Below the pieces are notes generated by a model, which saw nothing but the letters and a program-made list of their open reading frames with translations, had not been told where the DNA came from and made no database searches. This document shows, piece by piece, positions 1 to 64,000 of a stretch of DNA of 64,000 bases (within the stretch, counting starts at the first letter, position 1; each line of letters begins with the position of its first letter). This stretch comes from an uncultured Prevotellaceae bacterium (GTDB taxonomy: Bacteria; Bacteroidota; Bacteroidia; Bacteroidales; Bacteroidaceae), in contig CACYPF010000003.1 of the NCBI GenBank assembly GCA_902776195.1, positions 142,702 through 206,701 of the forward strand, given 5' to 3'. Both the position numbers and the translations under genes were made by a program.

Positions 1-209
1 CCACAACTGTTGCCAATCAAGAGGTCAGGCTTCTCACTGTCAATCAGTCCACGAATAAAACTGACAGCTTCTTTCGGGTGCATCGGCAAGTCAGGCGTGA
101 TAACATCCGCTTCACCCTCAAAAGCCTCTTTCAATGCAACAGCTGGTACGCACTGGCCACTGGCATAGAAACCGTGAAGGAACAGAATCTTCTTCATAAA
201 TTCGTTCAT
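1..209 (-). CDS. Alpha/beta-fold esterase, YqiA/YcfP-like (partial)
   Basis: N-terminal 69 residues of a gene whose C-terminus lies beyond the left edge. The start reads MNEFMKKILFLHGFYASGQ; the hydrophobic strand plus LHGF is the oxyanion-hole region of an alpha/beta hydrolase, and the segment ends at LLIGNSCG, the position of the nucleophile elbow (GNSxG, Ser nucleophile). The early nucleophile (around residue 67) suits the small YqiA/UPF0227 hydrolases rather than long lipases. A second in-frame ATG at 197 is equally possible as the start. The substrate cannot be told from this fragment. Confidence 0.75.
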   Translation of the reverse strand, partial: MNEFMKKILFLHGFYASGQCVPAVALKEAFEGEADVITPDLPMHPKEAVSFIRGLIDSEKPDLLIGNSC

Positions 210-269
210 CGTTTCTCTTAAACTTTGTTTAATTGAGGACAAAGTTACTTATTTCTGCCCGATTTTGAC

Positions 270-277
270 TACTTTTG
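270..277 (+). promoter_or_regulatory. Bacteroidetes -7 promoter element TACTTTTG
   Basis: TACTTTTG fits the TAnnTTTG -7 consensus and lies 33 bp before the ATG of the YjbQ-type gene. The TTG inside this box is in frame with that gene, but it is promoter sequence, so it is not used as the start codon. Confidence 0.7.
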
Positions 278-310
278 CGTCAACAATTAGGAACATTTAT
301 CAAAAAGCGA

Positions 311-724
311 ATGATTCAGCAAGTAGAAATAACACTTATTCCCAAGTCAAGAGGCTTTCATCTGGTAACGAGCGAGATAATGCGTCAGTTGCCAGAACTG
401 CCTAAGACTGGTATCCTCAACATATTCTGTAAGCATACGAGTTGTGGACTGAGCATCAATGAGAACGCTGACCCTGATGTTCGTGTAGACATGGAAACCA
501 TCTTCAACCATCTTGTTCCAGAAAATCGTCCTGAGTACGAGCATACTCTGGAGGGTGCTGATGATATGCCAGCACATGCAAAGTCAACCCTGAGTGGTGT
601 AAGCCTGACTATCCCTATTACCGACGGTCACCTGAACATGGGGACATGGCAGGGAATCTATTTCTGTGAATACCGCAATTATGGGGGGGCAAGAAAACTA
701 GTAGTAACGATAATAGGAGAATAA
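311..724 (+). CDS. YjbQ family (UPF0047) protein
   Basis: A 137-aa cytosolic protein of the YjbQ/UPF0047 family. Family hallmarks are visible: the strand HTSCGLSINENADPDV near residues 42-57, the acidic/His region EGADDMPAHAKSTL (about 82-95), and GTWQGIYFCEYR (about 112-123). E. coli YjbQ has weak thiamine-phosphate synthase activity, but the physiological role of the family is unsettled. The length is full for the family. ATG 311 is chosen because the upstream in-frame TTG falls in the promoter box. The gene is monocistronic apart from a short nitroreductase remnant that begins 2 bp after its stop. Confidence 0.9.
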   Translation: MIQQVEITLIPKSRGFHLVTSEIMRQLPELPKTGILNIFCKHTSCGLSINENADPDVRVDMETIFNHLVPENRPEYEHTLEGADDMPAHAKSTLSGVSLTIPITDGHLNMGTWQGIYFCEYRNYGGARKLVVTIIGE

Positions 725-725
725 T

Positions 726-785
726 ATGAACCTTTTAGAGCTTATTAAGGAGAGATATAGTTGCGGAGTACAAGACTTTGGATAA
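726..785 (+). pseudogene. Nitroreductase N-terminal remnant
   Basis: Nineteen codons starting MNLLELIKERYSCG and closing at a TAA. The opening matches the first helix of the NAD(P)H nitroreductase family, which typically starts MxFLELxKxRYSxR and continues for about 170-200 residues. Nothing of the rest follows; convergent non-homologous sequence begins within 20 codons. Its position 2 bp after the yjbQ-like gene suggests a former second gene of that operon, removed by deletion. The match is short, so this is a suggestion rather than proof. Confidence 0.45.
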
Positions 786-816
786 TGGTTTGATGATGCC
801 CCCCTGGTGAGCTTCT

Positions 817-2001
817 TTATTTGTCTGACTCTACGCTACGGATACAACTCAACGCATTGAGCGTACGGGGATAGCCGATGAAGGGAAGGTTGGATGAGAT
901 GACAGCAATGAGTATGTCTTTATCGTTGCCTACGTGGAAGTTGCCTGCAATGTGCCCTTTCAACTGTGGCTCACAACCACCTTGGGCGGCAAGGAAACAG
1001 AAGGTAATCAGTTCACGCATTTTCAGATTGAGCCCCGTGCGAGTATAGTAGTCGCCAAAGCAGTTGTCGGCAAGCCATTTATTGATATGTCGGCTATCCT
1101 CGGGACCAGACTTCCAGAAGTCGCGCATCCCATCACCGAAGCAACCGACCTGGACCTTGGTGCCAGCCTCACGGCGGGTTTCCTTCGTGGTAGTCTGTTG
1201 CGAAGCCAATGGCAGGGCGATGCCGTGAGCAGTCAGAATCTCGTTGGTGGCTGTCAGGAACGGGCGGACACGCCCCATGCCCAGATATGCCGTAGCCTGA
1301 TAGACGATTTCCTTCACTTCAATAGGTGTCACGCCTTTGACGAGTGCTTCGGGCAGCAGTTCGCGGTATTCGTCGATGCCCTGACATCCTAAGAGCGTGG
1401 CAAGGTAGCAGATATAGCGGGTGTGGTCATCGAGGTGCGTCTTCACCTGTTCCACCACCTCATCGAAGGCAAAGTCATCGAAACGCTGCATGTATTCAGC
1501 ATCGGTCACACTGAGAAGGGTATTGCTGGCAGGCAGTTTATCATACTCTGCATCCGTGACAGGCTCCAGCCATTCGTTCGACGCACCTTCTTCAACCTTT
1601 GTCATATAGGTGATATGTTGCATCCATGAGTCTTTGGCAGCTCCGTGCCAGTGTTTCGCCTCGGCGGGGATGGCTACAACTACACCAGGATGCAGTGCTA
1701 CAGGCTTCTTGCCTTCCTCAACATACCAGCCGTGTCCAGCCACACACACGAGTACCTGCACCGACTTATGATGGATGTGCCAGTTGTTGCGGCATCGTGG
1801 TTCGAAGGTGACGTTCACTGGACCACCGTTCTCGGCATCGAGCGGAGCCAGATAACTATTACCGATGAAATACTTGGCGTAGGCGGTGTTCAGTTCGCCT
1901 TTCGGCCATACGTTAAAATCGACATTCTCTTTCATATTCTCTTGTGCGTTAATGTTCGACACTGCCAAGAGCAGTGCGATAATAGTGGTGATAATTCTCA
2001 T
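817..2001 (-). CDS. Secreted cupin / carboxymuconolactone decarboxylase-family protein
   Basis: A protein of about 394 aa with a signal peptide (MRIITTIIALLLAVSNINAQ). Order: a cupin domain (about 30-130) with the metal-binding run CRNNWHIHHK and a later HWH in EAKHWHGA, followed by two CMD (AhpD-like) alpha-helical repeats, the first around residues 165-265 and the second around 290-390. The second CMD repeat carries RELITFCFLAAQGGCEPQLKGH. The combination is common in Bacteroidales gene sets handling aromatic or quinone-like compounds; the exact substrate is unknown. ATG 2001 starts the signal peptide and overlaps the stop of the upstream amidohydrolase remnant by 4 bp (ATGA), so the two were translationally coupled. 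Confidence 0.85.
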   Translation of the reverse strand: MRIITTIIALLLAVSNINAQENMKENVDFNVWPKGELNTAYAKYFIGNSYLAPLDAENGGPVNVTFEPRCRNNWHIHHKSVQVLVCVAGHGWYVEEGKKPVALHPGVVVAIPAEAKHWHGAAKDSWMQHITYMTKVEEGASNEWLEPVTDAEYDKLPASNTLLSVTDAEYMQRFDDFAFDEVVEQVKTHLDDHTRYICYLATLLGCQGIDEYRELLPEALVKGVTPIEVKEIVYQATAYLGMGRVRPFLTATNEILTAHGIALPLASQQTTTKETRREAGTKVQVGCFGDGMRDFWKSGPEDSRHINKWLADNCFGDYYTRTGLNLKMRELITFCFLAAQGGCEPQLKGHIAGNFHVGNDKDILIAVISSNLPFIGYPRTLNALSCIRSVESDK

Positions 2002-2473
2002 TGTCTTGTCTGAAATAATAGTTGGGCATTCTTGCATAGGATCATTTCGCGGAATGGCGCAAGGTCCGTCTCAGTCGTGAGATACTGCTTCATGTGCTGG
2101 AGACTTTGTGTCAGCACTTGAGGAGCCACGTAGGGATAGTCTGAGCCATAAAGCAGATGGTCGGGCGTGGTGATGGTGAGCAGCATGCGGATAATCATGG
2201 GAGAGTGAGAACCGGCAAGGTCATAATAAAGGGCTGCGGAGCCGCCAATGTCAATACCGATGTCTGAACTCCTGCTTCGTCCATCCACTTCAGATGCCCC
2301 TCAGCATCGTACTTGGGTAAAGGAAAACCCTCGTCCATCAACCTGCCCTCACTTTCGAGAGTCGACAAGAACTCAGGGGTGATGAGGTGGCTATGCACAT
2401 CTATCACGCCCTGAGCCTCTATTTCAGTTGCAACCATCATAGACAGCAACAATAGCGGTAGTAAATTCTTCAT
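1998..2473 (-). pseudogene. Amidohydrolase-2 family pseudogene (internal deletion and frame change)
   Basis: The 5' part encodes a signal peptide followed by GVIDVHSHLITPEFLSTLE, the metal-binding HxH of amidohydrolase-2/ACMSD-type enzymes, up to VLTLAAPQPF. The frame then changes near 2225-2236 and the sequence resumes with YYDLAGSHSPMIIRMLLTI and PDHLLYGSDYPYV, the C-terminal metal Asp motif of the same family. About 160-180 residues normally lie between these motifs, so a deletion has joined both ends out of frame. It is the middle gene of a minus operon between an aldo/keto reductase and the cupin/CMD gene. Catalytic function is not possible as sequenced. Confidence 0.8.
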
Positions 2474-2486
2474 TCTTTACTTCCAA

Positions 2487-3422
2487 TTACTCCATCGAGT
2501 GTTCCCAGCCACCACGGGTGTCAATACCAGTAGCATCAGCGAGTTGTTCTAAACGTGCCACCTCCTCGGCTGTCAATTGAATCTTCTCTGCCTCGGCAGC
2601 CTCGATGACGTGACGCTCCTTTGTGGCTCCGATAATGGGCATTGTACCTTTGGCGATAGCCCATGCGATACCTATCTGCGAACAGCTCGCACCGTATTTC
2701 TTGCCGATGGCAGTCATCTCGTTGGTGAGTGCCTCCAGCTGTGGCAGTACGGGGTTGTACTTCTGTCCTCGGTCACTCTCCTCGGGCAGTGGGTTCTCCT
2801 TATTATATTTACCAGAGAGTGCACCCTGCTCCAGCACCATATATGCCCAGAACTCAATACCGTTCTCCTTGCAGTAATCCAGCACACCACCTTTTTCTGA
2901 TGAACGGTATAACAATGAGAAATGATTCTGTACGGCAGAGATCTTGAAGCCAGCCTCACCCAGAATCTCGTTGGCACGCTGAATCTCCTTGATGTTATGG
3001 TTTGACACACCTACACGCTTCACCTTGCCCGACTTGAGCAGGGGAATCAACCCGGGGGTCCAACGTTCTACGTCCATCGGATTGTGAATCCAGTAGATGT
3101 CAATATATGTACAGCCCATGCGCTCGATTGAGGCATCAGCCATCTTCTCCACATTATCATCGTAGAACTCCGCAATTTGTGGCGTGAATTTCGTTGAGAT
3201 CTGTACGTCCCCACGTTTATATTCTTTCGCCAGAGAACCGAGAATTTTCTCCGACTCGCCCATACCGTATGCCGTAGCGGTATCCCACAGGCTCAGCCCA
3301 GCCCTCATTGCCGCATCGAATACGGGCTTCAAGTTCTCCACATCGGTCTTGCTGCCGAATACCTTGTCTCCGCCAAATGCTCCTGCGCCCCATGCCCAAG
3401 TACCTAATGCAATTTTTGCCAT
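2487..3422 (-). CDS. Aldo/keto reductase
   Basis: A 311-aa NADPH-dependent aldo/keto reductase of the TIM-barrel superfamily. The catalytic tetrad is visible: Asp and Tyr in LWDTATAYGMGESE (about 45-58), Lys in ISTKFTP (about 78) and His in IYWIHNPMD (about 113). The NADP-binding end appears as GTMPIIGATKERHV. Substrate unknown. It is the first gene of a minus-strand operon with the amidohydrolase remnant (14-bp gap) and the cupin/CMD gene. A TAATTTTG box lies 29 bp upstream of the ATG. Confidence 0.92.
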   Translation of the reverse strand: MAKIALGTWAWGAGAFGGDKVFGSKTDVENLKPVFDAAMRAGLSLWDTATAYGMGESEKILGSLAKEYKRGDVQISTKFTPQIAEFYDDNVEKMADASIERMGCTYIDIYWIHNPMDVERWTPGLIPLLKSGKVKRVGVSNHNIKEIQRANEILGEAGFKISAVQNHFSLLYRSSEKGGVLDYCKENGIEFWAYMVLEQGALSGKYNKENPLPEESDRGQKYNPVLPQLEALTNEMTAIGKKYGASCSQIGIAWAIAKGTMPIIGATKERHVIEAAEAEKIQLTAEEVARLEQLADATGIDTRGGWEHSME

Positions 3423-3450
3423 AATTTCTTTTATTTTATTTTAGATGGTG

Positions 3451-3458
3451 CAAAATTA
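3451..3458 (-). promoter_or_regulatory. -7 promoter element TAATTTTG
   Basis: The minus-strand TAATTTTG box lies 29 bp before the aldo/keto reductase start and should drive the three-gene minus operon. Confidence 0.6.
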
Positions 3459-3608
3459 CAAAGAAACAGTAGAAGAGCCCCTATGCGTTTTACTGATAAA
3501 ATGACCAAAATTACGGATTCTCGATTTTTATTGCTCATGGTTTATTGGTTATGTTGCAATTTTAAATAAAATAATTGTAATGACCGGGTATTTTCCGATT
3601 TTTATGCT

Positions 3609-3616
3609 TACCTTTG
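3609..3616 (+). promoter_or_regulatory. -7 promoter element TACCTTTG
   Basis: A perfect TAnnTTTG box 22 bp before the ATG of exbB. It makes the upstream in-frame TTG at 3614 an unlikely start, because that codon lies inside the box. Confidence 0.75.
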
Positions 3617-3637
3617 CATCAAATTGAAAGAAAAAGG

Positions 3638-4459
3638 ATGAAAAAGTTAATAGTTTTTCTTGTCATGGTTTGTCTGACTGTATGTCTTCAGTCGGCAATG
3701 GCACAACCCAAGCAGCCTGCAGACTCTGTGGAATTAGTGGTAAATGACACGCTGGCAGCAGATTCTGCGATGGCATTGGTGGATGCAGACCTGAACGGTA
3801 TGGATGTCACAGAGGGCGGGGGACTGCATAAATTGTTGAAATCTAAGTTTATCGAAGGCTCTGCGGGCTTTATGTCCCTGGTGGCTCTCGCCCTGGTCAT
3901 CGGTCTTGCTTTCTGTATTGAGCGTATTATTTATCTGACGCTGTCGGAGATAAACGCCAAGAAACTGATGCAGGACATCGATGCCAAGTTGATGGAGAAT
4001 GACGTGGAGGGTGCCAAAGACCTCTGTCGTCAGACCCGTGGTCCTGTGGCAAGTATCTGTTATCAGGGCTTGTTGCATATCAAGGAACCCTTGGACCAGA
4101 TAGACCGTCAGCTGACGAATTATGGTACCGTGCAGATTTCCAACATGGAAAAGGGGTGTTCGTGGATTAAGTTGTTCATCGCTGTCGCTCCCTCTTTAGG
4201 ATTCTTAGGTACAGTCATCGGAATGGTGATGGCTTTCGACCAGATACAGACAGCAGGGGATATCAGTCCTACGATAGTCGCCTCAGGTATGAAGGTGGCA
4301 CTGATTACTACCATCTTTGGTATTATCGTTGCTTTGATCTTGCAGTTCTTCTATAACTATATTCTCTCAAAGATAGAACATCTGACCTCTCAGATGGAGG
4401 AGAGTGCGATTACTTTGATGGACTCTGTCACCAAGTATAAAGGAGCGAAGAATGGCTAA
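3638..4459 (+). CDS. exbB: ExbB/TolQ/MotA-family proton channel protein
   Basis: A 273-aa inner-membrane protein. It begins with a signal-like hydrophobic segment (MKKLIVFLVMVCLTVCLQ), then a low-complexity linker, a membrane helix (FMSLVALALVIGLAFCIERIIYL), a cytoplasmic loop, and the MotA/TolQ/ExbB core with two more helices (LFIAVAPSLGFLGTVIGMVMAF and MKVALITTIFGIIVALILQFF). ExbB pentamers with ExbD form the proton-driven motor energising TonB. The N-terminal extension before the first core helix is common in Bacteroidetes. First gene of a four-gene operon; its 3' end overlaps the next gene by 8 bp. Confidence 0.93.
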   Translation: MKKLIVFLVMVCLTVCLQSAMAQPKQPADSVELVVNDTLAADSAMALVDADLNGMDVTEGGGLHKLLKSKFIEGSAGFMSLVALALVIGLAFCIERIIYLTLSEINAKKLMQDIDAKLMENDVEGAKDLCRQTRGPVASICYQGLLHIKEPLDQIDRQLTNYGTVQISNMEKGCSWIKLFIAVAPSLGFLGTVIGMVMAFDQIQTAGDISPTIVASGMKVALITTIFGIIVALILQFFYNYILSKIEHLTSQMEESAITLMDSVTKYKGAKNG

Positions 4460-4832
4460 TATGGGTGGTTACATCTTGGCGGAAGTCATGCTATGGTTGA
4501 TGTATGCCATACTGCTTTTGGCATTGATAGCCGTTGTTGCATCGGCAGTACATTCCCTACGCCATCGCTATGACAGTATAGCAGCCAGCAATCGTGTACC
4601 TCGTAAGACTATCGCTTGGGGAGTGGCAGGGCTTACCGTCCTCTTGTTGTTAGTTGCATGCTTGGCTGGCTCCTCACAGCCATTACTGATCAATGGCATC
4701 AGTTATACCGACCGTTTCTGGTTGAAAGCAACTGACGGACTGATTGTATCGTCTCTTGTCTTGATTGTGATTGCCGCTTGTTTTGTTGTTTATGGCATGT
4801 CGGGTATCAATAGAAAACTAAAAGGTAAATAA
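4452..4832 (+). CDS. Small membrane protein of the ExbB-ExbD operon
   Basis: A 126-aa integral membrane protein I cannot assign to a characterised family. It has three hydrophobic helices, around residues 10-32 (YILAEVMLWLMYAILLLALI), 53-70 (AWGVAGLTVLLLLVACLA) and 96-115 (LIVSSLVLIVIAACFVVYGM). It sits between exbB (8-bp overlap) and exbD (1-bp gap), so it is made in step with the motor proteins and is probably an accessory subunit or assembly factor. That role is inferred from position only. Confidence 0.8.
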   Translation: MANMGGYILAEVMLWLMYAILLLALIAVVASAVHSLRHRYDSIAASNRVPRKTIAWGVAGLTVLLLLVACLAGSSQPLLINGISYTDRFWLKATDGLIVSSLVLIVIAACFVVYGMSGINRKLKGK

Positions 4833-4833
4833 T

Positions 4834-5352
4834 ATGTTCTTCCGTCGTCGTCAGAGAGAGATTCCAGAACTCAACACTACATCAACAGCCGACATCTCGT
4901 TCATGCTGTTGGTGTTCTTCTTGGTGACTTCCTCGATGGATACGGACAAAGGACTGTCACGTCAATTACCGCCGGTGGATGACCAGCCACAGAAGGAGAT
5001 AGATATCAGTCGCAGTAATGTGATGCAAATACGACTTGACAAGAACGACTCTTTGTGGATTGACGACAAAGCTGTGTCGTTCGCAGTCTTACAACAGCAG
5101 GTGGAATCGTTTGTCGCCAGTCGGCAGACAGAGCAGTATGTGGTGGGTGTCCAGACCGACCGTTCCACCAGTTATGCTGCCTATTTTGAGATGCAGAATA
5201 CGATTGTCGCTGCTTTTCATGCCATGAGAGAGAAGATGGCATTACAACGCTATGGACATGATTTCTCGCAGTGTACGCCAGAGGAGCGTGAGGTCATTGT
5301 TCGGCGTTTCCCTTTACGTATCAGTGAGGCACGACCAACCGTAGAAGAATGA
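4834..5352 (+). CDS. exbD: ExbD/TolR-family biopolymer transport protein (copy 1)
   Basis: A 172-aa protein with a short cytoplasmic arginine-rich tail (FFRRRQREIPELNTTS), one membrane helix with the essential ExbD-type Asp (TADISFMLLVFFLVTSSMDT; Asp at about residue 22) and a periplasmic domain with the IDISRSNVMQIRLDKND strand. It pairs with ExbB to couple proton flow to TonB-dependent outer-membrane transport. Two different ExbD proteins in tandem are typical of Bacteroidetes operons. Confidence 0.93.
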   Translation: MFFRRRQREIPELNTTSTADISFMLLVFFLVTSSMDTDKGLSRQLPPVDDQPQKEIDISRSNVMQIRLDKNDSLWIDDKAVSFAVLQQQVESFVASRQTEQYVVGVQTDRSTSYAAYFEMQNTIVAAFHAMREKMALQRYGHDFSQCTPEEREVIVRRFPLRISEARPTVEE

Positions 5353-5365
5353 GAGGATTGAAGTT

Positions 5366-5842
5366 ATGAGTCGTTTCCGTCGTCGATATAATCATGAAAT
5401 GCCTGGATTGAATCTTGCCTCAATGCCTGATTTGATCTTCACGGTTCTGTTTTTCTTTATGATAGTGACCCATATGCGTCAGACAGAGTTGAAAGTGCGT
5501 TATGTGGTACCTCAAGGTACGGAGTTGGAGAAAACAGGTTATAAAGGCAGTGTAGTGTATCTGTATATCGGACACCCTGTGGACGAGCAAGGGAGAGTGA
5601 TATCTGACGAGATACGCATCCAGGTGAACGACCATATCGTGTCAGTCCATGAGATACCGGGAGCTATTGCTGAGGCTCGTGACCGTATGTCAAGTGAGGA
5701 CAGGATGCGTATGACGGTCAGTGTCCATGTCGACCGTGATACGGACATGGGTGTTGTCAACGACGTGAAGCAGGCTTTGCGACAGGCAGGAGCCTTACAC
5801 ATCAATTACTCAGCGACAAATAAAGAGACAATAAAAAAGTAA
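5366..5842 (+). CDS. exbD: ExbD/TolR-family biopolymer transport protein (copy 2)
   Basis: A 158-aa second ExbD. It opens SRFRRRYNHEMPGLNLASMPDLIF, placing the conserved Asp at the start of the single membrane helix (LIFTVLFFFMIVTHM), followed by a periplasmic domain of about 110 residues. It lies 13 bp after the first exbD. The two paralogues differ considerably outside the helix, so they probably form a heteromeric stator rather than being redundant copies. Confidence 0.92.
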   Translation: MSRFRRRYNHEMPGLNLASMPDLIFTVLFFFMIVTHMRQTELKVRYVVPQGTELEKTGYKGSVVYLYIGHPVDEQGRVISDEIRIQVNDHIVSVHEIPGAIAEARDRMSSEDRMRMTVSVHVDRDTDMGVVNDVKQALRQAGALHINYSATNKETIKK

Positions 5843-5854
5843 AATATAAATATT

Positions 5855-6334
5855 ATGGCAGTACAGAAACTTGATCATTTAGATAAGAAGATTCTTCGTA
5901 TGATAGCAGATGATGCCCGTGTGCCCTTCTTGGAAGTGGCACGTGCCTGCAATGTCAGTGGGGCGGCGATTCATCAGCGTATCCAGAAGTTGACGAACCA
6001 GGGAATATTAAAGGGATCGCAGTTCGTGATTGATCCGGAGAAGATAGGCTATGAGACCTGTGCCTATATTGGACTGAACCTGAAGAACCCTGAAGATTTC
6101 GACAAGGTGGTTGCTGAGCTGCAGAAGATTCCTGAAGTGACGGAGTGCCATTACACCACTGGTAACTTCGATATGTTCATCAAGATCTATGCGATGAACA
6201 ACCATCACCTGTTGAATATCATCCATGACAAATTGCAACCGCTTGGTCTTTCCAGCAGTGAGACACTGATATCCTTCCACTCTGCCTTCAACAGGCAGTT
6301 GCCCGTGGTGGACGCTCCTATCTTGGAGGATTAG
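5855..6334 (+). CDS. Lrp/AsnC-family transcriptional regulator
   Basis: A 159-aa regulator with an N-terminal winged helix-turn-helix (LDKKILRMIADDARVPFLEVARA with ACNVSGAAIHQRIQKL as the recognition region, residues about 8-50) and a C-terminal RAM ligand-binding ferredoxin-like domain (about 65-150; VTECHYTTGNFDMFIKIYA). Full length for the family. It follows the second exbD by 12 bp in the same direction and may be co-transcribed; no separate promoter box is visible. Effector and targets are unknown, usually amino acids in this family. Confidence 0.92.
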   Translation: MAVQKLDHLDKKILRMIADDARVPFLEVARACNVSGAAIHQRIQKLTNQGILKGSQFVIDPEKIGYETCAYIGLNLKNPEDFDKVVAELQKIPEVTECHYTTGNFDMFIKIYAMNNHHLLNIIHDKLQPLGLSSSETLISFHSAFNRQLPVVDAPILED

Positions 6335-6337
6335 CCG

Positions 6338-6814
6338 TTAGCGGACGTAGTCGACAAAGGCGTATTCGAAAGCATGCTTCTCATCTTTCGGATGTGCCTC
6401 TTTCGTTTCCACCTTCCAGTCACTATAGTCAGGGAAGAAAGCATCAGCCTCCCTGGGCGTGTCGTCAATCTCCGTCAGACAGAGACGGTCGGCAAACTTA
6501 ATAGCCTGCTCGTAGACCCGTGCCCCACCTATTATATATATGTCCTCGTCAGACCGGCAACTCAGGAGTGCCTCCTCCAGTGTCGGGAATACCTCACAGC
6601 CAGGCAGTTCCTTGGTGGTACGGCTCAGCACCACATTCCTGCGGTTAGGCAGTGCTCCCTTGGGCAGACTCTCAAAGGTGTTACGCCCCATGATGATGGT
6701 ATGTCCCGTTGTCAACGCCTTGAAACGCTTCAGGTCGTTGGGCAACCAATACAATAGCTTATTCTCAAAACCGATGGCACGATTTTTTGCCACCGCTGCA
6801 ATAATAGTAATCAT
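6338..6814 (-). CDS. folA: Dihydrofolate reductase
   Basis: A 158-aa dihydrofolate reductase, NADPH-dependent, making tetrahydrofolate. Motifs: MITIIAAVAKNRAIGFENKLLYWLPNDLKRF, in which the Trp of the usual LPW loop is at YWLPND and Asp27-equivalent follows; GRNTFESLP; and IYIIGGARVYEQAI. It lies downstream of thyA, which consumes methylene-tetrahydrofolate and produces dihydrofolate, so the operon couples dTMP synthesis with folate recycling. The start codon follows a heptamer repeat immediately after the thyA stop. Confidence 0.96.
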   Translation of the reverse strand: MITIIAAVAKNRAIGFENKLLYWLPNDLKRFKALTTGHTIIMGRNTFESLPKGALPNRRNVVLSRTTKELPGCEVFPTLEEALLSCRSDEDIYIIGGARVYEQAIKFADRLCLTEIDDTPREADAFFPDYSDWKVETKEAHPKDEKHAFEYAFVDYVR

Positions 6815-6842
6815 AACTATGAACTAAGAACTATGAACTAAA
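6815..6842 (+). repeat. Heptamer tandem repeat (AACTAWG)4 at the thyA/folA junction
   Basis: Four 7-bp units AACTATG, AACTAAG, AACTATG and AACTAAA fill the 23-bp space between thyA and folA. They supply the thyA stop codon and abut the folA ATG. The same AACT-led 7-bp pattern occurs at 8545, 21985 and 51972. Confidence 0.85.
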
Positions 6843-7628
6843 CACTTACCTCCGCTTTAATATGTGGCCATGGGTCATAGCCCTCCAACTCAAAGTCCTC
6901 GAACTGGAAATCAAAAATATCCTTGACATCAGGATTGATCTTCATCGTAGGCAGTGGGCGAGGCTCACGGGTGAGCTGCAGCTTCGCCTGCTCGATATGG
7001 TTCAGGTAGAGATGCGTGTCACCAGTGGTATGGATGAAGTCACCTGCCTTCAGTCCTGTCACCTGTGCCATCATCTGCAACAGCAGGGCATACGATGCGA
7101 TGTTGAAGGGAACACCCAGGAAGGTGTCTGCCGACCGCTGGTAGAGTTGGAGCGATAAACGTCCGTCGGCAACATAGAACTGGAAGATGGTATGACAGGG
7201 GGGCAGTGCCATTTTGTTGACCTCAGCGACATTCCATGCCGACACGATCATACGGCGGGAGTCTGGATTCGTCTTCAACTGGTCGACCACATATTTGATC
7301 TGGTCGATGGTGCCACCGTCATAGTCAGGCCATGAGCGCCACTGATGTCCATAGACAGGACCCAGGTCGCCGTTCTCGTCAGCCCACTCGTCCCAGATAC
7401 TCACCTTATGGTCCTTGAGGTACTTGATGTTCGTGTCACCACGCAGGAACCAAAGCAGTTCGTAGATGATAGATTTCAAGTGCAGTTTCTTGGTCGTCAG
7501 TAGCGGAAAACCGTCTTCTAAGTTATAACGTGACTGTGTTCCGAAGATGCTGATGGTACCAGTACCTGTGCGGTCACCCTTTTGGGTGCCCTCCGTCAGG
7601 ATGCGGTTCAGTATGTCTAAATATTGTT

Positions 7629-7632
<4 letters not shown>
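6838..7632 (-). CDS. thyA: Thymidylate synthase
   Basis: A 264-aa thymidylate synthase converting dUMP and methylene-tetrahydrofolate to dTMP and dihydrofolate. Motifs: GDRTGTGT phosphate loop (about 19-26), the catalytic Cys in [14 protein letters not shown] (about 146), [20 protein letters not shown] (about 165-184), and [17 protein letters not shown]. Length matches the E. coli enzyme (264 aa). It overlaps the upstream rRNA methyltransferase gene by 4 bp (ATGA type) and precedes folA. Confidence 0.98.
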
Positions 7633-8864
<1,232 letters not shown>

Positions 8865-8872
8865 ATTGTTTG

Positions 8873-8880
8873 CAAAGATA
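8873..8880 (-). promoter_or_regulatory. -7 promoter element TATCTTTG
   Basis: The minus-strand box ends 9 bp before the ATG of the methyltransferase-thyA-folA operon, predicting a transcript start close to the start codon. Confidence 0.6.
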
Positions 8881-8894
8881 CAAACTTTTTTTCG

Positions 8895-8902
8895 TACTTT
8901 TG
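8895..8902 (+). promoter_or_regulatory. -7 promoter element TACTTTTG
   Basis: Plus-strand box 55 bp before the ATG at 8957, divergent from the minus-strand box at 8873-8880. It should drive the membrane protein-PspC-sigma factor operon. Confidence 0.65.
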
Positions 8903-8956
8903 CAACTAAATGTAATTAAGTATCGTCTAACGAGTAAACAAAATATTAAAATACAA

Positions 8957-9637
8957 ATGAACATGAAACAAGGATTAATCGTTTTGACGGTGTTGATGGC
9001 ACTCTCAGTGAGTGTACCCACTTTGGCACAGAAGCACCGACATACCCCGCAGGATACGGAATTGGTGGATACCACGAATAATAGCTCTGCTGTGGATGCG
9101 TTCTCAGATACCACTGCGGTAGATACTGCTGTTGGCAGCAACTCCCGCACGTTCCATTATGAGTGGGACAGTGATAACGATGAGGATGTGGAGAAATTGT
9201 TAGGTTGGGTGGACTCCACCGTCGAGAAACATACATGGGCAGCATGGACCATTGCCATCATCGTTATCATCTTTGTCTTCCTGCTGTTACTCTCCCCCAT
9301 CATCTTCCTCGTCCTGCTCATCTGGCTGGTAAGCAGAAATCGCAAGCAAAAGGTACAGATGGCACAGATGGCAATGGAAAACGGACAGCCTATCCCTAAC
9401 CAGGTATTGCAGCAGCCTAAGGGCGAAATCAATGACGAGTATCAGAAGGGCCTCCGGCAGTGCTTCGTAGGTATCGGTCTTGCTATATTCCTCGGATTGG
9501 TGGCTGAAGAGATAGGTTTTGGTATTGGTGCCCTTGTCTTCTTCATCGGCTTGGGTAAGGTCATTGCTGCCAAGACGGCAGAGAAGAATGCGCAGAGAGA
9601 GAAAGAACTGAATAATAATAACCCTTTAAATTCGTAA
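8957..9637 (+). CDS. Membrane protein with signal peptide (DUF6249-like)
   Basis: A 226-aa protein: signal peptide (MNMKQGLIVLTVLMALSVSVPTLAQ), an acidic Thr/Asp-rich periplasmic stretch (about 25-85), a strong membrane helix (WTIAIIVIIFVFLLLLSPII) followed by a second one (FLVLLIWLVS), a cytoplasmic Gln-rich linker, and a C-terminal hydrophobic pair (CFVGIGLAIFLGLVAEEIG, IGALVFFIGLGKVIA). It resembles the DUF6249 family as I remember it; function unknown. ATG 8957 was chosen because an upstream extension would run through the promoter. It precedes pspC and an ECF sigma gene with 1-bp gaps, suggesting an envelope-stress role (inference). Confidence 0.75.
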   Translation: MNMKQGLIVLTVLMALSVSVPTLAQKHRHTPQDTELVDTTNNSSAVDAFSDTTAVDTAVGSNSRTFHYEWDSDNDEDVEKLLGWVDSTVEKHTWAAWTIAIIVIIFVFLLLLSPIIFLVLLIWLVSRNRKQKVQMAQMAMENGQPIPNQVLQQPKGEINDEYQKGLRQCFVGIGLAIFLGLVAEEIGFGIGALVFFIGLGKVIAAKTAEKNAQREKELNNNNPLNS

Positions 9638-9638
9638 G

Positions 9639-9845
9639 ATGATGACTAAGAGATTGTATCGTTCCGACGACCGTGTGATAGCAGGTGTCTGTTCAGGTAT
9701 TGCAGAGTATTTGGATTTTGACCCCGTTGCCGTGCGCTTAGCCTATGCTTTCCTGACACTGGCTACATGCTTCTCAGGAGTGCTGTTCTATATTGTGGCA
9801 TGGATCGTGATGCCGGAAAAGAATAGAATCCTACCGCAACAGTAA
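9639..9845 (+). CDS. PspC domain protein
   Basis: A 68-aa PspC-family inner-membrane protein. The domain covers the whole protein: KRLYRSDDRVIAGVCSGIAEYLDFDPVAVRL (the conserved GVCxGIAxY motif) followed by one membrane helix (LATCFSGVLFYIVAWIVMP). PspC proteins take part in phage-shock/envelope-stress sensing; stand-alone short forms are common in Bacteroidetes. It lies between the membrane protein (1-bp gap) and the sigma factor (start directly after its stop), so it is in one operon with them. Confidence 0.9.
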   Translation: MMTKRLYRSDDRVIAGVCSGIAEYLDFDPVAVRLAYAFLTLATCFSGVLFYIVAWIVMPEKNRILPQQ

Positions 9846-10373
9846 ATGATAACCCCGACTGACATCTCTCTTGTAGCGCAGGTGGCTGTGTTAGGCAATA
9901 AAAGGGCTTTCGATGAGCTCGTACGCCGATACCAGTCACCGGTGCGCCGTTTCTTTTTGCATCAGACGCTGGGAGATGAGCAGTTGAGTGACGACTTGGC
10001 ACAAGATACTTTTATCAAGGCTTATACGAATATCGGTAAGTTCCGTGGTTTGGCTTCTTTCCAGACGTGGTTGATGCGAATAGCCTATAACGTGTTTTAT
10101 GACTATACCAGGTCGAAAAAGCAGACCGACGATATTGACGGTATTCAACAACCTTCGCTACAGACGAGTACTGTGGTCGGTATGGATGTCTATGAAGCGT
10201 TGCGATTGTTGAAGTCTGAAGAGCGAACGTGTATCACTCTTCAGTTGATTGATGGATATGATATTGTTGGAATCGCGAAAATTACAGGGATGAAGGAGGG
10301 TACCGTGAAGTCGCACCTCTCCAGAGGAAAGGAAAAACTGGCAAACTATCTGAAACAGAATGGATATGGATAA
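9846..10373 (+). CDS. ECF-type RNA polymerase sigma factor
   Basis: A 175-aa group-4 sigma factor. Region 2 spans about residues 20-90 (FDELVRRYQSPVRRFFLHQT, DDLAQDTFIKAYTNIGKFRG with the core-binding DxxQDTF motif, SFQTWLMRIAYNVFYDYTR). Region 4 is at 115-170 (LLKSEERTCITLQLIDGYDIVGIAKITGMKEGTVKSHLSRGKEKL). It overlaps the following membrane-protein gene, a typical arrangement for a sigma factor and its regulator. Targets unknown. Confidence 0.93.
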   Translation: MITPTDISLVAQVAVLGNKRAFDELVRRYQSPVRRFFLHQTLGDEQLSDDLAQDTFIKAYTNIGKFRGLASFQTWLMRIAYNVFYDYTRSKKQTDDIDGIQQPSLQTSTVVGMDVYEALRLLKSEERTCITLQLIDGYDIVGIAKITGMKEGTVKSHLSRGKEKLANYLKQNGYG

Positions 10374-10707
10374 ACAGAATGAGCAGTTGCTGCAACAGTT
10401 CTTCAGTGAGGCAGCACAACAGACGATCGCTGACAACGGGTTCACGGAACGGGTGATGAGCCGCTTGCCGGTGCGTAACATGAAATTGTTCACCCGCATC
10501 TGGACGGCATGCTGCATCCTGATAGCCGCAGTCCTCTTCACTCTGTTCCATGGCTGGGAACTGCTGTTCATGCAGGTGGAGGTGCTGGTACGCACCACGT
10601 TTGCCGAGCCCCCACAGGTCAGTCCGCTGATGGTGGTCTTTGCCCTCTTCAGTCTGTTGATGATTGGTGCTTACGAGGTGTTCAGTTACGCACGGTTGAT
10701 TCGATGA
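10366..10707 (+). CDS. Putative sigma-factor partner membrane protein (DUF5056-like)
   Basis: A 113-aa protein from the second of two in-frame ATGs (the first, at 10360, is also possible). The N-terminus (QNEQLLQQFFSEAAQQTIADNGFTERVMSRLP) is a short amphipathic cytoplasmic region like that of DUF5056 proteins and anti-sigma factors. Two membrane helices follow (IWTACCILIAAVLFTLFHGWELLF; SPLMVVFALFSLLMIGAYEVF). It overlaps the ECF sigma gene by 8 bp or more. An anti-sigma role is inferred from position and topology only. Its 3' end overlaps the convergent porE gene by 26 bp. Confidence 0.75.
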   Translation: MDKQNEQLLQQFFSEAAQQTIADNGFTERVMSRLPVRNMKLFTRIWTACCILIAAVLFTLFHGWELLFMQVEVLVRTTFAEPPQVSPLMVVFALFSLLMIGAYEVFSYARLIR

Positions 10708-12706
10708 GGCGACCCTCCTTGTCGAACATACCGTAGGTGGTGCTGGTCACCCTGAACTCGGTACGGCGGTTCAGCTGGTTGCATATCTCCTGTTCCTCGG
10801 GTGTGAACGTTCTGACATAATCCTCTGTCAGAACGTCGTTTTCTTTCAGGAACGTATATTTCTCGGTCAGTTTCTTGCGGATCTTCTTTGGACTGCCCTT
10901 GCCATAGCCTTTCGCTTTCAGTCGTGCCTTGGCGATTCCTTTCTTTATCAGGTAGTTGATGACAGACTCCGCACGGCGTTGGGAGAGTCGTATGTTATAC
11001 TCCTCACCACCCTTATAGTCGCAGTGGGCGGCAAGCTCAATGGCAACGTGCGGGTTCTCGTTGAGCAGCACCACCAGTTTGTCCAGCGCTTCGGTGGACT
11101 CCGGACGCAGCGTCGCCTTGTCGAAGTCGTAGAAAATATTGTCTATCAGCACCGGTGCCGTGATACTTGCCAATGGGAACTGCAGCACGTATTCCTCGGA
11201 GTCCTCTGCCGGCTCTACCCGCAGCTCCTCCTTATGGTTCAGATATCCCACACAGGTACCCAGCAGCACATAGTCGACATTCGGTTTGATTTGCTGGGTA
11301 AACGAGCCGTCACCCTTGACACTCAGTTTCAGGTTGGTACCGTCGTTGCCCACCAGATAGACGATAGCCTGTGGCAGTTCATAGCCCTCCTGCTCATACA
11401 CCCATCCCTTCACGGTCTGGATGATCTCAGGGTTCTCGAACGAGTAGATATGGTCCCATCCATGGGCATCGCCACGGTTAGAGGAGAAGAAACCCTTGTT
11501 CAGCATTCCCTCGAAGGTCATGCCGAAATCGTCACCTTGTGAGTTCAAAGGAAATCCTGGGTGTTCCAACTGCCATCCGAAGGCATTTGGTTTGGCGATA
11601 AAGATATCCAGACCACCCATTCCCTCATGTCCATTGCTGGAGAAATAAAGGTCTCCGTTAGGACGGAAGGTGGGGAACAGCTCGTCACCGGGGGTGTTGA
11701 CAGGAGCTCCTAAGTTCTCCACGCCACCCATGCTGGTCTCTGAGAGCCGCACACGCCAGATGTCCTTGCCACCCTCTCCCCCAGGCATGTCACTCACGAA
11801 ATAGAGCCACTTACCGTCGGGACTGACGGCAGGGTGGGCGAAGAGCGATAGCGTGTCACGTGTCAGCTCCACCTCCTGCGCCTTTGTCCATGTGGCATCC
11901 GAGCGTCTGGATGAGGCTATCTTCGCATAGCGTGGGTAGTTATTATCCGTCCTGCAGACTGTCAGGTACATTGTATGTCCGTCAGGTGTCAGACAACAGG
12001 CGCCCTCATCGTCGGCACTGTTTAGTTCGGAGTCAATGACTTGCGGACGTTGCCATTTGCCTTGCTCATCTTTTTGGGCTACGAAAATATCACCATTCTT
12101 GGTACCGGTAATACCACTTAACTCGTCTCCGGTAGCTTCATTGCGTGTGGAGGTGAAATATAAACGGTCGTTGGCATCTCCTCCTAAAACAGGGGAGTAT
12201 TCTGAACGGCGGGAGTTAAAGATGTTCTCTCTCTTGACAGTATATCGTGAGCCTTCCTTCTTCCAGTCCGGAGCTTGTCGGGCAGAGCGCATCCCGCTCT
12301 GTGCAAGAATCTTGACGAAAGCAGGACTCTGGGCGGCAACAGAGTCGATGAGCATGTCGCCATACACCTTTGTCGCTTCCTTGTAGCTGCCAGCCTTCAA
12401 CAGTTGTTGTCCTAAGTACAATTGTGTCAGAGAGTCCTGTTGCCCATAGCGCAGAGCATTACGGTAGGCGGCAATGGCACGTTGGGTATAATTGATGTGA
12501 CGGTAACAGTCTGCCAACTTCAGGGCACGTTGTCCTCTGAGCTTCTTTTCCTTGACAGGAGTCTGGGCATACGCTCTCTTGTATTGTGTCGCAGCGTCGA
12601 AATACTCGCCGAGAGCATAATACTTATCACCTTTCTTCATCGCATGCTCCGCACTGCATCCCATGAGGATGAGGCTTGCCAATAGTAAATACAGATATTT
12701 GCGCAT
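10682..12706 (-). CDS. porE: PorE-type OmpA-family lipoprotein (type IX secretion)
   Basis: A 674-aa outer-membrane-associated lipoprotein. Lipobox LILMGCSAE puts the acylated Cys at about residue 17. Domains in order: TPR-like helices (about 18-140), a six-bladed PD40/WD40-type propeller (about 155-400; repeated YFTSTRN, LYFVSDMPGGEGGKDIWR, LYFSSNGHEGMGGLDIF), a carboxypeptidase-regulatory-like beta domain (about 425-515) and an OmpA C-terminal peptidoglycan-binding domain (about 525-650; NPHVAIELAAHCDYKGGEEYNIRLSQRRAESV). This TPR-propeller-CRD-OmpA order is that of Porphyromonas gingivalis PorE, which anchors the type IX secretion machine to peptidoglycan. Other gliding-type relatives share the architecture. 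Confidence 0.85.
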   Translation of the reverse strand: MRKYLYLLLASLILMGCSAEHAMKKGDKYYALGEYFDAATQYKRAYAQTPVKEKKLRGQRALKLADCYRHINYTQRAIAAYRNALRYGQQDSLTQLYLGQQLLKAGSYKEATKVYGDMLIDSVAAQSPAFVKILAQSGMRSARQAPDWKKEGSRYTVKRENIFNSRRSEYSPVLGGDANDRLYFTSTRNEATGDELSGITGTKNGDIFVAQKDEQGKWQRPQVIDSELNSADDEGACCLTPDGHTMYLTVCRTDNNYPRYAKIASSRRSDATWTKAQEVELTRDTLSLFAHPAVSPDGKWLYFVSDMPGGEGGKDIWRVRLSETSMGGVENLGAPVNTPGDELFPTFRPNGDLYFSSNGHEGMGGLDIFIAKPNAFGWQLEHPGFPLNSQGDDFGMTFEGMLNKGFFSSNRGDAHGWDHIYSFENPEIIQTVKGWVYEQEGYELPQAIVYLVGNDGTNLKLSVKGDGSFTQQIKPNVDYVLLGTCVGYLNHKEELRVEPAEDSEEYVLQFPLASITAPVLIDNIFYDFDKATLRPESTEALDKLVVLLNENPHVAIELAAHCDYKGGEEYNIRLSQRRAESVINYLIKKGIAKARLKAKGYGKGSPKKIRKKLTEKYTFLKENDVLTEDYVRTFTPEEQEICNQLNRRTEFRVTSTTYGMFDKEGRLIESTVRN

Positions 12707-12736
12707 ACCTATATGATAACGAAAGTGACCTGTGAT

Positions 12737-14608
12737 TTATTGTTTTTTCTTTCCTTTCTTCTTCTCCTCCTCAGGAGGCATCACGGTGATGCGGCGGTTG
12801 GTAGGGTCCCGCATGACATCGGTGACAATGGCTGTTACCTGGTCTTTCAGTTCCTGGATGAACTGTCCTGCGTCATATTTCTTGTGCTCGATGTCACGCA
12901 GTTTCTTTTCCCAGATACCAGTGAGCTCACAACTCTTCAATAGCTCTTCACGGATAAGGTCGATAAGTTCGATACCTGTCGGGGTGGCAACAAGGCGTTT
13001 GCGCTCTCGTCTGATATAATGACGTTTGAAAAGGGTCTCTATGATACTCGCCCGACTGGAGGGACGACCGATACCGTTCTCTTTCATAGCGGCACGGAGT
13101 GTCTCGTCCTCTACAAACTTACCTGCCGTCTCCATGGCGCGGAGCAGGGATGCCTCATTATAATAAGGTGGGGGCGTGGTCCATTTCTCCGTCAGTGTAG
13201 GCTGGTGATTACCACTTTCTCCCTTGACGAAGGTGGGCAGTGTGCGTTCCTCGTCCTCTTTTTTCTCAGCGGACTCCGTGTTCTCGGGGGACTCCGATGT
13301 CTTCTCCCTCACGACACGCCAGCCGGGTTCCAGAATCTCCTTACCAGTCACTTTGAACTCGATCTCATTAACTTCGCCTAATACGGTGGTGGTGGAGAAC
13401 TTACAGTCTGGCAGGAAAACACCGATAAAGCGGCGTGCCACCAAATCGAAAACTTTCTGTTCGGCATCACTCAGATTTTGAGGGATGACTCCTGTTGGGA
13501 TGATGGCATGGTGGTCAGTGACTTTAGAGGTGTCAAACACACGCTTGGATTTCTTTAATGCCTTACCGCCAATCGGTTTGATATACTCAGCATAGGGTGC
13601 TTTCCCTGCAAATTTTGTCTGGTAGAGACCATTCAGCGTCTGTGGACATTTCGGATAGATGTCATCCGAGAGGTATTGGGTGTCTACACGCGGGTAGGTG
13701 GTGTATTTCTTCTCGTAGAGTGACTGAATGAGATTGAGTGTCATTTCCGCCGAGAACCCGAACTTACGATTACAGTCTACCTGCAGGGAGGTGAGGTCGT
13801 AGAGCTGCGGCGGCTGCTCCTTTCCCTCCTTCTTCTCCACCTTTGTCACCACGAAAGGTTTGCCCTCAATGGTGGAGAATGCCTCTTCTCCTTCTTCCTT
13901 GGAGGTGAACTTCCCCTTGGTGGCGGTGAATACCGTGTCGCGATAGACGGTAGCAAGTACCCAATAGGGCTCTGGCTTGAAGTTCTCAATCTCCTTTTGG
14001 CGGTTGACAATCAGTGCGAGGGTGGGTGTCTGGACACGTCCGATACTCAATACCTGACGGTTCTGTCCATACCTGAGCGTATAAAGACGGGTACAGTTCA
14101 TTCCTAACAGCCAGTCACCAATGGCACGTGACAGTCCCGCCATGTATAATGGCTGGTAGTCTGCCTGGTCTTTGAGTTGGGTGAATCCCTCGCTGATTGC
14201 CTCGTCTGTCATTGAGGAGATCCAGAGGCGGCTGACGGGACATTTGGCACCAGCCTTCTGCATCACCCAGCGTTGTATGAGCTCTCCCTCTTGTCCGGCA
14301 TCTCCGCAGTTGACGATACGGTCAGCCTTCTGCATCAGACTCTCAATGATGGCAAACTGCTTCTTAATGCTTGGTTGGTCAATCAGTTTGATACCAAAAC
14401 GCTCGGGGATCATTGGCAGTGATGTCAGATTCCACGACTTCCACATCGGAGTGTAGTCGTGAGGCTCTTTCAGCGTACACAGATGACCAAAAGTCCAAGT
14501 CACCTGATAGCCATTACCTTCCATGTAACCATCGTGTGAGGATGTCGCCCCGATGATGCGTGCAATATCCTTTGCCACACTGGGTTTCTCTGCAATACAA
14601 ACTATCAT
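12737..14608 (-). CDS. topB: DNA topoisomerase III
   Basis: A 623-aa type IA topoisomerase. It begins MIVCIAEKPSVAKDIARIIG, the TOPRIM domain with its catalytic Glu, with DAGQEGELIQRWV as the DxD-type metal site. The active-site Tyr region is YPRVDTQYLSDDI, and the C-terminal part contains GIGRPSSRASIIETLFKRHYI. A TOP3/TraE-type decatenase. ATG 14608 is preferred over an upstream in-frame start because a TAATTTTG promoter box lies 8 bp upstream and the extra residues have no homology-like character. The C-terminus ends in a short Lys-rich tail. Confidence 0.95.
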   Translation of the reverse strand: MIVCIAEKPSVAKDIARIIGATSSHDGYMEGNGYQVTWTFGHLCTLKEPHDYTPMWKSWNLTSLPMIPERFGIKLIDQPSIKKQFAIIESLMQKADRIVNCGDAGQEGELIQRWVMQKAGAKCPVSRLWISSMTDEAISEGFTQLKDQADYQPLYMAGLSRAIGDWLLGMNCTRLYTLRYGQNRQVLSIGRVQTPTLALIVNRQKEIENFKPEPYWVLATVYRDTVFTATKGKFTSKEEGEEAFSTIEGKPFVVTKVEKKEGKEQPPQLYDLTSLQVDCNRKFGFSAEMTLNLIQSLYEKKYTTYPRVDTQYLSDDIYPKCPQTLNGLYQTKFAGKAPYAEYIKPIGGKALKKSKRVFDTSKVTDHHAIIPTGVIPQNLSDAEQKVFDLVARRFIGVFLPDCKFSTTTVLGEVNEIEFKVTGKEILEPGWRVVREKTSESPENTESAEKKEDEERTLPTFVKGESGNHQPTLTEKWTTPPPYYNEASLLRAMETAGKFVEDETLRAAMKENGIGRPSSRASIIETLFKRHYIRRERKRLVATPTGIELIDLIREELLKSCELTGIWEKKLRDIEHKKYDAGQFIQELKDQVTAIVTDVMRDPTNRRITVMPPEEEKKKGKKKQ

Positions 14609-14616
14609 TTGGTCGG

Positions 14617-14624
14617 CAAAATTA
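14617..14624 (-). promoter_or_regulatory. -7 promoter element TAATTTTG
   Basis: The minus-strand box lies 8 bp before the topB ATG; it fixes the topB start and predicts a very short leader. Confidence 0.65.
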
Positions 14625-14760
14625 CAAAAAAAGAGGGAAATACAAGAAGAAAGCATCGTTTTCTTTTCCACCATCTTATTTCTGACGGACACGAGATGCG
14701 GTTGGAGATGAGCAGGAACGGGATGGAGAAACTGGTGGGGACGATGGGGACATAAATTTC

Positions 14761-15315
14761 TCACCCGACGACAGAATAGACATAGCCACGCTCGGTGTTG
14801 ACAACTGTCTCTATCCTCTCCCGTCCTGTCAGGACGGTCTTCATGTCATTGCGGAGTCCCTCTCCTGACAGTTTCAGCACGGCTTCTTTCATCGTCCACA
14901 ACCGTGTAAATGTCTCTTCAGGACGGGGTGACTGGGTGATGAGTGCAATCTCAGCCTCGTTCATCGTGTAACGGACAAGACTGTCTTTGTATTCCCGGAT
15001 GCTCTCGACATCCACTCCTACCGGGCGGTTGCTGATGACACAGACAGCCGCCTCGCGACAATGACTCATATTGAAATGAATTTCGGGATGTCCGATCATA
15101 AAGGGCTTGCCGTGCTTCCCATACTCGAAGACAGGTTTCTCGGTGATACCGTATTCCTTCCGCAAACCCTCACACAGCAACAGATAGGCAGCCGCACAGG
15201 TCTTCCGTCCCTGTTCGTGCTTGAACTTCAATGCCTGCTCCCTGCGCTGTTCCGACAACAGGGGCAGTGCCGCCTCGAAGTCGAAACCAGCAATGTCGTC
15301 ATTCAGGTAAAGCAT
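14761..15315 (-). CDS. 4'-phosphopantetheinyl transferase (Sfp/AcpT type)
   Basis: A 184-aa transferase that moves phosphopantetheine from CoA to carrier proteins. Motifs: FNMSHCREAAVCVIS (about 92-106), the Mg-binding PVGVDVESI (about 110-118) and LWTMKEAVLKLSGEGL (about 150-165), which hold the conserved Asp and Glu/Lys residues. The start at 15315 ([10 protein letters not shown]) is chosen because a longer reading runs back through rmuC with no family resemblance. The 5' end overlaps rmuC by 17 bp, so translation is probably coupled. It could activate fatty-acid ACP or a specialised carrier protein. Confidence 0.9.
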   Translation of the reverse strand: MLYLNDDIAGFDFEAALPLLSEQRREQALKFKHEQGRKTCAAAYLLLCEGLRKEYGITEKPVFEYGKHGKPFMIGHPEIHFNMSHCREAAVCVISNRPVGVDVESIREYKDSLVRYTMNEAEIALITQSPRPEETFTRLWTMKEAVLKLSGEGLRNDMKTVLTGRERIETVVNTERGYVYSVVG

Positions 15316-16663
15316 CCAGTTCCTCCTGTGTTTTGGGTATACGGCGGTTAGGATTCTCCTTGGCACCGAGGTCAACGAGTTCACGGCCTTTCTGCACCAC
15401 GCTCTGTCTGCCCGTAAACAACTTGTTACCAGCCGACTCGAAAGCGCGGTGTGCCTGATCCAGTTGTTCCCCAATCTTGTTATACCGCTGGATGAAGTCG
15501 CCTAAGCGGTCGAGTAACTGTTCGGCAATCCCGAACACCTTCTCCTGGTTCTCCGCCTGCTGGTTCTGCACCCAGGCAATGTGTATCATATGGAGGATGC
15601 CCAACAGGTTTTGCTCACCCGTGATAAACACCTTCCGTTCGAAAGCCTCACGCCACAACGTCGGGTCGTTGGCAAGTGCCAACTGCAGGGAGCTCTCGAA
15701 AGGGACGAACATAATGACGAAGTCGACAGCCTCCCGGGGTGCCTTGACATATTTTGAATAGTCCTTACGAGCCAGTTCCGTGACATGGCTGCGAATCGAC
15801 TTGATATGGTCCTGCAGGGCACGCTCTTTCTCCTCAGGGTCGTCGGCATTGACATAGCGCTGATAGGCGACCAGCGATACCTTCGAGTCGATAATGGCAT
15901 CCTGACCTTGCGGATAGTGCAGGATGACATCGGGCTGCATCTCCTTACCCGTATCGTCGTTCTTCAGGGGGCGACCCTGTTCGTCACGCAGACGAGCCTG
16001 CACCTCGTAATGGATACCCTCCGTCAGTCCCTGTGAAGCGAGGAGGTCGCCAAGGATGATCTCCCCCATGTTACCACTCACCTTATTGTCACGGCGCAGC
16101 ACATTGGCGAGTGACTCCGCTTTCTCACCGATCTCACGGTTCGACTCCATCATCAGCCGCAACTGCTCCTTCAGCGAGGCGTTCTGAGCCGTATGGTCCT
16201 TGGTGTTGTCGGAAATCGCCTTACGCATCTCACTGATGGCGTCTTTCAGCGGCTGGGTGATAGTACCCATATTCTCCTTGTTCTCCTCCTTCAACCGCTG
16301 TGCCTGTGCATCCATCAACTGCTGTGCCATCACGCGGAGCTGTTCTTTGGTGGTCTTCAGCTGTTCGTCAAATTGCTCCCGGGCAGCCTTCAACTGCTCC
16401 GCCGACTGCTCCCGCTGTGCCCGCAACTGGTCGGCTGCCTGTTCCCGCTGACTGCGCATCTGCTCTGCGAAACGCTCCTCACTCTGCCGCTGTTCCTCAC
16501 TGCGCTGTTGCGAGAGCATCTGCATCTCCGTCTCTTTCTTGGCAAGCTCAACATGCAGTCGTCCCACTTTCTGGTTCATCACCAGATAGAGGACGACTGC
16601 ACCGACGGCTATTCCGATGACAATATACAATGCTATCATCGTCACAGCCTGTATTACTCCCAC
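15299..16663 (-). CDS. rmuC: DNA recombination protein RmuC
   Basis: A 454-aa RmuC-family protein: N-terminal membrane anchor ([21 protein letters not shown]), a long coiled coil rich in Gln/Glu/Arg (about 35-135; repeated [14 protein letters not shown]), and the C-terminal nuclease-like domain (about 195-420; [42 protein letters not shown] with the Asp-x-Lys, [16 protein letters not shown]). RmuC limits inversions at short repeats. The first ATG at 16663 overlaps the end of guaA by 10 bp; ATG 16639 is the alternative start. Confidence 0.93.
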
Positions 16664-17637
16664 TCAATGGTTCCCGTAGGTTTCGGGGTCAGGTCATACA
16701 ATACCCTGTTCACGCCAGGCACCTCCGTGATGATACGCTGGGTGATATGATGCAGCAACGCATAAGGGATCTCCTCGATGGTGGCGGTCATGGCATCACG
16801 GGTGTTGACGGCACGGATGATGACGGGCCAGTCCCAGCTGCGCTTGTTGTCCTTTACACCTGTTGACTTATAGTCGGGCACAATGGTGAAATACTGCCAT
16901 ACCTTACCCTCCAGTCCGTTCTTGGCAAACTCCTCACGGAGGATGGCATCACTCTCACGCAGTGCCTCCAAGCGGTCACGGGTTATGGCTCCTGTGCATC
17001 GTACACCGAGTCCGGGACCTGGGAACGGCTGACGGAACACCATATTGTCGGGCAATCCCAGCTCCTTACCTACCACACGTACCTCATCCTTGAACAACAG
17101 TTTGATGGGCTCTACCAACTCAAACTGCATATCCTCGGGCAGACCACCCACGTTATGGTGTGACTTCACAGGACCAGACTCCACGATGTCGGGATAGATG
17201 GTACCTTGTGCCAGGAAACTGATTCCCTCCAGCTTTCGTGCCTCCTCCTCGAACACACGGATAAATTCCGCACCGATGATCTTACGCTTCTGCTCGGGAT
17301 CGGCAACACCTGCCAGCTTGTCCAGGAAACGGTCGGTAGCATCAACATACACCAAGTTGGCATTCAGCTCGTCACGGAACACACGCACCACCTGCTCTGG
17401 CTCTCCCTTGCGCAGCAGACCGTGGTTCACATGTACTGACACCAGCTGCTTGCCCACTGCCTTAATCAGCAGGGCAGCCACCACCGATGAGTCTACACCA
17501 CCAGAAAGTGCCAGCAGCACCTTCTTGTCACCAATCTGAGCTCGCAGCTCCTTCACCTGTTCCTCAATGTATTTCTGGGCTAACTCGGGAGTCGTTATAC
17601 GCTCCATATCAGCCGGTCTCACATTACCTGTACTCAT
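16654..17637 (-). CDS. guaA: GMP synthase, ATP-pyrophosphatase subunit/domain only
   Basis: A 327-aa protein matching the C-terminal two thirds of GuaA. It has the PP-loop [17 protein letters not shown] (about 41-57), the linker region with SHHNVGGLP, and the dimerisation domain ending KPTGTIEWE, the canonical GuaA C-terminus. It amidates XMP to GMP. The usual N-terminal class-I glutaminase domain (about 190 aa, CGE motif) is absent: the protein starts with [19 protein letters not shown], and a promoter box lies just upstream. It must use free ammonia or a separately encoded glutaminase. Confidence 0.92.
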
Positions 17638-17668
17638 ATTTTCTCAAATTTAAAAGTTAATACTCCTG

Positions 17669-17676
17669 CAAAGATA
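17669..17676 (-). promoter_or_regulatory. -7 promoter element TATCTTTG
   Basis: Minus-strand box 31 bp before the guaA start. It supports the short form of GuaA being a complete gene rather than a clipped longer one. Confidence 0.6.
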
Positions 17677-17796
17677 CGAAAAAGTGAGTAAAATACAAAA
17701 GGAAAATGAATATTTCTTTTGCATTGTTGAACGAGTGGCAGATAAATGTTAAATGTTTTTGTTTGTTTAAAATGTTGTTTATTCGATTATTTTGTT

Positions 17797-17804
17797 TAAC
17801 TTTG
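17797..17804 (+). promoter_or_regulatory. -7 promoter element TAACTTTG
   Basis: Plus-strand box 39 bp before the cytidylate kinase-like gene, with AT-rich sequence and TTG motifs upstream. Confidence 0.65.
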
Positions 17805-17843
17805 CAGCGAATGTTGAAGTAATTAATAACAAAGATCTTAAAA

Positions 17844-18494
17844 ATGAACAAGAACGAGCAATTTGTAATTACGATTAATCGAGAACTGGGTTCTGGCGGT
17901 CGTACCGTCGGAGAAAAACTGGCAGCTAAATTAGGGGTGGCATTTTATGACAAGGCACTCGTCAAGGCTTTGCAGGAAAAATATCATCTTACTGTTGAGG
18001 AAATAGAGACTCTCAAAGGCAGGAAACATAATTGGTGGTCAGACTTTTCGCGTGTCGTTTCTCTCGGTGAGACAGTGCGTGCATCATATTATAAGGTGGA
18101 AATGGGTAAAGAGCCGAAATTGGTTACCACTGAGTCTATCTTCAAAGTGGAGCAGGAGATCTTGAAGGGAATTGCCGATAGTGGCTCTTGCGTCATTACA
18201 GGCCGCAGTGGATTCTTCGTGTTACGTAATTATCCGAACCATTTGCGGATATATATACATGCTTCAAAAGAAACACGTATACAGCGTGTGATGAAAAAGC
18301 AGAATGTCTCTCATGAGGAAGCTGAGAAGATAATCTCCAAGATAGATAAGATGCGCGATAACTATGTGACCAGGTATACTGGTCAGTCGCGCTATAATGT
18401 CCGTAATTATGACTTAACCATCAATATGGATCATATGACTGAGGATGATGCGGTTAAAGTCATTATGGGCTATATGGACAGCGTACAGGAATAA
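17844..18494 (+). CDS. Cytidylate kinase-like family protein
   Basis: A 216-aa P-loop NMP-kinase-like protein of the cytidylate kinase-2 family. The P-loop is INRELGSGGRTVGEKLAAKLG (about 10-30, GSGGRTV), with the adenine/base region VITGRSGFFVLRN and a lid-like basic segment RIQRVMKKQNVSHEEAEKII. Bacteroidetes genomes usually carry this family in addition to a normal cmk, so the substrate may not be CMP. It is 17 bp upstream of the zinc peptidase gene, probably in the same transcript. Confidence 0.85.
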   Translation: MNKNEQFVITINRELGSGGRTVGEKLAAKLGVAFYDKALVKALQEKYHLTVEEIETLKGRKHNWWSDFSRVVSLGETVRASYYKVEMGKEPKLVTTESIFKVEQEILKGIADSGSCVITGRSGFFVLRNYPNHLRIYIHASKETRIQRVMKKQNVSHEEAEKIISKIDKMRDNYVTRYTGQSRYNVRNYDLTINMDHMTEDDAVKVIMGYMDSVQE

Positions 18495-18511
18495 ACCAAA
18501 ATTAGCATAAG

Positions 18512-19384
18512 ATGAGATTAGACGGAAGACGAGAAAGCTCGAACGTGGAAGACCGCCGTGGTATGGGTGGCGGAGCGAAGGCCGGTCTGGGTATCGGTGG
18601 TATTATCATGGTGGCACTCTTTGCATGGCTCTCTGGTGGCGACCCTGTGGCTGCCGTGATGCAGCAGGTGCAGCAGAATACCTTCGGTGGCAATACGGAG
18701 GTCACAGAGGGACAGCCCCAGTTTACGGAGGAGGAACAGCAGTTGGCAACGTTCTCCACTCAGATTCTTGCCGGAACGGAGGATGTGTGGACGGAGATCT
18801 TCAAGCAGAATGGGGCACAGTATCAGGTCCCTAAGATGGTGCTCTATACTGGTGGTGTCCAGACAGCTTGCGGACAGGGCTCCGCACAGATGGGACCGTT
18901 CTATTGCTCTGGTGACCAGAAACTGTATATCGACCTGTCGTTCTTCACCACGATGAAGCAACAGCTGGGTGCCGAGGGTGATTTCGCCTATGCCTATGTG
19001 ATTGCTCATGAGGTGGGTCACCATGTGGAGTACCTGACTGGTACGCTTGCCAAGGTGCATGAGCAGATGGCACGACTCCCAGAGGCTGAGGCTAACAAGC
19101 TCAGTGTGCGTCTGGAACTGCTTGCCGACTTCTATGCCGGTGTATGGGCGCATCATGACAACAAGCGTTTCGGATCACTGGAGGATGGTGACATCGAGGA
19201 GGCTATCCGTTGTGCTCAGGTCATTGGTGACGACTACCTGCAGAAGAAAGCACGTGGCTATGCCGTTCCTGAGTCGTTTAACCACGGTACCAGCAAACAG
19301 CGTATGAAGTGGTTCAAATTAGGACTGGAGACCGGTGACATCTCAAAGGGCACCACTTTCCAGTGCTCTGATGCAGAACTTTAA
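18512..19384 (+). CDS. Neutral zinc metallopeptidase, YpfJ family
   Basis: A 290-aa protein with a cytoplasmic Arg-rich N-terminus, one membrane anchor (GLGIGGIIMVALFAWLSGG, about 27-45) and an extracytoplasmic peptidase domain. The zinc motif is VIAHEVGHHVEYL (HExxH, about 166-178), with the third ligand probably in LELLADFYAGVWAHH. Family-typical CGQGSAQMGPFYC and YIDLSFF precede it. Physiological substrate unknown. Its 3' end overlaps the dinB start by 14 bp. Confidence 0.92.
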   Translation: MRLDGRRESSNVEDRRGMGGGAKAGLGIGGIIMVALFAWLSGGDPVAAVMQQVQQNTFGGNTEVTEGQPQFTEEEQQLATFSTQILAGTEDVWTEIFKQNGAQYQVPKMVLYTGGVQTACGQGSAQMGPFYCSGDQKLYIDLSFFTTMKQQLGAEGDFAYAYVIAHEVGHHVEYLTGTLAKVHEQMARLPEAEANKLSVRLELLADFYAGVWAHHDNKRFGSLEDGDIEEAIRCAQVIGDDYLQKKARGYAVPESFNHGTSKQRMKWFKLGLETGDISKGTTFQCSDAEL

Positions 19385-20468
19385 TCGGAAAATCATACAT
19401 GTCGACATGGACGCCTTCTTTGCCTCGGTGGAGCAGCGCGACCATCCGGAACTGCGGGGCATCCCCCTGGCAGTAGGTTATGACGGTCCTCGTGGGGTGG
19501 TTGCCACCGCTTCGTATGAGGCACGCCGTTATGGCATCCACTCCGCTATGCCGATGATGCGGGCGAAACGGCTCTGTCCGCATCTCACGATCGTACCGGG
19601 CAGCTATTCCCGTTATAAGGAAGTGTCCAGTCAGGTGCATGCCATTTTCCATGACTATACCGATCTCATTGAACCCATCTCATTGGATGAGGCTTTCCTC
19701 GATGTGACGGAGAACAAGAAGGATATCCCCCTTGCCGTGAATATCGCCCGTGAGATACGGCAGCGTATCCGTGACGAGGTTCACCTGACGGCATCGGCGG
19801 GGATCTCCTATAATAAGTTATTGGCGAAAATCGCCTCTGACTGGCGGAAGCCTGACGGTATGACGACCATCCATCCTGACCGTGCCCTCGACTTCATCGC
19901 ACAGTTGCGGGTCGAGAAACTATGGGGCGTGGGACCCCGTACTGCGGAGAAGATGCACTATATGGGTATCTTCAAAGGCGGGGATTTGCGGGAGGTGTCA
20001 TTGCAGCATCTGATAGAGGTCTTTGGTAAGATGGGAAAGGTCTATTATGACTTTGCGAGGGGCATCGACAACCGTCCTGTGGAGACGGAGTGGATCCGTA
20101 AGTCGGTAGGGTGTGAGCGTACTTTTCTGGAGGATATCTATAAGCCATCGGCAGTCCTTGTCGAGCTGTATCATGCCACGGGGGAACTGGTGCGACGCAT
20201 TGCCAAGAGTGATTTCGTGGGACATACTCTGACACTCAAGGTGAAATTCTCCGACTTCACACAGATTACCCGTTCCCTCACCGTGCAGCACTCCCTCTTG
20301 GATAAAGACGGCATCCTGCCCGTGGCAAAGCGGCTGCTGCAGGAAGTCGACTACAGCGCAGACCGTCCCATCCGTCTCCTCGGTCTCTCTGTCAACAATC
20401 CCACCATTGAGGCGGAGGCTCACCGCGTCGAGTGGGTGGAGGGCTTTCTGGAGTTTGAGGATGAGTAA
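19371..20468 (+). CDS. dinB: DNA polymerase IV (Y family)
   Basis: A 365-aa translesion polymerase. Palm and fingers: KIIHVDMDAFFASVEQRD (catalytic Asp, about residues 7-24), GVVATASYEARRYGIHSAM, and the catalytic SLDEAFLDVT. Helix-hairpin-helix: LRVEKLWGVGPRTAEKM. Little-finger domain: about 240-350. ATG 19371 is chosen as the residue preceding the conserved first strand. It overlaps the YpfJ-type gene by 14 bp. No LexA box was seen upstream, so damage control, if any, would act on the operon promoter. Confidence 0.96.
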   Translation: MQNFNRKIIHVDMDAFFASVEQRDHPELRGIPLAVGYDGPRGVVATASYEARRYGIHSAMPMMRAKRLCPHLTIVPGSYSRYKEVSSQVHAIFHDYTDLIEPISLDEAFLDVTENKKDIPLAVNIAREIRQRIRDEVHLTASAGISYNKLLAKIASDWRKPDGMTTIHPDRALDFIAQLRVEKLWGVGPRTAEKMHYMGIFKGGDLREVSLQHLIEVFGKMGKVYYDFARGIDNRPVETEWIRKSVGCERTFLEDIYKPSAVLVELYHATGELVRRIAKSDFVGHTLTLKVKFSDFTQITRSLTVQHSLLDKDGILPVAKRLLQEVDYSADRPIRLLGLSVNNPTIEAEAHRVEWVEGFLEFEDE

Positions 20469-20701
20469 CTCGTCAATTTTGACCTTTACACTGAAACCTG
20501 AATCCAGCCCCCTCCCCTCTTTCCGATAACACTTTACACTGCTTCCGATAATATTTTTACCCCCTAAACCTTTATCGGAGTCGGTGCAAAACCACGGTGC
20601 AGGAATGCGGAAAGAAGCCATGTACCGTGGGAGGGTGATGCTCTGTCTGTAAGTATGATAATTTTTTAGGCAAGATTCTTGCTCGTTTGGAATTTAATGC
20701 G

Positions 20702-20709
20702 TATCTTTG
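20702..20709 (+). promoter_or_regulatory. -7 promoter element TATCTTTG
   Basis: Box 27 bp before the frr ATG. The preceding 230 bp after dinB hold two TTCCGATAA copies and no recognisable gene. Confidence 0.65.
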
Positions 20710-20736
20710 TCGGAAGAACGGTAAAACAGATAAGTT

Positions 20737-21297
20737 ATGATAGACGTAAAACAGACATTAGCCTCGGCAGAAGAACGCATGGAGATGGCTGCGATGTTCC
20801 TGGAAGAGGAGCTGAACCGCATCCGTGCCGGTCGTGCCAACGTCGCTATCCTTGATGGCGTGCGTGTAGAGTCCTACGGTTCAAAAGTACCTTTGAACCA
20901 AGTTGCTAACATCTCAACACCGGATGCCCGTACCATCGCCATCAAGCCCTGGGACAAGAAACAGATCCGTGACATCGAGAAGGCAATCATGGACTCTGAT
21001 GTGGGTATCACCCCGGAGAACAATGGTGAGATCATCCGTCTGGGTATCCCACAGCCTACGGAGGAGCGCCGCCGTGACCTGGTGAAGCAATGCAATAAGA
21101 TTGCGGAGAAGGCAAAGGTAGAGGTGCGCAACGTCCGTGCCGACATCAAGGACAAACTGAAGAAAGCCATCAAGGACGGTCTCTCGGAGGATAACGAGAA
21201 GGATGCTGAACTGGAGCTGCAGAAGGTGCACGACAAGTTCATCAAGAAGCTCGATGACCTGATGGAGGCGAAGAACAAGGAAATCATGACCGTTTGA
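20737..21297 (+). CDS. frr: Ribosome recycling factor
   Basis: A 186-aa ribosome recycling factor that, with EF-G, splits post-termination ribosomes. Hallmarks: the long N-terminal helix MEMAAMFLEEELNRIRAGRANVAILDGVRVESYG, PLNQVANISTPDARTIAIKPWDK, and the C-terminal helices VEVRNVRADIKDKLKKAIKDGLSEDNEKDAE. Full family length (about 185). The rsgA frame follows its stop codon directly and in the same frame, so the two ribosome-maturation genes are coupled. Confidence 0.98.
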   Translation: MIDVKQTLASAEERMEMAAMFLEEELNRIRAGRANVAILDGVRVESYGSKVPLNQVANISTPDARTIAIKPWDKKQIRDIEKAIMDSDVGITPENNGEIIRLGIPQPTEERRRDLVKQCNKIAEKAKVEVRNVRADIKDKLKKAIKDGLSEDNEKDAELELQKVHDKFIKKLDDLMEAKNKEIMTV

Positions 21298-22278
<981 letters not shown>

Positions 22279-22295
22279 ACTTCGCGATATTTGTT

Positions 22296-22769
22296 TTATT
22301 TGATTCTCTTCAAGGTCGCCTTCATGTCACTGTCATCCACAGATAGGAGATTCCCATTATCACTGAGTACCATCCTCGACCCGTTGTTCTCGATCTTGAC
22401 GATACCGTTATTCACGGTGTAACGCGACTTGTAGTTGTAGAATTTCGTCTTGAACACAAGGTCTGCCTGCCATAGCTTGCGGTTAGCCCAGCTGACACCC
22501 AGTTCCTTGGCACGTTCCTTGTCCATGACGATTTTCATCTTCATCCGCATGTCGTGACTGTTGAGGAACTCGATAGTGACGGTCATGGTGAAAATCTCGT
22601 TCATCACAGTCTCACGCTCCTTATGCTGCTCTGCAGTCTCATTCTCTTTCTGTGCGAGCAGGTGGGACACACTCATGTTACCATTGAAATAGATGCGTCC
22701 CTTCATTTCCTGTGCCTCACTGCTCAGACAAAGGAGTAGGCTGAGGCATATCAATAAAAATTTTTTCAT
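22296..22769 (-). CDS. Secreted protein of unknown function
   Basis: A 157-aa protein with a signal peptide (MKKFLLICLSLLLCLSSEAQ). The mature part starts EMKGRIYFNGNMSVSHLL and is predicted to be mainly beta strands with a charged helix (ENETAEQHKERETVMNEIF). It resembles small Bacteroidales periplasmic proteins with an outer-membrane lipoprotein carrier-like look, but I cannot name a family. It lies 5 bp downstream of the epimerase gene and is probably co-transcribed. Confidence 0.7.
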   Translation of the reverse strand: MKKFLLICLSLLLCLSSEAQEMKGRIYFNGNMSVSHLLAQKENETAEQHKERETVMNEIFTMTVTIEFLNSHDMRMKMKIVMDKERAKELGVSWANRKLWQADLVFKTKFYNYKSRYTVNNGIVKIENNGSRMVLSDNGNLLSVDDSDMKATLKRIK

Positions 22770-22774
22770 ACCGT

Positions 22775-23635
22775 TTATCCTATAGTGATTGTATATTTAC
22801 TCATGAAGGAGGCTCCTGGCTGTAGGTGGTTCATCAGGGGCTTGTCCTTGAACTCACCCTGGTAGCCACGAGGGTCGCCAATACCATACCAAGGTTCAAT
22901 ACACACGAAAGGTGCCTGCTTGCCAAAAGGACTCCAGAAGGCTACGACGGGCGTATTGAAACTGACCGTCACTTCTGGCTCTCCAGCCTTATTCAGAAGC
23001 TCAGCTTGATGCAGCTGGCTCTTATGAATCTTGATGGAGTCATTACGCCATGTGTTCTCTGAAAATTCGATGATGCCACCCTCGGCCTCGCTGAAAGGCA
23101 CCTCGTCCATCGAATGCGAACTGTCGGGATAGCTGTGCAGAGCGTCCATCGGATCTGCGTTGTCAAGACGGATGATGCCACTGGTCTTTCCTTCGGGTAC
23201 GTTGAAAGCAGGATGACCGCCTATCTGGAAATGAATCTCTTCCTTATCCGTGTTGTGAACGTGCCAGATGACACCTATCTGATTTCCATCAAGCACGTAG
23301 CTGATGCTGAGAGTGAAGTCGTACGGATAGACTTTCTTTGTCTCTTCGGAGGATTCAAGGGCGAAAGTAACCTTCCTGTCGTTTTGAGCGATCAGTTTGA
23401 ACTCTGCATCACGGGCGAAACCATGACGGGGCAGATGATACTCCTTTCCATCTACTCGATAAGTCTCACCGTTGACGGAGCATACGATAGGGAAAAGTAT
23501 TGGTGAGTGACGTCCCCAGAATTTGGGGTCGGCCTGCCAGAGGTATTCCTTGCCGCTGGCATCCTTAATACTCTGGAGCTCGGCTCCTTTCTCCGAAACG
23601 ACGATCGAGAGTTGTTCGTTCTTTAATTCTACCAT
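22775..23635 (-). CDS. Aldose 1-epimerase family protein (GalM/YeaD-like)
   Basis: A 286-aa beta-sandwich mutarotase-like protein. Motifs: GAELQSIKDASGKEYLWQADPKFWGRHSPILFPIVC (substrate entry with Arg and His), VIWHVHNTDKEEIHFQIGGHPAFNVP (catalytic His region), and FVCIEPWYGIGDPRGYQGEF (catalytic Glu region). The form with WGRHSP and EPWYG belongs to the less specific branch found in many Bacteroidetes, acting on hexoses or hexose phosphates; the exact sugar is not known. Confidence 0.88.
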   Translation of the reverse strand: MVELKNEQLSIVVSEKGAELQSIKDASGKEYLWQADPKFWGRHSPILFPIVCSVNGETYRVDGKEYHLPRHGFARDAEFKLIAQNDRKVTFALESSEETKKVYPYDFTLSISYVLDGNQIGVIWHVHNTDKEEIHFQIGGHPAFNVPEGKTSGIIRLDNADPMDALHSYPDSSHSMDEVPFSEAEGGIIEFSENTWRNDSIKIHKSQLHQAELLNKAGEPEVTVSFNTPVVAFWSPFGKQAPFVCIEPWYGIGDPRGYQGEFKDKPLMNHLQPGASFMSKYTITIG

Positions 23636-23640
23636 AGTTT

Positions 23641-24126
23641 TTATTTTGCTTTATAGATGAGTATTGAGAATACAATGATTTCGAGGAAGAGCAGACCGAT
23701 GGTCGCCAAAATGGGGATGGGTGAGGGTGTCGGCATACCCAGCATTGTATAGCCCGTAGCCAGTGCCAATAGCAAAAGGGTAATAGCTGCTATACGAGTG
23801 CTGCGGATAGTCAACTCTACCTGATGGATATTGGTAATCTTAACAGGCATGTTGATGAAACGGGGAAAGTAGGCCAGCACCATCAGTCCGACACCTGCTA
23901 TTGTCATGATGATGCAAGGAATGGTGATACCTACTGGCGACCCGTAGGCATTTGGCTTGCCTGAGGCATCGAAATGGGTGGGCACAATGTCTGGAGCCTG
24001 ATGTATCATCCAGATGATGATGCCCCAGACAATAATGGCTGTCAAAACGAACACCACCTCTAAGATCATTGCCTCTGTGGTGCGATGCACCTTGACCGTT
24101 TTTATATTGAATTTTTCTTCCATCAT
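23641..24126 (-). CDS. DUF1648 membrane protein
   Basis: A 161-aa membrane protein. The DUF1648 signature is a helix followed by PTHFDASGKPNAYGS (about 50-65). Four hydrophobic helices are visible (ILEVVFVLTAIIVWGIIIWMI; PCIIMTIAGVGLMVLAYF; IAAITLLLLALATGYTML; ILATIGLLFLEIIVFSILIY). Its ATG overlaps the stop of the RHH gene as ATGA, so it is translated as part of the SPFH-RHH operon. SdpI-like proteins share this domain, but no function can be assigned here. Confidence 0.85.
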   Translation of the reverse strand: MMEEKFNIKTVKVHRTTEAMILEVVFVLTAIIVWGIIIWMIHQAPDIVPTHFDASGKPNAYGSPVGITIPCIIMTIAGVGLMVLAYFPRFINMPVKITNIHQVELTIRSTRIAAITLLLLALATGYTMLGMPTPSPIPILATIGLLFLEIIVFSILIYKAK

Positions 24127-24296
24127 TCTTTTTTCTTTTTGGGCAGGCGCTTCTCTTTGCGCAATGCTTCGGTGATGATCCACTGCAACTGACCATTGGT
24201 ACTGCGGAACTCGTCAGCAGCCCAGGCCTCTATCGCATTCATGGTGTCAGCATCAACGCGCAGAATAAAACTCTTGGTGTTACTCTTTTCTGCCAT
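24123..24296 (-). CDS. Arc-type ribbon-helix-helix DNA-binding protein
   Basis: A 57-aa protein. SKSFILRVD-like beta strand (residues about 8-14) is followed by two helices (ADTMNAIEAWAADEF and STNGQLQWIITEALRKEKR), the layout of Arc/MetJ-type dimeric repressors, and a Lys-rich tail. It overlaps both neighbours: ATG shares one base with the SPFH stop, and its TGA overlaps the DUF1648 ATG. Its likely operator is the 19-bp palindrome at the operon promoter (25263-25281), making it an autorepressor (inference). Confidence 0.82.
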   Translation of the reverse strand: MAEKSNTKSFILRVDADTMNAIEAWAADEFRSTNGQLQWIITEALRKEKRLPKKKKE

Positions 24297-25054
24297 TAAT
24301 GATTCAACGTGCCTGTATTTACCACGGGCTGTGCATTATCATCACCACAGAGTACGACGAGCAGGTTGCTCACCATAGCAGCCTTCTTGTCATCGTCCAA
24401 CTCTACAATTTCCTCGTCGGAGAGCTTGTTGAGCGCCATCTTCACCATCGAAACGGCACCTTCCACAATCTTTTCACGAGCCTGGATGATGGCATCGGCT
24501 TGCTGGCGGCGCAACATAACAGCAGCAATCTCAGGAGCATAGGCCAAGTAGTTGATACGAGCCTCAACAACCTCGATACCTGCCAGGGCCAGACGCTCGT
24601 CGAGTTTCTGTTCCAACTGCTCGTTGATTTCATCGGCATTCGAACGCAGTGTCGGCTCATTATTATCATTGTCGTATGCATATTGACCAGCGACTTGACG
24701 AAGAGCTGCATCGCCCTGCACACGGACAAAACGCTCCAAGGCATTCATCAATCCCTTGGTGTCACTGCCTACCGTATTGGGGTTAGCTGCCATGGTCTGG
24801 GTGTCAACCTCAAACAGTGCCTTATAGGTGTCTTTCATTTTCCAAACCAGCACCAGACCTATCATGATGGGATTACCCGTTTTGTCATTTACCTTAATTG
24901 GTTCAGCATCCAGATTACGGGCACGCAGACTTACTTTCTTCGTTCCATAGAAAGGATTGATCCAGTAGAAGCCCGTTTCGGAAAAAGTACCACTGTATTT
25001 ACCAAACCAAGTGATAACGCGAGCCTCATTGGGTTCCAACTGAATGAAGCTCAC
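24296..25054 (-). CDS. SPFH/band-7 domain protein, main part
   Basis: A 252-aa reading from a GTG start. The SPFH/prohibitin domain begins FIQLEPNEARVITWFGKYSGTFSETGFYWINPF and runs to about residue 180 (LERFVRVQ, LAGIEVVEARINYLAYAPEIAAVMLRRQQADAII), followed by a charged helix (EKIVEGAVSMVKMALNKLSDEEIVELDDDKKAAMV). Related proteins have an N-terminal membrane segment directly before this domain; here that segment is in a separate frame just upstream (25051-25245). GTG overlaps the upstream TGA as GTGA, so either coupled translation or a 1-bp frameshift is involved. Confidence 0.85.
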   Translation of the reverse strand: MSFIQLEPNEARVITWFGKYSGTFSETGFYWINPFYGTKKVSLRARNLDAEPIKVNDKTGNPIMIGLVLVWKMKDTYKALFEVDTQTMAANPNTVGSDTKGLMNALERFVRVQGDAALRQVAGQYAYDNDNNEPTLRSNADEINEQLEQKLDERLALAGIEVVEARINYLAYAPEIAAVMLRRQQADAIIQAREKIVEGAVSMVKMALNKLSDEEIVELDDDKKAAMVSNLLVVLCGDDNAQPVVNTGTLNH

Positions 25055-25245
25055 ATACAGATAATATCAATAAGCAAAAGCAGGATGCTACCTCCAAGTA
25101 GCCATCCTCCACAGGTTCCCCCTGATGCATCCATGTCAATAATTGCAAAGACAACGCCTACGATAGCGGCAATCAAAAGCACCATTGTAACAAACAGCAT
25201 CAAGAAGCCGTTCAGTACCATTCCGTTGAATTTAGTTTCTTTCAT
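25051..25245 (-). CDS. N-terminal membrane segment of the SPFH protein (separate frame)
   Basis: A 64-aa frame with two hydrophobic helices (GMVLNGFLMLFVTMVLLIAAIVGVVFAI and GGWLLGGSILLLLIDIICM). In intact SPFH proteins of Bacteroidetes an equivalent two-helix anchor continues directly into a GFFxxQPNEA-like sequence. Here it stops at TGA just as the SPFH domain begins in the next frame. A single missing base near 25050 would explain it. If the break is real, this makes a small anchor protein coupled to a soluble SPFH protein. Confidence 0.65.
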   Translation of the reverse strand: MKETKFNGMVLNGFLMLFVTMVLLIAAIVGVVFAIIDMDASGGTCGGWLLGGSILLLLIDIICM

Positions 25246-25262
25246 AAAAGTCGCATCTTAAA

Positions 25263-25281
25263 TGATATCAATTTGATATCA
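25263..25281. promoter_or_regulatory. 19-bp palindromic operator at the SPFH-RHH operon promoter
   Basis: TGATATCA-ATT-TGATATCA, a perfect palindrome around one central base, made of two self-complementary octamers 11 bp apart. It starts directly after the minus-strand -7 box and covers the expected transcription start. Tandem half-sites of this spacing fit a ribbon-helix-helix tetramer, and such a protein is encoded in the operon. Confidence 0.65.
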
Positions 25282-25289
25282 CAAAGATA
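25282..25289 (-). promoter_or_regulatory. -7 promoter element TATCTTTG
   Basis: Minus-strand box 36 bp before the start of the SPFH operon, contiguous with the palindromic operator. Confidence 0.65.
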
Positions 25290-25343
25290 TGTGTTCTTTT
25301 TGAAATAACAATGGATTTATTTGTGTATTTAATAATATTTAAG

Positions 25344-25351
25344 TAATTTTG
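25344..25351 (+). promoter_or_regulatory. -7 promoter element TAATTTTG
   Basis: The box ends 4 bp before the mnmA ATG, predicting a leaderless or nearly leaderless transcript. Confidence 0.6.
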
Positions 25352-25355
25352 CAGC

Positions 25356-26435
25356 ATGAATTTGAAAGACAAGCATATTGCCGTGTTACTCTCGGGTGGG
25401 GTGGACAGCTCTGTGGTACTGTATGAATTGGTACGACAGGGACTGCGTCCTGATTGTTTTTATATCAAGATTGGACCTGACGAGGACGAGAAATGGGACT
25501 GCTCTTCAGAGGAAGACCTGGAAATGGCAACAGCTGTCAGTCATAAGTATGGATGTAAGTTGGAGGTCATAGACTGCCATCAGGAATATTGGGACCAGGT
25601 AACCAGGTACACGATGGAAAAGGTGAAGGCAGGACTGACCCCTAATCCTGACGTGATGTGCAACCGCTTGATCAAGTTCGGTGCCTTTGATGAGAAACGG
25701 GGACATGACTACGACCTCATCGCTACGGGGCACTACGCCCAGACAGAGATAGACGAACAGGGTGGAAAATGGTTGTGTACCAGTCCAGATCCTGTGAAGG
25801 ACCAGACAGACTTCCTGGCTCAGATCTATGACTGGCAGCTAAGAAAGGCACTCTTTCCCATCGGACACATGATGAAGGAGGAGGTGCGTGAGATTGCCGA
25901 CCGTGAGCACTTGGTGAATGCCAAGCGCAAAGACTCGCAGGGTATCTGCTTTTTAGGGAAAATCAACTACAACGATTATATCCGCCGCTACTTAGGAGAG
26001 AACCCCGGTGACGTGTTGGAATTGGAGACAGGAAAGCGGATAGGACAGCATAAGGGCTTGTGGTTCCACACCATCGGACAACGTCATGGACTGGGCTTCG
26101 GTGGTGGTCCGTGGTTCGTGGTGAAGAAAGACATGCAGCAAAACATTCTGTACGTCAGCAAAGGCTATGATCCTAAGACAGCCTATAAACAGGAGTTTAA
26201 AGTCAAGGACTTCCATAGTCTGATCCCTGACGGATCTGCCCTTCCTTCTCTTCATGTCACTTTCAAGATCCGTCATACTCCTGAGTTTCATCACGCTATC
26301 TGTGAGACATTAGACAACGGAGAGATTGTCATACACGCTGATTCTCCTATACATGGTGTGGCTCCTGGTCAGTTCTGTGTGCTTTATGACGAGTCTCATC
26401 ATCGATGCTTGGGATCCGCAGAAATCACACTTTAA
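25356..26435 (+). CDS. mnmA: tRNA-specific 2-thiouridylase
   Basis: A 359-aa enzyme making s2U34 in tRNA Lys/Glu/Gln. PP-loop: [17 protein letters not shown] (about 9-25). Catalytic Cys: NPDVMCNRLIKFGAF (about 103). Second Cys: DSQGICFLGKINYNDYI (about 200). tRNA-binding and beta-barrel parts: IGQHKGLWFHTIGQRHGLG and the C-terminal GVAPGQFCVLY. Length normal for the family. The gene stands alone and diverges from the SPFH operon. Confidence 0.96.
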   Translation: MNLKDKHIAVLLSGGVDSSVVLYELVRQGLRPDCFYIKIGPDEDEKWDCSSEEDLEMATAVSHKYGCKLEVIDCHQEYWDQVTRYTMEKVKAGLTPNPDVMCNRLIKFGAFDEKRGHDYDLIATGHYAQTEIDEQGGKWLCTSPDPVKDQTDFLAQIYDWQLRKALFPIGHMMKEEVREIADREHLVNAKRKDSQGICFLGKINYNDYIRRYLGENPGDVLELETGKRIGQHKGLWFHTIGQRHGLGFGGGPWFVVKKDMQQNILYVSKGYDPKTAYKQEFKVKDFHSLIPDGSALPSLHVTFKIRHTPEFHHAICETLDNGEIVIHADSPIHGVAPGQFCVLYDESHHRCLGSAEITL

Positions 26436-26478
26436 TACTTTTTAGCACAAAATTATCCTGAATTTCCGATTTATTGTT

Positions 26479-26486
26479 TATATTTG
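26479..26486 (+). promoter_or_regulatory. -7 promoter element TATATTTG
   Basis: Box 48 bp before the short 35-aa gene at 26535, which also has a purine-rich ribosome-binding-like GGAGGAAAAG 4-13 bp upstream of its ATG. Confidence 0.6.
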
Positions 26487-26534
26487 CAACGAATAATCAT
26501 CTGATTGACTAACTAAATATTGGAGGAAAAGCCT

Positions 26535-26642
26535 ATGCCAACCAAAAAGATGCACGACGAAGAGTCTTATGAACTCGACAATGTCTACAATGAGGACGAC
26601 CGTTTCTATACACGGGGAGATTCCTCAATCTGGTACAATTAA
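26535..26642 (+). CDS. Small acidic protein, 35 aa
   Basis: A 35-codon gene starting MPTKKMHDEESYELDNV and ending with an aromatic-rich FYTRGDSSIWYN. It has its own TAnnTTTG box, a purine-rich site (GGAGGAAAAG) and a proper stop 50 bp before the next gene, which has a separate promoter. No domain is recognisable; the composition (10 acidic residues, Tyr-rich) is not that of random sequence. Function unknown. Confidence 0.6.
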   Translation: MPTKKMHDEESYELDNVYNEDDRFYTRGDSSIWYN

Positions 26643-26678
26643 TCGACGAAAAAATTTGGAGATTCGCTTAATTTGCAC

Positions 26679-26686
26679 TAACTTTG
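26679..26686 (+). promoter_or_regulatory. -7 promoter element TAACTTTG
   Basis: The box ends 6 bp before the ATG at 26693; a near-leaderless transcript is predicted. An in-frame TTG at 26684 is part of the box. Confidence 0.6.
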
Positions 26687-26692
26687 TACCCT

Positions 26693-27283
26693 ATGACAGA
26701 AGAATGGCTGAATAGGGCGGAATGGAAAGAAAACGTGATCCTTGTCGACGCTGACTACGTCGACAAGGTTGTGTTTAATCTGATAGTAAACTTCGAACGT
26801 ATGATAGGTCGTCGAATCCCTCAGGCTGACATGGCAAAATGGCTAGAGTGCGTGGCTCTTGACGGGGGAATAAGGGAAGGTAATCATCAGACTCAGGTAG
26901 TCTTGCTGCACCAGAAGGAGCAGATGGACAATTTCCTGCCTGGTGCTTTCGCCGATTTGGACGGCAAAGCTTTCAGCGGTCCTCTGGGAGAGTTCCTCAT
27001 CAGTTGTGTCCCTGTCGAGGAGATGGTGACAGCAGAGGACTTGTTTATAGACTCCATGCAGATTATTTGCAATAGTGGGGATGTGAAGCGGGTGATGGTG
27101 ATACCTGATGCTGAGCATATATATAATAAGGTGCGTGAGGGACTCCGCCATGTGGATGATGAGAAACGGATTATGGTGTTCAGTATGCAGCCCATGGAGG
27201 GTGGCAGCTACCGACAGGAGATTCTGGGGTATTCCCTGATGGCTGCACTGGGTATCCGTAGTGATGAGATAAAAAATAAATAA
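26693..27283 (+). CDS. Bacteroidales protein of unknown function (DUF6621-like)
   Basis: A 196-aa soluble protein, MTEEWLNRAEWKENVILVDADYVDKVVFNLIVNF at the start. Alternating strands and helices (VILVDADYVDKVVFNL, TQVVLLHQ, GEFLISCVP, VKRVMVIPDAEHIYNKV, KRIMVFSMQP) suggest an alpha/beta fold. No catalytic motif is evident. It resembles a Bacteroidales-restricted family (DUF6621 as I recall). It precedes the carboxynorspermidine dehydrogenase-like gene by 7 bp and is likely co-transcribed, so a link to polyamine metabolism is possible but unproven. Confidence 0.75.
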   Translation: MTEEWLNRAEWKENVILVDADYVDKVVFNLIVNFERMIGRRIPQADMAKWLECVALDGGIREGNHQTQVVLLHQKEQMDNFLPGAFADLDGKAFSGPLGEFLISCVPVEEMVTAEDLFIDSMQIICNSGDVKRVMVIPDAEHIYNKVREGLRHVDDEKRIMVFSMQPMEGGSYRQEILGYSLMAALGIRSDEIKNK

Positions 27284-27290
27284 TAGTGAT

Positions 27291-28529
27291 ATGGCAAAAG
27301 TATTAATGATTGGAGCAGGTGGAGTTGCCACCGTGGCAGCGTTTAAGATTGCACAGAACGCTGACGTGTTTACTGATTTCATGATAGCCTCTCGCAGGAA
27401 AGCGAAATGCGACGCTATTGTAGAGGCAATCCATCAGAAAGGTTATGACATGCCCATTCAGACAGCACAGGTAGATGCCGATGATGTGGAGCAGCTGAAG
27501 ACCTTGTTCAATAGTTATAAACCAGAATTGGTCATCAATTTGGCATTACCCTATCAAGACCTGACGATTATGGAGGCGTGTCTTGCCTGTGGTTGCAGCT
27601 ATCTGGACACAGCGAACTATGAGCCGAAAGACGAGGCACATTTCGAGTATTCATGGCAGTGGGCTTACCGCGAGAAGTTCGAGAAAGCAGGTTTGACGGC
27701 TATACTCGGCTGTGGTTTCGACCCGGGTGTGACGAGTATCTATACCGCTTATGCCGCAAAGCATCATTTCAAGGAGATGCAGTATCTGGATATTGTCGAC
27801 TGTAACGCAGGTGACCACCATAAGGCATTCGCCACCAACTTCAACCCGGAGATTAATATCCGTGAGATTACCCAGAAGGGACTCTACTGGGAAGACGGAA
27901 AATGGGTAGAGACAGAACCACTGGAGATTCACAAGGACCTGACCTATCCGAATATCGGACCACGTGACAGTTACCTGTTGCACCATGAGGAGATAGAGTC
28001 GCTGGTCATCAACTACCCGACCATCAAACGTGCCCGCTTTTGGATGACTTTCGGACAGCAGTACCTGAAACATCTGGAGGTAATACAGAACATCGGAATG
28101 AGCCGCATTGATGAGGTGGAGTACGAAGCGCCACTTGCTGATGGCAGTGGGGTAGCAAAGGTGAAAATCGTACCCTTGCAGTTCTTAAAGGCAGTACTTC
28201 CCAATCCTCAGGACCTAGGTGAGAACTACGAGGGTGAGACCTCTATCGGATGCCGCATCCGTGGTATCGGAAAGGATGGTAACGAGCATACCTATTATGT
28301 CTACAACAACTGTTCACACCGTACAGCCTATGAGGAGACGGGAATGCAAGGAGTCAGCTACACGACTGGCGTTCCTGCCATGATAGGTGCCATGATGTTC
28401 TGCAAAGGCATCTGGAAGAAACCGGGTGTTCACAATGTCGAGGAATTTGACCCCGATCCATTTATGGAGCAGCTTAATAAACAGGGGCTGCCATGGCATG
28501 AGATTCATGATGGTGACTTGGAACTTTAA
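27291..28529 (+). CDS. Saccharopine dehydrogenase-family protein, probably carboxynorspermidine/carboxyspermidine dehydrogenase
   Basis: A 412-aa NAD(P)-dependent enzyme. Rossmann motif VLMIGAGGVATVAAFKIAQ (about 4-22), ELVINLALPYQDLTIMEACL, SYLDTANYEP, and GCGFDPGVTSIYTAYAAK, typical of the branch that condenses aspartate semialdehyde with a diamine in the alternative polyamine pathway used by Bacteroidetes. The next enzyme (NspC decarboxylase) is not in the window. True saccharopine dehydrogenases of the lysine pathway are similar, but this organism group uses the polyamine branch. Confidence 0.87.
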   Translation: MAKVLMIGAGGVATVAAFKIAQNADVFTDFMIASRRKAKCDAIVEAIHQKGYDMPIQTAQVDADDVEQLKTLFNSYKPELVINLALPYQDLTIMEACLACGCSYLDTANYEPKDEAHFEYSWQWAYREKFEKAGLTAILGCGFDPGVTSIYTAYAAKHHFKEMQYLDIVDCNAGDHHKAFATNFNPEINIREITQKGLYWEDGKWVETEPLEIHKDLTYPNIGPRDSYLLHHEEIESLVINYPTIKRARFWMTFGQQYLKHLEVIQNIGMSRIDEVEYEAPLADGSGVAKVKIVPLQFLKAVLPNPQDLGENYEGETSIGCRIRGIGKDGNEHTYYVYNNCSHRTAYEETGMQGVSYTTGVPAMIGAMMFCKGIWKKPGVHNVEEFDPDPFMEQLNKQGLPWHEIHDGDLEL

Positions 28530-28554
28530 TCAAAACTAAAATATTAGCACAACT

Positions 28555-29586
28555 ATGGCAAAAAAAGAAATGGATGAGGGCGCAGCCATGAGCCCTCAAC
28601 AGGAGAAGATGAAAGCTCTGCAAGCTGCCATGTCGAAAATCGAGAAGGATTTTGGCAAGGGCAGTATCATGCGGATGGGAGATGAGCAGATTGAGAATGT
28701 TGAGGTGATTCCCACTGGCAGCATCGGACTGAATGCGGCACTTGGTGTGGGAGGTTATCCGAAAGGACGTATCATTGAGATATATGGTCCAGAGTCCTCT
28801 GGTAAGACAACACTGGCGATCCATGCCATGGCTGAGGCTCAGAAGGCTGGTGGTATCGCTGCCTTCATCGATGCGGAGCATGCCTTCGACCGCTTCTATG
28901 CCCAGAAACTGGGCGTGGATATTGATAATCTGTGGATATCACAACCAGATAATGGTGAGCAGGCTTTGGAAATCGCTGACCAGTTGATTCGCTCCAGTGC
29001 GATAGACATTCTGGTAGTTGACTCTGTTGCCGCACTGACTCCCAAGAAGGAGATAGAGGGTGATATGGGCGACTCCGCCGTTGGTCTGCACGCCCGTCTG
29101 ATGAGTCAGGCACTGCGTAAACTTACTGCAACCATCGCAAAAACCAATACCACTTGTATCTTCATTAACCAGTTGCGTGAGAAGATTGGCGTGATGTTCG
29201 GTAATCCTGAGACGACAACGGGCGGTAATGCCCTGAAGTTCTATGCCTCCGTACGACTGGACATCCGTCGTGTCACTGCTATCAAGGATGGTGATCAGGT
29301 AATCGGCAACCAGGTGCGTGTGAAGGTGGTGAAGAACAAGGTGGCTCCTCCCTTCCGTAAGGCTGAGTTTGAGATTACCTTCGGTGAGGGTATCTCAAAG
29401 ATTGGCGAGATTATCGATCTTGGTGTGGAGTATGGTATTATCCAGAAGAGCGGTTCCTGGTTCTCGTATGACGGTTCTAAACTGGCACAGGGACGTGACG
29501 CTACCAAGCAGTTGCTCAGGGATAACCCAGAGCTCTGTGAGGAACTTGAGGCTAAGATCATGCAGACAATAGCTGACAAGGCATAA
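28555..29586 (+). CDS. recA: Recombinase RecA
   Basis: A 343-aa RecA. Walker A is [14 protein letters not shown] (about 79-92), with [24 protein letters not shown] upstream; Walker B is [12 protein letters not shown] (about 148-159); loop L1 [25 protein letters not shown]; loop L2 region [30 protein letters not shown]. No intein. It follows the polyamine dehydrogenase by 25 bp and ends at a strong bidirectional terminator. Confidence 0.98.
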
Positions 29587-29590
29587 AGAA

Positions 29591-29634
29591 GCAAAAAAGA
29601 AAGGCACCCTGTTTCGAGTGCCTTTCTTTTTTGC
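29591..29634. terminator. Bidirectional terminator after recA
   Basis: A perfect 17-bp stem with GGCAC/GTGCC at the tip and A6/T6 arms, 10-nt loop. It serves recA on the plus strand and the convergent secreted protein gene on the minus strand. Confidence 0.92.
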
Positions 29635-29635
29635 T

Positions 29636-30985
29636 TTATTTCTTTGCCTTGGTGGCTGTCGTCCTACGTGGGGTGCGGATACCTACCACCTTACCGCTCT
29701 TGCTGAACTGAATGATCAGCCAACTCTTGGTACGCTTGTAGGTCCATTCGTAACGACCGTCATTGATGTCTGCCTTACTGTCAGGCTCACCGACTGCCAT
29801 CTCTACCTCTTCCTCTGTCATACCCATGCCGACACGTCCCTCACGGATCATGGTACGGGTAGCAGCATTGGTATTCCTCAACTTACCCTCACCGAAGCCG
29901 AACAGATAGCCGAAGTAGTCTTCCTTCTGTCCGTCAATGTCACCCACAACACTCTCGTTGACGAAGGTAACGTCCTTAGAATAGACACGTCCTGTCTCTG
30001 TCTCTGACAATGTCAAAGTGACATAGTTGGTGTTGCGGACAGGTGTCATGCCGTCAATGCGGAAAGCCATCAGTTTAGGTACTTTCACAACACGGTTGTC
30101 CTTACCACCACCTTTGGTCGTCATACTGGTAGCGTATTTCGTGTAGATGGTCTTACCCATATACTGAGCATAGTCGGTAGACACCTTGGTCTCTCCTGAC
30201 ATCAAGTCAAAAGAACCATAGAACGTGAATTTTTCGTTGTCCACGATAAACTCGTCGTCACGCATACCACTATTGGTCTTACTGATGGCAACGTTCTGGT
30301 AGAACTCGTTACCTTTCTTGTCGGCAACGATGATCTTCACAGGGAAGGAACGGGTACCCACACCAACGGCAACCACCTTTACCTCCATATTCTTCTCTAC
30401 TTTGACATCATTATAACTGTCACTGTCGTAGTCCACATCTACACGATAGTCTGTGGTACGAGTCACAAGCGTCTGGTTCATCAGTTTCTCACGGGCGATA
30501 TCCACATCACCCAGATAGGCGAGGGTGGGGACACCTGTCTTGCCATAGCAATAGTCCTCGAACTCTCCGTTTGGCAACTCGAAATAGTATTTCTTGTTGT
30601 CATCCTGACAGGTGAAGTTCATGCGGGAACGACCATTCTGACCAACAGAGTGGTTGTTGTAAATCATAATCTTACGACGCAACTTACCACTGGGTATTTC
30701 CTTGCCAGTACCAGCGTCACGGAAAGTGTTTACGACTAAATCATACTTCTCTGGCAACACCATAAACTTCATGCCGTCTTTCCAGTCGCACAGACTATAA
30801 TAGCGGAAATTCTGGCTGACAAAGTCAGTGCCAGTGGGTTCTTCCTCGCCGTTAGTCTTCTTCTTGACGACATTCGCCTCTGTCTTCTTCACTCCCTTTG
30901 TCTTGACGATGTAGGAGTCGGCACTCTGAGCCATTGCAACCGTCGTAGCAAGGGCAAGTCCCGTCAGAATAATCAGTTTTTTCAT
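29636..30985 (-). CDS. Secreted protein of unknown function with C-terminal BamE/OmlA-like motif
   Basis: A 449-aa protein with a signal peptide (MKKLIILTGLALATTVAMAQ). The body is beta-rich with repeated YDLVVNTF/KIMIYNN-like strands. Near the C-terminus GRVGMGMTEEEVEMAVGEPDSKADINDGRYEWTYK resembles the SmpA/OmlA/BamE fold signature (GMTxxEVxxxxGxPD), and a basic tail RRTTATKAKK ends it. I recognise no family for the main part. ATG 30985 is preferred, since an upstream in-frame codon lies at the promoter. Single-gene unit divergent from dnaK. Confidence 0.78.
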   Translation of the reverse strand: MKKLIILTGLALATTVAMAQSADSYIVKTKGVKKTEANVVKKKTNGEEEPTGTDFVSQNFRYYSLCDWKDGMKFMVLPEKYDLVVNTFRDAGTGKEIPSGKLRRKIMIYNNHSVGQNGRSRMNFTCQDDNKKYYFELPNGEFEDYCYGKTGVPTLAYLGDVDIAREKLMNQTLVTRTTDYRVDVDYDSDSYNDVKVEKNMEVKVVAVGVGTRSFPVKIIVADKKGNEFYQNVAISKTNSGMRDDEFIVDNEKFTFYGSFDLMSGETKVSTDYAQYMGKTIYTKYATSMTTKGGGKDNRVVKVPKLMAFRIDGMTPVRNTNYVTLTLSETETGRVYSKDVTFVNESVVGDIDGQKEDYFGYLFGFGEGKLRNTNAATRTMIREGRVGMGMTEEEVEMAVGEPDSKADINDGRYEWTYKRTKSWLIIQFSKSGKVVGIRTPRRTTATKAKK

Positions 30986-31021
30986 AGATATATCTATTGA
31001 TGTTATTACGTAATATTGCTG

Positions 31022-31029
31022 CAAAGATA
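31022..31029 (-). promoter_or_regulatory. -7 promoter element TATCTTTG
   Basis: Minus-strand box 36 bp before the secreted protein gene start at 30985. Confidence 0.65.
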
Positions 31030-31053
31030 TAAATTATTTTTGATACTTGTGCC

Positions 31054-31079
31054 AAAATGACGTGACAATCAGTCATTTT
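31054..31079. promoter_or_regulatory. Inverted repeat between divergent promoters, upstream of dnaK
   Basis: AAAATGAC and GTCATTTT, 8-bp arms with a 10-bp spacer. It is centred about 58 bp upstream of the transcription start predicted from the sigma54-like element, a place where an activator could bind. It could also be a weak terminator. Confidence 0.4.
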
Positions 31080-31098
31080 TATTGAATTTTTTTGTTTT

Positions 31099-31114
31099 TG
31101 GCACATGCTTTGCT
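31099..31114 (+). promoter_or_regulatory. Sigma54-type -24/-12 promoter upstream of dnaK
   Basis: TGGCAC-ATGCT-TTGCT matches the -24/-12 consensus TGGCAC-N5-TTGCW at every defined position, with GG and GC exactly 10 bp apart. It lies 50 bp before the dnaK ATG. No TAnnTTTG box was found in this interval on the plus strand. Confidence 0.65.
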
Positions 31115-31163
31115 ATGAAATCAGTGACAATTTAGCATATTAATAAATAAAAATAATACAATT

Positions 31164-33092
31164 ATGGGAAAAATTATTGGAATTGACTTAGGAACAACCA
31201 ACAGCTGCGTTGCCGTTTTCGAGGGTAACGAGCCAGTGGTTATCGCTAACAGCGAAGGTAAGCGTACGACACCCTCTGTCGTAGGTTTTGTTGAGAATGG
31301 TGAGCGTAAGATTGGTGACCCTGCCAAGCGTCAGGCTATTACCAACCCAAAGAAAACCGTTTACTCTATCAAACGTTTCATGGGTGAGAACTGGCAGCAG
31401 ACAGAGAAGGAAATTTCGCGCGTACCTTATACTGTTGTCAACGAGGGTGGCTATCCTCGTGTGGACATTGACGGTCGTAAGTACACTCCACAGGAGATCT
31501 CCGCTATGATTCTGCAGAAGATGAAGAAAACTGCTGAGGACTACCTCGGACAGGAGGTGACGGATGCCGTTATCACTGTACCTGCTTACTTCTCAGACTC
31601 TCAGCGTCAGGCTACCAAGGAGGCTGGTCAGATTGCCGGTCTGAATGTACGCCGTATCGTCAACGAGCCAACGGCTGCCGCACTTGCTTATGGTGTCGAC
31701 AAAGCTAACAAGGATATGAAGATTGCTGTCTTCGACCTCGGTGGTGGTACGTTTGATATCTCTATCTTGGAGTTCGGTGGCGGCGTGTTTGAGGTGCTCT
31801 CTACCAATGGTGATACTCACCTGGGTGGTGATGACTTCGACCAGGTTATCATCGACTGGCTGGTACAGGAGTTCAAGAATGACGAGGGTGCCGACCTGAA
31901 GGCTGACCCCATGGCCATGCAGCGTCTGAAGGAGGCTGCCGAGAAGGCTAAGATTGAGTTGTCTTCTTCTACCAGCACAGAGATCAACTTACCGTATATC
32001 ATGCCTGTAGGCGGTGTACCTAAGCACTTGGTAAAGACTCTGACACGTGCTAAATTCGAGCAACTGGCACACGGACTGATTCAGGCTTGTCTGGCTCCAT
32101 GTCAGAAGGCTATCGCTGATGCCAAGCTGAACACTTCCGATATCGACGAGGTTATCCTCGTAGGTGGTTCCAGCCGTATTCCTGCTGTGCAGGAACTCGT
32201 GAAGAACTACTTCGGCAAGGAGCCTTCAAAGGGTGTGAACCCTGATGAGGTGGTTGCCGTTGGTGCCTCTATCCAGGGTGCTATCCTGAACAAAGAGGGT
32301 GGCGTAGGTGACATCGTGCTGCTTGACGTTACACCATTGACACTGGGTATCGAGACGATGGGTGGTGTGATGACCAAACTGATTGAGGCTAACACGACCA
32401 TTCCTTGCAAGAAGAGTGAGGTGTTCTCTACTGCTGCCGACAATCAGACAGAAGTGACTATCCATGTTCTGCAGGGTGAGCGCCCGATGGCCGCACAGAA
32501 CAAGTCTATCGGTCAGTTCAATCTGACAGGTATCGCTCCCGCACGTCGTGGTATTCCTCAGATTGAGGTAACCTTCGACATCGATGCCAACGGTATCCTG
32601 AAGGTTAGTGCCAAGGATAAGGCTACCGGTAAGGAGCAGGCTATCCGCATCGAGGCTTCCTCTGGTCTGTCACAGGATGAGATCAACCGCATGAAGGCTG
32701 AGGCTGAGCAGAATGCCGAGAACGATAAGAAGGAGCGTGAGCGTGTTGACAAGATGAACCAGGCTGACTCTATGATTTTCCAGACAGAGAATCAGTTGAA
32801 GGAGATTGGCGACAAGATTCCTGCCGATCAGAAGCCTGCCATTGAGAATGCCCTCCAGCAGTTGAAGGACGCTCATAAGGCTGGTGACATCGCCGCTATC
32901 GACACTGCCATTGCTGCTCTTAACAACGCATGGCAGACTGCCTCACAGCAGATGTATCAGGGTGCCCAGGCTGGTCCTCAGCCAGGTGCTGACCAGCAGC
33001 AAGGTCCGTTCTACAACCAGCAGGCTAATAGCCAGCAGCAAGCTCCCAAGGATGACAACATCCAGGATGCAGACTTCGAGGAGGTGAAATAA
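31164..33092 (+). CDS. dnaK: Molecular chaperone DnaK
   Basis: A 642-aa Hsp70. ATPase domain: [17 protein letters not shown] (phosphate 1, about 5-21), [15 protein letters not shown] (phosphate 2), [14 protein letters not shown] (adenosine site). Linker: [14 protein letters not shown]. Substrate-binding domain, lid, then a Gln/Ala-rich tail ending in EEVK. Full length. No grpE or dnaJ beside it. The last 18 bp (33075-33092) recur 12.8 kb downstream, marking the presumed integration point of the accessory island. Confidence 0.99.
33075..33092 (+). repeat. Direct repeat at the dnaK 3' end (left junction of island)
   Basis: TTCGAGGAGGTGAAATAA forms the last codons and stop of dnaK. A 17/18 identical copy in the same orientation is at 45877-45894, at the other edge of the accessory region. 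Interpreted as attL-like (inference). Confidence 0.55.
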
Positions 33093-33111
33093 TACTATTT
33101 GCAACAATATG

Positions 33112-33146
33112 AATATGGGCGTAACCACTCGTGTTACGCCCATATT
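33112..33146 (+). terminator. Terminator after dnaK
   Basis: A perfect 14-bp stem (AATATGGGCGTAAC) with a 7-nt loop and a T6 tract, 19 bp after the dnaK stop. Confidence 0.9.
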
Positions 33147-33161
33147 TTTTATCATTCTTGC

Positions 33162-33262
33162 AAAAACATATAACCTTATAACATGATGGGGCTCTAATGC
33201 CGATGTACAAAGGGATTGACGTATGTTATATGTTGCCCAAACATGTAACATACATATAACAT
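33162..33262 (+). repeat. 101-bp inverted repeat, left copy, of the VapE cassette
   Basis: It pairs with 34635-34735 in opposite orientation with 97 of 101 bases identical. The outer end reads AAAAACATATAACC; the inner end ends ATATAACAT 2 bp before the vapE stop. The inner third (33221-33253) can itself form a 14-bp stem with one mismatch and a 5-nt loop. Confidence 0.95.
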
Positions 33263-33264
33263 CC

Positions 33265-34464
33265 TTATGCACTCTTGAGAGGGACTACCAGATAGTGGGG
33301 GCGGTTGTTGTATAATAGGTGCTCGATGCCCAGGTCCTTCATGGCAAGTCCCAGATGTATCTTGGTACTTCTATCACTCTTGACGGACGGGTATTCTTGT
33401 TGGATGAACTCCAGAATCTGTCTGCTGTCGAGTTTCTTGGCATTTTCACCTTCCTTGGGTTTCCTGAAGCATACCTGAATCATCTCGGAAATGTCTTTCT
33501 GCTCCATGTAGTTGAGGTTCAGATCTTGGATACGAGCCACTTCCACATTGTTAAACCAATAGGGTACCTTCAACTCCCTGATCTCATAAAGGACCTGCGC
33601 ATACAACTGCTCATAGTCAATATCACCCTCGTTATGGATGAGTTGTCCTTTGGGTATCGTCAGACAGATGTATCGGCGTGAGCCAGTGGCATCCGTCAGC
33701 GGATGGGGATTGTTGGTGGTGGCGACGAAGGAGGCAAACCTTGGACGGTCTTCTTGCGAGCAGCCGAAGATAGGACGACCGTTGACCTTCGACTTCGACA
33801 GGGTCTGTTTCAGATGGGCATGCTGACTGGGACGGATTGCCTCCAACTCGTCGAGGTTCACCAGCAGGTTGTTGGTTAGTGCCATCTCCTTGTCGAACTT
33901 GTTCGAGAGGTTCAGGTGGTCGAGGAAGTACTCTCGCAGATGGGGTGGGAGCAGTCGGGTGACGAAGGTTGTCTTACCACATCCCTGTGCTCCTATTAAA
34001 GTAGGTACGCACTCGTTACCATGGATGGTGTCCATCTGCAACCAGTGGGCGACCGTCGAGCGGAGCCATACGGCAAGGAACCCATGCTGCTCTGTCGAGA
34101 TACCAGGTAGTCTGCCGAACAACTTTGCCACATGGTTCTGTCCATCCCATTGGGGTAGGTGCTCCAAGAAATCCTGAATCGGATTGAACGTTGGAACAGC
34201 CTCAGAATGAATCAGTTCCAGAATGTCCGTCTTAGGTTTTCCATCACAGATGTCCTCCTTTTTGGCATGGATGATGATACTGTTCAGAGCCTCCTGTGTC
34301 AGTGTCCGATAGACGGGCACCTCAGCAGGAAGGGTAGCAAACTCAATCTTCCCATTCAGCATGTTGCGACGGAAAAGATAATTGTCTTGGAGGAACAACT
34401 CTGCTTCCAGAGCAGCCTCCAGCGAAGGCGCAATAGCCTCGCCATGAATGGTTAATTCTTGCAT
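33265..34464 (-). CDS. VapE/VirE-type P-loop helicase (primase-associated)
   Basis: A 399-aa protein of the virulence-associated E family, whose members are SF3-like AAA+ helicases in phages, plasmids and pathogenicity islands. The Pro/Trp-containing DFLEHLPQWDGQNHV (98-112) is the family entry motif. Walker A: GAQGCGKTT (158-166). Walker B: LLVNLDELEAI (200-210). Sensor: FVATTNN (246-252). Arg finger: GSRRY (261-265). The C-terminal part (about 330-399) looks like a winged helix (ILEFIQQEY, KIHLGLAMKDLGIEHLL). No primase domain or integrase neighbour. The gene with its own promoter is exactly enclosed by 101-bp inverted repeats. Confidence 0.85.
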   Translation of the reverse strand: MQELTIHGEAIAPSLEAALEAELFLQDNYLFRRNMLNGKIEFATLPAEVPVYRTLTQEALNSIIIHAKKEDICDGKPKTDILELIHSEAVPTFNPIQDFLEHLPQWDGQNHVAKLFGRLPGISTEQHGFLAVWLRSTVAHWLQMDTIHGNECVPTLIGAQGCGKTTFVTRLLPPHLREYFLDHLNLSNKFDKEMALTNNLLVNLDELEAIRPSQHAHLKQTLSKSKVNGRPIFGCSQEDRPRFASFVATTNNPHPLTDATGSRRYICLTIPKGQLIHNEGDIDYEQLYAQVLYEIRELKVPYWFNNVEVARIQDLNLNYMEQKDISEMIQVCFRKPKEGENAKKLDSRQILEFIQQEYPSVKSDRSTKIHLGLAMKDLGIEHLLYNNRPHYLVVPLKSA

Positions 34465-34524
34465 AAGATTTGATTAGAGGTTAATACTAGTTGACGTATC
34501 AGTTAGCCTGACAACAATCATCTG

Positions 34525-34532
34525 CAAAGGTA
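34525..34532 (-). promoter_or_regulatory. -7 promoter element TACCTTTG for vapE
   Basis: Minus-strand box 61 bp before the vapE start and inside the inverted-repeat-bounded cassette, so the cassette carries its own promoter. Confidence 0.6.
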
Positions 34533-34634
34533 ATACATTTAACACGCCTTGTCAATAGTTTTGGCAAAAAATCGTGCAAAAATCTGTTAACAAAAAGGCG
34601 GTTAATAGTTAATAAATCCAAAATGCATAGAAGT

Positions 34635-34735
34635 ATGTTATATGTATGTTATATGTTTGAGCAACATATAACATACGTCAATCCCTCTGTACATCGGCAT
34701 TAGAGCCCCATCATGTTATATGGTTATATGTTTTT
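34635..34735 (-). repeat. 101-bp inverted repeat, right copy, of the VapE cassette
   Basis: Mirror of 33162-33262 with four mismatches. Like the left copy, its inner third forms a near-perfect hairpin around the TTGAGCA loop. A 12-bp direct repeat AAAAATCTGTTA lies on each side of it (34578-34589 and 34747-34758). Confidence 0.95.
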
Positions 34736-35094
34736 CGAAAATACATAAAAATCTGTTACCGACTAACCTCTGTTTTGTTACCGACTGAGGTCTCCTTTCC
34801 TACCGACTAACCCCTGTTTTCCTACCGACTAAAGGCTTTATTCAATTCAATTAAAGCCCTTAATCGGGTCAATTAAAGCCTCCATTTGCTTAAGATATCG
34901 TTCATCACTTGTTCCGATACCTTCTATGGGGGTATTAAGATACCTCCCATGAGTGTTGGGAAGCATCCCCAAGGGGGTATAGAAGGCATCTCCAAGACCC
35001 TTGGGGATTATCCCCAAGCCACACGGAGCCCGTACCTTCACCCTTCGGAGGCGGCACCTTCGTCCCTTGGAGCCTAAGGTTGATAAAGATGCTA
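34736..35094. other. Gene-free interval between VapE cassette and Fic gene
   Basis: About 360 bp without a convincing gene. It holds the four iteron-like 22-bp repeats, then a duplicated CAATTAAAGCC motif (around 34849 and 34870) that can pair with GGCTTTA at 34833, and further short GC-rich inverted repeats such as CTTGGGGA-TTA-TCCCCAAG (35000-35018). A 64-codon minus-strand open frame here has no protein-like character. Confidence 0.6.
34756..34835 (+). repeat. Iteron-like direct repeats, four units spaced 22 bp
   Basis: The core TACCGACT recurs four times at exactly 22-bp intervals (starting 34757, 34779, 34801, 34823), with partly conserved tails of the form AACCYCTGTTTTS. Units are two helical turns apart, on one face of the DNA. 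They lie 20 bp outside the right inverted repeat of the VapE cassette. Confidence 0.8.
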
Positions 35095-36216
35095 CTAATC
35101 TTCAACGATTTCCCAATAGCCATTTCTTTTACCATTCACTCTACGTAGAATGTTCTTCTCTTGTAACGCTATGGTAATTGATTTGACTGTCCGCTCAGAT
35201 TTTCCAATTTCAGCAGCAATCTCTTTTTGGGTAGCAGATGGATTCTTTTGCACTATGCGAAGTAGAGCGACTTCTTCCAAAGTGCAATTTTTGCACTTTG
35301 GGGGTAATTCTTTGCCAGCTTTTGCACTTTGAACTTCGTGATTTGCACTTTGGGATATAGTTTCGTCCTCAACTTTGTTCCAATCAACGTGCATAATCCT
35401 GTTCCTAAGGTCATGTTCTTCTCCAAGCAACATACTGCGAAAGAATCTCTCCAAGTACTCTGTCGTTTCTGTGATGCCATTTGTCAAATCACTATAGTTG
35501 GCACGAACGAGCGCATTTCGGAAATACCATGAGTTCTCAGCAAAGACATCATTGACCACATTGAATCCCAATGTGCGTAAATACTTGATCATAAATACGG
35601 CAGTCGTTCGTGTGTTACCTTCGCAGAATGCGTGAACTTGCCATAGATTAGCGCAGAAACGAGTTAGGTGACGGATAGCATCATCAATATTCATGTTTGC
35701 ATAACTGAATTCACGTTCCTGCCCCATATCGTATGCCAGCGTGTCGCTGATAGTGTCGGCACTGGCATAATATACCGTTTTGCCCCCAAGCACCCACTCG
35801 TTCTTCGTAATATTATAGTCACGAATGCGACCAGCTAACTTATAGATGCCGTCAAACAAGCGACGATGTATAGAAATCAACTGAGCAGGAGTAAACGAAA
35901 AGGTTTTTTCCTCTATCAGTTCAGTTATACGTGCAGCCACCTTGTCCGCCTCTTCTGTTCGGTCATCCTCTATAACCTTTCGTCCAGATGCAGACTTGTA
36001 GTATGAGTCAATAAGTTGCTTTGCCTCAGTGATACTGATGTCCCCCTCGATATGTCGTTTGGCAGTATCAAGCAGATATTCAGAAGTCTGGAGCCTATCA
36101 ACCTGTTGAAGCCCTATAGCAACCTTCCAAGCTTCGCTACGCTCACGCTTCTGTGGTTCGCCTTGGCGTATGTATTCATTCAAGCCAAGAATTGTATATT
36201 TCTGTTCGTCGCTCAT
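35095..36216 (-). CDS. Fic-family protein with N-terminal regulatory and C-terminal winged-helix domains
   Basis: A 373-aa protein. The Fic core (about 105-265) holds HAFCEGNTRTTAVF (195-208), a variant of HPFxxGNGRT with the catalytic His, acidic Glu and Arg present but Pro and the second Gly replaced. This should still allow AMP transfer to a hydroxyl side chain. The N-terminal AIGLQQVDRLQTSEYLLDTAKRHIEGDISITEAKQLIDSYY resembles a VbhA-like antitoxin region, although I see no clean S/TxxxE(G/N) motif. The C-terminal winged helix (LLRIVQKNPSATQKEIAAEIGKSERTVKSI) suggests DNA binding. Last gene of the defence operon. Confidence 0.87.
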   Translation of the reverse strand: MSDEQKYTILGLNEYIRQGEPQKRERSEAWKVAIGLQQVDRLQTSEYLLDTAKRHIEGDISITEAKQLIDSYYKSASGRKVIEDDRTEEADKVAARITELIEEKTFSFTPAQLISIHRRLFDGIYKLAGRIRDYNITKNEWVLGGKTVYYASADTISDTLAYDMGQEREFSYANMNIDDAIRHLTRFCANLWQVHAFCEGNTRTTAVFMIKYLRTLGFNVVNDVFAENSWYFRNALVRANYSDLTNGITETTEYLERFFRSMLLGEEHDLRNRIMHVDWNKVEDETISQSANHEVQSAKAGKELPPKCKNCTLEEVALLRIVQKNPSATQKEIAAEIGKSERTVKSITIALQEKNILRRVNGKRNGYWEIVED

Positions 36217-36239
36217 ATGTTGTTTTTATTAAATCATTA

Positions 36240-36356
36240 TTAGCACCTATTATATGAGTTTCGTAATTTTTTGCCATCAGCATCAACCTCTTTCAACTGC
36301 TCGAAAGGAGATTGGGGTTCATGGATATTGTTCGTATCTTGTTTTATAATAGCCAT
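36240..36356 (-). pseudogene. DinD/BRO-type N-terminal remnant, 38 aa
   Basis: Reads MAIIKQDTNNIHEPQSPFEQ, then a short tail LKEVDADGKKLRNSYNRC and stop. The stretch SPFEQxKxVDxDGKxxxNS is the beginning of DNA-damage-inducible protein D / BRO-N proteins, which are often found beside HsdM/HsdS genes and continue for about 280 residues. Only this start remains. It sits between the DUF262 gene (15-bp gap) and the Fic gene (23-bp gap), marking a deletion inside the island. Confidence 0.6.
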
Positions 36357-36371
36357 ACTTTTGTAAATTGA

Positions 36372-38402
36372 TTACTCCTCGTCTTCTCCCTCTTGATCAG
36401 AACGGAATTCAAAAACGAGTTCGGATGCAGGGATATTACACTCCTCAAACAATCCATGAAGAATATTAATCTTGGTGGCAGTACTGTTGTCAGTCCATAC
36501 GTACATACCTGGTGCAAGTTCGCGTCTCCACTCTTCTGGAGTCGCTGAGAAGCTGCACTTTTCGTTTGCACAAAGCCATTCAATAGTTGAGCGCTTCTCC
36601 AGTAGGATGTGCCCACAAACCTGAATAAGCATTTCTTTCCAAGTGTTAACCGTATATCTTACTCCATGAAGTATATATGCTTGCAGTTTCTTGCCTGTGA
36701 ACTCATAGTCTTCATCATCAAGCGATGCAGATTCCGCTTCACGTCTCAATGGTTCAAAAGTCGTAGTCGGCATAGGCCAGAGTCGCATAAACACATCCTG
36801 CAATTCTTTTTGACGTGCTTTCAACTCTGTTTCTGTCCATTGCTCACATGATTTCACAGAGTTATTCAGACGGAATGCACTATCCTTAAAACCCTTCTCC
36901 ATGTCTCTCTTCTCAACAAACGTAAGATTGCTATATTGAGAATTATAGCCTGTGAGAGTAAGGTTTGCCATCGTATGAAGATACTGTTCATGGATTCTTT
37001 CCCAATCTTCGCCTAACGCAGTTTTCCATTTGTCCGACAGAGTTTGTGGCATAATATGTTCTATGGTAATATTCTTCTCTGTCAGTTCCTTCACCACATC
37101 GTGCCGCTCATTATTAATTTTATATACCTGACGAGTTTTAAAGTCACCCCTTACCTCTTCATCAGAAGGAAAGACAGAAGAACGCCCCTTCTTCAACAAG
37201 ACATAAGTCAGCACATCAATATATGAAGGAGTATCATCACCAGCTTTGTTGACATGATTCAAAACATCCCTATGGAGCGTTGCAAACACCTTATTCAAAG
37301 CATTTGATGGGAGATTACAGATGATTCTGCGTGCCCAATATGCTTCTATCACATCAAGTACACGATAAATCTCGTTTTCCACCAATCCCACTTTTGATGC
37401 ATAGTCGAAGAAAGCCATAAAGAATGGATAAGCAATAGTAGAATCCAGCGTTCTGAGCTGGTTCAACTTCCTATTCAGTTTATCTGTACCTATCGTTGCA
37501 CTATCTACTTGGCTATATATCTTGGCATAGTGATGCATATCTTCCAAGAGCGTAGCCCTGTCAATATTTATATTTTCGGCATACTCTTTAAAGATAAAGT
37601 ATATCTTATCAATACGTCCTATCTTTCCTTGCTTCATGGTAAGGTAATCGCGTACAAAAGAAGACGGATCATACTTGGTAAACTCTTCTATAGGATTCCA
37701 GAATCGAGTATATAAGTCATCCTGCTCAACTGGTGCAAGTGACATCAACAGATAGTTACGTATCTTGTCAGCTTCACTCAGATCAAGACCTGTAGAGTTC
37801 AGACTCTCAAATATCAGTTGTGGATCATCATCTTCGTCAAGACGAATATTGATGACTTCCAGTTTCTTGATGGTCTCAAAAAGTTCGTCAATAGTCAATC
37901 CGCAATGAAGAATCTTATCATAGAAGAAATCATAGTTGCGAGTAACATTCGATTCTTTGATATATTGCTCCTTGGGCTTATACAGCAAAGCATCAAAAGC
38001 CTGCATATCTTTCTTGATAGGTTTCAGTTTTACCTTTCGTTCGTCTTCCTGGTATTCATCCACCAGATAACGCTTGAAGATTTTCTCTACAAGTTTTGCA
38101 TCAGTCGCTTCTATCAGCCCTTCCTTCTTAGCATTAACCATCGCAATCAGTAGCAACGAAACAGTAGTAATTCGCTGTTGGCCATCAATGATGAATCTGT
38201 CTTCTGTTCCAGACTGGATACTTGACACGATACTACCAAAGAAGTGACTCCTGCGGTCGCTATTATGTAGTTTCATCAAGTCTTGAAACAACTGTTCGCA
38301 GTTCTCTTCTTTCCAGTCGTAGTTTCGCTGGTAAAGAGGAATGATGAATCGCTTGTCTGATCCATCAAAGAACTTTATTAATGGTTGAGCGTCACCTTTC
38401 AT
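36372..38402 (-). CDS. DUF262/DUF1524 nuclease (GmrSD-like)
   Basis: A 676-aa protein. The N-terminal DUF262 (ParB/sulfiredoxin-like) has IPLYQRNYDW and RFIIDGQQRITT (70-80, DGQQR, NTP-binding/hydrolysis). The C-terminal DUF1524 HNH-type domain has ITIEHIMPQTL (446-456) and MANLTLTGYNSQYSN (478-492). An extra domain of about 100 residues follows (KLQAYILHGVRYTVNTWKEMLIQVCGHIL). GmrS and GmrD fused in this way form type IV restriction enzymes against modified phage DNA. It lies 2 bp after the EVE-like gene in the defence operon. Confidence 0.88.
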   Translation of the reverse strand: MKGDAQPLIKFFDGSDKRFIIPLYQRNYDWKEENCEQLFQDLMKLHNSDRRSHFFGSIVSSIQSGTEDRFIIDGQQRITTVSLLLIAMVNAKKEGLIEATDAKLVEKIFKRYLVDEYQEDERKVKLKPIKKDMQAFDALLYKPKEQYIKESNVTRNYDFFYDKILHCGLTIDELFETIKKLEVINIRLDEDDDPQLIFESLNSTGLDLSEADKIRNYLLMSLAPVEQDDLYTRFWNPIEEFTKYDPSSFVRDYLTMKQGKIGRIDKIYFIFKEYAENINIDRATLLEDMHHYAKIYSQVDSATIGTDKLNRKLNQLRTLDSTIAYPFFMAFFDYASKVGLVENEIYRVLDVIEAYWARRIICNLPSNALNKVFATLHRDVLNHVNKAGDDTPSYIDVLTYVLLKKGRSSVFPSDEEVRGDFKTRQVYKINNERHDVVKELTEKNITIEHIMPQTLSDKWKTALGEDWERIHEQYLHTMANLTLTGYNSQYSNLTFVEKRDMEKGFKDSAFRLNNSVKSCEQWTETELKARQKELQDVFMRLWPMPTTTFEPLRREAESASLDDEDYEFTGKKLQAYILHGVRYTVNTWKEMLIQVCGHILLEKRSTIEWLCANEKCSFSATPEEWRRELAPGMYVWTDNSTATKINILHGLFEECNIPASELVFEFRSDQEGEDEE

Positions 38403-38404
38403 GA

Positions 38405-38794
38405 TTAGAATACGGATTTGATGTAATTGATTAATTCAACATTATTACAACTTGGAATCTCCAGCGCTCGACCTCCTTTGAAACCATGTTTACACAACTC
38501 TTGTTCAGAAAGATGAGCACCATCATACTCTTCGAGTAATTCAAGCTTGTAAGTAATATCATTTGGAGGCGTTTCCACCCAATATGCCTGATCTTCACGT
38601 TTGCAGTTTTCTGCAGTTACTACCATCTTGAAACGCACACATCGTTCATCAGACATAAACAGATACACAACATCTCCAATGGAGAAACGTGCTCTTCCCA
38701 TTCTCCAACTGATGAAACCAAGACTCAGGATTGCATCAGCATGACGACACCTTTTTCTATTGGCAAAGGCAAGCCAAGTACGATTGTGAGACAT
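38405..38794 (-). CDS. EVE/PUA-like domain protein
   Basis: A 129-aa protein: NRTWLAFANRKRCRHADAIL, then SWRMGRARFSIGDVVYLFMSDERCVRFKMVVTAENC. The start, the GDVVYLFMS strand and the small size match EVE-like beta-barrel domains, which bind modified bases. In restriction loci such readers are coupled to nucleases; here it is 2 bp from the DUF262/HNH nuclease and would direct it to modified DNA (inference). ATG 38794 is chosen; the frame upstream starts only with TTG. The first bases follow an AATTAAA-type heptamer spacer. Confidence 0.65.
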   Translation of the reverse strand: MSHNRTWLAFANRKRCRHADAILSLGFISWRMGRARFSIGDVVYLFMSDERCVRFKMVVTAENCKREDQAYWVETPPNDITYKLELLEEYDGAHLSEQELCKHGFKGGRALEIPSCNNVELINYIKSVF

Positions 38795-38803
38795 ATCAAC
38801 CAA

Positions 38804-40561
38804 TTAAAAATTAAAAACATTCATCAATTCATCTAACACGGTTTTGAATCCATCAAAAGCAGTATCAGGGAATGTATTATAGTTTTTCTCTATATAATCC
38901 TTTATTGCCGTCCCTTTATTTCCTATAGAGTTATTTCTAAAATCCTTATATTTCCTGGAATTAATCACTGGTGTGATAACAGATAAATATGCACTTTCAG
39001 AAAAAATATCTTCAACCATATAAGTCTTATCAGGTTTAATGGTTTTCTGACCGCCATTTGCAGCAGATATTAAGGCATCAGATGTTGGATAATTCACTGA
39101 AGGATAGCTGTCTTGGTAAAACATTGGAATAATTTTCAAACCTCCTCCAGAGATTGCATCAATCTTCTTCCATCCATCTTTCCAACCACCATCATCATAG
39201 TCAAATAGGAATACGATTTTCTCAATCTTAGCAATACACTTAGAAAGAATCTGATTATATATTACTTCTGCAGAACTAGCGCTATTAGCAGAGATAATAG
39301 CGACATCATTCAATTTGCTATATTTTGAATCTGATTTTTCAAAAATACTAATTGCTTTTCTCAGATATTTATCATCATATTTTCCTTCAACTACAAGTAT
39401 ATATTTCGAACTCAGGATAAACGAGCCTTCAAAATAGTCGATTTCATTATCTGTTAGTTCTGCAAGATGCTTCAATGGCTCTGTATTCTCAATCTTTCCA
39501 TCATGCATATAAAAGATATTATTCTCATCAAAACCGTCCCATCGCTTGTTAAGGAACATTGGCGAATGAGTTGTCATGATGGTTTGGCCCTCAAACTCTG
39601 AAATAAGTTTGAGGAGATCTTTCTTCATTGCAATATGAGTATGAGCATCTGGCTCGTCAAGGAGAATAAGTGAGTTTTCGTCACCTAATACCTTTGTTAT
39701 ACATTCAATAAGAATTAGTTTCTTCTCACCTTCGCTAAGATTGTCAAAATCAATCTTGTTACCTTCAACATTGACTGAAACTTTAATTTCATTTATTAGT
39801 TTATCAATCTTGTTTCGATCGTTTTTCTTTGGTTGCGATAACAAATAAAGAAAATTAAAGATATATTTAGACTTTTCACTTTCTAAAACCTGTTTGCCCT
39901 CAACAAAAATATCTGTTGTTGCAATAGTATTAAGGTTTATTCCTATAAGGCCTTCATGTGTGATACGGTTAAACCAACTCAATGCAGTATGTGTTTGGAA
40001 CGCTTCTTTTTTTGCGTCATCAATAGCAAATTCAAGCTCAACGTCTATAGGAGTGCTAATATTTAGAGTCTTTTTCAAGAAGCTCTTCACTTCTGGATTA
40101 TTAGAGCAAACGAGTGAAATCAAGGCAATTTTCCAGCAATATTTGTTGACATAAAGAAACCTTGGAGAAGAGTATGATCGCTTTACTGCCTCATTAAAAT
40201 AATCCATATGATAATTCTCAAAAGCAGCATGCCACAATCTTAGGTCTTCTCCACTATAACAAGCAATTACAGATGAAGGGAGTTCAAGTTCTTTTGCTTT
40301 GCACTTTTTCCCATCTTTCTTAGCTTGTCCCTTTTTTCGTGCATATATATGCCCATTCAACTCATACTCAATTTCATAATCGAAAGGAATTCCTGAGCCG
40401 TTCTTATTGACTATTCCATCAAAAACTATACTTATAGCTTCAAGCAAATTGCTCTTGCCTGAACCATTAAGGCCGATCATGGCTATATAGCCATTATTAT
40501 TGAAGGAATATAGACCTTTGAGATTTTTATAACTATCAATATCTAACGAACACAATTTCAT
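38804..40561 (-). CDS. OLD-family ATPase with TOPRIM nuclease domain
   Basis: A 585-aa protein. The ABC-type ATPase has Walker A GLNGSGKSN (30-38), signature LSEGEKK (275-281), Walker B LILLDEPDAHTH (298-309) and the switch His in TTHSP (330-334). The TOPRIM domain follows: ILVVEGKYDDKYL (388-400, catalytic Glu) and VFLFDYDDGG (450-459, acidic metal site). This is the class-1 OLD layout (overcoming lysogenization defect), a nuclease family found in anti-phage systems such as Gabija and Septu/PARIS-like modules. No UvrD-type helicase follows. Strongly AT-rich. Lies 2 bp after hsdS. Confidence 0.87.
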   Translation of the reverse strand: MKLCSLDIDSYKNLKGLYSFNNNGYIAMIGLNGSGKSNLLEAISIVFDGIVNKNGSGIPFDYEIEYELNGHIYARKKGQAKKDGKKCKAKELELPSSVIACYSGEDLRLWHAAFENYHMDYFNEAVKRSYSSPRFLYVNKYCWKIALISLVCSNNPEVKSFLKKTLNISTPIDVELEFAIDDAKKEAFQTHTALSWFNRITHEGLIGINLNTIATTDIFVEGKQVLESEKSKYIFNFLYLLSQPKKNDRNKIDKLINEIKVSVNVEGNKIDFDNLSEGEKKLILIECITKVLGDENSLILLDEPDAHTHIAMKKDLLKLISEFEGQTIMTTHSPMFLNKRWDGFDENNIFYMHDGKIENTEPLKHLAELTDNEIDYFEGSFILSSKYILVVEGKYDDKYLRKAISIFEKSDSKYSKLNDVAIISANSASSAEVIYNQILSKCIAKIEKIVFLFDYDDGGWKDGWKKIDAISGGGLKIIPMFYQDSYPSVNYPTSDALISAANGGQKTIKPDKTYMVEDIFSESAYLSVITPVINSRKYKDFRNNSIGNKGTAIKDYIEKNYNTFPDTAFDGFKTVLDELMNVFNF

Positions 40562-40563
40562 AA

Positions 40564-41922
40564 TTATCCAAATATCAATTGTTCAAATTTATGTTCAGCC
40601 TCATTTTTGGACTTCAATCCTTTCATTTTAACTTTTTCAGCATCATCATATATTTTCTGAACGTGATTAGCAATTTCTTTTTGAATATCTATAGGGGGAA
40701 CTGGAACTAATAGATTCTTCAAATAAGACAGTGGAACACGTTGTTGACCAGCAGATCCTGTAAAGTGTTTTGTTGCATCATTTAATAACGTTTCTAATCG
40801 AAGGAGACAATGAATATATCGCAAATCTATTTTTATAGTTAAATTGCGTATTACATAAAACTCCGTTGAACCGCAGCCTAAACCATTTGTTAGATTTTGA
40901 ACTATTGCCGATTTCCCATTCTGCATACAAGGGGTGATTTTTGCCCAAAGAAGGTCACCATCTTTAAATTTTGTATACCCCTTGCTATTATATACAGAAC
41001 ATTGGTCATTACCCATCCAGCAAGCAAACTCATCTGAAATGCTTTGCATCGGTATGAAAGAAATCATTTCTTCATTTTTCAAATGGCGAAAAGATGTTTG
41101 AGGATTAATAGCAACAATTTCACCTAACAATTTGTTTTCATACATAGTAGAATATAGTATGCCTTTTTTATAAGAACTGTTCACGCTCCATGATAGAAGT
41201 CTAGAAAAATGTTGAAATTTTATAAATCCATCATTCTTATTTTCAGATTCCTTTTGCGGTATAGACAAAGCAGAAAAAACATATCTCTCAACTATAGACT
41301 TTGTTTTGTTTATCTCTATTTGAGACTTTCGGAATGCATCATAATTAGTATAATAATCTTTCAAAATTATTTCTTGTTCCTCTAAACTTGGCAATGGAAT
41401 CTGCTGATTGAGGAAAGCATCTTCTTGAAGATAATGTCTATTTGTTGTTCCGTTACTACTTTTTTCTGCAAAATCGAGAAACTGTTGAGTTTTTGTAACT
41501 AACGTCAAAAACTGAGGATTTATTCTTTTATAATCAACATCGTAAGTCCAGAAATTACCTGTAATAATCGCACCTTCTGCTATCGCAGGAACGACACCAT
41601 AAGCTCCATTGCGAGCGTCGATTTTCGAAAGAAGAAATTGACCTTCATGTATAACGAATTGCTTTTTGGTACCAATCAATTTTCCATCCTTCTCATCTCT
41701 AATAGTGATGTTACCACCTTTTGTGCTTACTGTTACACGTTTATATATTATTCCGTCTTGAATAACTATAGCCTCTTTTCTGCGTGTAAGAAACGACCCA
41801 ATCCTTGCCATTGGATATTTTCTTGTAAATCCCAGATCTTCTTCATCAGCATACTGGACACTCCAATTAGGAATGTCCTTATAGTTTGCAAGATGTAGAT
41901 ACTTATATATCATATTTACCAT
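40564..41922 (-). CDS. hsdS: Restriction-modification specificity subunit S
   Basis: A 452-aa HsdS. It has two target-recognition domains, about 30-180 and 245-410, each followed by a conserved helical spacer: PLPSLEEQEIILKDYYTNYDAFRKSQIEINKTKSIVERYVF after the first and VPVPPIDIQKEIANHVQKIYDDAEKVKMKGL after the second. The two domains recognise the halves of a bipartite site. It lies 6 bp after hsdM. The codon use is AT-rich compared with the chromosome around it. Confidence 0.93.
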   Translation of the reverse strand: MVNMIYKYLHLANYKDIPNWSVQYADEEDLGFTRKYPMARIGSFLTRRKEAIVIQDGIIYKRVTVSTKGGNITIRDEKDGKLIGTKKQFVIHEGQFLLSKIDARNGAYGVVPAIAEGAIITGNFWTYDVDYKRINPQFLTLVTKTQQFLDFAEKSSNGTTNRHYLQEDAFLNQQIPLPSLEEQEIILKDYYTNYDAFRKSQIEINKTKSIVERYVFSALSIPQKESENKNDGFIKFQHFSRLLSWSVNSSYKKGILYSTMYENKLLGEIVAINPQTSFRHLKNEEMISFIPMQSISDEFACWMGNDQCSVYNSKGYTKFKDGDLLWAKITPCMQNGKSAIVQNLTNGLGCGSTEFYVIRNLTIKIDLRYIHCLLRLETLLNDATKHFTGSAGQQRVPLSYLKNLLVPVPPIDIQKEIANHVQKIYDDAEKVKMKGLKSKNEAEHKFEQLIFG

Positions 41923-41928
41923 GTCGTA

Positions 41929-44148
41929 CTAATCTTTACCATAAAACACCTCGGGTTCGCAGACTATACCATCGACCTCTTGTATACGGGTCATCTTGCC
42001 ATCATTATATTGATATGATGTATTCGCATGTCGTTTATTCCAAAGATTATTTTCCTTGCGATATTTAGTAAACTCTTCTAATAGAGGTTCCAAATCGTTT
42101 TCTATCTTAATTCCAATAGAGTTGATGCCCGCACGTTTAATGTCGGCGATTGGAATCACATAATCAAAACGCTGCTTGACAAGTATTTTTGTTTCCTGAT
42201 CAATCGCTGCTTCAATTTCTTTTTTCCTTGCTCGAAGAGTCTTCTTCTCTGCAGCAGGCAATGCATCCTTTCCTCTTTTAGCCAAATCATTTTCTATCGA
42301 AGTTAATTCCTCGATATATTTGTCTTTAACTTCTGCGAATGCTTTGACTTTTATACCATTGTATTGTGCCTGTTCTTTTTCCGTAAAACGCTTGAAAAAC
42401 ATGAGACTTGGTTTTACTGTTGCACCAGCTGCCATGAATACATCTTGTGGAATAGAAACTATCAGTAGAATCTTAGCTCTACCCTCAAAGTATTCTCGCA
42501 CATTCTGCAGATTGGTATTATTCAGCACACCTTCTGGCAAAACGATGCCTAAACGTCCGCCAGGCTTAAGCAAATTCAAACATCGATCTATAAACAGAAC
42601 CTCTGTAAGTCCACTCATCTTGCCAACTCCAAATTGGTCAAGAAGTGATTCGCCAATATGATCATTCACCTGCCTAAGAGCAGCAAGGTATTCTTCGCCA
42701 TATCGCTTAACATAAGCTTTGATTTTAGTTTCATCTGTAAACTTATCAGCTTCAGTGATTTTAATGTCTTTATCTACACGGGCACCAAATGGAGGATTAG
42801 TAAGAATTACATCAAAACGACCATCCCATATACCATTGACATTTAAAAGACCATCATGATGATGCACTCCACCATGCCCATCACCATGCATTATCATATT
42901 CATCTTGGCTGTACGTGCCATACGTGGATTAGCATCGGTACCATAAATGCAATCAAAAGACAAGCTACGTAATCTACCTTTCGGATTATTGACATCGACC
43001 TCGAAGTTCATTTTAGCAAAGGCATCAGATACTTTGGCATCAATAGCTTCTTGCTCTTTGGGTTTCAGATCATCATAATTTCCAGGAATGAGTTGCTTTT
43101 TTACCTCTTCTTTACGTTGTTCTAATTCGGATTCAATCTGCTCACGTACATACTCAAAAGCTCGAATCAAGAAGCCTCCACTGCCACAGCATGGGTCACA
43201 AATATATTCACCCTCCTGAGGATCAAGGACTGACACCATAAACTCAACAATGGTTCGTGGCGTAAAAAATTGGCCCAATTCCCCACGGAATGTACGTCCT
43301 AAGAATTTCTCAAATGCAATACCCTTGACATCATCAGATGTTGTAGAAAGATTATAGACCTGAAGTTCCTCAACAATCTTTTCGAAACTTGTCTCTCGAA
43401 TTCGGATTGTTTCATTTGGATCGAACAGATTGTCTTTAGAAAAATCTTCCTTGGTTTTCTCAAACAAGAATTGATAAAACTCTGGAGCATCTTTTGACTT
43501 CATGCTGTTGTAAGCATCTTTAAGCTTTACAAATGCATCCTTTGAGAAAATTTGAGTGCCAGTATTGTCCCGCTCGTAACGAATCTTAATAAAGAGAATT
43601 TTACTAATTTCGTCAAAAGCCGCTTCTGGAGATAGCTTGTCGTTATTTCTAATGATATTATGGCATTTATAAAGTAGGCGAGAGAATTCGTCTCTGGTAA
43701 ATGCTTTCGTCTGATTCAACAATTCTTTCACCTTCTTCTCATCTGTCGCTATCTCTGCACTTGGAATATCTACTATCTCCTCAAGTTTCTTGGGAAGTTC
43801 ACCTTTCACAACTTTGAAGACACGAGTTTCCTTGAGGTTGGTCGTAACAAAGAAATCCGCACCAGCCCATGCAGCATAGTTATAGCCTTGATAATAATCT
43901 TCCTTTCGGATAGTAACGCTTTCCGCTTTACATTCAACCACTATAAAGGCACTTTTACTGTCTGTTTTATCTTTAGCCGATTTCCAAATAACAATATCTA
44001 ACTCCTGATCCATTTGCTTTAAGTCATAGCCATAGCTATCTACCAAGCGGCAAATATACCTTTGGCGTACCTCTTCTTCTGGTTTTACGACAAGCCACTT
44101 ATCTTTAAGAGGAGCGTATATCTTGTTGTCTTTTATTTGTACTTCCAT
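41929..44148 (-). CDS. hsdM: N6-adenine DNA methyltransferase fused to an N-terminal PD-(D/E)XK nuclease-like domain
   Basis: A 739-aa protein. Residues 1-130 form an HsdR-N-like nuclease fold: VRQRYICRLVDSYGYD, ELDIVIW (Asp 51), FIVVECKAE (Glu 72, Lys 74) and QGYNYAAWAGADFFVTTN. Then an HsdM helical region, and the methylase with GQFFTPRTIVEFMV, SAM motif DPCCGSGGF (318-326) and catalytic NPPF (451-454). A coiled region (about 610-660) follows. No separate HsdR helicase exists in the window. Nuclease-methylase fusion with a separate two-domain S subunit resembles BcgI-type (IIB) enzymes more than classical type I. Confidence 0.88.
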   Translation of the reverse strand: MEVQIKDNKIYAPLKDKWLVVKPEEEVRQRYICRLVDSYGYDLKQMDQELDIVIWKSAKDKTDSKSAFIVVECKAESVTIRKEDYYQGYNYAAWAGADFFVTTNLKETRVFKVVKGELPKKLEEIVDIPSAEIATDEKKVKELLNQTKAFTRDEFSRLLYKCHNIIRNNDKLSPEAAFDEISKILFIKIRYERDNTGTQIFSKDAFVKLKDAYNSMKSKDAPEFYQFLFEKTKEDFSKDNLFDPNETIRIRETSFEKIVEELQVYNLSTTSDDVKGIAFEKFLGRTFRGELGQFFTPRTIVEFMVSVLDPQEGEYICDPCCGSGGFLIRAFEYVREQIESELEQRKEEVKKQLIPGNYDDLKPKEQEAIDAKVSDAFAKMNFEVDVNNPKGRLRSLSFDCIYGTDANPRMARTAKMNMIMHGDGHGGVHHHDGLLNVNGIWDGRFDVILTNPPFGARVDKDIKITEADKFTDETKIKAYVKRYGEEYLAALRQVNDHIGESLLDQFGVGKMSGLTEVLFIDRCLNLLKPGGRLGIVLPEGVLNNTNLQNVREYFEGRAKILLIVSIPQDVFMAAGATVKPSLMFFKRFTEKEQAQYNGIKVKAFAEVKDKYIEELTSIENDLAKRGKDALPAAEKKTLRARKKEIEAAIDQETKILVKQRFDYVIPIADIKRAGINSIGIKIENDLEPLLEEFTKYRKENNLWNKRHANTSYQYNDGKMTRIQEVDGIVCEPEVFYGKD

Positions 44149-44183
44149 ATTGTTATTTAGGCATTCGCCCTGTTTATTTGATT

Positions 44184-44825
44184 CTACTTCTTTGGCTTTT
44201 CTATCACCATATACTTAGCCCCACTTTTAACAAGTGTGCCCCAACCGTATGGGCAGTTATCACGCAGGTAGATGAATTGCTCGGTAATTGTTTTGTCATT
44301 CTTATCATCGTATGACTCCGAGGCTACACTGACAAGAGTAATGTACTTGCTACCTTGTTCAGAATCTTCTACCCAGTAATTGTCTTCTTCACAGTCGAGC
44401 CATTTGTTTGTGATAATCTCCTTTTCAATTTGCTGTGCAAGTGCTAGTCTTTCTTCGGCATCGGGGAGCATCTCTGTCAACTTGCGATTATATTCCTTGC
44501 ATAGTGCTTTCGTTTTTTTCTTATCCGTCAGTTGTCTGACTTCTGCATCGTATTGGTGCATCAAGCTTTTAGCCTCTTTGAGAAGGTTTCGAGAGATTGG
44601 CTTGAAGTTACAGAACTCACCATCAACAGCAACCATAGGGAATCGACGCTGAGCATTGAGACCACTTTCGTTAAGAGAGTACCATGTTACAATGCAGAAG
44701 TCTTTATCGCCAGGTCCCACTTCCACCTCGTTAACCTCCATGAAAACGAGAGGGTGCGGAGTGCTTTCTACAAAAGCATCGCCTTTCTTGAAATGTGGCA
44801 TTGGTTTTGATTCTATTTTATCCAT
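44184..44825 (-). CDS. Unrecognised protein in the defence operon
   Basis: A 213-aa soluble, charged protein, starting MDKIESKPMPHFKKGDAFV. Middle region: MVAVDGEFCNFKPISRNLLKEAKSLMHQYDAEVRQLTDKKK, a long helix likely to be coiled; C-terminal strands YITLVSVASESYDD and KSGAKYMVIEKPKK. I do not recognise a domain. ATG 44825 is chosen because the longer reading would overlap the HTH gene and has low-quality sequence. It sits between the HTH regulator and hsdM (35-bp gap), so it may be an accessory or control factor. Confidence 0.65.
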   Translation of the reverse strand: MDKIESKPMPHFKKGDAFVESTPHPLVFMEVNEVEVGPGDKDFCIVTWYSLNESGLNAQRRFPMVAVDGEFCNFKPISRNLLKEAKSLMHQYDAEVRQLTDKKKTKALCKEYNRKLTEMLPDAEERLALAQQIEKEIITNKWLDCEEDNYWVEDSEQGSKYITLVSVASESYDDKNDKTITEQFIYLRDNCPYGWGTLVKSGAKYMVIEKPKK

Positions 44826-44884
44826 GCTTGCTTTTCTTACAGTTTTACCACTTAAAGGTATACACCATCTACCCTTTAATACGA

Positions 44885-45085
44885 TTACTTGCTTTTCTCT
44901 ATCCTCAACAGTTCGTTTATATCGACTTCGAGGAGTTCTGCAATCTTGACGAATGTCTCCATAGGTGGTTGGCTGGCATTGGTACACCATTTACTCACGG
45001 TAGTCGGTGCACACTCCAACTGCTCGGATAACCACTTATTTGTTCTCTTCTTATCCGCGAGAACTACTTTGATTCTATTTTCCAT
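44885..45085 (-). CDS. XRE-family helix-turn-helix regulator (possible R-M controller)
   Basis: A 66-aa HTH protein: IKVVLADKKRTNKWLSEQLECAPTTVSKWCTNASQPPMETFVKIAELLEVDINELL. The helix pair WLSEQLECAPTTVSKWCT (18-35) is the DNA-recognition motif of the Cro/CI type. Size and position upstream of a methylase-specificity operon fit a controller (C) protein. Its promoter box lies in a 14-bp perfect palindrome (45130-45143), the expected operator. Confidence 0.9.
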   Translation of the reverse strand: MENRIKVVLADKKRTNKWLSEQLECAPTTVSKWCTNASQPPMETFVKIAELLEVDINELLRIEKSK

Positions 45086-45127
45086 TCTTATTGTGCTGAG
45101 GTTGTACCTTATTATAATTTACGCATA

Positions 45128-45135
45128 CAAAATTA
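45128..45135 (-). promoter_or_regulatory. -7 promoter element TAATTTTG of the defence operon
   Basis: Minus-strand box 42 bp before the HTH start and overlapping the palindrome at 45130-45143. No clear box was found further downstream, so it probably serves the whole minus-strand operon. Confidence 0.6.
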
Positions 45136-45143
45136 GCTAATTT
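45130..45143. promoter_or_regulatory. 14-bp palindromic operator AAATTAGCTAATTT
   Basis: A perfect palindrome covering most of the -7 box. Binding of a dimeric HTH protein here would block the promoter of its own gene and of the defence genes behind it. Confidence 0.55.
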
Positions 45144-45193
45144 CCCACGAAATAACGAAGGAAAATCATTTTTTCTGCAAAATACAATCACTT

Positions 45194-45544
45194 TTATGCC
45201 TTTTTCTTCACTTTTGTATCCTTTGGCTCCAAACTTGCAGCCTCTTCATCCAAGGTTGCAACCTTTGAACTGGAGGTTGCATCTTTTGCATCAATACTTG
45301 CATCCTTTTCTTCGTCTTGTGACAAGACTTGTGACAAAGCTGGGGACAAGCTAGGGACACCGCCATTTTTACCGCCATTTTTACCGCCATTATCTGTTGC
45401 ATAGCTTGGGTGCAATCCCCATTCATGATGGAAGCAAAGAAAGTTCTTTGCTTGGCAAGGCGTCAAAGCCAAGCGCGAGAACATCCATTCAGTAGGGAAC
45501 AAGCGAAATATATATATTTTGCGATTTAAGTTCGATTTTTGCAA
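45194..45544 (-). CDS. Doubtful open frame with short repeats
   Basis: A 116-codon frame, low confidence. The first half (FRLFPTEWMFSRLALTPCQAKNFLCFHH) may be a remnant of a coding region. The second half is made of short direct repeats: CCGCCATTTTTA twice and a partial third (45360-45393), and CTTGTGACAAGA-type repeats (45312-45360), giving KNGGKNGG and LSQVLSQ. No known domain. It may be the decayed tail of a mobile-element gene. Confidence 0.25.
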   Translation of the reverse strand: MQKSNLNRKIYIFRLFPTEWMFSRLALTPCQAKNFLCFHHEWGLHPSYATDNGGKNGGKNGGVPSLSPALSQVLSQDEEKDASIDAKDATSSSKVATLDEEAASLEPKDTKVKKKA

Positions 45545-45768
45545 GAAAACTACAAAAATCGAACTTAAAAATGGGTTGAATATCGATTGGGGGAATATTC
45601 TCTTTGTTTATCTGAAGGATATAAAGGAGAATGGGCTGAATTAAAAAAGTGGCAACATTGGCAGAAATATAAGATAGGCAAACTTGAAGAAGGTAGTCCA
45701 AATCAAGAAAATGTGGCAGGTTTGTGATTTTTTCTGTGTTTTCTTTTGGTTGTTTGGGGAGAAATCTG
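45545..45768. other. Gene-free interval with an orphan coding-like fragment
   Basis: No complete gene. On the plus strand a frame with no start codon reads EYSLCLSEGYKGEWAELKKW and on to a stop at 45727. Its composition is protein-like, so it may be the C-terminal end of a lost gene. A purine-rich, AT-rich stretch surrounds it. Confidence 0.4.
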
Positions 45769-45776
45769 TACCTTTG
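45769..45776 (+). promoter_or_regulatory. -7 promoter element TACCTTTG
   Basis: Perfect TAnnTTTG box on the plus strand, about 145 bp upstream of an intrinsic terminator and 205 bp before the glycosyltransferase gene. Confidence 0.6.
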
Positions 45777-45876
45777 CAGTGATTATGTAACATGTTGATT
45801 ATCAATGGTTATTCCCGTTTTTGCGACATGTGTGCAACATCCGGTGCTAACGCATTGATAGTCAGTTAAAGTCGTT

Positions 45877-45894
45877 TTCGAGGAGGTGAAGTAA
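45877..45894 (+). repeat. Direct repeat of the dnaK 3' end (right junction of island)
   Basis: TTCGAGGAGGTGAAGTAA, 17/18 identical with the last 18 bp of dnaK at 33075-33092. It is followed 26 bp later by a terminator hairpin, as expected of a former gene end. Interpreted as attR-like (inference). Confidence 0.55.
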
Positions 45895-45920
45895 GGCAAC
45901 GCTAAATATCAAAAATCAAG

Positions 45921-45957
45921 AAAGCCCGTATAACTCAAGTGTTTGTGCGGGCTTTTT
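45921..45957 (+). terminator. Intrinsic terminator before the glycosyltransferase gene
   Basis: AAAGCCCG and CGGGCTTT form an 8-bp stem with T6 after it. No complete gene precedes it on this strand; it may be the original dnaK terminator, or end a small RNA begun at 45769. Confidence 0.8.
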
Positions 45958-45980
45958 TCGGAAATAACAAATATCATCAG

Positions 45981-46952
45981 ATGAAGACAAAGATAGTTTA
46001 TGCCGTAGTGAGTGATGAAAAGGATGTTTACATGGAAGAGGTGTTCCTCTCCACCTATTCTCTTCGGCGCCACAATCCTGATGCTTTCGTGGAATTGGTG
46101 GTTGACAGTAAAACTGATGCAACCATCAAGGGCGACAGGGAAAAGATGTTGAAGTATGTCAATAAGAAGACTGTGGTCAACGTGCCCGGTCATTACAACA
46201 AGGTGCAGACATCACGCTATCTAAAGACCAGTCTGCGGCAGACGGTAGAGGGAGACTTTCTGTTTATCGACTCCGATACTATCGTAACCGACAGCTTGGC
46301 AGAAGCCGACTCGTTAACTGGTAACGTGATGATGGTTCTCGACTACCACGTATCGCTCCAGCAACGTTATAACGCCAAATCTGTCCGTCGGCGACTGGAA
46401 GCGACCGACGTGGATTGGAACATTGAGATGCCTTACTACAACAGCGGCATTATGTACGTCAAGGACTGCGAGGAGAGTCGTCGTCTCTTTGAAGTCTGGC
46501 ATGAAAAATGGAAGAACAACGTCGAAATAGCCGGCATACACTTCGACCAGATACCGCTAGCATATGCCAACGAAGTCACTTCGCATCTTATTACCGAGTT
46601 GGACGGGGTGTGGAATTGTCAGATTATGAACAACGGACTACCCTTCCTCAACCGTGCAAAGATTATACACTACTTCATGTCGTTCGCCAGCATCCGTGCA
46701 GCCAAGCCATATCGTTTCCACGACAAGCAGTTGCTGCTCGACATCCGCAAGGAGGGAGACATACCCGCTCACATAGCCGACATGATAGACCGGGCCAAAG
46801 AGATGTTCTTGATCCCCAATCAGATAGCAGCTGGCAGCGAGACTGCATTGCTGAATAACAGCCTCTACAAACTATACATATCCCACCCTCGCATCTATTC
46901 GCTCTTCAACACCATCGCCTGTTATATCCTCAAGATAAGTGGCAGCAAGTAA
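45981..46952 (+). CDS. Glycosyltransferase (GT-A fold)
   Basis: A 323-aa sugar transferase. N-terminal strand KIVYAVVSDEKDVYMEEVFLS, nucleotide region, and the metal-binding DxD in EGDFLFIDSDTIVTDSL (about 97-113). Acceptor region MPYYNSGIMYVKDCEESRRLF and HFDQIPLAYA resembles GT8-like enzymes. The C-terminus ends in a hydrophobic/basic tail (FNTIACYILKISGSK). The sugar is unknown. ATG 45981 is chosen because the extended frame passes through the terminator. It is outside the presumed island, in higher-GC sequence. Confidence 0.85.
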   Translation: MKTKIVYAVVSDEKDVYMEEVFLSTYSLRRHNPDAFVELVVDSKTDATIKGDREKMLKYVNKKTVVNVPGHYNKVQTSRYLKTSLRQTVEGDFLFIDSDTIVTDSLAEADSLTGNVMMVLDYHVSLQQRYNAKSVRRRLEATDVDWNIEMPYYNSGIMYVKDCEESRRLFEVWHEKWKNNVEIAGIHFDQIPLAYANEVTSHLITELDGVWNCQIMNNGLPFLNRAKIIHYFMSFASIRAAKPYRFHDKQLLLDIRKEGDIPAHIADMIDRAKEMFLIPNQIAAGSETALLNNSLYKLYISHPRIYSLFNTIACYILKISGSK

Positions 46953-47036
46953 TATTATTTTCATTAACTCCTATTACCACAGACCATCGTCAATTTGATT
47001 GCCGAGAACTTGGGCTACAACTCCTAAAGCCGACAA

Positions 47037-47079
47037 ATTCTTGCTAATTCTTGCAAGTTTTTGCAGAATTAGCAAGAAT
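47037..47079. terminator. AT-rich hairpin between glycosyltransferase and MarR genes
   Basis: Inverted repeat ATTCTTGCTAATTC / GAATTAGCAAGAAT extended to about 19 bp with a one-base bulge, loop of 4-5 nt, between two convergent genes. A candidate bidirectional terminator, though it has little GC. Before it, 46981-47026 reads QTIVNLIAENLGYNS and stop, perhaps a remnant C-terminus. Confidence 0.5.
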
Positions 47080-47102
47080 TTAAGTGATTATATAATAGTG
47101 TG

Positions 47103-47549
47103 TTATTTTGAAAGAACTTCTATCAGATGGTCGAGCGTTGGGATGATGGTTGCAAACTCCTCGTCAGTCATTCCCCGTTCATGTAGCACAGAGGTCATGC
47201 AGTCCGGTATGGTGGTCGCCTGTTGCTGCAACGCCCGTCCGTGTTCTGTCAGGGCAACGATGGTCTGGCGTGCGTCTTTCTTGTTCTTCTTGCGCGTCAC
47301 CATCTTCATTGCCTCCATGCGTTTGATAAGTGGTGTGAGGGTGTTGCTCTCTAAATAGAGTCGTCGTGAGATAGCATTCAGGGGCAGGTTATCTTGTTCC
47401 CAGAGTACCATCAGCACCAGATATTGTGTATAGGTGATGCCCAGCTGAGCGAACCATGGTTGGTAAACCTGTATCAACAATCGTGCCGCTGTGTAAAGGC
47501 GGAAACAACCTTGTCGGTTCAGTTTTAAGTTCTCACTATCCATTACCAC
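47103..47549 (-). CDS. MarR-family transcriptional regulator
   Basis: A 148-aa winged-helix regulator. HTH and wing: LPLNAISRRLYLESNTLTPLIKRMEAMKMVTRKKNKKDARQTIVALTEHG (about 52-105), with the Asp-x-Arg wing motif KKDARQ. It has the OhrR-like opening LNRQGCFRLYTAARLLIQVYQPWFAQLGITYTQYLVLMVLWE, including a Cys at about residue 16 that could be redox-sensitive as in OhrR. Two identical ATCGTTTACGAT sites flank its promoter. Confidence 0.9.
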   Translation of the reverse strand: MVMDSENLKLNRQGCFRLYTAARLLIQVYQPWFAQLGITYTQYLVLMVLWEQDNLPLNAISRRLYLESNTLTPLIKRMEAMKMVTRKKNKKDARQTIVALTEHGRALQQQATTIPDCMTSVLHERGMTDEEFATIIPTLDHLIEVLSK

Positions 47550-47556
47550 TTCTTTA

Positions 47557-47568
47557 ATCGTTTACGAT
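47557..47568. promoter_or_regulatory. MarR operator candidate ATCGTTTACGAT (site 1)
   Basis: Inverted repeat ATCGT-TT-ACGAT between the -7 box (minus-strand TAACTTTG, 47570-47577) and the marR start. A second identical copy is at 47638-47649. Confidence 0.6.
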
Positions 47569-47637
47569 GCAAAGTTATGAATTATTCTTGAAATTGAATA
47601 AAAACATATTTATAATTTAATATATTTTAATAAAATA

Positions 47638-47649
47638 ATCGTTTACGAT
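47638..47649. promoter_or_regulatory. MarR operator candidate ATCGTTTACGAT (site 2)
   Basis: Identical 12-bp site, 81 bp from site 1, with the arms extended to AATCGT/ACGATT. It lies upstream of the promoter box on the minus strand. Confidence 0.6.
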
Positions 47650-47685
47650 TAAATGATTTTTGAAGGGTATTATGGATAGAGACCT

Positions 47686-48150
47686 TTACCGCTGGATATT
47701 CTCAATACGAAGTTTGAGTGTGCCGGCAGGGACACGGACTTCCACTACATCCCCCACCTTTTTATTAAGAAGGGCTTCAGCGATAGGTGACTTTATGGAT
47801 ATTTTCCCTTCTCGGAGGTTTGCCTCATGCGGACTGGCAATGGTGTAAGTCATCTTGTTATTATTGGAAAGATTGGTAATCTCGACTTTACATAGCAGTT
47901 GCACAGTATCGCTACCGAGTCGTGAAGTGTCAATAACCCTTGCGTTGGCAAGTACACGCTGTTTGAAACGTATCCTTCCCAACAGACGGGCTTGTTCACG
48001 CTTAGCGGCATGATACTCAAAGTTCTCACTAAGATCACCTTTGTCACGAGCCTCCGCGATAGCCTCCCTTACCTGAGGCAATTCTACGTTCTCCATCTGT
48101 CGGAGTTCTGCAACGAGCTTGTCGAAGCCCTCTTGGGACATATATTCCAT
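47686..48150 (-). CDS. greA: Transcription elongation factor GreA/GreB
   Basis: A 154-aa Gre factor that stimulates RNA polymerase to cleave backtracked transcripts. The N-terminal coiled coil holds REAIAEARDKGDLSENFEYHAAKREQARLLGRI (about 27-60), with the acidic tip DKGDLSEN. The C-terminal FKBP-like domain is IASPHEANLREGKISIKSPIAEALLNKKVGDVVEVRVPAG. Full length. Confidence 0.95.
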   Translation of the reverse strand: MEYMSQEGFDKLVAELRQMENVELPQVREAIAEARDKGDLSENFEYHAAKREQARLLGRIRFKQRVLANARVIDTSRLGSDTVQLLCKVEITNLSNNNKMTYTIASPHEANLREGKISIKSPIAEALLNKKVGDVVEVRVPAGTLKLRIENIQR

Positions 48151-48195
48151 AATAGTTTATTGTTATTGCAAGTTTTAATTATAAGAAAATGTTTA

Positions 48196-48867
48196 TTACA
48201 TCAACAACCTCTCAATCATAGGTATCTCGATACGGCCCCGGTGAAGGGTGAGCAGTCCGTCTTCCTGCATTTTGTTCAGGGCAATGGAGATGTCCAATCG
48301 GCTGTCATTCAGCAGATCTGCAAGTTGTCGCATCAGCAGATAGAAAGTCTTATGTCCGGCAGGATACAGGCAGTGGGCAAAGAAAAAATGGATGATGCGC
48401 TCGCTAAGTGATTTAGGACTTGTTCGCCATGGATGGTGCAGTAATCGCTGTGTCTCTGTAGCCATCAGGTTAAGCATGTTAAGGCGGAATACCAGCTGTG
48501 TCTCTAATAGCAACATCACCTCTTGTTTGTCGATAGTAATCAGGTTGACATCTGTGAGAGACGTATAGGTATGGGTGTATTTCTGCTGGATGCCGAACAG
48601 ACGCTCAGACTCTGGCAGAAAGGGAGCGGAAAGCCGTTCTACGACACGATAAGTGTTATTGTCACTCATTCGTTCAGCCTGTATTGTTCCGTTAATCAGA
48701 AAGGAGAGTCGGTCGCAAGATTCTCCGGCACGAGCCAGACACTTACCTTTGGGGATTTTATGGAAACCAATCTTAGTATGAGTCACGACTTCCATCAAGT
48801 CGGCATGACTCATACCCTGAAAGAGTGTAAACTGCAGGAGTTTATCGTGGATTTGAAGTGCTGACAT
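48196..48867 (-). CDS. Crp/Fnr-family regulator
   Basis: A 223-aa protein. N-terminal cyclic-nucleotide-binding-like barrel (about 10-120; HKIPKGKCLARAGESCDRLSFLINGTIQAERM) and a C-terminal winged helix (about 155-220; LSERIIHFFFAHCLYPAGHKTFYLLMRQLADLLNDSRLDISIALNKMQEDGLLTLHRGRIEI). The four-Cys iron-sulfur pattern of Fnr and the exact cAMP-binding Arg/Ser set are not seen, so the effector is unknown. Its start overlaps the apbE stop by one base; it is probably in that operon. Confidence 0.88.
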   Translation of the reverse strand: MSALQIHDKLLQFTLFQGMSHADLMEVVTHTKIGFHKIPKGKCLARAGESCDRLSFLINGTIQAERMSDNNTYRVVERLSAPFLPESERLFGIQQKYTHTYTSLTDVNLITIDKQEVMLLLETQLVFRLNMLNLMATETQRLLHHPWRTSPKSLSERIIHFFFAHCLYPAGHKTFYLLMRQLADLLNDSRLDISIALNKMQEDGLLTLHRGRIEIPMIERLLM

Positions 48868-49883
48868 TATCGTTCTATCTTATCCTTCATAGAAGGTGAG
48901 TACCAGACGGCGAGGTTGTTGTCTTGATCATTATATATAAGGTATGCCATCAGTTCCGGATGTCGTTCCAGAATAACCTTCGCCCCCTCTAGTCCCATCA
49001 CCATGAAAGAAGTGGCATAAGCGTCGGCGGTGGCACAGTCTTTAGCCAGAACGGTAGCCGACAGGATGTTATGCTGGACAGGATATCCAGTCTTGGGGTC
49101 GATGGTATGGGCATAGCGTTTTCCCCCCTTATAATAGAAGTTTCGATAATTGCCACTGGTAGCCATCGCCTTATCCGTTACGTTCAGAATGGTTTGGTAT
49201 TCTCCGCTGTTCTGCAGAGAGTCCTCTGTGGGTTTGATGACTCCGATTTTCCAAGGTACCCTTTTAGGACTGATTCCTTTAGTAATAATCTCGCCACCAA
49301 TCTCAACCATGAAATTAGTGATACCCTTGTCTTTCAGCAGTCGTGCCACCACATCCACACCATAGCCTTTGGCGATTGCCGAGCAGTCTAACATGACCCT
49401 GCGGTCTGCTTTCTTAATAGTCTTACCTTCTGCGGTGACCTTCTTCCATCCTATAAACTGTCTGATAGAGTCCACCTGCTGTCGGGTAGGCATCTCACCA
49501 TTCTTGAAACCGAAGCCCCATGCATTGACCAAGGGAGCCACCGTGATATCGAAAGCACCATCTGTCTCTTTTGATACCTCCATCGCTTTGTTGAATACCT
49601 CCATGAACATGTCATTTGCCTCTCCGTCATCCCCACGATTGATATGTGAGATGATAGATTGCTCATTGAACATCGAGAGGGCGTCGTCAACGTCTTGCAG
49701 TGCTGCCTTGATTTCTTCGTGATAGTCTTTGTCCGACTGGTAGTTAATGGTATAGAAAGTTCCAAAGACAGGACCTTTGTTCAGTTGATAGGGCATTGCC
49801 TGCTGTTGGCGGATAATGAGGATTGTACCCACGATGAGCAGCAGAAGGAATGGTAATTGCCAGATGAGTTTCTTCTTGGTCAT
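48867..49883 (-). CDS. apbE: FAD:protein FMN transferase
   Basis: A 338-aa ApbE that covalently attaches FMN to Thr residues of redox proteins such as NqrB/C and RnfG. N-terminal anchor WQLPFLLLLIVGTILIIRQQ, then GPVFGTFYTINYQ, LSMFNEQSIISHINRG, FDITVAPLVNAWGFG, MLDCSAIAKGYGVDVVARLL, and the metal region YAHTIDPKTGYPVQHNILSATVLAKDCATADAYATSFMVMG. Complete. It overlaps DUF6048-like gene by 4 bp. Confidence 0.95.
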   Translation of the reverse strand: MTKKKLIWQLPFLLLLIVGTILIIRQQQAMPYQLNKGPVFGTFYTINYQSDKDYHEEIKAALQDVDDALSMFNEQSIISHINRGDDGEANDMFMEVFNKAMEVSKETDGAFDITVAPLVNAWGFGFKNGEMPTRQQVDSIRQFIGWKKVTAEGKTIKKADRRVMLDCSAIAKGYGVDVVARLLKDKGITNFMVEIGGEIITKGISPKRVPWKIGVIKPTEDSLQNSGEYQTILNVTDKAMATSGNYRNFYYKGGKRYAHTIDPKTGYPVQHNILSATVLAKDCATADAYATSFMVMGLEGAKVILERHPELMAYLIYNDQDNNLAVWYSPSMKDKIER

Positions 49884-50572
49884 AAATCGATGATAACATT
49901 GAAATGAGCAGCAAAAGTATCTTGGTCATTGATGCCGAAGCCAGGGACATACCAACTCTGTCCGATGTCCCCTTCCTTATGAGAGATACGCCGTTTGTAA
50001 CGGACATCCCATCCCAGATGTAAGGGTCCGAAGATTTTTGCGTCAATACCTAATACCACTTCCAGCCAGTGCATATTACATTTCATCCCTTCCACGCCGA
50101 AGTCTGTGCTATACTGCCATACGGGATCAACGAGTCCTTTACGGGTGATATCAGCCTTGTAAGAGGTAAAGGCATAGCGGATGCCCCCATACAGACGGTT
50201 TGGCTGGTGCTTGTTCTTCAGCAGGTTGAGATCAATTCCCAAACGGAAATAAGGAGCAGTTGTCTTATAGACGATTTCAGTCACTTCGTCCTTCTCGTGA
50301 TTAGCCTTTCCCACGCCAATCTCCACAACAGGGAACCACTGGTCATGCAGGTTGATGCGCAAGGCTCCTTCAATTTCACCATGGTCGCTGAACATCAGCA
50401 TGGCAGGTCCCACAAGGTCAAAAGAGACAGAGAACCCGCAAAACAGTGGTATCGAGTCTTTCTCCATGCGAAACAATTTCTGTGCATGGGCTGTCGTCGA
50501 TGCCGCAACGAGCAGTGCAAGACTAATAACGAGCCTTGAAATAGATGTGGAAATGTTCGTTCTTGTCATCAT
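49880..50572 (-). CDS. Outer-membrane-barrel-like protein (DUF6048)
   Basis: A 230-aa protein with signal peptide (VISLALLVAASTTAHAQ). Mature part has alternating amphipathic strands (SVSFDLVGPAMLMF, EGALRINLHDQWFPVVEIGVGKAN, YFRLGIDLNLL, LYGGIRYAFTSYKADI, LHLGWDVRYKRRI) ending with aromatic/Leu residue FNVIIDL, like a small outer-membrane barrel. It matches DUF6048 as I recall. The start overlaps the DUF6452-like gene by up to 50 bp. Confidence 0.78.
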   Translation of the reverse strand: MMTRTNISTSISRLVISLALLVAASTTAHAQKLFRMEKDSIPLFCGFSVSFDLVGPAMLMFSDHGEIEGALRINLHDQWFPVVEIGVGKANHEKDEVTEIVYKTTAPYFRLGIDLNLLKNKHQPNRLYGGIRYAFTSYKADITRKGLVDPVWQYSTDFGVEGMKCNMHWLEVVLGIDAKIFGPLHLGWDVRYKRRISHKEGDIGQSWYVPGFGINDQDTFAAHFNVIIDL

Positions 50573-51014
50573 AATTGACGGTTGATTTAGAAATCACGAT
50601 GGAGTCGATGATATGGTGTGTCGTGGATACATTAGTCAGGTGGTGGAAATAAGCAGGCTGACAATCAACAGACTCAAAGTGCTGATAGTTTTCTTTCTCG
50701 ACACGGACCGTGTCACGATAGGTATTCCCTAAAGTATCGCACAGGATGAAATAGAGCACGTCCTCTGGTTGGGTGTAGCTGATGCTGACATCGAAGTAGG
50801 TAACCCCAGTGGTGCTGTTCAGTAACGTGACAGTATCCCCTTTGTCAATTGTCTTCGTCATAATGGTCAGTGTGTCAACGGTCAGCGTATCGGTCGAGCC
50901 GTTGGCTTTCTTCAGATAGTATATGGTACTCACCTTGTTCTGCACTGGGCAGTCGATGCTTGTGCAAGCACCAATGACCATTATAGTGAAAATGAAGCCT
51001 ATTATTTTCCGCAT
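50523..51014 (-). CDS. Lipoprotein of unknown function (DUF6452-like)
   Basis: A 163-aa lipoprotein: signal peptide MRKIIGFIFTIMVIGACTS with the acylated Cys at about residue 17, mature domain rich in Thr and Tyr with strands (TIYYLKKANGSTDTLTVDTL, TLLNSTTGVTYFDVSISY, YRDTVRVEKENYQHF). It fits DUF6452, a family usually located just upstream of DUF6048 in Bacteroidales, as here. The two probably work together at the outer membrane. It overlaps the GT2 gene by 13 bp. Confidence 0.78.
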   Translation of the reverse strand: MRKIIGFIFTIMVIGACTSIDCPVQNKVSTIYYLKKANGSTDTLTVDTLTIMTKTIDKGDTVTLLNSTTGVTYFDVSISYTQPEDVLYFILCDTLGNTYRDTVRVEKENYQHFESVDCQPAYFHHLTNVSTTHHIIDSIVISKSTVNYDDKNEHFHIYFKARY

Positions 51015-51967
51015 CTGATCTCCTCCTCTATCTGATAGTCGTTACGTCCGGCACTGTTGCGGCTGATGAGGTCGCCTAAGAATCCGGCGAGGAACAGTTG
51101 CGTACCAATCATCATCATCGTCAATGCGATGTAGAAATAAGGAGAATCGGTCACCAGTCGCATGGGAACATGGTTATAGAGTGCCCATGCCTTTTCTGCT
51201 CCCAAGAAGAAAGCAGCGAAAAAGCCAATGATAAACACAAGGGTTCCTAAGAATCCGAAGACGTGCATCGGTTTCTTACCGAAGGTGCCAAGGAACCAGA
51301 GGGTCATCAGGTCGAGGTAACCATTGACGAAACGGTTCCAACCCATGAACTTCGACTTTCCATATTGGCGTTTCTGGTGGTGTACTACCTTCTCTCCGAT
51401 CTTGTCGAAACCAGCATTTTTGGCAAGGTAGGGGATGAAACGGTGCATCTCTCCGAACACCTCAATATTCTTCACCACCTCTTTGCGATAAGCTTTCAGT
51501 CCACAGTTAAAATCGTGCAGGTTCTTGATGCCGCTGACCTTACGTGCTGTGGCGTTAAAGAGCTTAGTGGGTATGGTCTTCGACAGTGGGTCATGACGTT
51601 TCAGCTTGTAGCCGCTGACAAGATCGTAACCATCCTCCTTGATCATCCGGTAAAGCTCTGGTATCTCATCGGGAGAGTCCTGCAAATCGGCATCCATGGT
51701 GATGACCACATCTCCCTGTGCTTCCTTGAAACCACAATAAAGGGCAGGGCTCTTACCATAGTTACGACGGAACTTGATACCTTTCACATGTTCTGAGCGT
51801 GCGGCAAGTTCTGAAATAACATCCCAGGAACGGTCCGTTGAGCCGTCGTTAACGAAGATAATCTCAAAGCTAAAGTTGTTGGCAGCCATCACACGCTCTA
51901 TCCAGTCGTAGAGTTCTGGCAGCGACTCGTCCTCATTATATAAAGGTATTACAACTGATATATCCAT
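51002..51967 (-). CDS. Family-2 glycosyltransferase, polyprenyl-phosphate type
   Basis: A 321-aa membrane glycosyltransferase. GT-A domain (about 1-225): VVIPLYNEDESLPELYDWI, FVNDGSTDRSWDV, ALYCGFKEAQGDVVITMDADLQDSPDEIP (DxD). C-terminal two helices: VFGFLGTLVFIIGFFAAFF and FYIALTMMMIGTQLFLAGFLGDLI. This matches dolichol/undecaprenyl-phosphate mannosyl- or glucosyltransferases (DPMS/GtrB-like), which charge a lipid with one sugar. It follows DUF4199 in one operon. Confidence 0.92.
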   Translation of the reverse strand: MDISVVIPLYNEDESLPELYDWIERVMAANNFSFEIIFVNDGSTDRSWDVISELAARSEHVKGIKFRRNYGKSPALYCGFKEAQGDVVITMDADLQDSPDEIPELYRMIKEDGYDLVSGYKLKRHDPLSKTIPTKLFNATARKVSGIKNLHDFNCGLKAYRKEVVKNIEVFGEMHRFIPYLAKNAGFDKIGEKVVHHQKRQYGKSKFMGWNRFVNGYLDLMTLWFLGTFGKKPMHVFGFLGTLVFIIGFFAAFFLGAEKAWALYNHVPMRLVTDSPYFYIALTMMMIGTQLFLAGFLGDLISRNSAGRNDYQIEEEIRCGK

Positions 51968-51971
51968 ATTT

Positions 51972-51998
51972 TTTAGTTTAGAGTTTAGGGTTTTGGGG
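51972..51998. repeat. Heptamer repeat (TTTAGAG/TTTAGGG) at the DUF4199/GT2 junction
   Basis: Units TTTAGAG, TTTAGGG and TTTTGGG with a partial unit before; on the minus strand they read AACTCTA-like heptamers. They provide the DUF4199 stop codon and end 5 bp before the GT2 ATG. Confidence 0.7.
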
Positions 51999-52536
51999 AG
52001 TCAGACTTGGCAGTTGATCTCTGCATGATTGCTGCAATGGGAATACCAAGTATAAATCCGGTAATTATATTGATAGTCAGCATGTTCAATGCGAACTCAA
52101 TGGGACGCATTCCTGCTAATAACTTGATGTTTTCGTCCATTTCAGCTTCCATGCCATATAACTCAATCATCTTCCGTCCTTCAGGTGATTGTGTCGCCTC
52201 GATGATCTTACCCATCAGGAAACCATGATCCATGAAGGTGAAGTAGAGGTATATGGCGATGGCAAGGAGCACGCCGGCATAGAAGAATATCAGTATGGTA
52301 TAAGCATAGCTACGTGCAAAAGAGATGATGCCCTCTCTTCCATAGTCACGGAAATGGCGCAGTCTGCTTGCAGCAAAGAAAGGAGTGGCACAGATCAGTA
52401 CCATGGCGGCAAGTCCCAGCATCGGATTCGATAATCCGAGGATATAACATGCAAAACCACCTATCCACAACAAGGAGAGCAGTGCCCCGTCCTGTCGTGC
52501 AAAAGCTTTTAGTTGAACATATTCTTGTGGTGTCAT
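51985..52536 (-). CDS. DUF4199 membrane protein
   Basis: A 183-aa four-helix membrane protein: LLSLLWIGGFACYILGL, PMLGLAAMVLICATPFFAA, FARSYAYTILIFFYAGVLLAIAIYLYF, and NMLTINIITGFILGIPIAAIM. The order of helices and a conserved long extracytoplasmic loop match DUF4199, found in Bacteroidetes directly before GT2 enzymes. Perhaps it aids lipid-linked sugar handling; no function is known. A TAACTTTG box lies 8 bp before the ATG. Confidence 0.85.
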   Translation of the reverse strand: MTPQEYVQLKAFARQDGALLSLLWIGGFACYILGLSNPMLGLAAMVLICATPFFAASRLRHFRDYGREGIISFARSYAYTILIFFYAGVLLAIAIYLYFTFMDHGFLMGKIIEATQSPEGRKMIELYGMEAEMDENIKLLAGMRPIEFALNMLTINIITGFILGIPIAAIMQRSTAKSDSPKP

Positions 52537-52544
52537 ATTGGGTG

Positions 52545-52552
52545 CAAAGTTA
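52545..52552 (-). promoter_or_regulatory. -7 promoter element TAACTTTG
   Basis: Minus-strand box ending 8 bp before the DUF4199 ATG, predicting a near-leaderless transcript for the DUF4199-GT2-DUF6452-DUF6048-apbE-crp run. Confidence 0.6.
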
Positions 52553-52615
52553 CTGTAATTCGAGCGAATTGCAAAGAAAAAAGTCGTTTTTCTTTGTGTT
52601 TATCATTTTTCTTTG

Positions 52616-52623
52616 TACCTTTG
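52616..52623 (+). promoter_or_regulatory. -7 promoter element TACCTTTG of SRP RNA
   Basis: Perfect box 12 bp before the first base of the SRP hairpin. Confidence 0.75.
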
Positions 52624-52630
52624 CAGCCGC

Positions 52631-52735
52631 AAAACGGGCAAGTCCTGTACGGCCAGCTCCCTCGGAATCCTCCAGGACGGGAACGTAGCAAAGGTACTTG
52701 GTTGTAGCGGCGCGATACAGTCAGCTTGCCCACCC
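52631..52735 (+). ncRNA. ffs: Signal recognition particle RNA (4.5S, small bacterial type)
   Basis: About 100 nt folding as one long hairpin: GGGCAAG (52636-52642) pairs with CTTGCCC (52725-52731), then TCCTGTA with TACAGTCAG. At the tip lies the conserved domain IV for Ffh binding, CCAGGACGGGAACGTAGCA (52672-52690), the Bacteroidetes variant of CAGG-CCGGAAGG-AGCAG. Length, promoter 7-12 bp upstream and the fold all agree. Ends are approximate. It directs the co-translational targeting of membrane proteins with Ffh and FtsY. Confidence 0.85.
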
Positions 52736-52791
52736 GCCTCTTTAGCTCAGTTGGCCAGAGCACGTGATTTGTAATCTCGGGGTCGTTGGTT
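52736..52791 (+). pseudogene. tRNA-Thr(TGT) truncated at the T-arm
   Basis: Bases 52736-52791 give an intact acceptor 5' strand (GCCTCTT), D arm, anticodon arm with TGT in ATTTGTAAT, variable loop and the first T-arm strand (GTTGGTT). The expected CGAATCC loop, second T-arm strand and acceptor 3' strand are replaced by the terminator sequence starting TTCCCTTTTGG. It cannot form a tRNA. It directly follows ffs, with which an intact tRNA-Thr would probably have been co-transcribed. Confidence 0.85.
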
Positions 52792-52824
52792 TTCCCTTTT
52801 GGTGATGTCAAGTCCAAAAGGGAA
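52792..52824. terminator. Bidirectional terminator after the ffs/tRNA-Thr remnant
   Basis: Perfect 11-bp stem TTCCCTTTTGG / CCAAAAGGGAA, 11-nt loop, followed by TCTTTTCGTTTTT. It serves ffs on the plus strand and the GH97 gene on the minus strand, and begins exactly where tRNA homology stops. Confidence 0.85.
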
Positions 52825-52837
52825 TCTTTTCGTTTTT

Positions 52838-54739
52838 CTATCTGATGATGGCACTCCAACCACCTCCAGGAGCCAGATGCACCTTGATCTGGTCGCCTTT
52901 CTTTACCCGTTGTGATGTCTTCACATAGTCGTTGGCATCACGGTCGGCATTGACACCATCGGTAAATATCTCAGCATGGTGGTTGCCGTTGCTGAGCATG
53001 TCAAGGGAAATCGTCAGGTCACGTGCCGTCCAGTCGGTCATCGCAGCCACGTACCATGTCGTTCCTTTACGTTTGGCGATGACGGCATACTCCCCTAATT
53101 GTCCGTCAAGGGCAACGACCTCATCAAAGACGGTAGGTATCTGGGCGATAAAATCCGTGGTAGGCTGCTCACGCTCATATTTCGTTGGTGCGTCAGCAAG
53201 CATTTGCAGAGGGGCGTCAAAAATAGTGTACATTGCTACCTGATGGGCTCGTGTGCCCTGACTCATCGGGTGATCGTTGTTGCCAAAGAACTCTGCTCGA
53301 GTGGCATTCGTCATAGCTCCCGGGGTGTAGTCCAGCGGACCTACCAGCTGACGCAGATAAGGAATGCTGACATCATAACGAGGTTGGTTATGCAAAGGAC
53401 CGTCTCCCACGCGGGGCTCCCACTTGGAGTTCTCCAAGCCTTTGACTCCCTCAAAGTTGACGATGTTGGGATAAGCGACCTGAATACCTGTAGGGCGATA
53501 ACCGTGATAGTCGAGCAACAGGTGGTTGCGGGCAGTGCAGTCGGCAATTTTCCAAGCAGAGCGCATCACTTCCTGATCATCACGGTCGAAGAAGTCCACC
53601 TTAAATCCTTTCACACCCAGTGAGGCGTAGTATTTGAAGTCCTCCTCCGTATTGTTGATACAGTTACGCCACGAGCTCCATAGGATGATGCCTACCCCTT
53701 TTTTCTCCGCATAGGGAAGCAGACTCAATAGGTCAATCTCCGGGTTCAGTTCAGAGCGCAGCGACTCATCCGTGCTCCATCCCTCGTCGATGATGATATA
53801 TTCCAAGTGGTTCTTTGCCGCAAAGTCAATATAGTATTTATAGGTGTCAGTGTTCATTCCGGCATGGAAAGGAACACCAGTCAGCATGGTTGCGTTCCAC
53901 CAGTCCCAAGCCACCTTACCGGGTTTGATCCATGAGGTGTCTTGAATCTGGCATTTAGGTCCGAAACGTAGAGGAAGATTAGCCGTCAGCAACTGCTTGT
54001 CCTGCTCGGTCACCAATACGATACGCCATGGTAAGGCATCTTTTACCTCTTTTGCGATATAGTTGGCACGCTCTGTAGGTACGAGGTTCAGACGGGCATG
54101 ACCACCAATGACTGACTTGGTGGGGTAGGGTGCGAAAGTAGCCTTCAAGCCATGCTGCCCATTCTTAAGCAAGAACATACCTGGATAGTCGACAGCCCCC
54201 ATGTCGGCGATGACAGCGAGTTTTCCTTGGGGAAGGCGTACGGCAAGGGGATTGATGGCAAGTGAGTCAGTGAACATCTTCGACAAGGGTTGCTCATCAT
54301 AATAGGACTCAAAGCTATAGCAATAGCGCTCTCCACCGCGGTTGTCGTTAACGTATGGGATAAATGCGTTGTAATCTCCTGCAAAGTTAAACTCTGCCGT
54401 TTCCTTATTGATAGTGATACCTTTCTTGTTTAATATGTTAATGCGGTAGGCGGCAGCATCGTTATCGGCACGGAATTCCACACTATACTGTTTGTTTCTG
54501 ACGACAGCAGTGTTTTTCATCACTTTGCCGCTCATCTTCTCGAAAGCCCCATTGAGTCCTATCTCAGAGGGAGTCAGTACGGTGGTGCTTCCTTGTTGTA
54601 CTTCCCATGTTAACCGGTTGGCATCGGCATGGATAGTGATTTGCAACTTACCATCGGGTGATGTGACGGTATAGTCCTTGGCGGTAGAACCCAAAGACAG
54701 GGTCAGTAACATGATTAATAAGAATGCTTTGCTTTTCAT
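52838..54739 (-). CDS. Glycoside hydrolase family 97
   Basis: A 633-aa periplasmic glycosidase with a signal peptide (MKSKAFLLIMLLTLSLGSTA). N-terminal beta-supersandwich (about 22-270), catalytic TIM barrel (about 280-540) and a C-terminal beta domain. Visible motifs: KVAWDWWNATMLTGVPFHAGMNTDTYKYYIDFA, YIIIDEGWS, GVKGFKVDFFDRDDQEVM and NFEGVKGLENSKW. The KVDF Asp fits the retaining alpha-galactosidase branch (BT1871-like) rather than inverting SusB, but the assignment is by motif memory. Ends at the shared terminator. Confidence 0.92.
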   Translation of the reverse strand: MKSKAFLLIMLLTLSLGSTAKDYTVTSPDGKLQITIHADANRLTWEVQQGSTTVLTPSEIGLNGAFEKMSGKVMKNTAVVRNKQYSVEFRADNDAAAYRINILNKKGITINKETAEFNFAGDYNAFIPYVNDNRGGERYCYSFESYYDEQPLSKMFTDSLAINPLAVRLPQGKLAVIADMGAVDYPGMFLLKNGQHGLKATFAPYPTKSVIGGHARLNLVPTERANYIAKEVKDALPWRIVLVTEQDKQLLTANLPLRFGPKCQIQDTSWIKPGKVAWDWWNATMLTGVPFHAGMNTDTYKYYIDFAAKNHLEYIIIDEGWSTDESLRSELNPEIDLLSLLPYAEKKGVGIILWSSWRNCINNTEEDFKYYASLGVKGFKVDFFDRDDQEVMRSAWKIADCTARNHLLLDYHGYRPTGIQVAYPNIVNFEGVKGLENSKWEPRVGDGPLHNQPRYDVSIPYLRQLVGPLDYTPGAMTNATRAEFFGNNDHPMSQGTRAHQVAMYTIFDAPLQMLADAPTKYEREQPTTDFIAQIPTVFDEVVALDGQLGEYAVIAKRKGTTWYVAAMTDWTARDLTISLDMLSNGNHHAEIFTDGVNADRDANDYVKTSQRVKKGDQIKVHLAPGGGWSAIIR

Positions 54740-54751
54740 ATCGTTTTGTTT

Positions 54752-57298
54752 TTAGTCTAAGTCCACAACAGTGATGCCTGAGCCGCCGAACTGTACGTGC
54801 TCGTCTTTGGCACTCTTGACGTTCGGAACGGTATGCAGGTATTGACGAATGAGTTGTCGTAGGATGCCAGAGCCAGTACCATGTAGAATGCGCACTCTGC
54901 TCATTCCCACCAATATAGCATCGTCGATGAAGTGCATCACGGCATCAATCGCATCGTCACCTCGCATGCCCCGCACATCAATGTCCTGATGGAAATTATG
55001 TTTACGGTCCTCGATAGTGGCACTGGTGATACGGGTCGTTTGGATGGCAAGATCAGAATGGTCGTTTTTCTTTTTCTCTTCTTTGGGCTTCTCCGCATAT
55101 TCTAATTGCTCCAACTTGACTTTGGTGCGTACTTCGCCAAATACGACGGTGGCTTGTTTGCCAGAGATATTCTCGACCTTACCGATGGTGTTCAGTCCTT
55201 TCATGCGGACGGTAGAGCCGACGGTGATAGTATGTGGCTCGGAAGGTGCTTTAGCGACAGCACTCAAATGAGCTGCGGCACGTTCCTCCTTTTGAGCTTT
55301 TTCGTTTTTGCGTTTTTCCTTGCGGGCTTTCCGCTCCTCCATCTGACGCAGTTTCTTGGCGAAGTCTTCTTCACTCATCAAGCCACGAGTGTCGTCATTG
55401 ACCACTTGCTCACGGAATTGTTGGAGTTCCTCACGAACAAGGCGGGTACGCTCTTTCTCTGCCTGTGCCTCCTTGATTTCACGGATGGTATTCTCTATCT
55501 TGCGGTTAGCCTCGGCAAGCAGTTCCTCTGCCTGTTGCTGGGCACGACGAAGGATAGCCTTACGCTCACGCTCTATTTCCTCCAAATTTGTTTCATAGCG
55601 TTGGATATGTCCTTCCAAAGACTTCTCATGCTGGTGGATTGTCTGCCGTTTGCCCTCCCAATAACGCTTATCACGAACGATGTCCTGCAGGTACTTGTCA
55701 CTTTGGATATAGTCAGAGCCTACGATATCAGAGGCATCTTTGATGACTTCCTCAGGAATACCTGTCTTACGGGCAATCTCAATAGCGAAGGAACTGCCAG
55801 GCTGACCGATGGCGAGTTGGAAGAGTGCCTGCATCTGATGACGGTCGTATAGCATGGCACCATTCACCACTCCCTCATGGTCTTCAGCGAAATGCTTCAG
55901 GTTCTGGTAGTGGGTGGTGATGACTCCGAACGCTTGCTTCTGCCAGAACTGTTTGAGCACAGCCTCTGCGATGGCACCACCGATGGTAGGTTCTGTTCCC
56001 CCTCCGAACTCATCTATTAATAATAAGGTACGAGAGTCAGATTGCTTCATCATGTTCTTCATGTTCAGCAGGTGACTGGAATACGTCGAGAGGTCATCAG
56101 CAATACTTTGTTCATCACCTATGTCTATCATGATATGGTGGAAGACACCCACTGTCGAACGGTCGCCAAGTGGGACGCTCAGTCCACATTGCAGCATATA
56201 CTGGAGGAGTCCGACAGTTTTCAGACATACAGATTTACCGCCCGCATTAGGACCGCTGATGATGAGCAGTCGTTTTTCTTTGGTAAGGATAATGTCGAGT
56301 GGGATAGCCTTCTTGTCTTGTTTGGAAAGCGAGCGTTGCAGCAGCGGATGGATGGCACGAATCCAGTCGATGTAAGGTTCTGGCTTCACCTGTGGCTCGA
56401 AAGCTTGCATCTCCTGAGCCAGTTCTGCCTTGGCACGTATCAGGTCAATCTGGGCAAGGAACAGGTAGGAGTCAAGAATCTCCTGGACATGAGGACGTAC
56501 CTCGTCTGAGAAAACCGTCAGGATACGGATAATCTCACGACGCTCCGCAGCTTCCAGCTCACGCACCTTGTTATTAGCCTCTACCACTTCGGTGGGCTCA
56601 ATGAATACCGTCTTACCCGTTGCACTCTCGTCATGAACAATACCTTTGATGCGACGTTTCAGTCCGGGTGCAACAGGTATTACTAGTCTGCCGTCACGCA
56701 TGGTGGGAGCCACGTCTTTATCAACCAGACCGTCACGCTGTGCGGCATGTAATATAGTATATAATGTACGTGAGATACTGCCCTCCGTCTGTGCAATCTC
56801 ATGTCGGATACCAGCAAGAGTCATTGTGGCAGAGTCCTTGATCTTTCCGAACTTATCGAGGATAGAGTCGATACGTCGGATCATGGCAGGGAATGTGAGC
56901 ACGTCCTCGGCAAGCCGATGCAGGGCAGGGTAGGGGTATTCTGGATTCTCCTCGTCGCCTCCGTTTTTGTTCAGGAAGTTTACTATCTGCGTGATAGTCT
57001 CTAATGAACGGCGCAGGTCGAAGAGCTCATTCTCTTCCAAATGGGTATTCTCTAAACGGATGCGGGCAATAGACTCCCTGACATCAAAGAAGTAGTTAAG
57101 CGGGAAAGTCTCTGCCTCCTGTTGTATGCGACGGAACTCCCGTATTTGTTCTAACCATTCATTGATGGTCTGTGCGTCATCGGAGAATGCCATCTCGTCC
57201 ACCTTCTCCTTGCCCAATGTACTTAGACACTGAGCCTTTAATAATGTGCGTATCTCGTCAAAGCCAATCTTAGTCTCAAAGTTCTTCGGATAAATCAT
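54752..57298 (-). CDS. mutS2: Endonuclease MutS2
   Basis: An 848-aa MutS2. Core helices (about 1-280), ATPase with Walker A ISGPNAGGKSVCLKTVG (about 355-371) and Walker B TLLLIDEFGGGTEPTIGGAIAEA, a long coiled coil (about 530-650; ERERKAILRRAQQQAEELLAEANRKIENTIREI), a KOW-like barrel, and the C-terminal Smr nuclease domain (about 770-848; DIDVRGMRGDDAIDAVMHFID, VRILHGTGSGILRQLIRQYLH). Complete. It cleaves recombination intermediates or splits collided ribosomes. Start lies 4 bp after a TAAATTTG box. Confidence 0.97.
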   Translation of the reverse strand: MIYPKNFETKIGFDEIRTLLKAQCLSTLGKEKVDEMAFSDDAQTINEWLEQIREFRRIQQEAETFPLNYFFDVRESIARIRLENTHLEENELFDLRRSLETITQIVNFLNKNGGDEENPEYPYPALHRLAEDVLTFPAMIRRIDSILDKFGKIKDSATMTLAGIRHEIAQTEGSISRTLYTILHAAQRDGLVDKDVAPTMRDGRLVIPVAPGLKRRIKGIVHDESATGKTVFIEPTEVVEANNKVRELEAAERREIIRILTVFSDEVRPHVQEILDSYLFLAQIDLIRAKAELAQEMQAFEPQVKPEPYIDWIRAIHPLLQRSLSKQDKKAIPLDIILTKEKRLLIISGPNAGGKSVCLKTVGLLQYMLQCGLSVPLGDRSTVGVFHHIMIDIGDEQSIADDLSTYSSHLLNMKNMMKQSDSRTLLLIDEFGGGTEPTIGGAIAEAVLKQFWQKQAFGVITTHYQNLKHFAEDHEGVVNGAMLYDRHQMQALFQLAIGQPGSSFAIEIARKTGIPEEVIKDASDIVGSDYIQSDKYLQDIVRDKRYWEGKRQTIHQHEKSLEGHIQRYETNLEEIERERKAILRRAQQQAEELLAEANRKIENTIREIKEAQAEKERTRLVREELQQFREQVVNDDTRGLMSEEDFAKKLRQMEERKARKEKRKNEKAQKEERAAAHLSAVAKAPSEPHTITVGSTVRMKGLNTIGKVENISGKQATVVFGEVRTKVKLEQLEYAEKPKEEKKKNDHSDLAIQTTRITSATIEDRKHNFHQDIDVRGMRGDDAIDAVMHFIDDAILVGMSRVRILHGTGSGILRQLIRQYLHTVPNVKSAKDEHVQFGGSGITVVDLD

Positions 57299-57302
57299 GC
57301 TG

Positions 57303-57310
57303 CAAATTTA
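57303..57310 (-). promoter_or_regulatory. -7 promoter element TAAATTTG of mutS2
   Basis: Minus-strand box ending 4 bp before the mutS2 ATG; a leaderless transcript is predicted. Confidence 0.5.
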
Positions 57311-57373
57311 ATCATTTTACCCCTATCTGACAAAAAAGTACATCAAAAATTTGCAAGTTTGGAAAAATACCAT

Positions 57374-57381
57374 TACCTTTG
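57374..57381 (+). promoter_or_regulatory. -7 promoter element TACCTTTG of tRNA-Ser
   Basis: Perfect box 28 bp before the tRNA-Ser 5' end. Confidence 0.75.
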
Positions 57382-57409
57382 CACCGCTTTTCGAGACAAG
57401 TAGAGCACT

Positions 57410-57494
57410 GGAGAGATGGTAGAGTGGTCGATTACAGTAGTCTTGAAAACTACCGTACCGAGAGGTACCGGGGGTTCGAATCCCTCTCTCTCCG
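57410..57494 (+). tRNA. tRNA-Ser(TGA)
   Basis: 85-nt class II tRNA. Acceptor stem GGAGAGA / TCTCTCC with discriminator G; D arm; anticodon stem GTAGT/ACTAC with loop CTTGAAA, anticodon TGA; long variable arm with a CGTACC-GAGA-GGTACCG stem; T arm GGGGG-TTCGAAT-CCCTC. CCA is not encoded. A terminator follows 35 bp later. Confidence 0.97.
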
Positions 57495-57510
57495 CAATAT
57501 CACTTGATTA

Positions 57511-57933
57511 TCAGTGATTTATGAGATTTACACCCAATTTTACACCCCAAAATGTAAAGTTGGGTGTTTTCTTTTTACTACGTGTATGACGGCCACCACC
57601 ATAAACAGCAGCATTAACCCTGCTGCGACCCGTGAGAGTGGCATGGTTGCCATCGACCTTTATGTCCATCTGCTCATGCTCTGCAGAATAATAGTTCAGC
57701 GTGCCGTTGGCGATTGACTGGATATACTCCGGCTTTGACTGGTGCATGCCCGTCATGTGGGTCAGCACGAAGTCATCGGCATGAACACGGTTCAGCGTAG
57801 CCGTGTCCTTCCTGACCATTGCCTCATACATCTCGCGATAGAGGGCTTCTATCTGTTGCTTATCATCCATAGCTTTATCTGATAAAATTGGCAGCATGAC
57901 CATCATAAGCCATGCTGCCGCAAATATTTTCAT
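57511..57933 (-). pseudogene. Nuclear transport factor 2/SnoaL-like protein with replaced C-terminus
   Basis: The reading of 140 aa begins MKIFAAAWLMMVMLPILS, and family similarity runs from MDDKQQIEALYREMYEAMVRKDTATLNRVHADDFVLTHMTG to about VNAAVYGGGRHT (residue 116). Intact relatives continue with a strand such as WRLQLDF and about 20 more residues. Here the frame passes into tRNA-Ser terminator DNA (RSKKKTPNFTFWGVKLGVNL), so the last strand is missing. Start overlaps the aldo/keto reductase stop by 4 bp; an inner ATG at 57870 is the more usual start for the family. May be non-functional. Confidence 0.7.
57530..57567 (+). terminator. Terminator after tRNA-Ser
   Basis: 15-bp stem ACACCCAATTTTACA / TGTAAAGTTGGGTGT with one G-T pair, 8-nt loop, followed by TTTTCTTTTT. 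The convergent truncated NTF2 frame reads straight through it. Confidence 0.85.
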
Positions 57934-58775
57934 CCGTAGGTCTCGATAAGATATTTCACGAACTGCGGGTCCTGGAAGTTCACCGTGCCCGTATCATGCT
58001 GGTTCATGGTGGCTATCTGAGCCATTTCTTCCGATGTCAGCGTAAAATCGAAGATGTTGAGGTTCTGCGCCATGCGCTCCTTGTGGCTCGACTTGGGAAT
58101 GGCTACGATGTCGCGCTGCGTTAGCCAACGGAGAGCCACCTGTGCGGCACTCTTTCCATACTTGCTGCCAATTTCAGCCAGTAGTTTGCTCTTCACGATG
58201 CCGTCCACGCCCTGACCGCCGAGCGGGCCCCAGGCCATCATCTTCGTATCGGTCTCTGCCAGCAGCGGCTCGATGCTCGTCTGCTGAATCATTGGGTTGC
58301 ACTGCAACTGGTTCACCATCGGCTTCACATCTACATAATGGGTGAAGTCGAAGAATCTTGCGGCCTGGAAATTAGACACACCGATAGCACGGACCTTACC
58401 CGCCTTGTAGGCCTTCTCCATAGCCCGCCACGAACCGAACACGTCGCCGTAGGCCTGATGGATGAGCAACAGGTCGATGTATTCGGTCTTCAGTTTGCTC
58501 AGGCTCTCGTCGATGCTCTGTGCGGCCTTCTCCTCTCCAGCATTCGAAATCCACACCTTTGTCACGAGGAAGATGTCCTCACGCTTCACATTACTCTTCG
58601 CGATGGCAGCACCCACACCCTCCTCATTATAGTAGGCCTGCGCCGTATCGATGAGCCGATAGCCCACTTCGAGTGCATCCGTCACACACCGTTCAGCCTC
58701 CTGCGGCGGCACCAAAAACACGCCATAGCCCAGCAATGGCATCTCTACTCCGTTTGTTAGTTTGATAGTATTCAT
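57930..58775 (-). CDS. Aldo/keto reductase, 2,5-diketogluconate reductase type
   Basis: A 281-aa NADPH-dependent aldo/keto reductase. Tetrad: Asp and Tyr in YRLIDTAQAYYNEEGVG (about 41-57), Lys in FLVTKVWIS (about 75), His in LLIHQAYGDV (about 107). C-terminal cofactor region AIPKSSHKERMAQN (about 230-243). Different branch from the reductase at 2487-3422. It lies in a minus-strand group with an SDR, a flavodoxin and NTF2-like proteins, under the AraC regulator upstream; a small-molecule redox role is likely. Confidence 0.93.
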   Translation of the reverse strand: MNTIKLTNGVEMPLLGYGVFLVPPQEAERCVTDALEVGYRLIDTAQAYYNEEGVGAAIAKSNVKREDIFLVTKVWISNAGEEKAAQSIDESLSKLKTEYIDLLLIHQAYGDVFGSWRAMEKAYKAGKVRAIGVSNFQAARFFDFTHYVDVKPMVNQLQCNPMIQQTSIEPLLAETDTKMMAWGPLGGQGVDGIVKSKLLAEIGSKYGKSAAQVALRWLTQRDIVAIPKSSHKERMAQNLNIFDFTLTSEEMAQIATMNQHDTGTVNFQDPQFVKYLIETYG

Positions 58776-58787
58776 ATTTTGATTTTT

Positions 58788-59630
58788 TTAATGCGTAGCC
58801 TTCAAATATTGAAGATCGCCATACCAATAAGAAGCGGTACAACCGCCATCGATGAGGAAATCGGCACCGCTGATGAAGCGTCCACGGCTTGACATCAGAA
58901 ACTCTGCCAAGTCACCCACTTCGTCGGGTGTTCCTGCACGACGGGCGGGCATTCCCTCAATCATCTTCAGATAACCCTCTTTGCGCGGGCCGTGCAGCTC
59001 GTCGTTGGCCAAAGGCGTGATGATGATGCCGGGAGAAATGCTATTGATGGTAGCTCCGCGACGCCCCCAGCGGGTGGCTTCGTACATCACGCGGAGCACA
59101 TTGCAACGCTTCGAATACTGATAGGCTTTCAGCGTGTCGTTGATTTCCTTCAAGAACGGCAGTTCTAGCAGTTTATCCGTAGGTGTTGTAGCCAAAGCCT
59201 CGTTCTGCTCATGAGGCAGTGCCGGCAGACGATGGCCGCTCTGCGAGGAGATAATTACACCCGAACCTCCTTCTGCTATCACCTTCCCGAACTCTTCCAA
59301 GAGTACACTCGTGCCGTAGAGATCCACACGCAGTATATCTTCAACAGGAGCCTGTGAGGGCGATACTCCTGCCGCATTTACCACGTTCGTCACTTCACCT
59401 TTGTTGGTGGCCAATTCTACCAACTTCAGAATGTCTTCCTTTGAGCCAAGATCACACTTCATGGTGGAACACTCGAAGCCAGCGTTCTCCAGCGTCTTAG
59501 CGGCTTGTTCCGCATGCTCCAAACTGTAGTCTGCCAGTACGACCTGCTTGCCAGCTGACACTCGGCGGATAATCGCCTGTCCGATGCTCCCGGCACCTAC
59601 TAATACTGCTACCTTCTTCTTCTTCTTCAT
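58788..59630 (-). CDS. Short-chain dehydrogenase/reductase
   Basis: A 280-aa SDR. Cofactor motif VAVLVGAGSIGQAIIRRVS (about 8-26; GAGSIGQ, a variant of TGxxxGxG), NVVNAAGVSPSQAP, SSQSGHR, and a C-terminal GRFISGADFLIDGGCTASYW. The typical YxxxK is represented by YQYSKRCNVLRVMYEAT (Tyr and Lys spaced by three residues, about 170-174). 12 bp upstream of the aldo/keto reductase gene. Confidence 0.9.
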   Translation of the reverse strand: MKKKKKVAVLVGAGSIGQAIIRRVSAGKQVVLADYSLEHAEQAAKTLENAGFECSTMKCDLGSKEDILKLVELATNKGEVTNVVNAAGVSPSQAPVEDILRVDLYGTSVLLEEFGKVIAEGGSGVIISSQSGHRLPALPHEQNEALATTPTDKLLELPFLKEINDTLKAYQYSKRCNVLRVMYEATRWGRRGATINSISPGIIITPLANDELHGPRKEGYLKMIEGMPARRAGTPDEVGDLAEFLMSSRGRFISGADFLIDGGCTASYWYGDLQYLKATH

Positions 59631-59639
59631 AAAGTCTTT

Positions 59640-60158
59640 TTATTTTGCTAATGCTGCTATTTCTCTTGCCTCGCTGTCGGCATTGGCGGCCTCGGCACCA
59701 TGAATGGGAGTTCCGTCCTCTACATTTGCCCCTGGGCAGAGCTTCTTGATGAAGCGTACCGAACTACCCATACCTGAGCCTTCGTTGGTACAGAAGGGGA
59801 TGATGCGTTTGCCCGTGAAGTCATACGACTCCAGGAACGTGTAGCACACCATCGGCATCGTGCCCCACCAGTTGGGATAGCCCAGGATGATGGTGTCGTA
59901 CTCATCTATCGACTCCAAAGGATTCTTCACCTCAGGGCGAACCTGGTCATGTAGTTCCTGCTTGGCTTCCTCGATGCAAGTCATGTAGGATTTGGAATAC
60001 TCGTAGGTCGTGTCAATCTGGAACATGTCTGCATCGGGCAGCAAAGCCTTAATCTTCTGAGCCACCACTTCCGTATTACCCAGTTTCAAGTTCCTGATGC
60101 TTCCGTTCACATAGTTCTCTCCGCGACGAGAGTAGTACGCTATCAGTGTCTTTCCCAT
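59640..60158 (-). CDS. Flavodoxin
   Basis: A 172-aa flavodoxin-type protein. FMN phosphate loop in LIAYYSRRGENYVNGSIRNLKLGNTE, 50s loop LGYPNWWGTMPMVCYTFLESYDFTGKRIIPFCTNEGSGMGSS (includes the Trp stacking with flavin). It lies 9 bp upstream of the SDR gene. Probably an electron carrier or FMN-dependent reductase. Confidence 0.92.
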   Translation of the reverse strand: MGKTLIAYYSRRGENYVNGSIRNLKLGNTEVVAQKIKALLPDADMFQIDTTYEYSKSYMTCIEEAKQELHDQVRPEVKNPLESIDEYDTIILGYPNWWGTMPMVCYTFLESYDFTGKRIIPFCTNEGSGMGSSVRFIKKLCPGANVEDGTPIHGAEAANADSEAREIAALAK

Positions 60159-60164
60159 AGCTGT

Positions 60165-60599
60165 TTATCCTAGAGCCTGATTCGTTGACCATTCGAAGTG
60201 CTGCTCACGCTCAGCAATCCACCAGCGACCTTCTATCTTCACATACTTGTCGTAGTAGCGTACGGCGTGGGTAGTCAGCACGTCCTTTCCATCCTGCTCT
60301 GTCACGAGTGTAGCCAGAGCGTAACATGTTCCTGTAGCGTGAGTCTCGTCCGCGAAGTCCACGTTCTGCTGTCCGTTCATGTGAAACGACACCTTGGCGG
60401 CACCGAATGCCTTGTACTGACGGATCATGTCCTGCACGTCGCGGGCCTGCATACCCAGTTTGTCACCGAAATACACGTCAAGCTTGATGTCCGGACGGAA
60501 AATCTCCACGTAGCAGTCCTGGTTGTTCTTGTCACTCTCGGTTGCATAGAAGTCAACTAACGCCTTCAACTCCATGCGGTCTTGCATTCTGAATTCCAT
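60165..60599 (-). CDS. Nuclear transport factor 2-family protein (SnoaL-like)
   Basis: A 144-aa cone-fold protein: MQDRMELKALVDFYATESDKNNQDCYVEIFRPDIKLDVYFG, then SFHMNGQQNVDFADETHATGTCYALATLVTEQDGKDVLTTHAVRYYDKYVKIEGRWWIAEREQHFEW. Such proteins are isomerases, dehydratases or binding modules for small molecules. ATG 60599 is chosen because the upstream extension crosses the promoter box at 60628-60635. First gene of the flavodoxin-SDR-aldo/keto reductase operon. Confidence 0.88.
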   Translation of the reverse strand: MEFRMQDRMELKALVDFYATESDKNNQDCYVEIFRPDIKLDVYFGDKLGMQARDVQDMIRQYKAFGAAKVSFHMNGQQNVDFADETHATGTCYALATLVTEQDGKDVLTTHAVRYYDKYVKIEGRWWIAEREQHFEWSTNQALG

Positions 60600-60627
60600 T
60601 ATCTTTTCGATTTTAAGTTTTACGGTG

Positions 60628-60635
60628 CAAAGGTA
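60628..60635 (-). promoter_or_regulatory. -7 promoter element TACCTTTG
   Basis: Minus-strand box 28 bp before the NTF2-like gene start, the likely promoter of the redox operon. Confidence 0.7.
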
Positions 60636-60798
60636 CGGCAATCCCCGGAAACTGCTGTTACACAATTTGCGGGGGATTTTACCAAATTCTGACTTTCGTA
60701 CCTTTTTGCTTCGATACAGGGCAGTTATTCTCTGAACTGACTGTCGTCTTCTTCGCTCGTGACTCGGCATAGTCCATGCAAGCATGTCTCTGCTCTCG

Positions 60799-61611
60799 CT
60801 ACTCCCTCAGTTCTGATGGCTTCGCTCCTAAATTTGTCTGGACATAGCGGCTGAAATGTGAGAGCGACGAGAAACCAAACATATCGCTGATGTCAGTAAA
60901 CGAGAGACTACGATCACGTAACAGTCGGCTAATGTCGAGTGATGTGTAGCGGGTAATCCAGAACGCAGCAGGCAACCCGCTCACTTTCTTGCAGACCTCG
61001 CTCAGATATTTCGGTGTGACGCAGAGCTTGTCGGCATAGTAGCCGATGTCACGGTTCTGGCGAAAGTCCCCACGTTCCAGCATCGCCATGAATTCCTCCA
61101 TCAGCTGATGCTGCTGGCTGCTGATCTTGTCTGCCGGATAGAGTTGGGCATGGAAGTCGAAGAAGTCGATGATCATACACTCAATGGCATTCCTGAGTGC
61201 ATCGTGGCGAAAACAATGTCCAGTCTGTGCCAACCTACGCTTCACAGCCTCGAAATTCATGCGACACACCGCCTGCTGCTCAGGTGTCAACTTCATGATG
61301 GGATTCTGGAACAGCGACAATTGCCCTCGCATACCATAGTTCGACTGCGGTGTGCTGAGTTCGATGAACTTCTGTGTCACGTAGATGACATCCACTTGAA
61401 AGTCGTTACTCTCCTGTAGGTTCATCACCAAGTCGCCTCTTCTGGCAATAATCATGCAGTCGCCCGCCTCGAAGCGGAATGTCTGCCCATTGCGTTCAAA
61501 AGTGCAATGTCCTCCGTAGCAATAGGCATGACAAAGATAGTCGGCAAATGCTGTTTCACCAATCCTCTTTAATGTGTCGTCAATGATGATATGCTGTATA
61601 AAATCGCTCAT
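60799..61611 (-). CDS. AraC-family transcriptional regulator
   Basis: A 270-aa regulator. The C-terminal double HTH (about 170-265) contains YADKLCVTPKYLSEVCKKVSG and LDISRLLRDRSLSFTDISDMFGFSSLSHFSRYVQTNLGAKPSEL. The N-terminal cupin-like sensing domain begins FADYLCHAYCYGGHCTFERNGQTFRFEAGDCMIIARRGDLV. It likely controls the downstream redox operon (NTF2-like, flavodoxin, SDR, aldo/keto reductase) on the same strand, 200 bp away. Confidence 0.92.
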   Translation of the reverse strand: MSDFIQHIIIDDTLKRIGETAFADYLCHAYCYGGHCTFERNGQTFRFEAGDCMIIARRGDLVMNLQESNDFQVDVIYVTQKFIELSTPQSNYGMRGQLSLFQNPIMKLTPEQQAVCRMNFEAVKRRLAQTGHCFRHDALRNAIECMIIDFFDFHAQLYPADKISSQQHQLMEEFMAMLERGDFRQNRDIGYYADKLCVTPKYLSEVCKKVSGLPAAFWITRYTSLDISRLLRDRSLSFTDISDMFGFSSLSHFSRYVQTNLGAKPSELRE

Positions 61612-61699
61612 CGTTCTCTATATAGTTAAGCGTCCCGTAGTTCTCCCACTGTTCTGCAAGAGCGGTATAGGCGTTTTCTTCGTCAAACAGTTCCATCAT
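61580..61699 (-). CDS. Small protein, 39 aa, coupled to neighbours
   Basis: Thirty-nine residues, MMELFDEENAYTALAEQWEN followed by YGTLNYIENDERFYTAYHH. Its first ATG overlaps the stop of the preceding 116-aa gene as ATGA, and its 3' end overlaps the AraC start by 32 bp, so it is set in a tight operon. No homology recognised. The coupling and acidic/aromatic composition argue that it is real; it could also be a frameshifted tail of the preceding gene. Confidence 0.45.
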   Translation of the reverse strand: MMELFDEENAYTALAEQWENYGTLNYIENDERFYTAYHH

Positions 61700-62046
61700 C
61701 TGATATTCTTTGCTTTCCGTAAATCCATCATGTCATCCCAGAAGTCGTCAGCATCTGCATCGGTGAATCCCTCATGTGACATTTCTTTGAGAATAGAGTC
61801 CAAGAGCTGCATCTTCGTCACCTGAAGGTCTGGTGCCACATCAATAGGACATGCCACGATGTCGCCCAATGAACCGACATGCACATTGGAAACGGCAATC
61901 TCGCCATTGATGAGTTTCACCTTAATACGATTGCCAGAGCCATATTCAGGCTTCGTGTTCAGCAGTTCTTCGAAGAGTGGAACGTTGGCGTATGCTTCTG
62001 CATCAACTGACTGTAACAGTTCCCTGAGTGTCATGCTAATATTCAT
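61696..62046 (-). CDS. Small acidic protein of unknown function
   Basis: A 116-aa soluble protein from ATG 62046 (MNISMTLRELLQSVDAEAYANVPLFEELL). Regions: GSGNRIKVKLINGEIAVSNVHVGSLGDIVACPIDV (beta-rich) and a C-terminal acidic helix (ADADDFWDDMMDLRKAKNIR). It resembles a Bacteroidales family (DUF6557 in my memory), unconfirmed. First of three overlapping minus-strand genes leading to the AraC regulator. Confidence 0.65.
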   Translation of the reverse strand: MNISMTLRELLQSVDAEAYANVPLFEELLNTKPEYGSGNRIKVKLINGEIAVSNVHVGSLGDIVACPIDVAPDLQVTKMQLLDSILKEMSHEGFTDADADDFWDDMMDLRKAKNIR

Positions 62047-62107
62047 AAAACATCCTAAAATCAGGCACAAAGTTACGCAATATTCACGGGAATTTATCAG
62101 AAATGAC

Positions 62108-62115
62108 TAATTTTG
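62108..62115 (+). promoter_or_regulatory. -7 promoter element TAATTTTG
   Basis: Box 23 bp before the Sel1-repeat gene start at 62139; the upstream in-frame ATG at 62103 precedes the box and is not used. Confidence 0.65.
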
Positions 62116-62138
62116 CAACATTATTTAGGAGATTAGCC

Positions 62139-62783
62139 ATGCCAAAGGAGAGGAACAAAGCAGACGGCTATCGTGAGAAGGCTTACGAGGGTGACACCAA
62201 GGCGATGAATAACCTTGGGGTCTGCTACGAACGTGGCACTGGGGTAAAGGTCAATCTGGAAATGGCTTTCGAGTGGTATATGAAGGCAGCGGAGCAGGGC
62301 GGTGTCTATGGCTGTTTCAACGTTGGCGAGTGCTACTATCACGGCAAGGGTGTGGAGCAGGATGCAGAGCTGGCCTTTGAGTGGTACATGAAAGCCGCAG
62401 ACAAGGGTGATATGCAGTCACAGGTCAACGTGGCCAACGCCTATTATCTCGGCAACGGCACAGGGCAGGATCATCACAAGGCTTTCCTCTGGTATCGTGA
62501 GGCTGCTTTCCAAGGGCATATTCTCAGTCAAAAGAATGTGGGTGCAGCCTATTGGAACGGCGATGGTGTGGAGAAGAGCTTGGAGGAATGTGTGTTCTGG
62601 TATGAGCTTGCCGCCAACGGTGGCGATGCCCAGGCACAGTTTGCCACTGGTTGGTTCCTGATGACGGGTACTGGCGTTCCCAAGGATGAGCGCAAGGGGC
62701 TGAAGTGGATTCACAAGGCAACGTTTCAAGGATTCCAGCCCGCCATCGACTACTGTAAGGAGCATGGATATAAGTGGTATTAA
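62139..62783 (+). CDS. Sel1-repeat protein
   Basis: A 214-aa protein made of about five Sel1-like TPR repeats of 36 residues: AMNNLGVCYERGTGVKVNLEMAFEWYMKAAEQG, GCFNVGECYYHGKGVEQDAELAFEWYMKAADKG, SQVNVANAYYLGNGTGQDHHKAFLWYREAAFQG, SQKNVGAAYWNGDGVEKSLEECVFWYELAANGG and AQFATGWFLMTGTGVPKDERKGLKWIHKATFQG. No signal peptide, so probably a cytosolic scaffold. Precedes a flavodoxin-like reductase by 24 bp. Confidence 0.92.
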   Translation: MPKERNKADGYREKAYEGDTKAMNNLGVCYERGTGVKVNLEMAFEWYMKAAEQGGVYGCFNVGECYYHGKGVEQDAELAFEWYMKAADKGDMQSQVNVANAYYLGNGTGQDHHKAFLWYREAAFQGHILSQKNVGAAYWNGDGVEKSLEECVFWYELAANGGDAQAQFATGWFLMTGTGVPKDERKGLKWIHKATFQGFQPAIDYCKEHGYKWY

Positions 62784-62807
62784 AGAACAGAACTAACAAA
62801 TACGAAT

Positions 62808-63347
62808 ATGAAAAAGGTCATTGTTATATCAACGAGCCTGCGTCATGGCTCAAACAGCGATATGCTCGCTGAGAAGTTTGTGGAAGGTGCAAAAGCTGCC
62901 GGAAACGAAGTTGAGAAAATCTCGCTTGTGGGTAAGAGCATCCAGTTCTGCAAGGGCTGTATGGGATGCCAAAAACTGGGACATTGCGTCATCAAGGACG
63001 ATGCGAACGACATCATGGCCAAGGTGCTGAAGGCTGATGTCGTCTGCTGGGCCACACCTGTCTATTATTATGAGATGAGCGGTCAGATGAAGACGCTCAT
63101 TGACCGCATGAACGCCATGTACGAGCAGGATTATCAGTTCCGTGATGTCTATCTGCTGACCACAGCAGCAGAGGATGAAGCCGAAACGCCCAAGCGTGCA
63201 GAGATAGGACTGACGGGCTGGATAGACTGCTATCCGAAGAGTCGCCTGGCAGGAACGCTGTTCTGCGGTGGTGTGAACGATGCCCGCGAGATTGAAGGCA
63301 ATTCCAAACTGCAAGAGGCTTACGAATTAGGAAAGAGCATCGGCTGA
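62808..63347 (+). CDS. NADPH-dependent FMN reductase / flavodoxin-family protein
   Basis: A 179-aa flavin protein. FMN loop VIVISTSLRHGSNSDMLAEKFVEGAKAAGNEVEKI (about 4-38), CKGCMGCQKLGHCVIKDDANDIMAKVLKADVVCWATPVYYYEMSGQMKTLIDR. The CxxCxxCxxxxxC region is typical of the iron-sulfur flavoprotein-like branch, with one FMN and possibly a cluster. Likely a quinone or azo/nitro-compound reductase. 24 bp after the Sel1 gene, same strand. Confidence 0.9.
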   Translation: MKKVIVISTSLRHGSNSDMLAEKFVEGAKAAGNEVEKISLVGKSIQFCKGCMGCQKLGHCVIKDDANDIMAKVLKADVVCWATPVYYYEMSGQMKTLIDRMNAMYEQDYQFRDVYLLTTAAEDEAETPKRAEIGLTGWIDCYPKSRLAGTLFCGGVNDAREIEGNSKLQEAYELGKSIG

Positions 63348-63365
63348 AAATATCAACAATATGAA

Positions 63366-63707
63366 ATGTTTCGTGAACTGATGCCAGAGTTAGCAGATGA
63401 ATATCATCTGATAGCTCCCGACTTCCCTGCCTTCGGACAAACGGAAAGCCCTGACCGTGAACACTTCACTTACTCTTTCGACCATCTGGCTCGCATCGTA
63501 GATAAGTTTACAGAGGCTATCGGATTGACTAATTCGGCCATATTCTTCCTCTGCTGGTTTGGCCTTTTGGTCTTTTTAGTTGACGGAGTACTGAAATTTC
63601 AGACTTTGGTTAACTATTTCGGTTCGTATATCTTTGTCGAGACTGCTTTGCTGCTAGTGGTCATCCTACCAACGTGGGCAATCTACAGATTAACAAAAGA
63701 AGAATGA
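63366..63707 (+). pseudogene. Chimeric frame: alpha/beta hydrolase fragment joined to a membrane-protein tail
   Basis: 113 codons. Residues 1-55 (FRELMPELADEYHLIAPDFPAFGQTESPDREHFTYSFDHLARIVDKFTEAIGL) match the second strand/helix part of a haloalkane-dehalogenase-like hydrolase, lacking the oxyanion-hole start and everything after, including the nucleophile. Residues 60-113 (FFLCWFGLLVFLVDGVLKF, two hydrophobic helices, ending TWAIYRLTKEE) are the end of an unrelated membrane protein. The join near 63535 is probably a deletion. Not likely functional. Confidence 0.7.
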
Positions 63708-63767
63708 TTGCAACTTTTTGTTCTGGAATTACGTCAAACAGATAGAAACTTTTAAAAGATAACGATT

Positions 63768-64000
63768 ATGATACTCTCAACAACCCCACAGATTGAAGGT
63801 CACACCATCCGCGAGTACAAGGGTATTGTGACAGGTGAGACTATTATTGGTGCCAACATGTTCAAAGACCTCTTTGCAGGCATCCGCGACATCGTAGGAG
63901 GCCGTGCTGGCGCTTACGAGAAGGTGCTTTCCGAAGCCAAGGACACCTCCATGCAGGAGATGATACAGCGTGCTCAGGCTCTTGGAGCCAATGCCATCGT
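63768..64000 (+). CDS. YbjQ/UPF0145-family protein (partial)
   Basis: First 77 residues, then cut by the window edge. [77 protein letters not shown] is the beginning of YbjQ, a pentameric beta-barrel family once called putative heavy-metal-binding. Complete length would be about 105. Function unknown. Confidence 0.93.

Follow-up and report, generated by a model that had tools for sequence, protein, structure and literature searches.

What kind of element places a single helicase gene between two long, nearly identical inverted repeats? The question is raised by positions 33162–34735 of the 64,000-nt stretch of DNA analysed here (the window), which comes from an uncultured Prevotellaceae bacterium (the host genome). 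The two repeats, or arms, are found at 33162–33262 (plus strand, downstream of the gene) and 34635–34735 (minus strand, upstream of it); they are inverted copies identical at 97 of 101 bases, with mismatches at positions 33176, 33210, 33237 and 33245, and an ungapped search extends them to 121 nt at 91% identity. No other inverted pair of at least 60 nt exists in the 64-kb window. The gene between them (33265–34464, minus strand) encodes a VapE-type AAA+ helicase of 399 amino acids. Its stop codon (33265–33267) is separated from the downstream arm by 2 bp, and the upstream arm lies ~170 bp before its start. Pfam assigns the VapE-like_dom to residues 100–318 (E-value 4e–32) and DUF3874 to residues 324–382, and finds no BT4734-like N-terminal domain. 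This is a single-gene unit with no integrase or transposase ORF between the arms; further ORFs of at least 80 aa in this interval are antisense to the VapE gene or extend out of the unit. On the minus strand, 34525–34532 reads TACCTTTG, which resembles the Bacteroidota –7 box, and a promoter there would be within the unit.

Both arms are built from copies of a short word. In the downstream arm the word ACATATAAC is present at the outer end (33166–33174, plus strand) and at 33225–33233 (minus), 33241–33249 (plus) and 33252–33260 (plus). The upstream arm has its outer word at 34723–34731 (minus) and further copies at 34664–34672 (plus), 34648–34656 (minus) and 34637–34645 (minus). One reversed and one forward word, separated by a loop, form a hairpin with a 14-bp stem in each arm (33221–33253, plus strand, and 34644–34676, minus strand). 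Between the outer word and the hairpin lies a core motif, CGATGTACAAAGGG (33201–33214, plus strand, and 34683–34696, minus strand), which is mostly constant while the words vary. The anatomy given in the original prediction, with its matching arms, internal hairpins, lone VapE-type gene 2 bp from an arm and absence of a transposase or integrase, is thus borne out by ORFs, Pfam and coordinates.

We then asked how general this arrangement is. Of 200 genomes sampled from the genus, the host included, 59 have the short VapE gene (E-value ≤ 1e–80), with at most five matches per genome. With the short-family profile at E-value ≤ 1e–90, the host alone matches among 295 order-wide genomes; three of those listed belong to the same family. 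A scan of genome contigs gave 345 stretches encoding relatives, and the best 80 of the 345, all from Prevotella and relatives by their record titles and many ruminant-derived, were analysed. Many of these genomes are incomplete MAGs, and contigs often end at the repeats. Inverted repeats surround the gene at 73 of these best 80 loci (E-value ≤ 0.01), a count that includes two loci with repeats farther out (L130, L157) and four with short repeats (L122, L136, L139, L149). Of the seven armless loci, five are truncated, with the contig ending no more than 53 bp upstream, and L107 and L125 make up the rest. At E-value ≤ 1e–6, arms occur at 68 of the 72 testable loci (at least 600 bp upstream and at least 180 bp downstream available) versus 1 of 118 control intervals taken from the flanks. 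Flanks differ between most loci, and grouping by flank similarity, which may miss old shared sites, places the 73 arm-bearing loci at ~61 distinct sites. More distant relatives have arms at L209–L211 (49–54% identity) and lack them at L212–L214 (42–57% identity). Values of dN/dS in 11 homologous pairs (0.01–0.17) indicate, as far as sequence comparison goes, that the VapE genes are under purifying selection.

The repeat, whose search the original prediction had set as a check of mobility, is not confined to the window: arm copies lie at 21 places in the host genome, and arm–gene–arm units at ~61 sites. Of the readings offered there, a compact, recurrent, mobile-looking unit is supported and an invertible cassette is not, as three genomes have the unit at the dnaK site, all in one orientation; a separate trans-acting recombinase is hypothetical. 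Nor is recent gene conversion required to account for the 97/101 match: when two units share a flank, corresponding arms compared across the genomes usually resemble each other to about the same degree as the arm pair within a unit, or more closely. The single PDB match at E-value ≤ 0.01 is 7pds, ‘Similar to D. nodosus vapE’ (E-value 1e–12), and the PHROGs matches of VapE are phage helicases and primases. We found no relative of at least 60% identity in phage and plasmid collections and no VapE relative in a pattern-based scan of IMG/VR viral contigs, and on these grounds rejected a phage, plasmid or viral origin. A known anti-phage defence system was likewise rejected, as no PADLOC defence model matched; NCBIfam gave no match.

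Across the family, an arm follows a common order. From its outer end it carries the word (~10 nt), a core region (CGATGTACAAAGGG or CCTTTGTACAAAGGG) and then a hairpin made of the reversed word, a loop (3–7 nt in most cases) and the forward word; usually 1–3 additional forward words follow, up to the stop codon. The downstream arm contains the word array and starts within 31 bp of the stop codon at 70 of the 73 arm-bearing loci. In an RNAalifold analysis of 33 aligned arms (the window arm and 32 hand-chosen from the 73 loci), all 10 base pairs of the word hairpin have two-sided changes; the word hairpin alone was retained, and the core hairpin was rejected as a consensus structure. Within a unit the word is alike in both arms, and from unit to unit it varies widely (ACATATAAC, ACTATTAACC, ACACCTACCT, ACACCTCACT, AGACCTCCCGT, ACACTCCCCC and others; L127 has ACACCTACC, L141 ACCTCCCGT and L148 ACACCTCACT). 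By hand assignment there are 38 distinct words among 70 loci. Units that reside in the same genome differ in word in 10 of the 11 genomes having at least two word-assigned units, the exception being RUG037.

What, then, do the words follow? They were assigned by eye from DNA at 70 loci, before any word–protein comparison, an alignment of 24 VapEs having been seen earlier. We compared word and protein distances in 46 units (<85% identity) of 69, L138 being dropped for its few word copies. With the protein split at residue 330, a point picked from a window scan over the same loci, word distance correlates with protein distance for residues 331–399 (Mantel rho 0.38, P-value 0.0005, 2000 permutations) and not for residues 1–330 (rho –0.04, P-value 0.75). 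Likewise, 24 of the top 30 residue/word-position pairs fall within 331–399 (7 expected). The strongest pair is residue 387 with word position 8, Asn going with A and His with C. In the window, the codons for residues 331–399, a candidate word reader by this distance correlation that includes the DUF3874 region, span 33268–33474 (minus strand), and those for residues 384–389, among the strongest word covariers, span 33298–33315 (minus strand; at 387, N with A8 and H with C).

Words drawn by a script equal the hand words at no fewer than 9 of 10 positions in 55 of the 70 loci, several mismatches being register shifts. In 75 units (<95% identity) of 116, from which units with fewer than three word copies in the downstream arm were dropped, script words give rho 0.295 for residues 331–399 (P-value 0.001) and rho 0.09 for residues 1–330 (P-value 0.096). 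Asn387 goes with A8 in 29 of 32 of these units and His387 with a base other than A in 32 of 36 (Fisher test, P-value 1.8e–11, related units treated as independent). Of 20 held-out units, 16 obey the residue 387 rule; in two of the four that break it, the script had drawn a meaningless word. The commonest pairings of residues 385–387 with word positions 7–11 are RGN with TACCT (7/8), HSN with TAACA (5/8) and HSH with TCCCG (5/9), followed by CGH (4/6) and RGH (3/5), both with TCACT. Physical linkage could in principle produce such a correlation: the VapE C-terminus adjoins its arm, and the N-terminus is usually ~85–500 bp from the other one. We judge linkage unlikely to be the sole cause, because both arms carry the same word and the 5′ end of the gene, somewhat farther from its arm, is uncorrelated. 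The VapE C-terminus and the arm word are thus, on the evidence of their covariation, very probably coupled; this, the central feature of the unit, goes beyond the original prediction.

Arms also occur without the gene. The 101-bp arm has 27 matches in the host genome, which reduce to 21 places (the window's two arms counted) because six short secondary matches overlap others. Among these are six gene-free inverted doublets on contigs C11 (two), C12, C17, C23 and C36, with arms 14–25 bp apart and a total length of 203–227 bp; the remaining copies are single or partial, some of them at contig ends. In doublet and VapE unit alike, two arms with their outer ends pointing outwards flank a middle part, which is a few bases in the former and the VapE gene in the latter. 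As a single strand, one arm folds mildly better than shuffles (z-score –2.25) and the whole doublet strongly so (z-score –15.5). At one site (L013), a doublet is present in a 583-bp interval of the host genome; the corresponding interval measures 241 bp, with no doublet, in the relative G035 and 7 bp in G162. At another, beside what is presumably a RidA-like gene, the full VapE unit of G035 (L084) corresponds to a ~95-bp arm remnant in the host genome. There the arm at the extreme 3′ end of the RidA-like gene provides its stop codon (L084, 7201–7316; L016, 2000–2095). We rejected this location as a clean empty site, as G162 failed to align across it. At a third, BipA is followed by a unit in L085–L087, and in the host genome the next long ORF begins 32 bp after BipA. 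At the few sites compared, we found neither an exact empty site lacking precisely the gene-bearing segment, one of the signs of mobility that the original prediction had looked to, nor a clean target-site duplication for the gene-bearing unit.

We counted exact word-hairpin patterns, including those of VapE units, in the 200 genomes, with reversed words as controls. Hairpins of ACATATAAC occur in five genomes (host, 8 places; G035, 11; G162, 3; G167, 3; G037, 1; reversed control, 0). A VapE unit with this word is present in the host, G035, G167 and G037; G162 has short-family VapE fragments only, some at contig ends, one of which has a matching C-terminus and one of which lies beside a matching arm. 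Hairpins of ACTATTAAC occur in G055 (53), G154 (4) and G175 (1), with one match of the reversed control, in G026. This word is carried by the VapE of G055 (L089) and not by the known short VapE of G154, and the match in G175 looks like a chance palindrome. Hairpins of ACACCTACCT occur in G151 (21), G067 (1) and G027 (7; reversed control, 0), and G151 and G067 have a VapE with the word. In G027 (79% complete; L225–L228) we found no short VapE; it has long VapEs and a ~450-codon frame of 34% identity with an internal stop. Either the gene was lost or the assembly is incomplete. Exact patterns miss units, as G198 has a VapE with the word ACACCTACCT and no exact hairpin. Altogether, a same-word VapE was seen in 8 of the 11 hairpin-bearing genomes and was not found in G027, G154 and G175. 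Examples from G151, G055 and G154 look like inverted doublets. The doublet word is that of the second VapE in G050 and that of the resident VapE in G037.

Two known systems resemble the unit in part. According to one report, the C-terminal domain of SaPI Rep reads iterons directly downstream of its own gene, and that of Cch2 from SCC binds its downstream iteron origin (PMC7581432). The window unit shares with them an initiator-type helicase (a VapE/D5-like AAA+ protein) and an iteron array directly downstream, with a putative origin role; the strong covariation suggests that its C-terminal domain may likewise read the words. It differs in having no integrase, primase or satellite/island genes (with one gene between the arms, the integrase, phage-interference and packaging genes of SaPIs and phage satellites are absent), in its second, inverted origin-like arm upstream, and in the gene-free doublets across the chromosome. 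REPINs, in turn, are described in two reports as short palindromic repeats arranged as intergenic inverted doublets, with a RAYT gene beside copies, several REP types per genome, each located beside its own RAYT, and co-evolution of protein and repeat (PMC3116915, PMC8266576). The doublets here are similarly dispersed, inverted and palindromic, and are matched to an associated protein, as the 8 of 11 genomes with a matched VapE indicate. However, the partner is an AAA+ helicase without a nuclease and not a Y1/HUH transposase, and the arms are ~100 bp long with iterated words, compared with a reported 20–40 bp for REPs (PMC3733652). The Y1 transposase family PF01797 has no match in the host genome, and 5 of 14 control genomes match; a RAYT-type transposase as the partner in the host genome was rejected on this ground. 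As with MITEs, small non-coding inverted-repeat elements match the ends of a gene-bearing element, but here that element encodes a helicase and lacks a transposase, and the few sites compared gave no clean target-site duplication of the MITE type.

Given that the genome has no Y1 transposase and the unit no nuclease, we interpret the unit as an initiator helicase set between a pair of inverted arms that resemble origins. Overall, we suggest, with a probability of roughly 0.7 on sequence grounds, that it belongs, as the member with the gene, to a dispersed, REPIN-like repeat family served by VapE, a word-reading helicase of the SaPI Rep kind. Sequence statistics speak for the arms and their word architecture, for the covariation of the word with the VapE C-terminus, for gene-free doublets that mostly bear the word of a VapE from their own genome, and for presence or absence at some sites; physical binding, unwinding at the arms and the spread of copies are steps that we infer. 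The C-terminal domain of VapE would bind the ~10-nt word repeated in both arms, the AAA+ domain would then unwind DNA from the arm, and gene-free doublets would use the same VapE in trans. Over-replication or hairpin extrusion might give rise to new copies, and host enzymes would have to cut and join the DNA because the unit encodes no nuclease or transposase. That movement proceeds by helicase action without a dedicated nuclease is a tentative proposal, at somewhat less than even odds. A class of mobile DNA whose sole protein is a sequence-specific helicase, and in which VapE loads on the arms, over-replicates or extrudes the segment, and host repair inserts it, we hold to be possible though a little doubtful. 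If it exists, residues 384–389 and the word would amount to a readable protein–DNA code, and the words would separate families living in the same genome, much as incompatibility groups do.

We weighed this reading against four others. A transposase encoded elsewhere in the cell could recognise and move the arms, VapE being cargo or a helper. Such an arrangement would suit a unit without its own nuclease or transposase and the doublets, whose inverted-repeat form is the usual one for MITEs, and the small Cys-rich DUF6078 protein beside or inside 21 of 80 units might be a candidate. Yet the variable word is tracked by the VapE C-terminus, PF01797 (Y1) is absent from the host genome, and DUF6078 was not found in the available stretch at 59 of the 80 loci, its two host copies adjoining other, long VapEs; we regard a transposase elsewhere as unlikely. 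It is quite improbable, too, that VapE and an origin are what is left of phage-satellite-like islands, with doublets as passive relics copied by recombination. A helicase with downstream iterons is indeed the replication module of SaPI-type islands (PMC7581432), and phage helicases and primases are what PHROGs returns. A decaying replicon, however, fits poorly with purifying selection, with ~61 sites at which the second inverted arm is kept, and with the lack of relatives of at least 60% identity in phage and plasmid collections or of any in the viral-contig scan, and it would hardly explain 53 same-word hairpins in G055.

Since the downstream arm follows the stop codon by 2 bp and the upstream arm precedes the start by ~170 bp, their positions would also suit an operator, attenuator or terminator bound by VapE for its own gene, the dispersed copies then being a regulon. 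The right-hand ORF converges on the unit in 30 of 71 cases, 17 of them ending within 70 bp (ORFs called mechanically). Related genomes that differ at one site in having or lacking a doublet, and the up to 53 word hairpins per genome, suggest spread instead, and a regulatory role of this kind appears very improbable. Least credible of all is an invertible cassette whose long palindromic ends are the substrate of a site-specific recombinase. Inverted repeats around one gene with its own promoter-like box would allow it, but the shared orientation at the dnaK site, the iteron architecture of the arms and the absence of a recombinase from the unit speak against it.

Bacterial REP-type repeats are ascribed to RAYT transposases. 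In the present case the repeat family extends through the genus and covaries with a helicase of the replication type that comes without a cutting enzyme, and how such repeats spread therefore becomes a concrete, testable question. The 38 natural words, together with the matching changes at VapE residues 384–389, are a ready-made set for the study of origin choice by initiator helicases, and the reading of arm words is a function that we propose for DUF3874. The original prediction had also singled the unit out as a candidate for an undescribed system. In the literature searched, which covered few subscription journals, we found no description of it: no paper joins VapE with iterons, or VapE with Prevotella and inverted repeats, and none deals with DUF3874 or DUF6078.

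Long VapEs of the BT4734/BF3469 type from Bacteroidales share the helicase and DUF3874 domains (by Pfam, for one long VapE) and differ by a BT4734-like N-terminal domain, absent from the window protein. Two of the four long-VapE loci examined in the host genome are enclosed by arms. Contig C15 holds a larger sister unit (L165, 3003–6075), in which 147-bp arms of 93% identity surround a long VapE of 691 aa together with a DUF6078 gene, and carry a different, AATCTATCAG-like word around a 33-nt hairpin. On contig C8 (L166, 1908–4312), 110-bp arms of 87% identity surround a long VapE alone (618 aa, with the BT4734-like N-terminal domain). At the other two loci, L164 and L167, the long VapE is not enclosed in this way. 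DUF6078 (PF19555), a small protein, has conserved cysteines; its gene was found within or close to 21 of the best 80 of 345 VapE units (among them L085–L088, L157, L147, L150 and L153), and with this count it was rejected as an obligatory partner. Its structure model has a pLDDT of 81.7, and no good PDB match was found by sequence. In L157 (5029–8362) the inverted repeats around VapE and DUF6078 are 471 bp long, far longer than the usual arms.

The window unit has two further neighbours. At 35095–44148 it adjoins genes for a Fic/HTH protein, a GmrSD-type restriction enzyme, an AAA ATPase and type I modification/specificity proteins, a region with the look of a defence island. The upstream arm is followed outwards by a one-sided tail of four 22-bp direct repeats starting TACCGACT (34757–34844, plus strand). 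Exact copies of this motif are found neither elsewhere in the window nor in L164–L167. The 22-bp TACCGACT tail does recur within ~45 bp of the arm in five other copies of the host genome (L012, L014, L015, L016 and L017), and the arm copies of G151 and G055 seem to bear different repeated tails.
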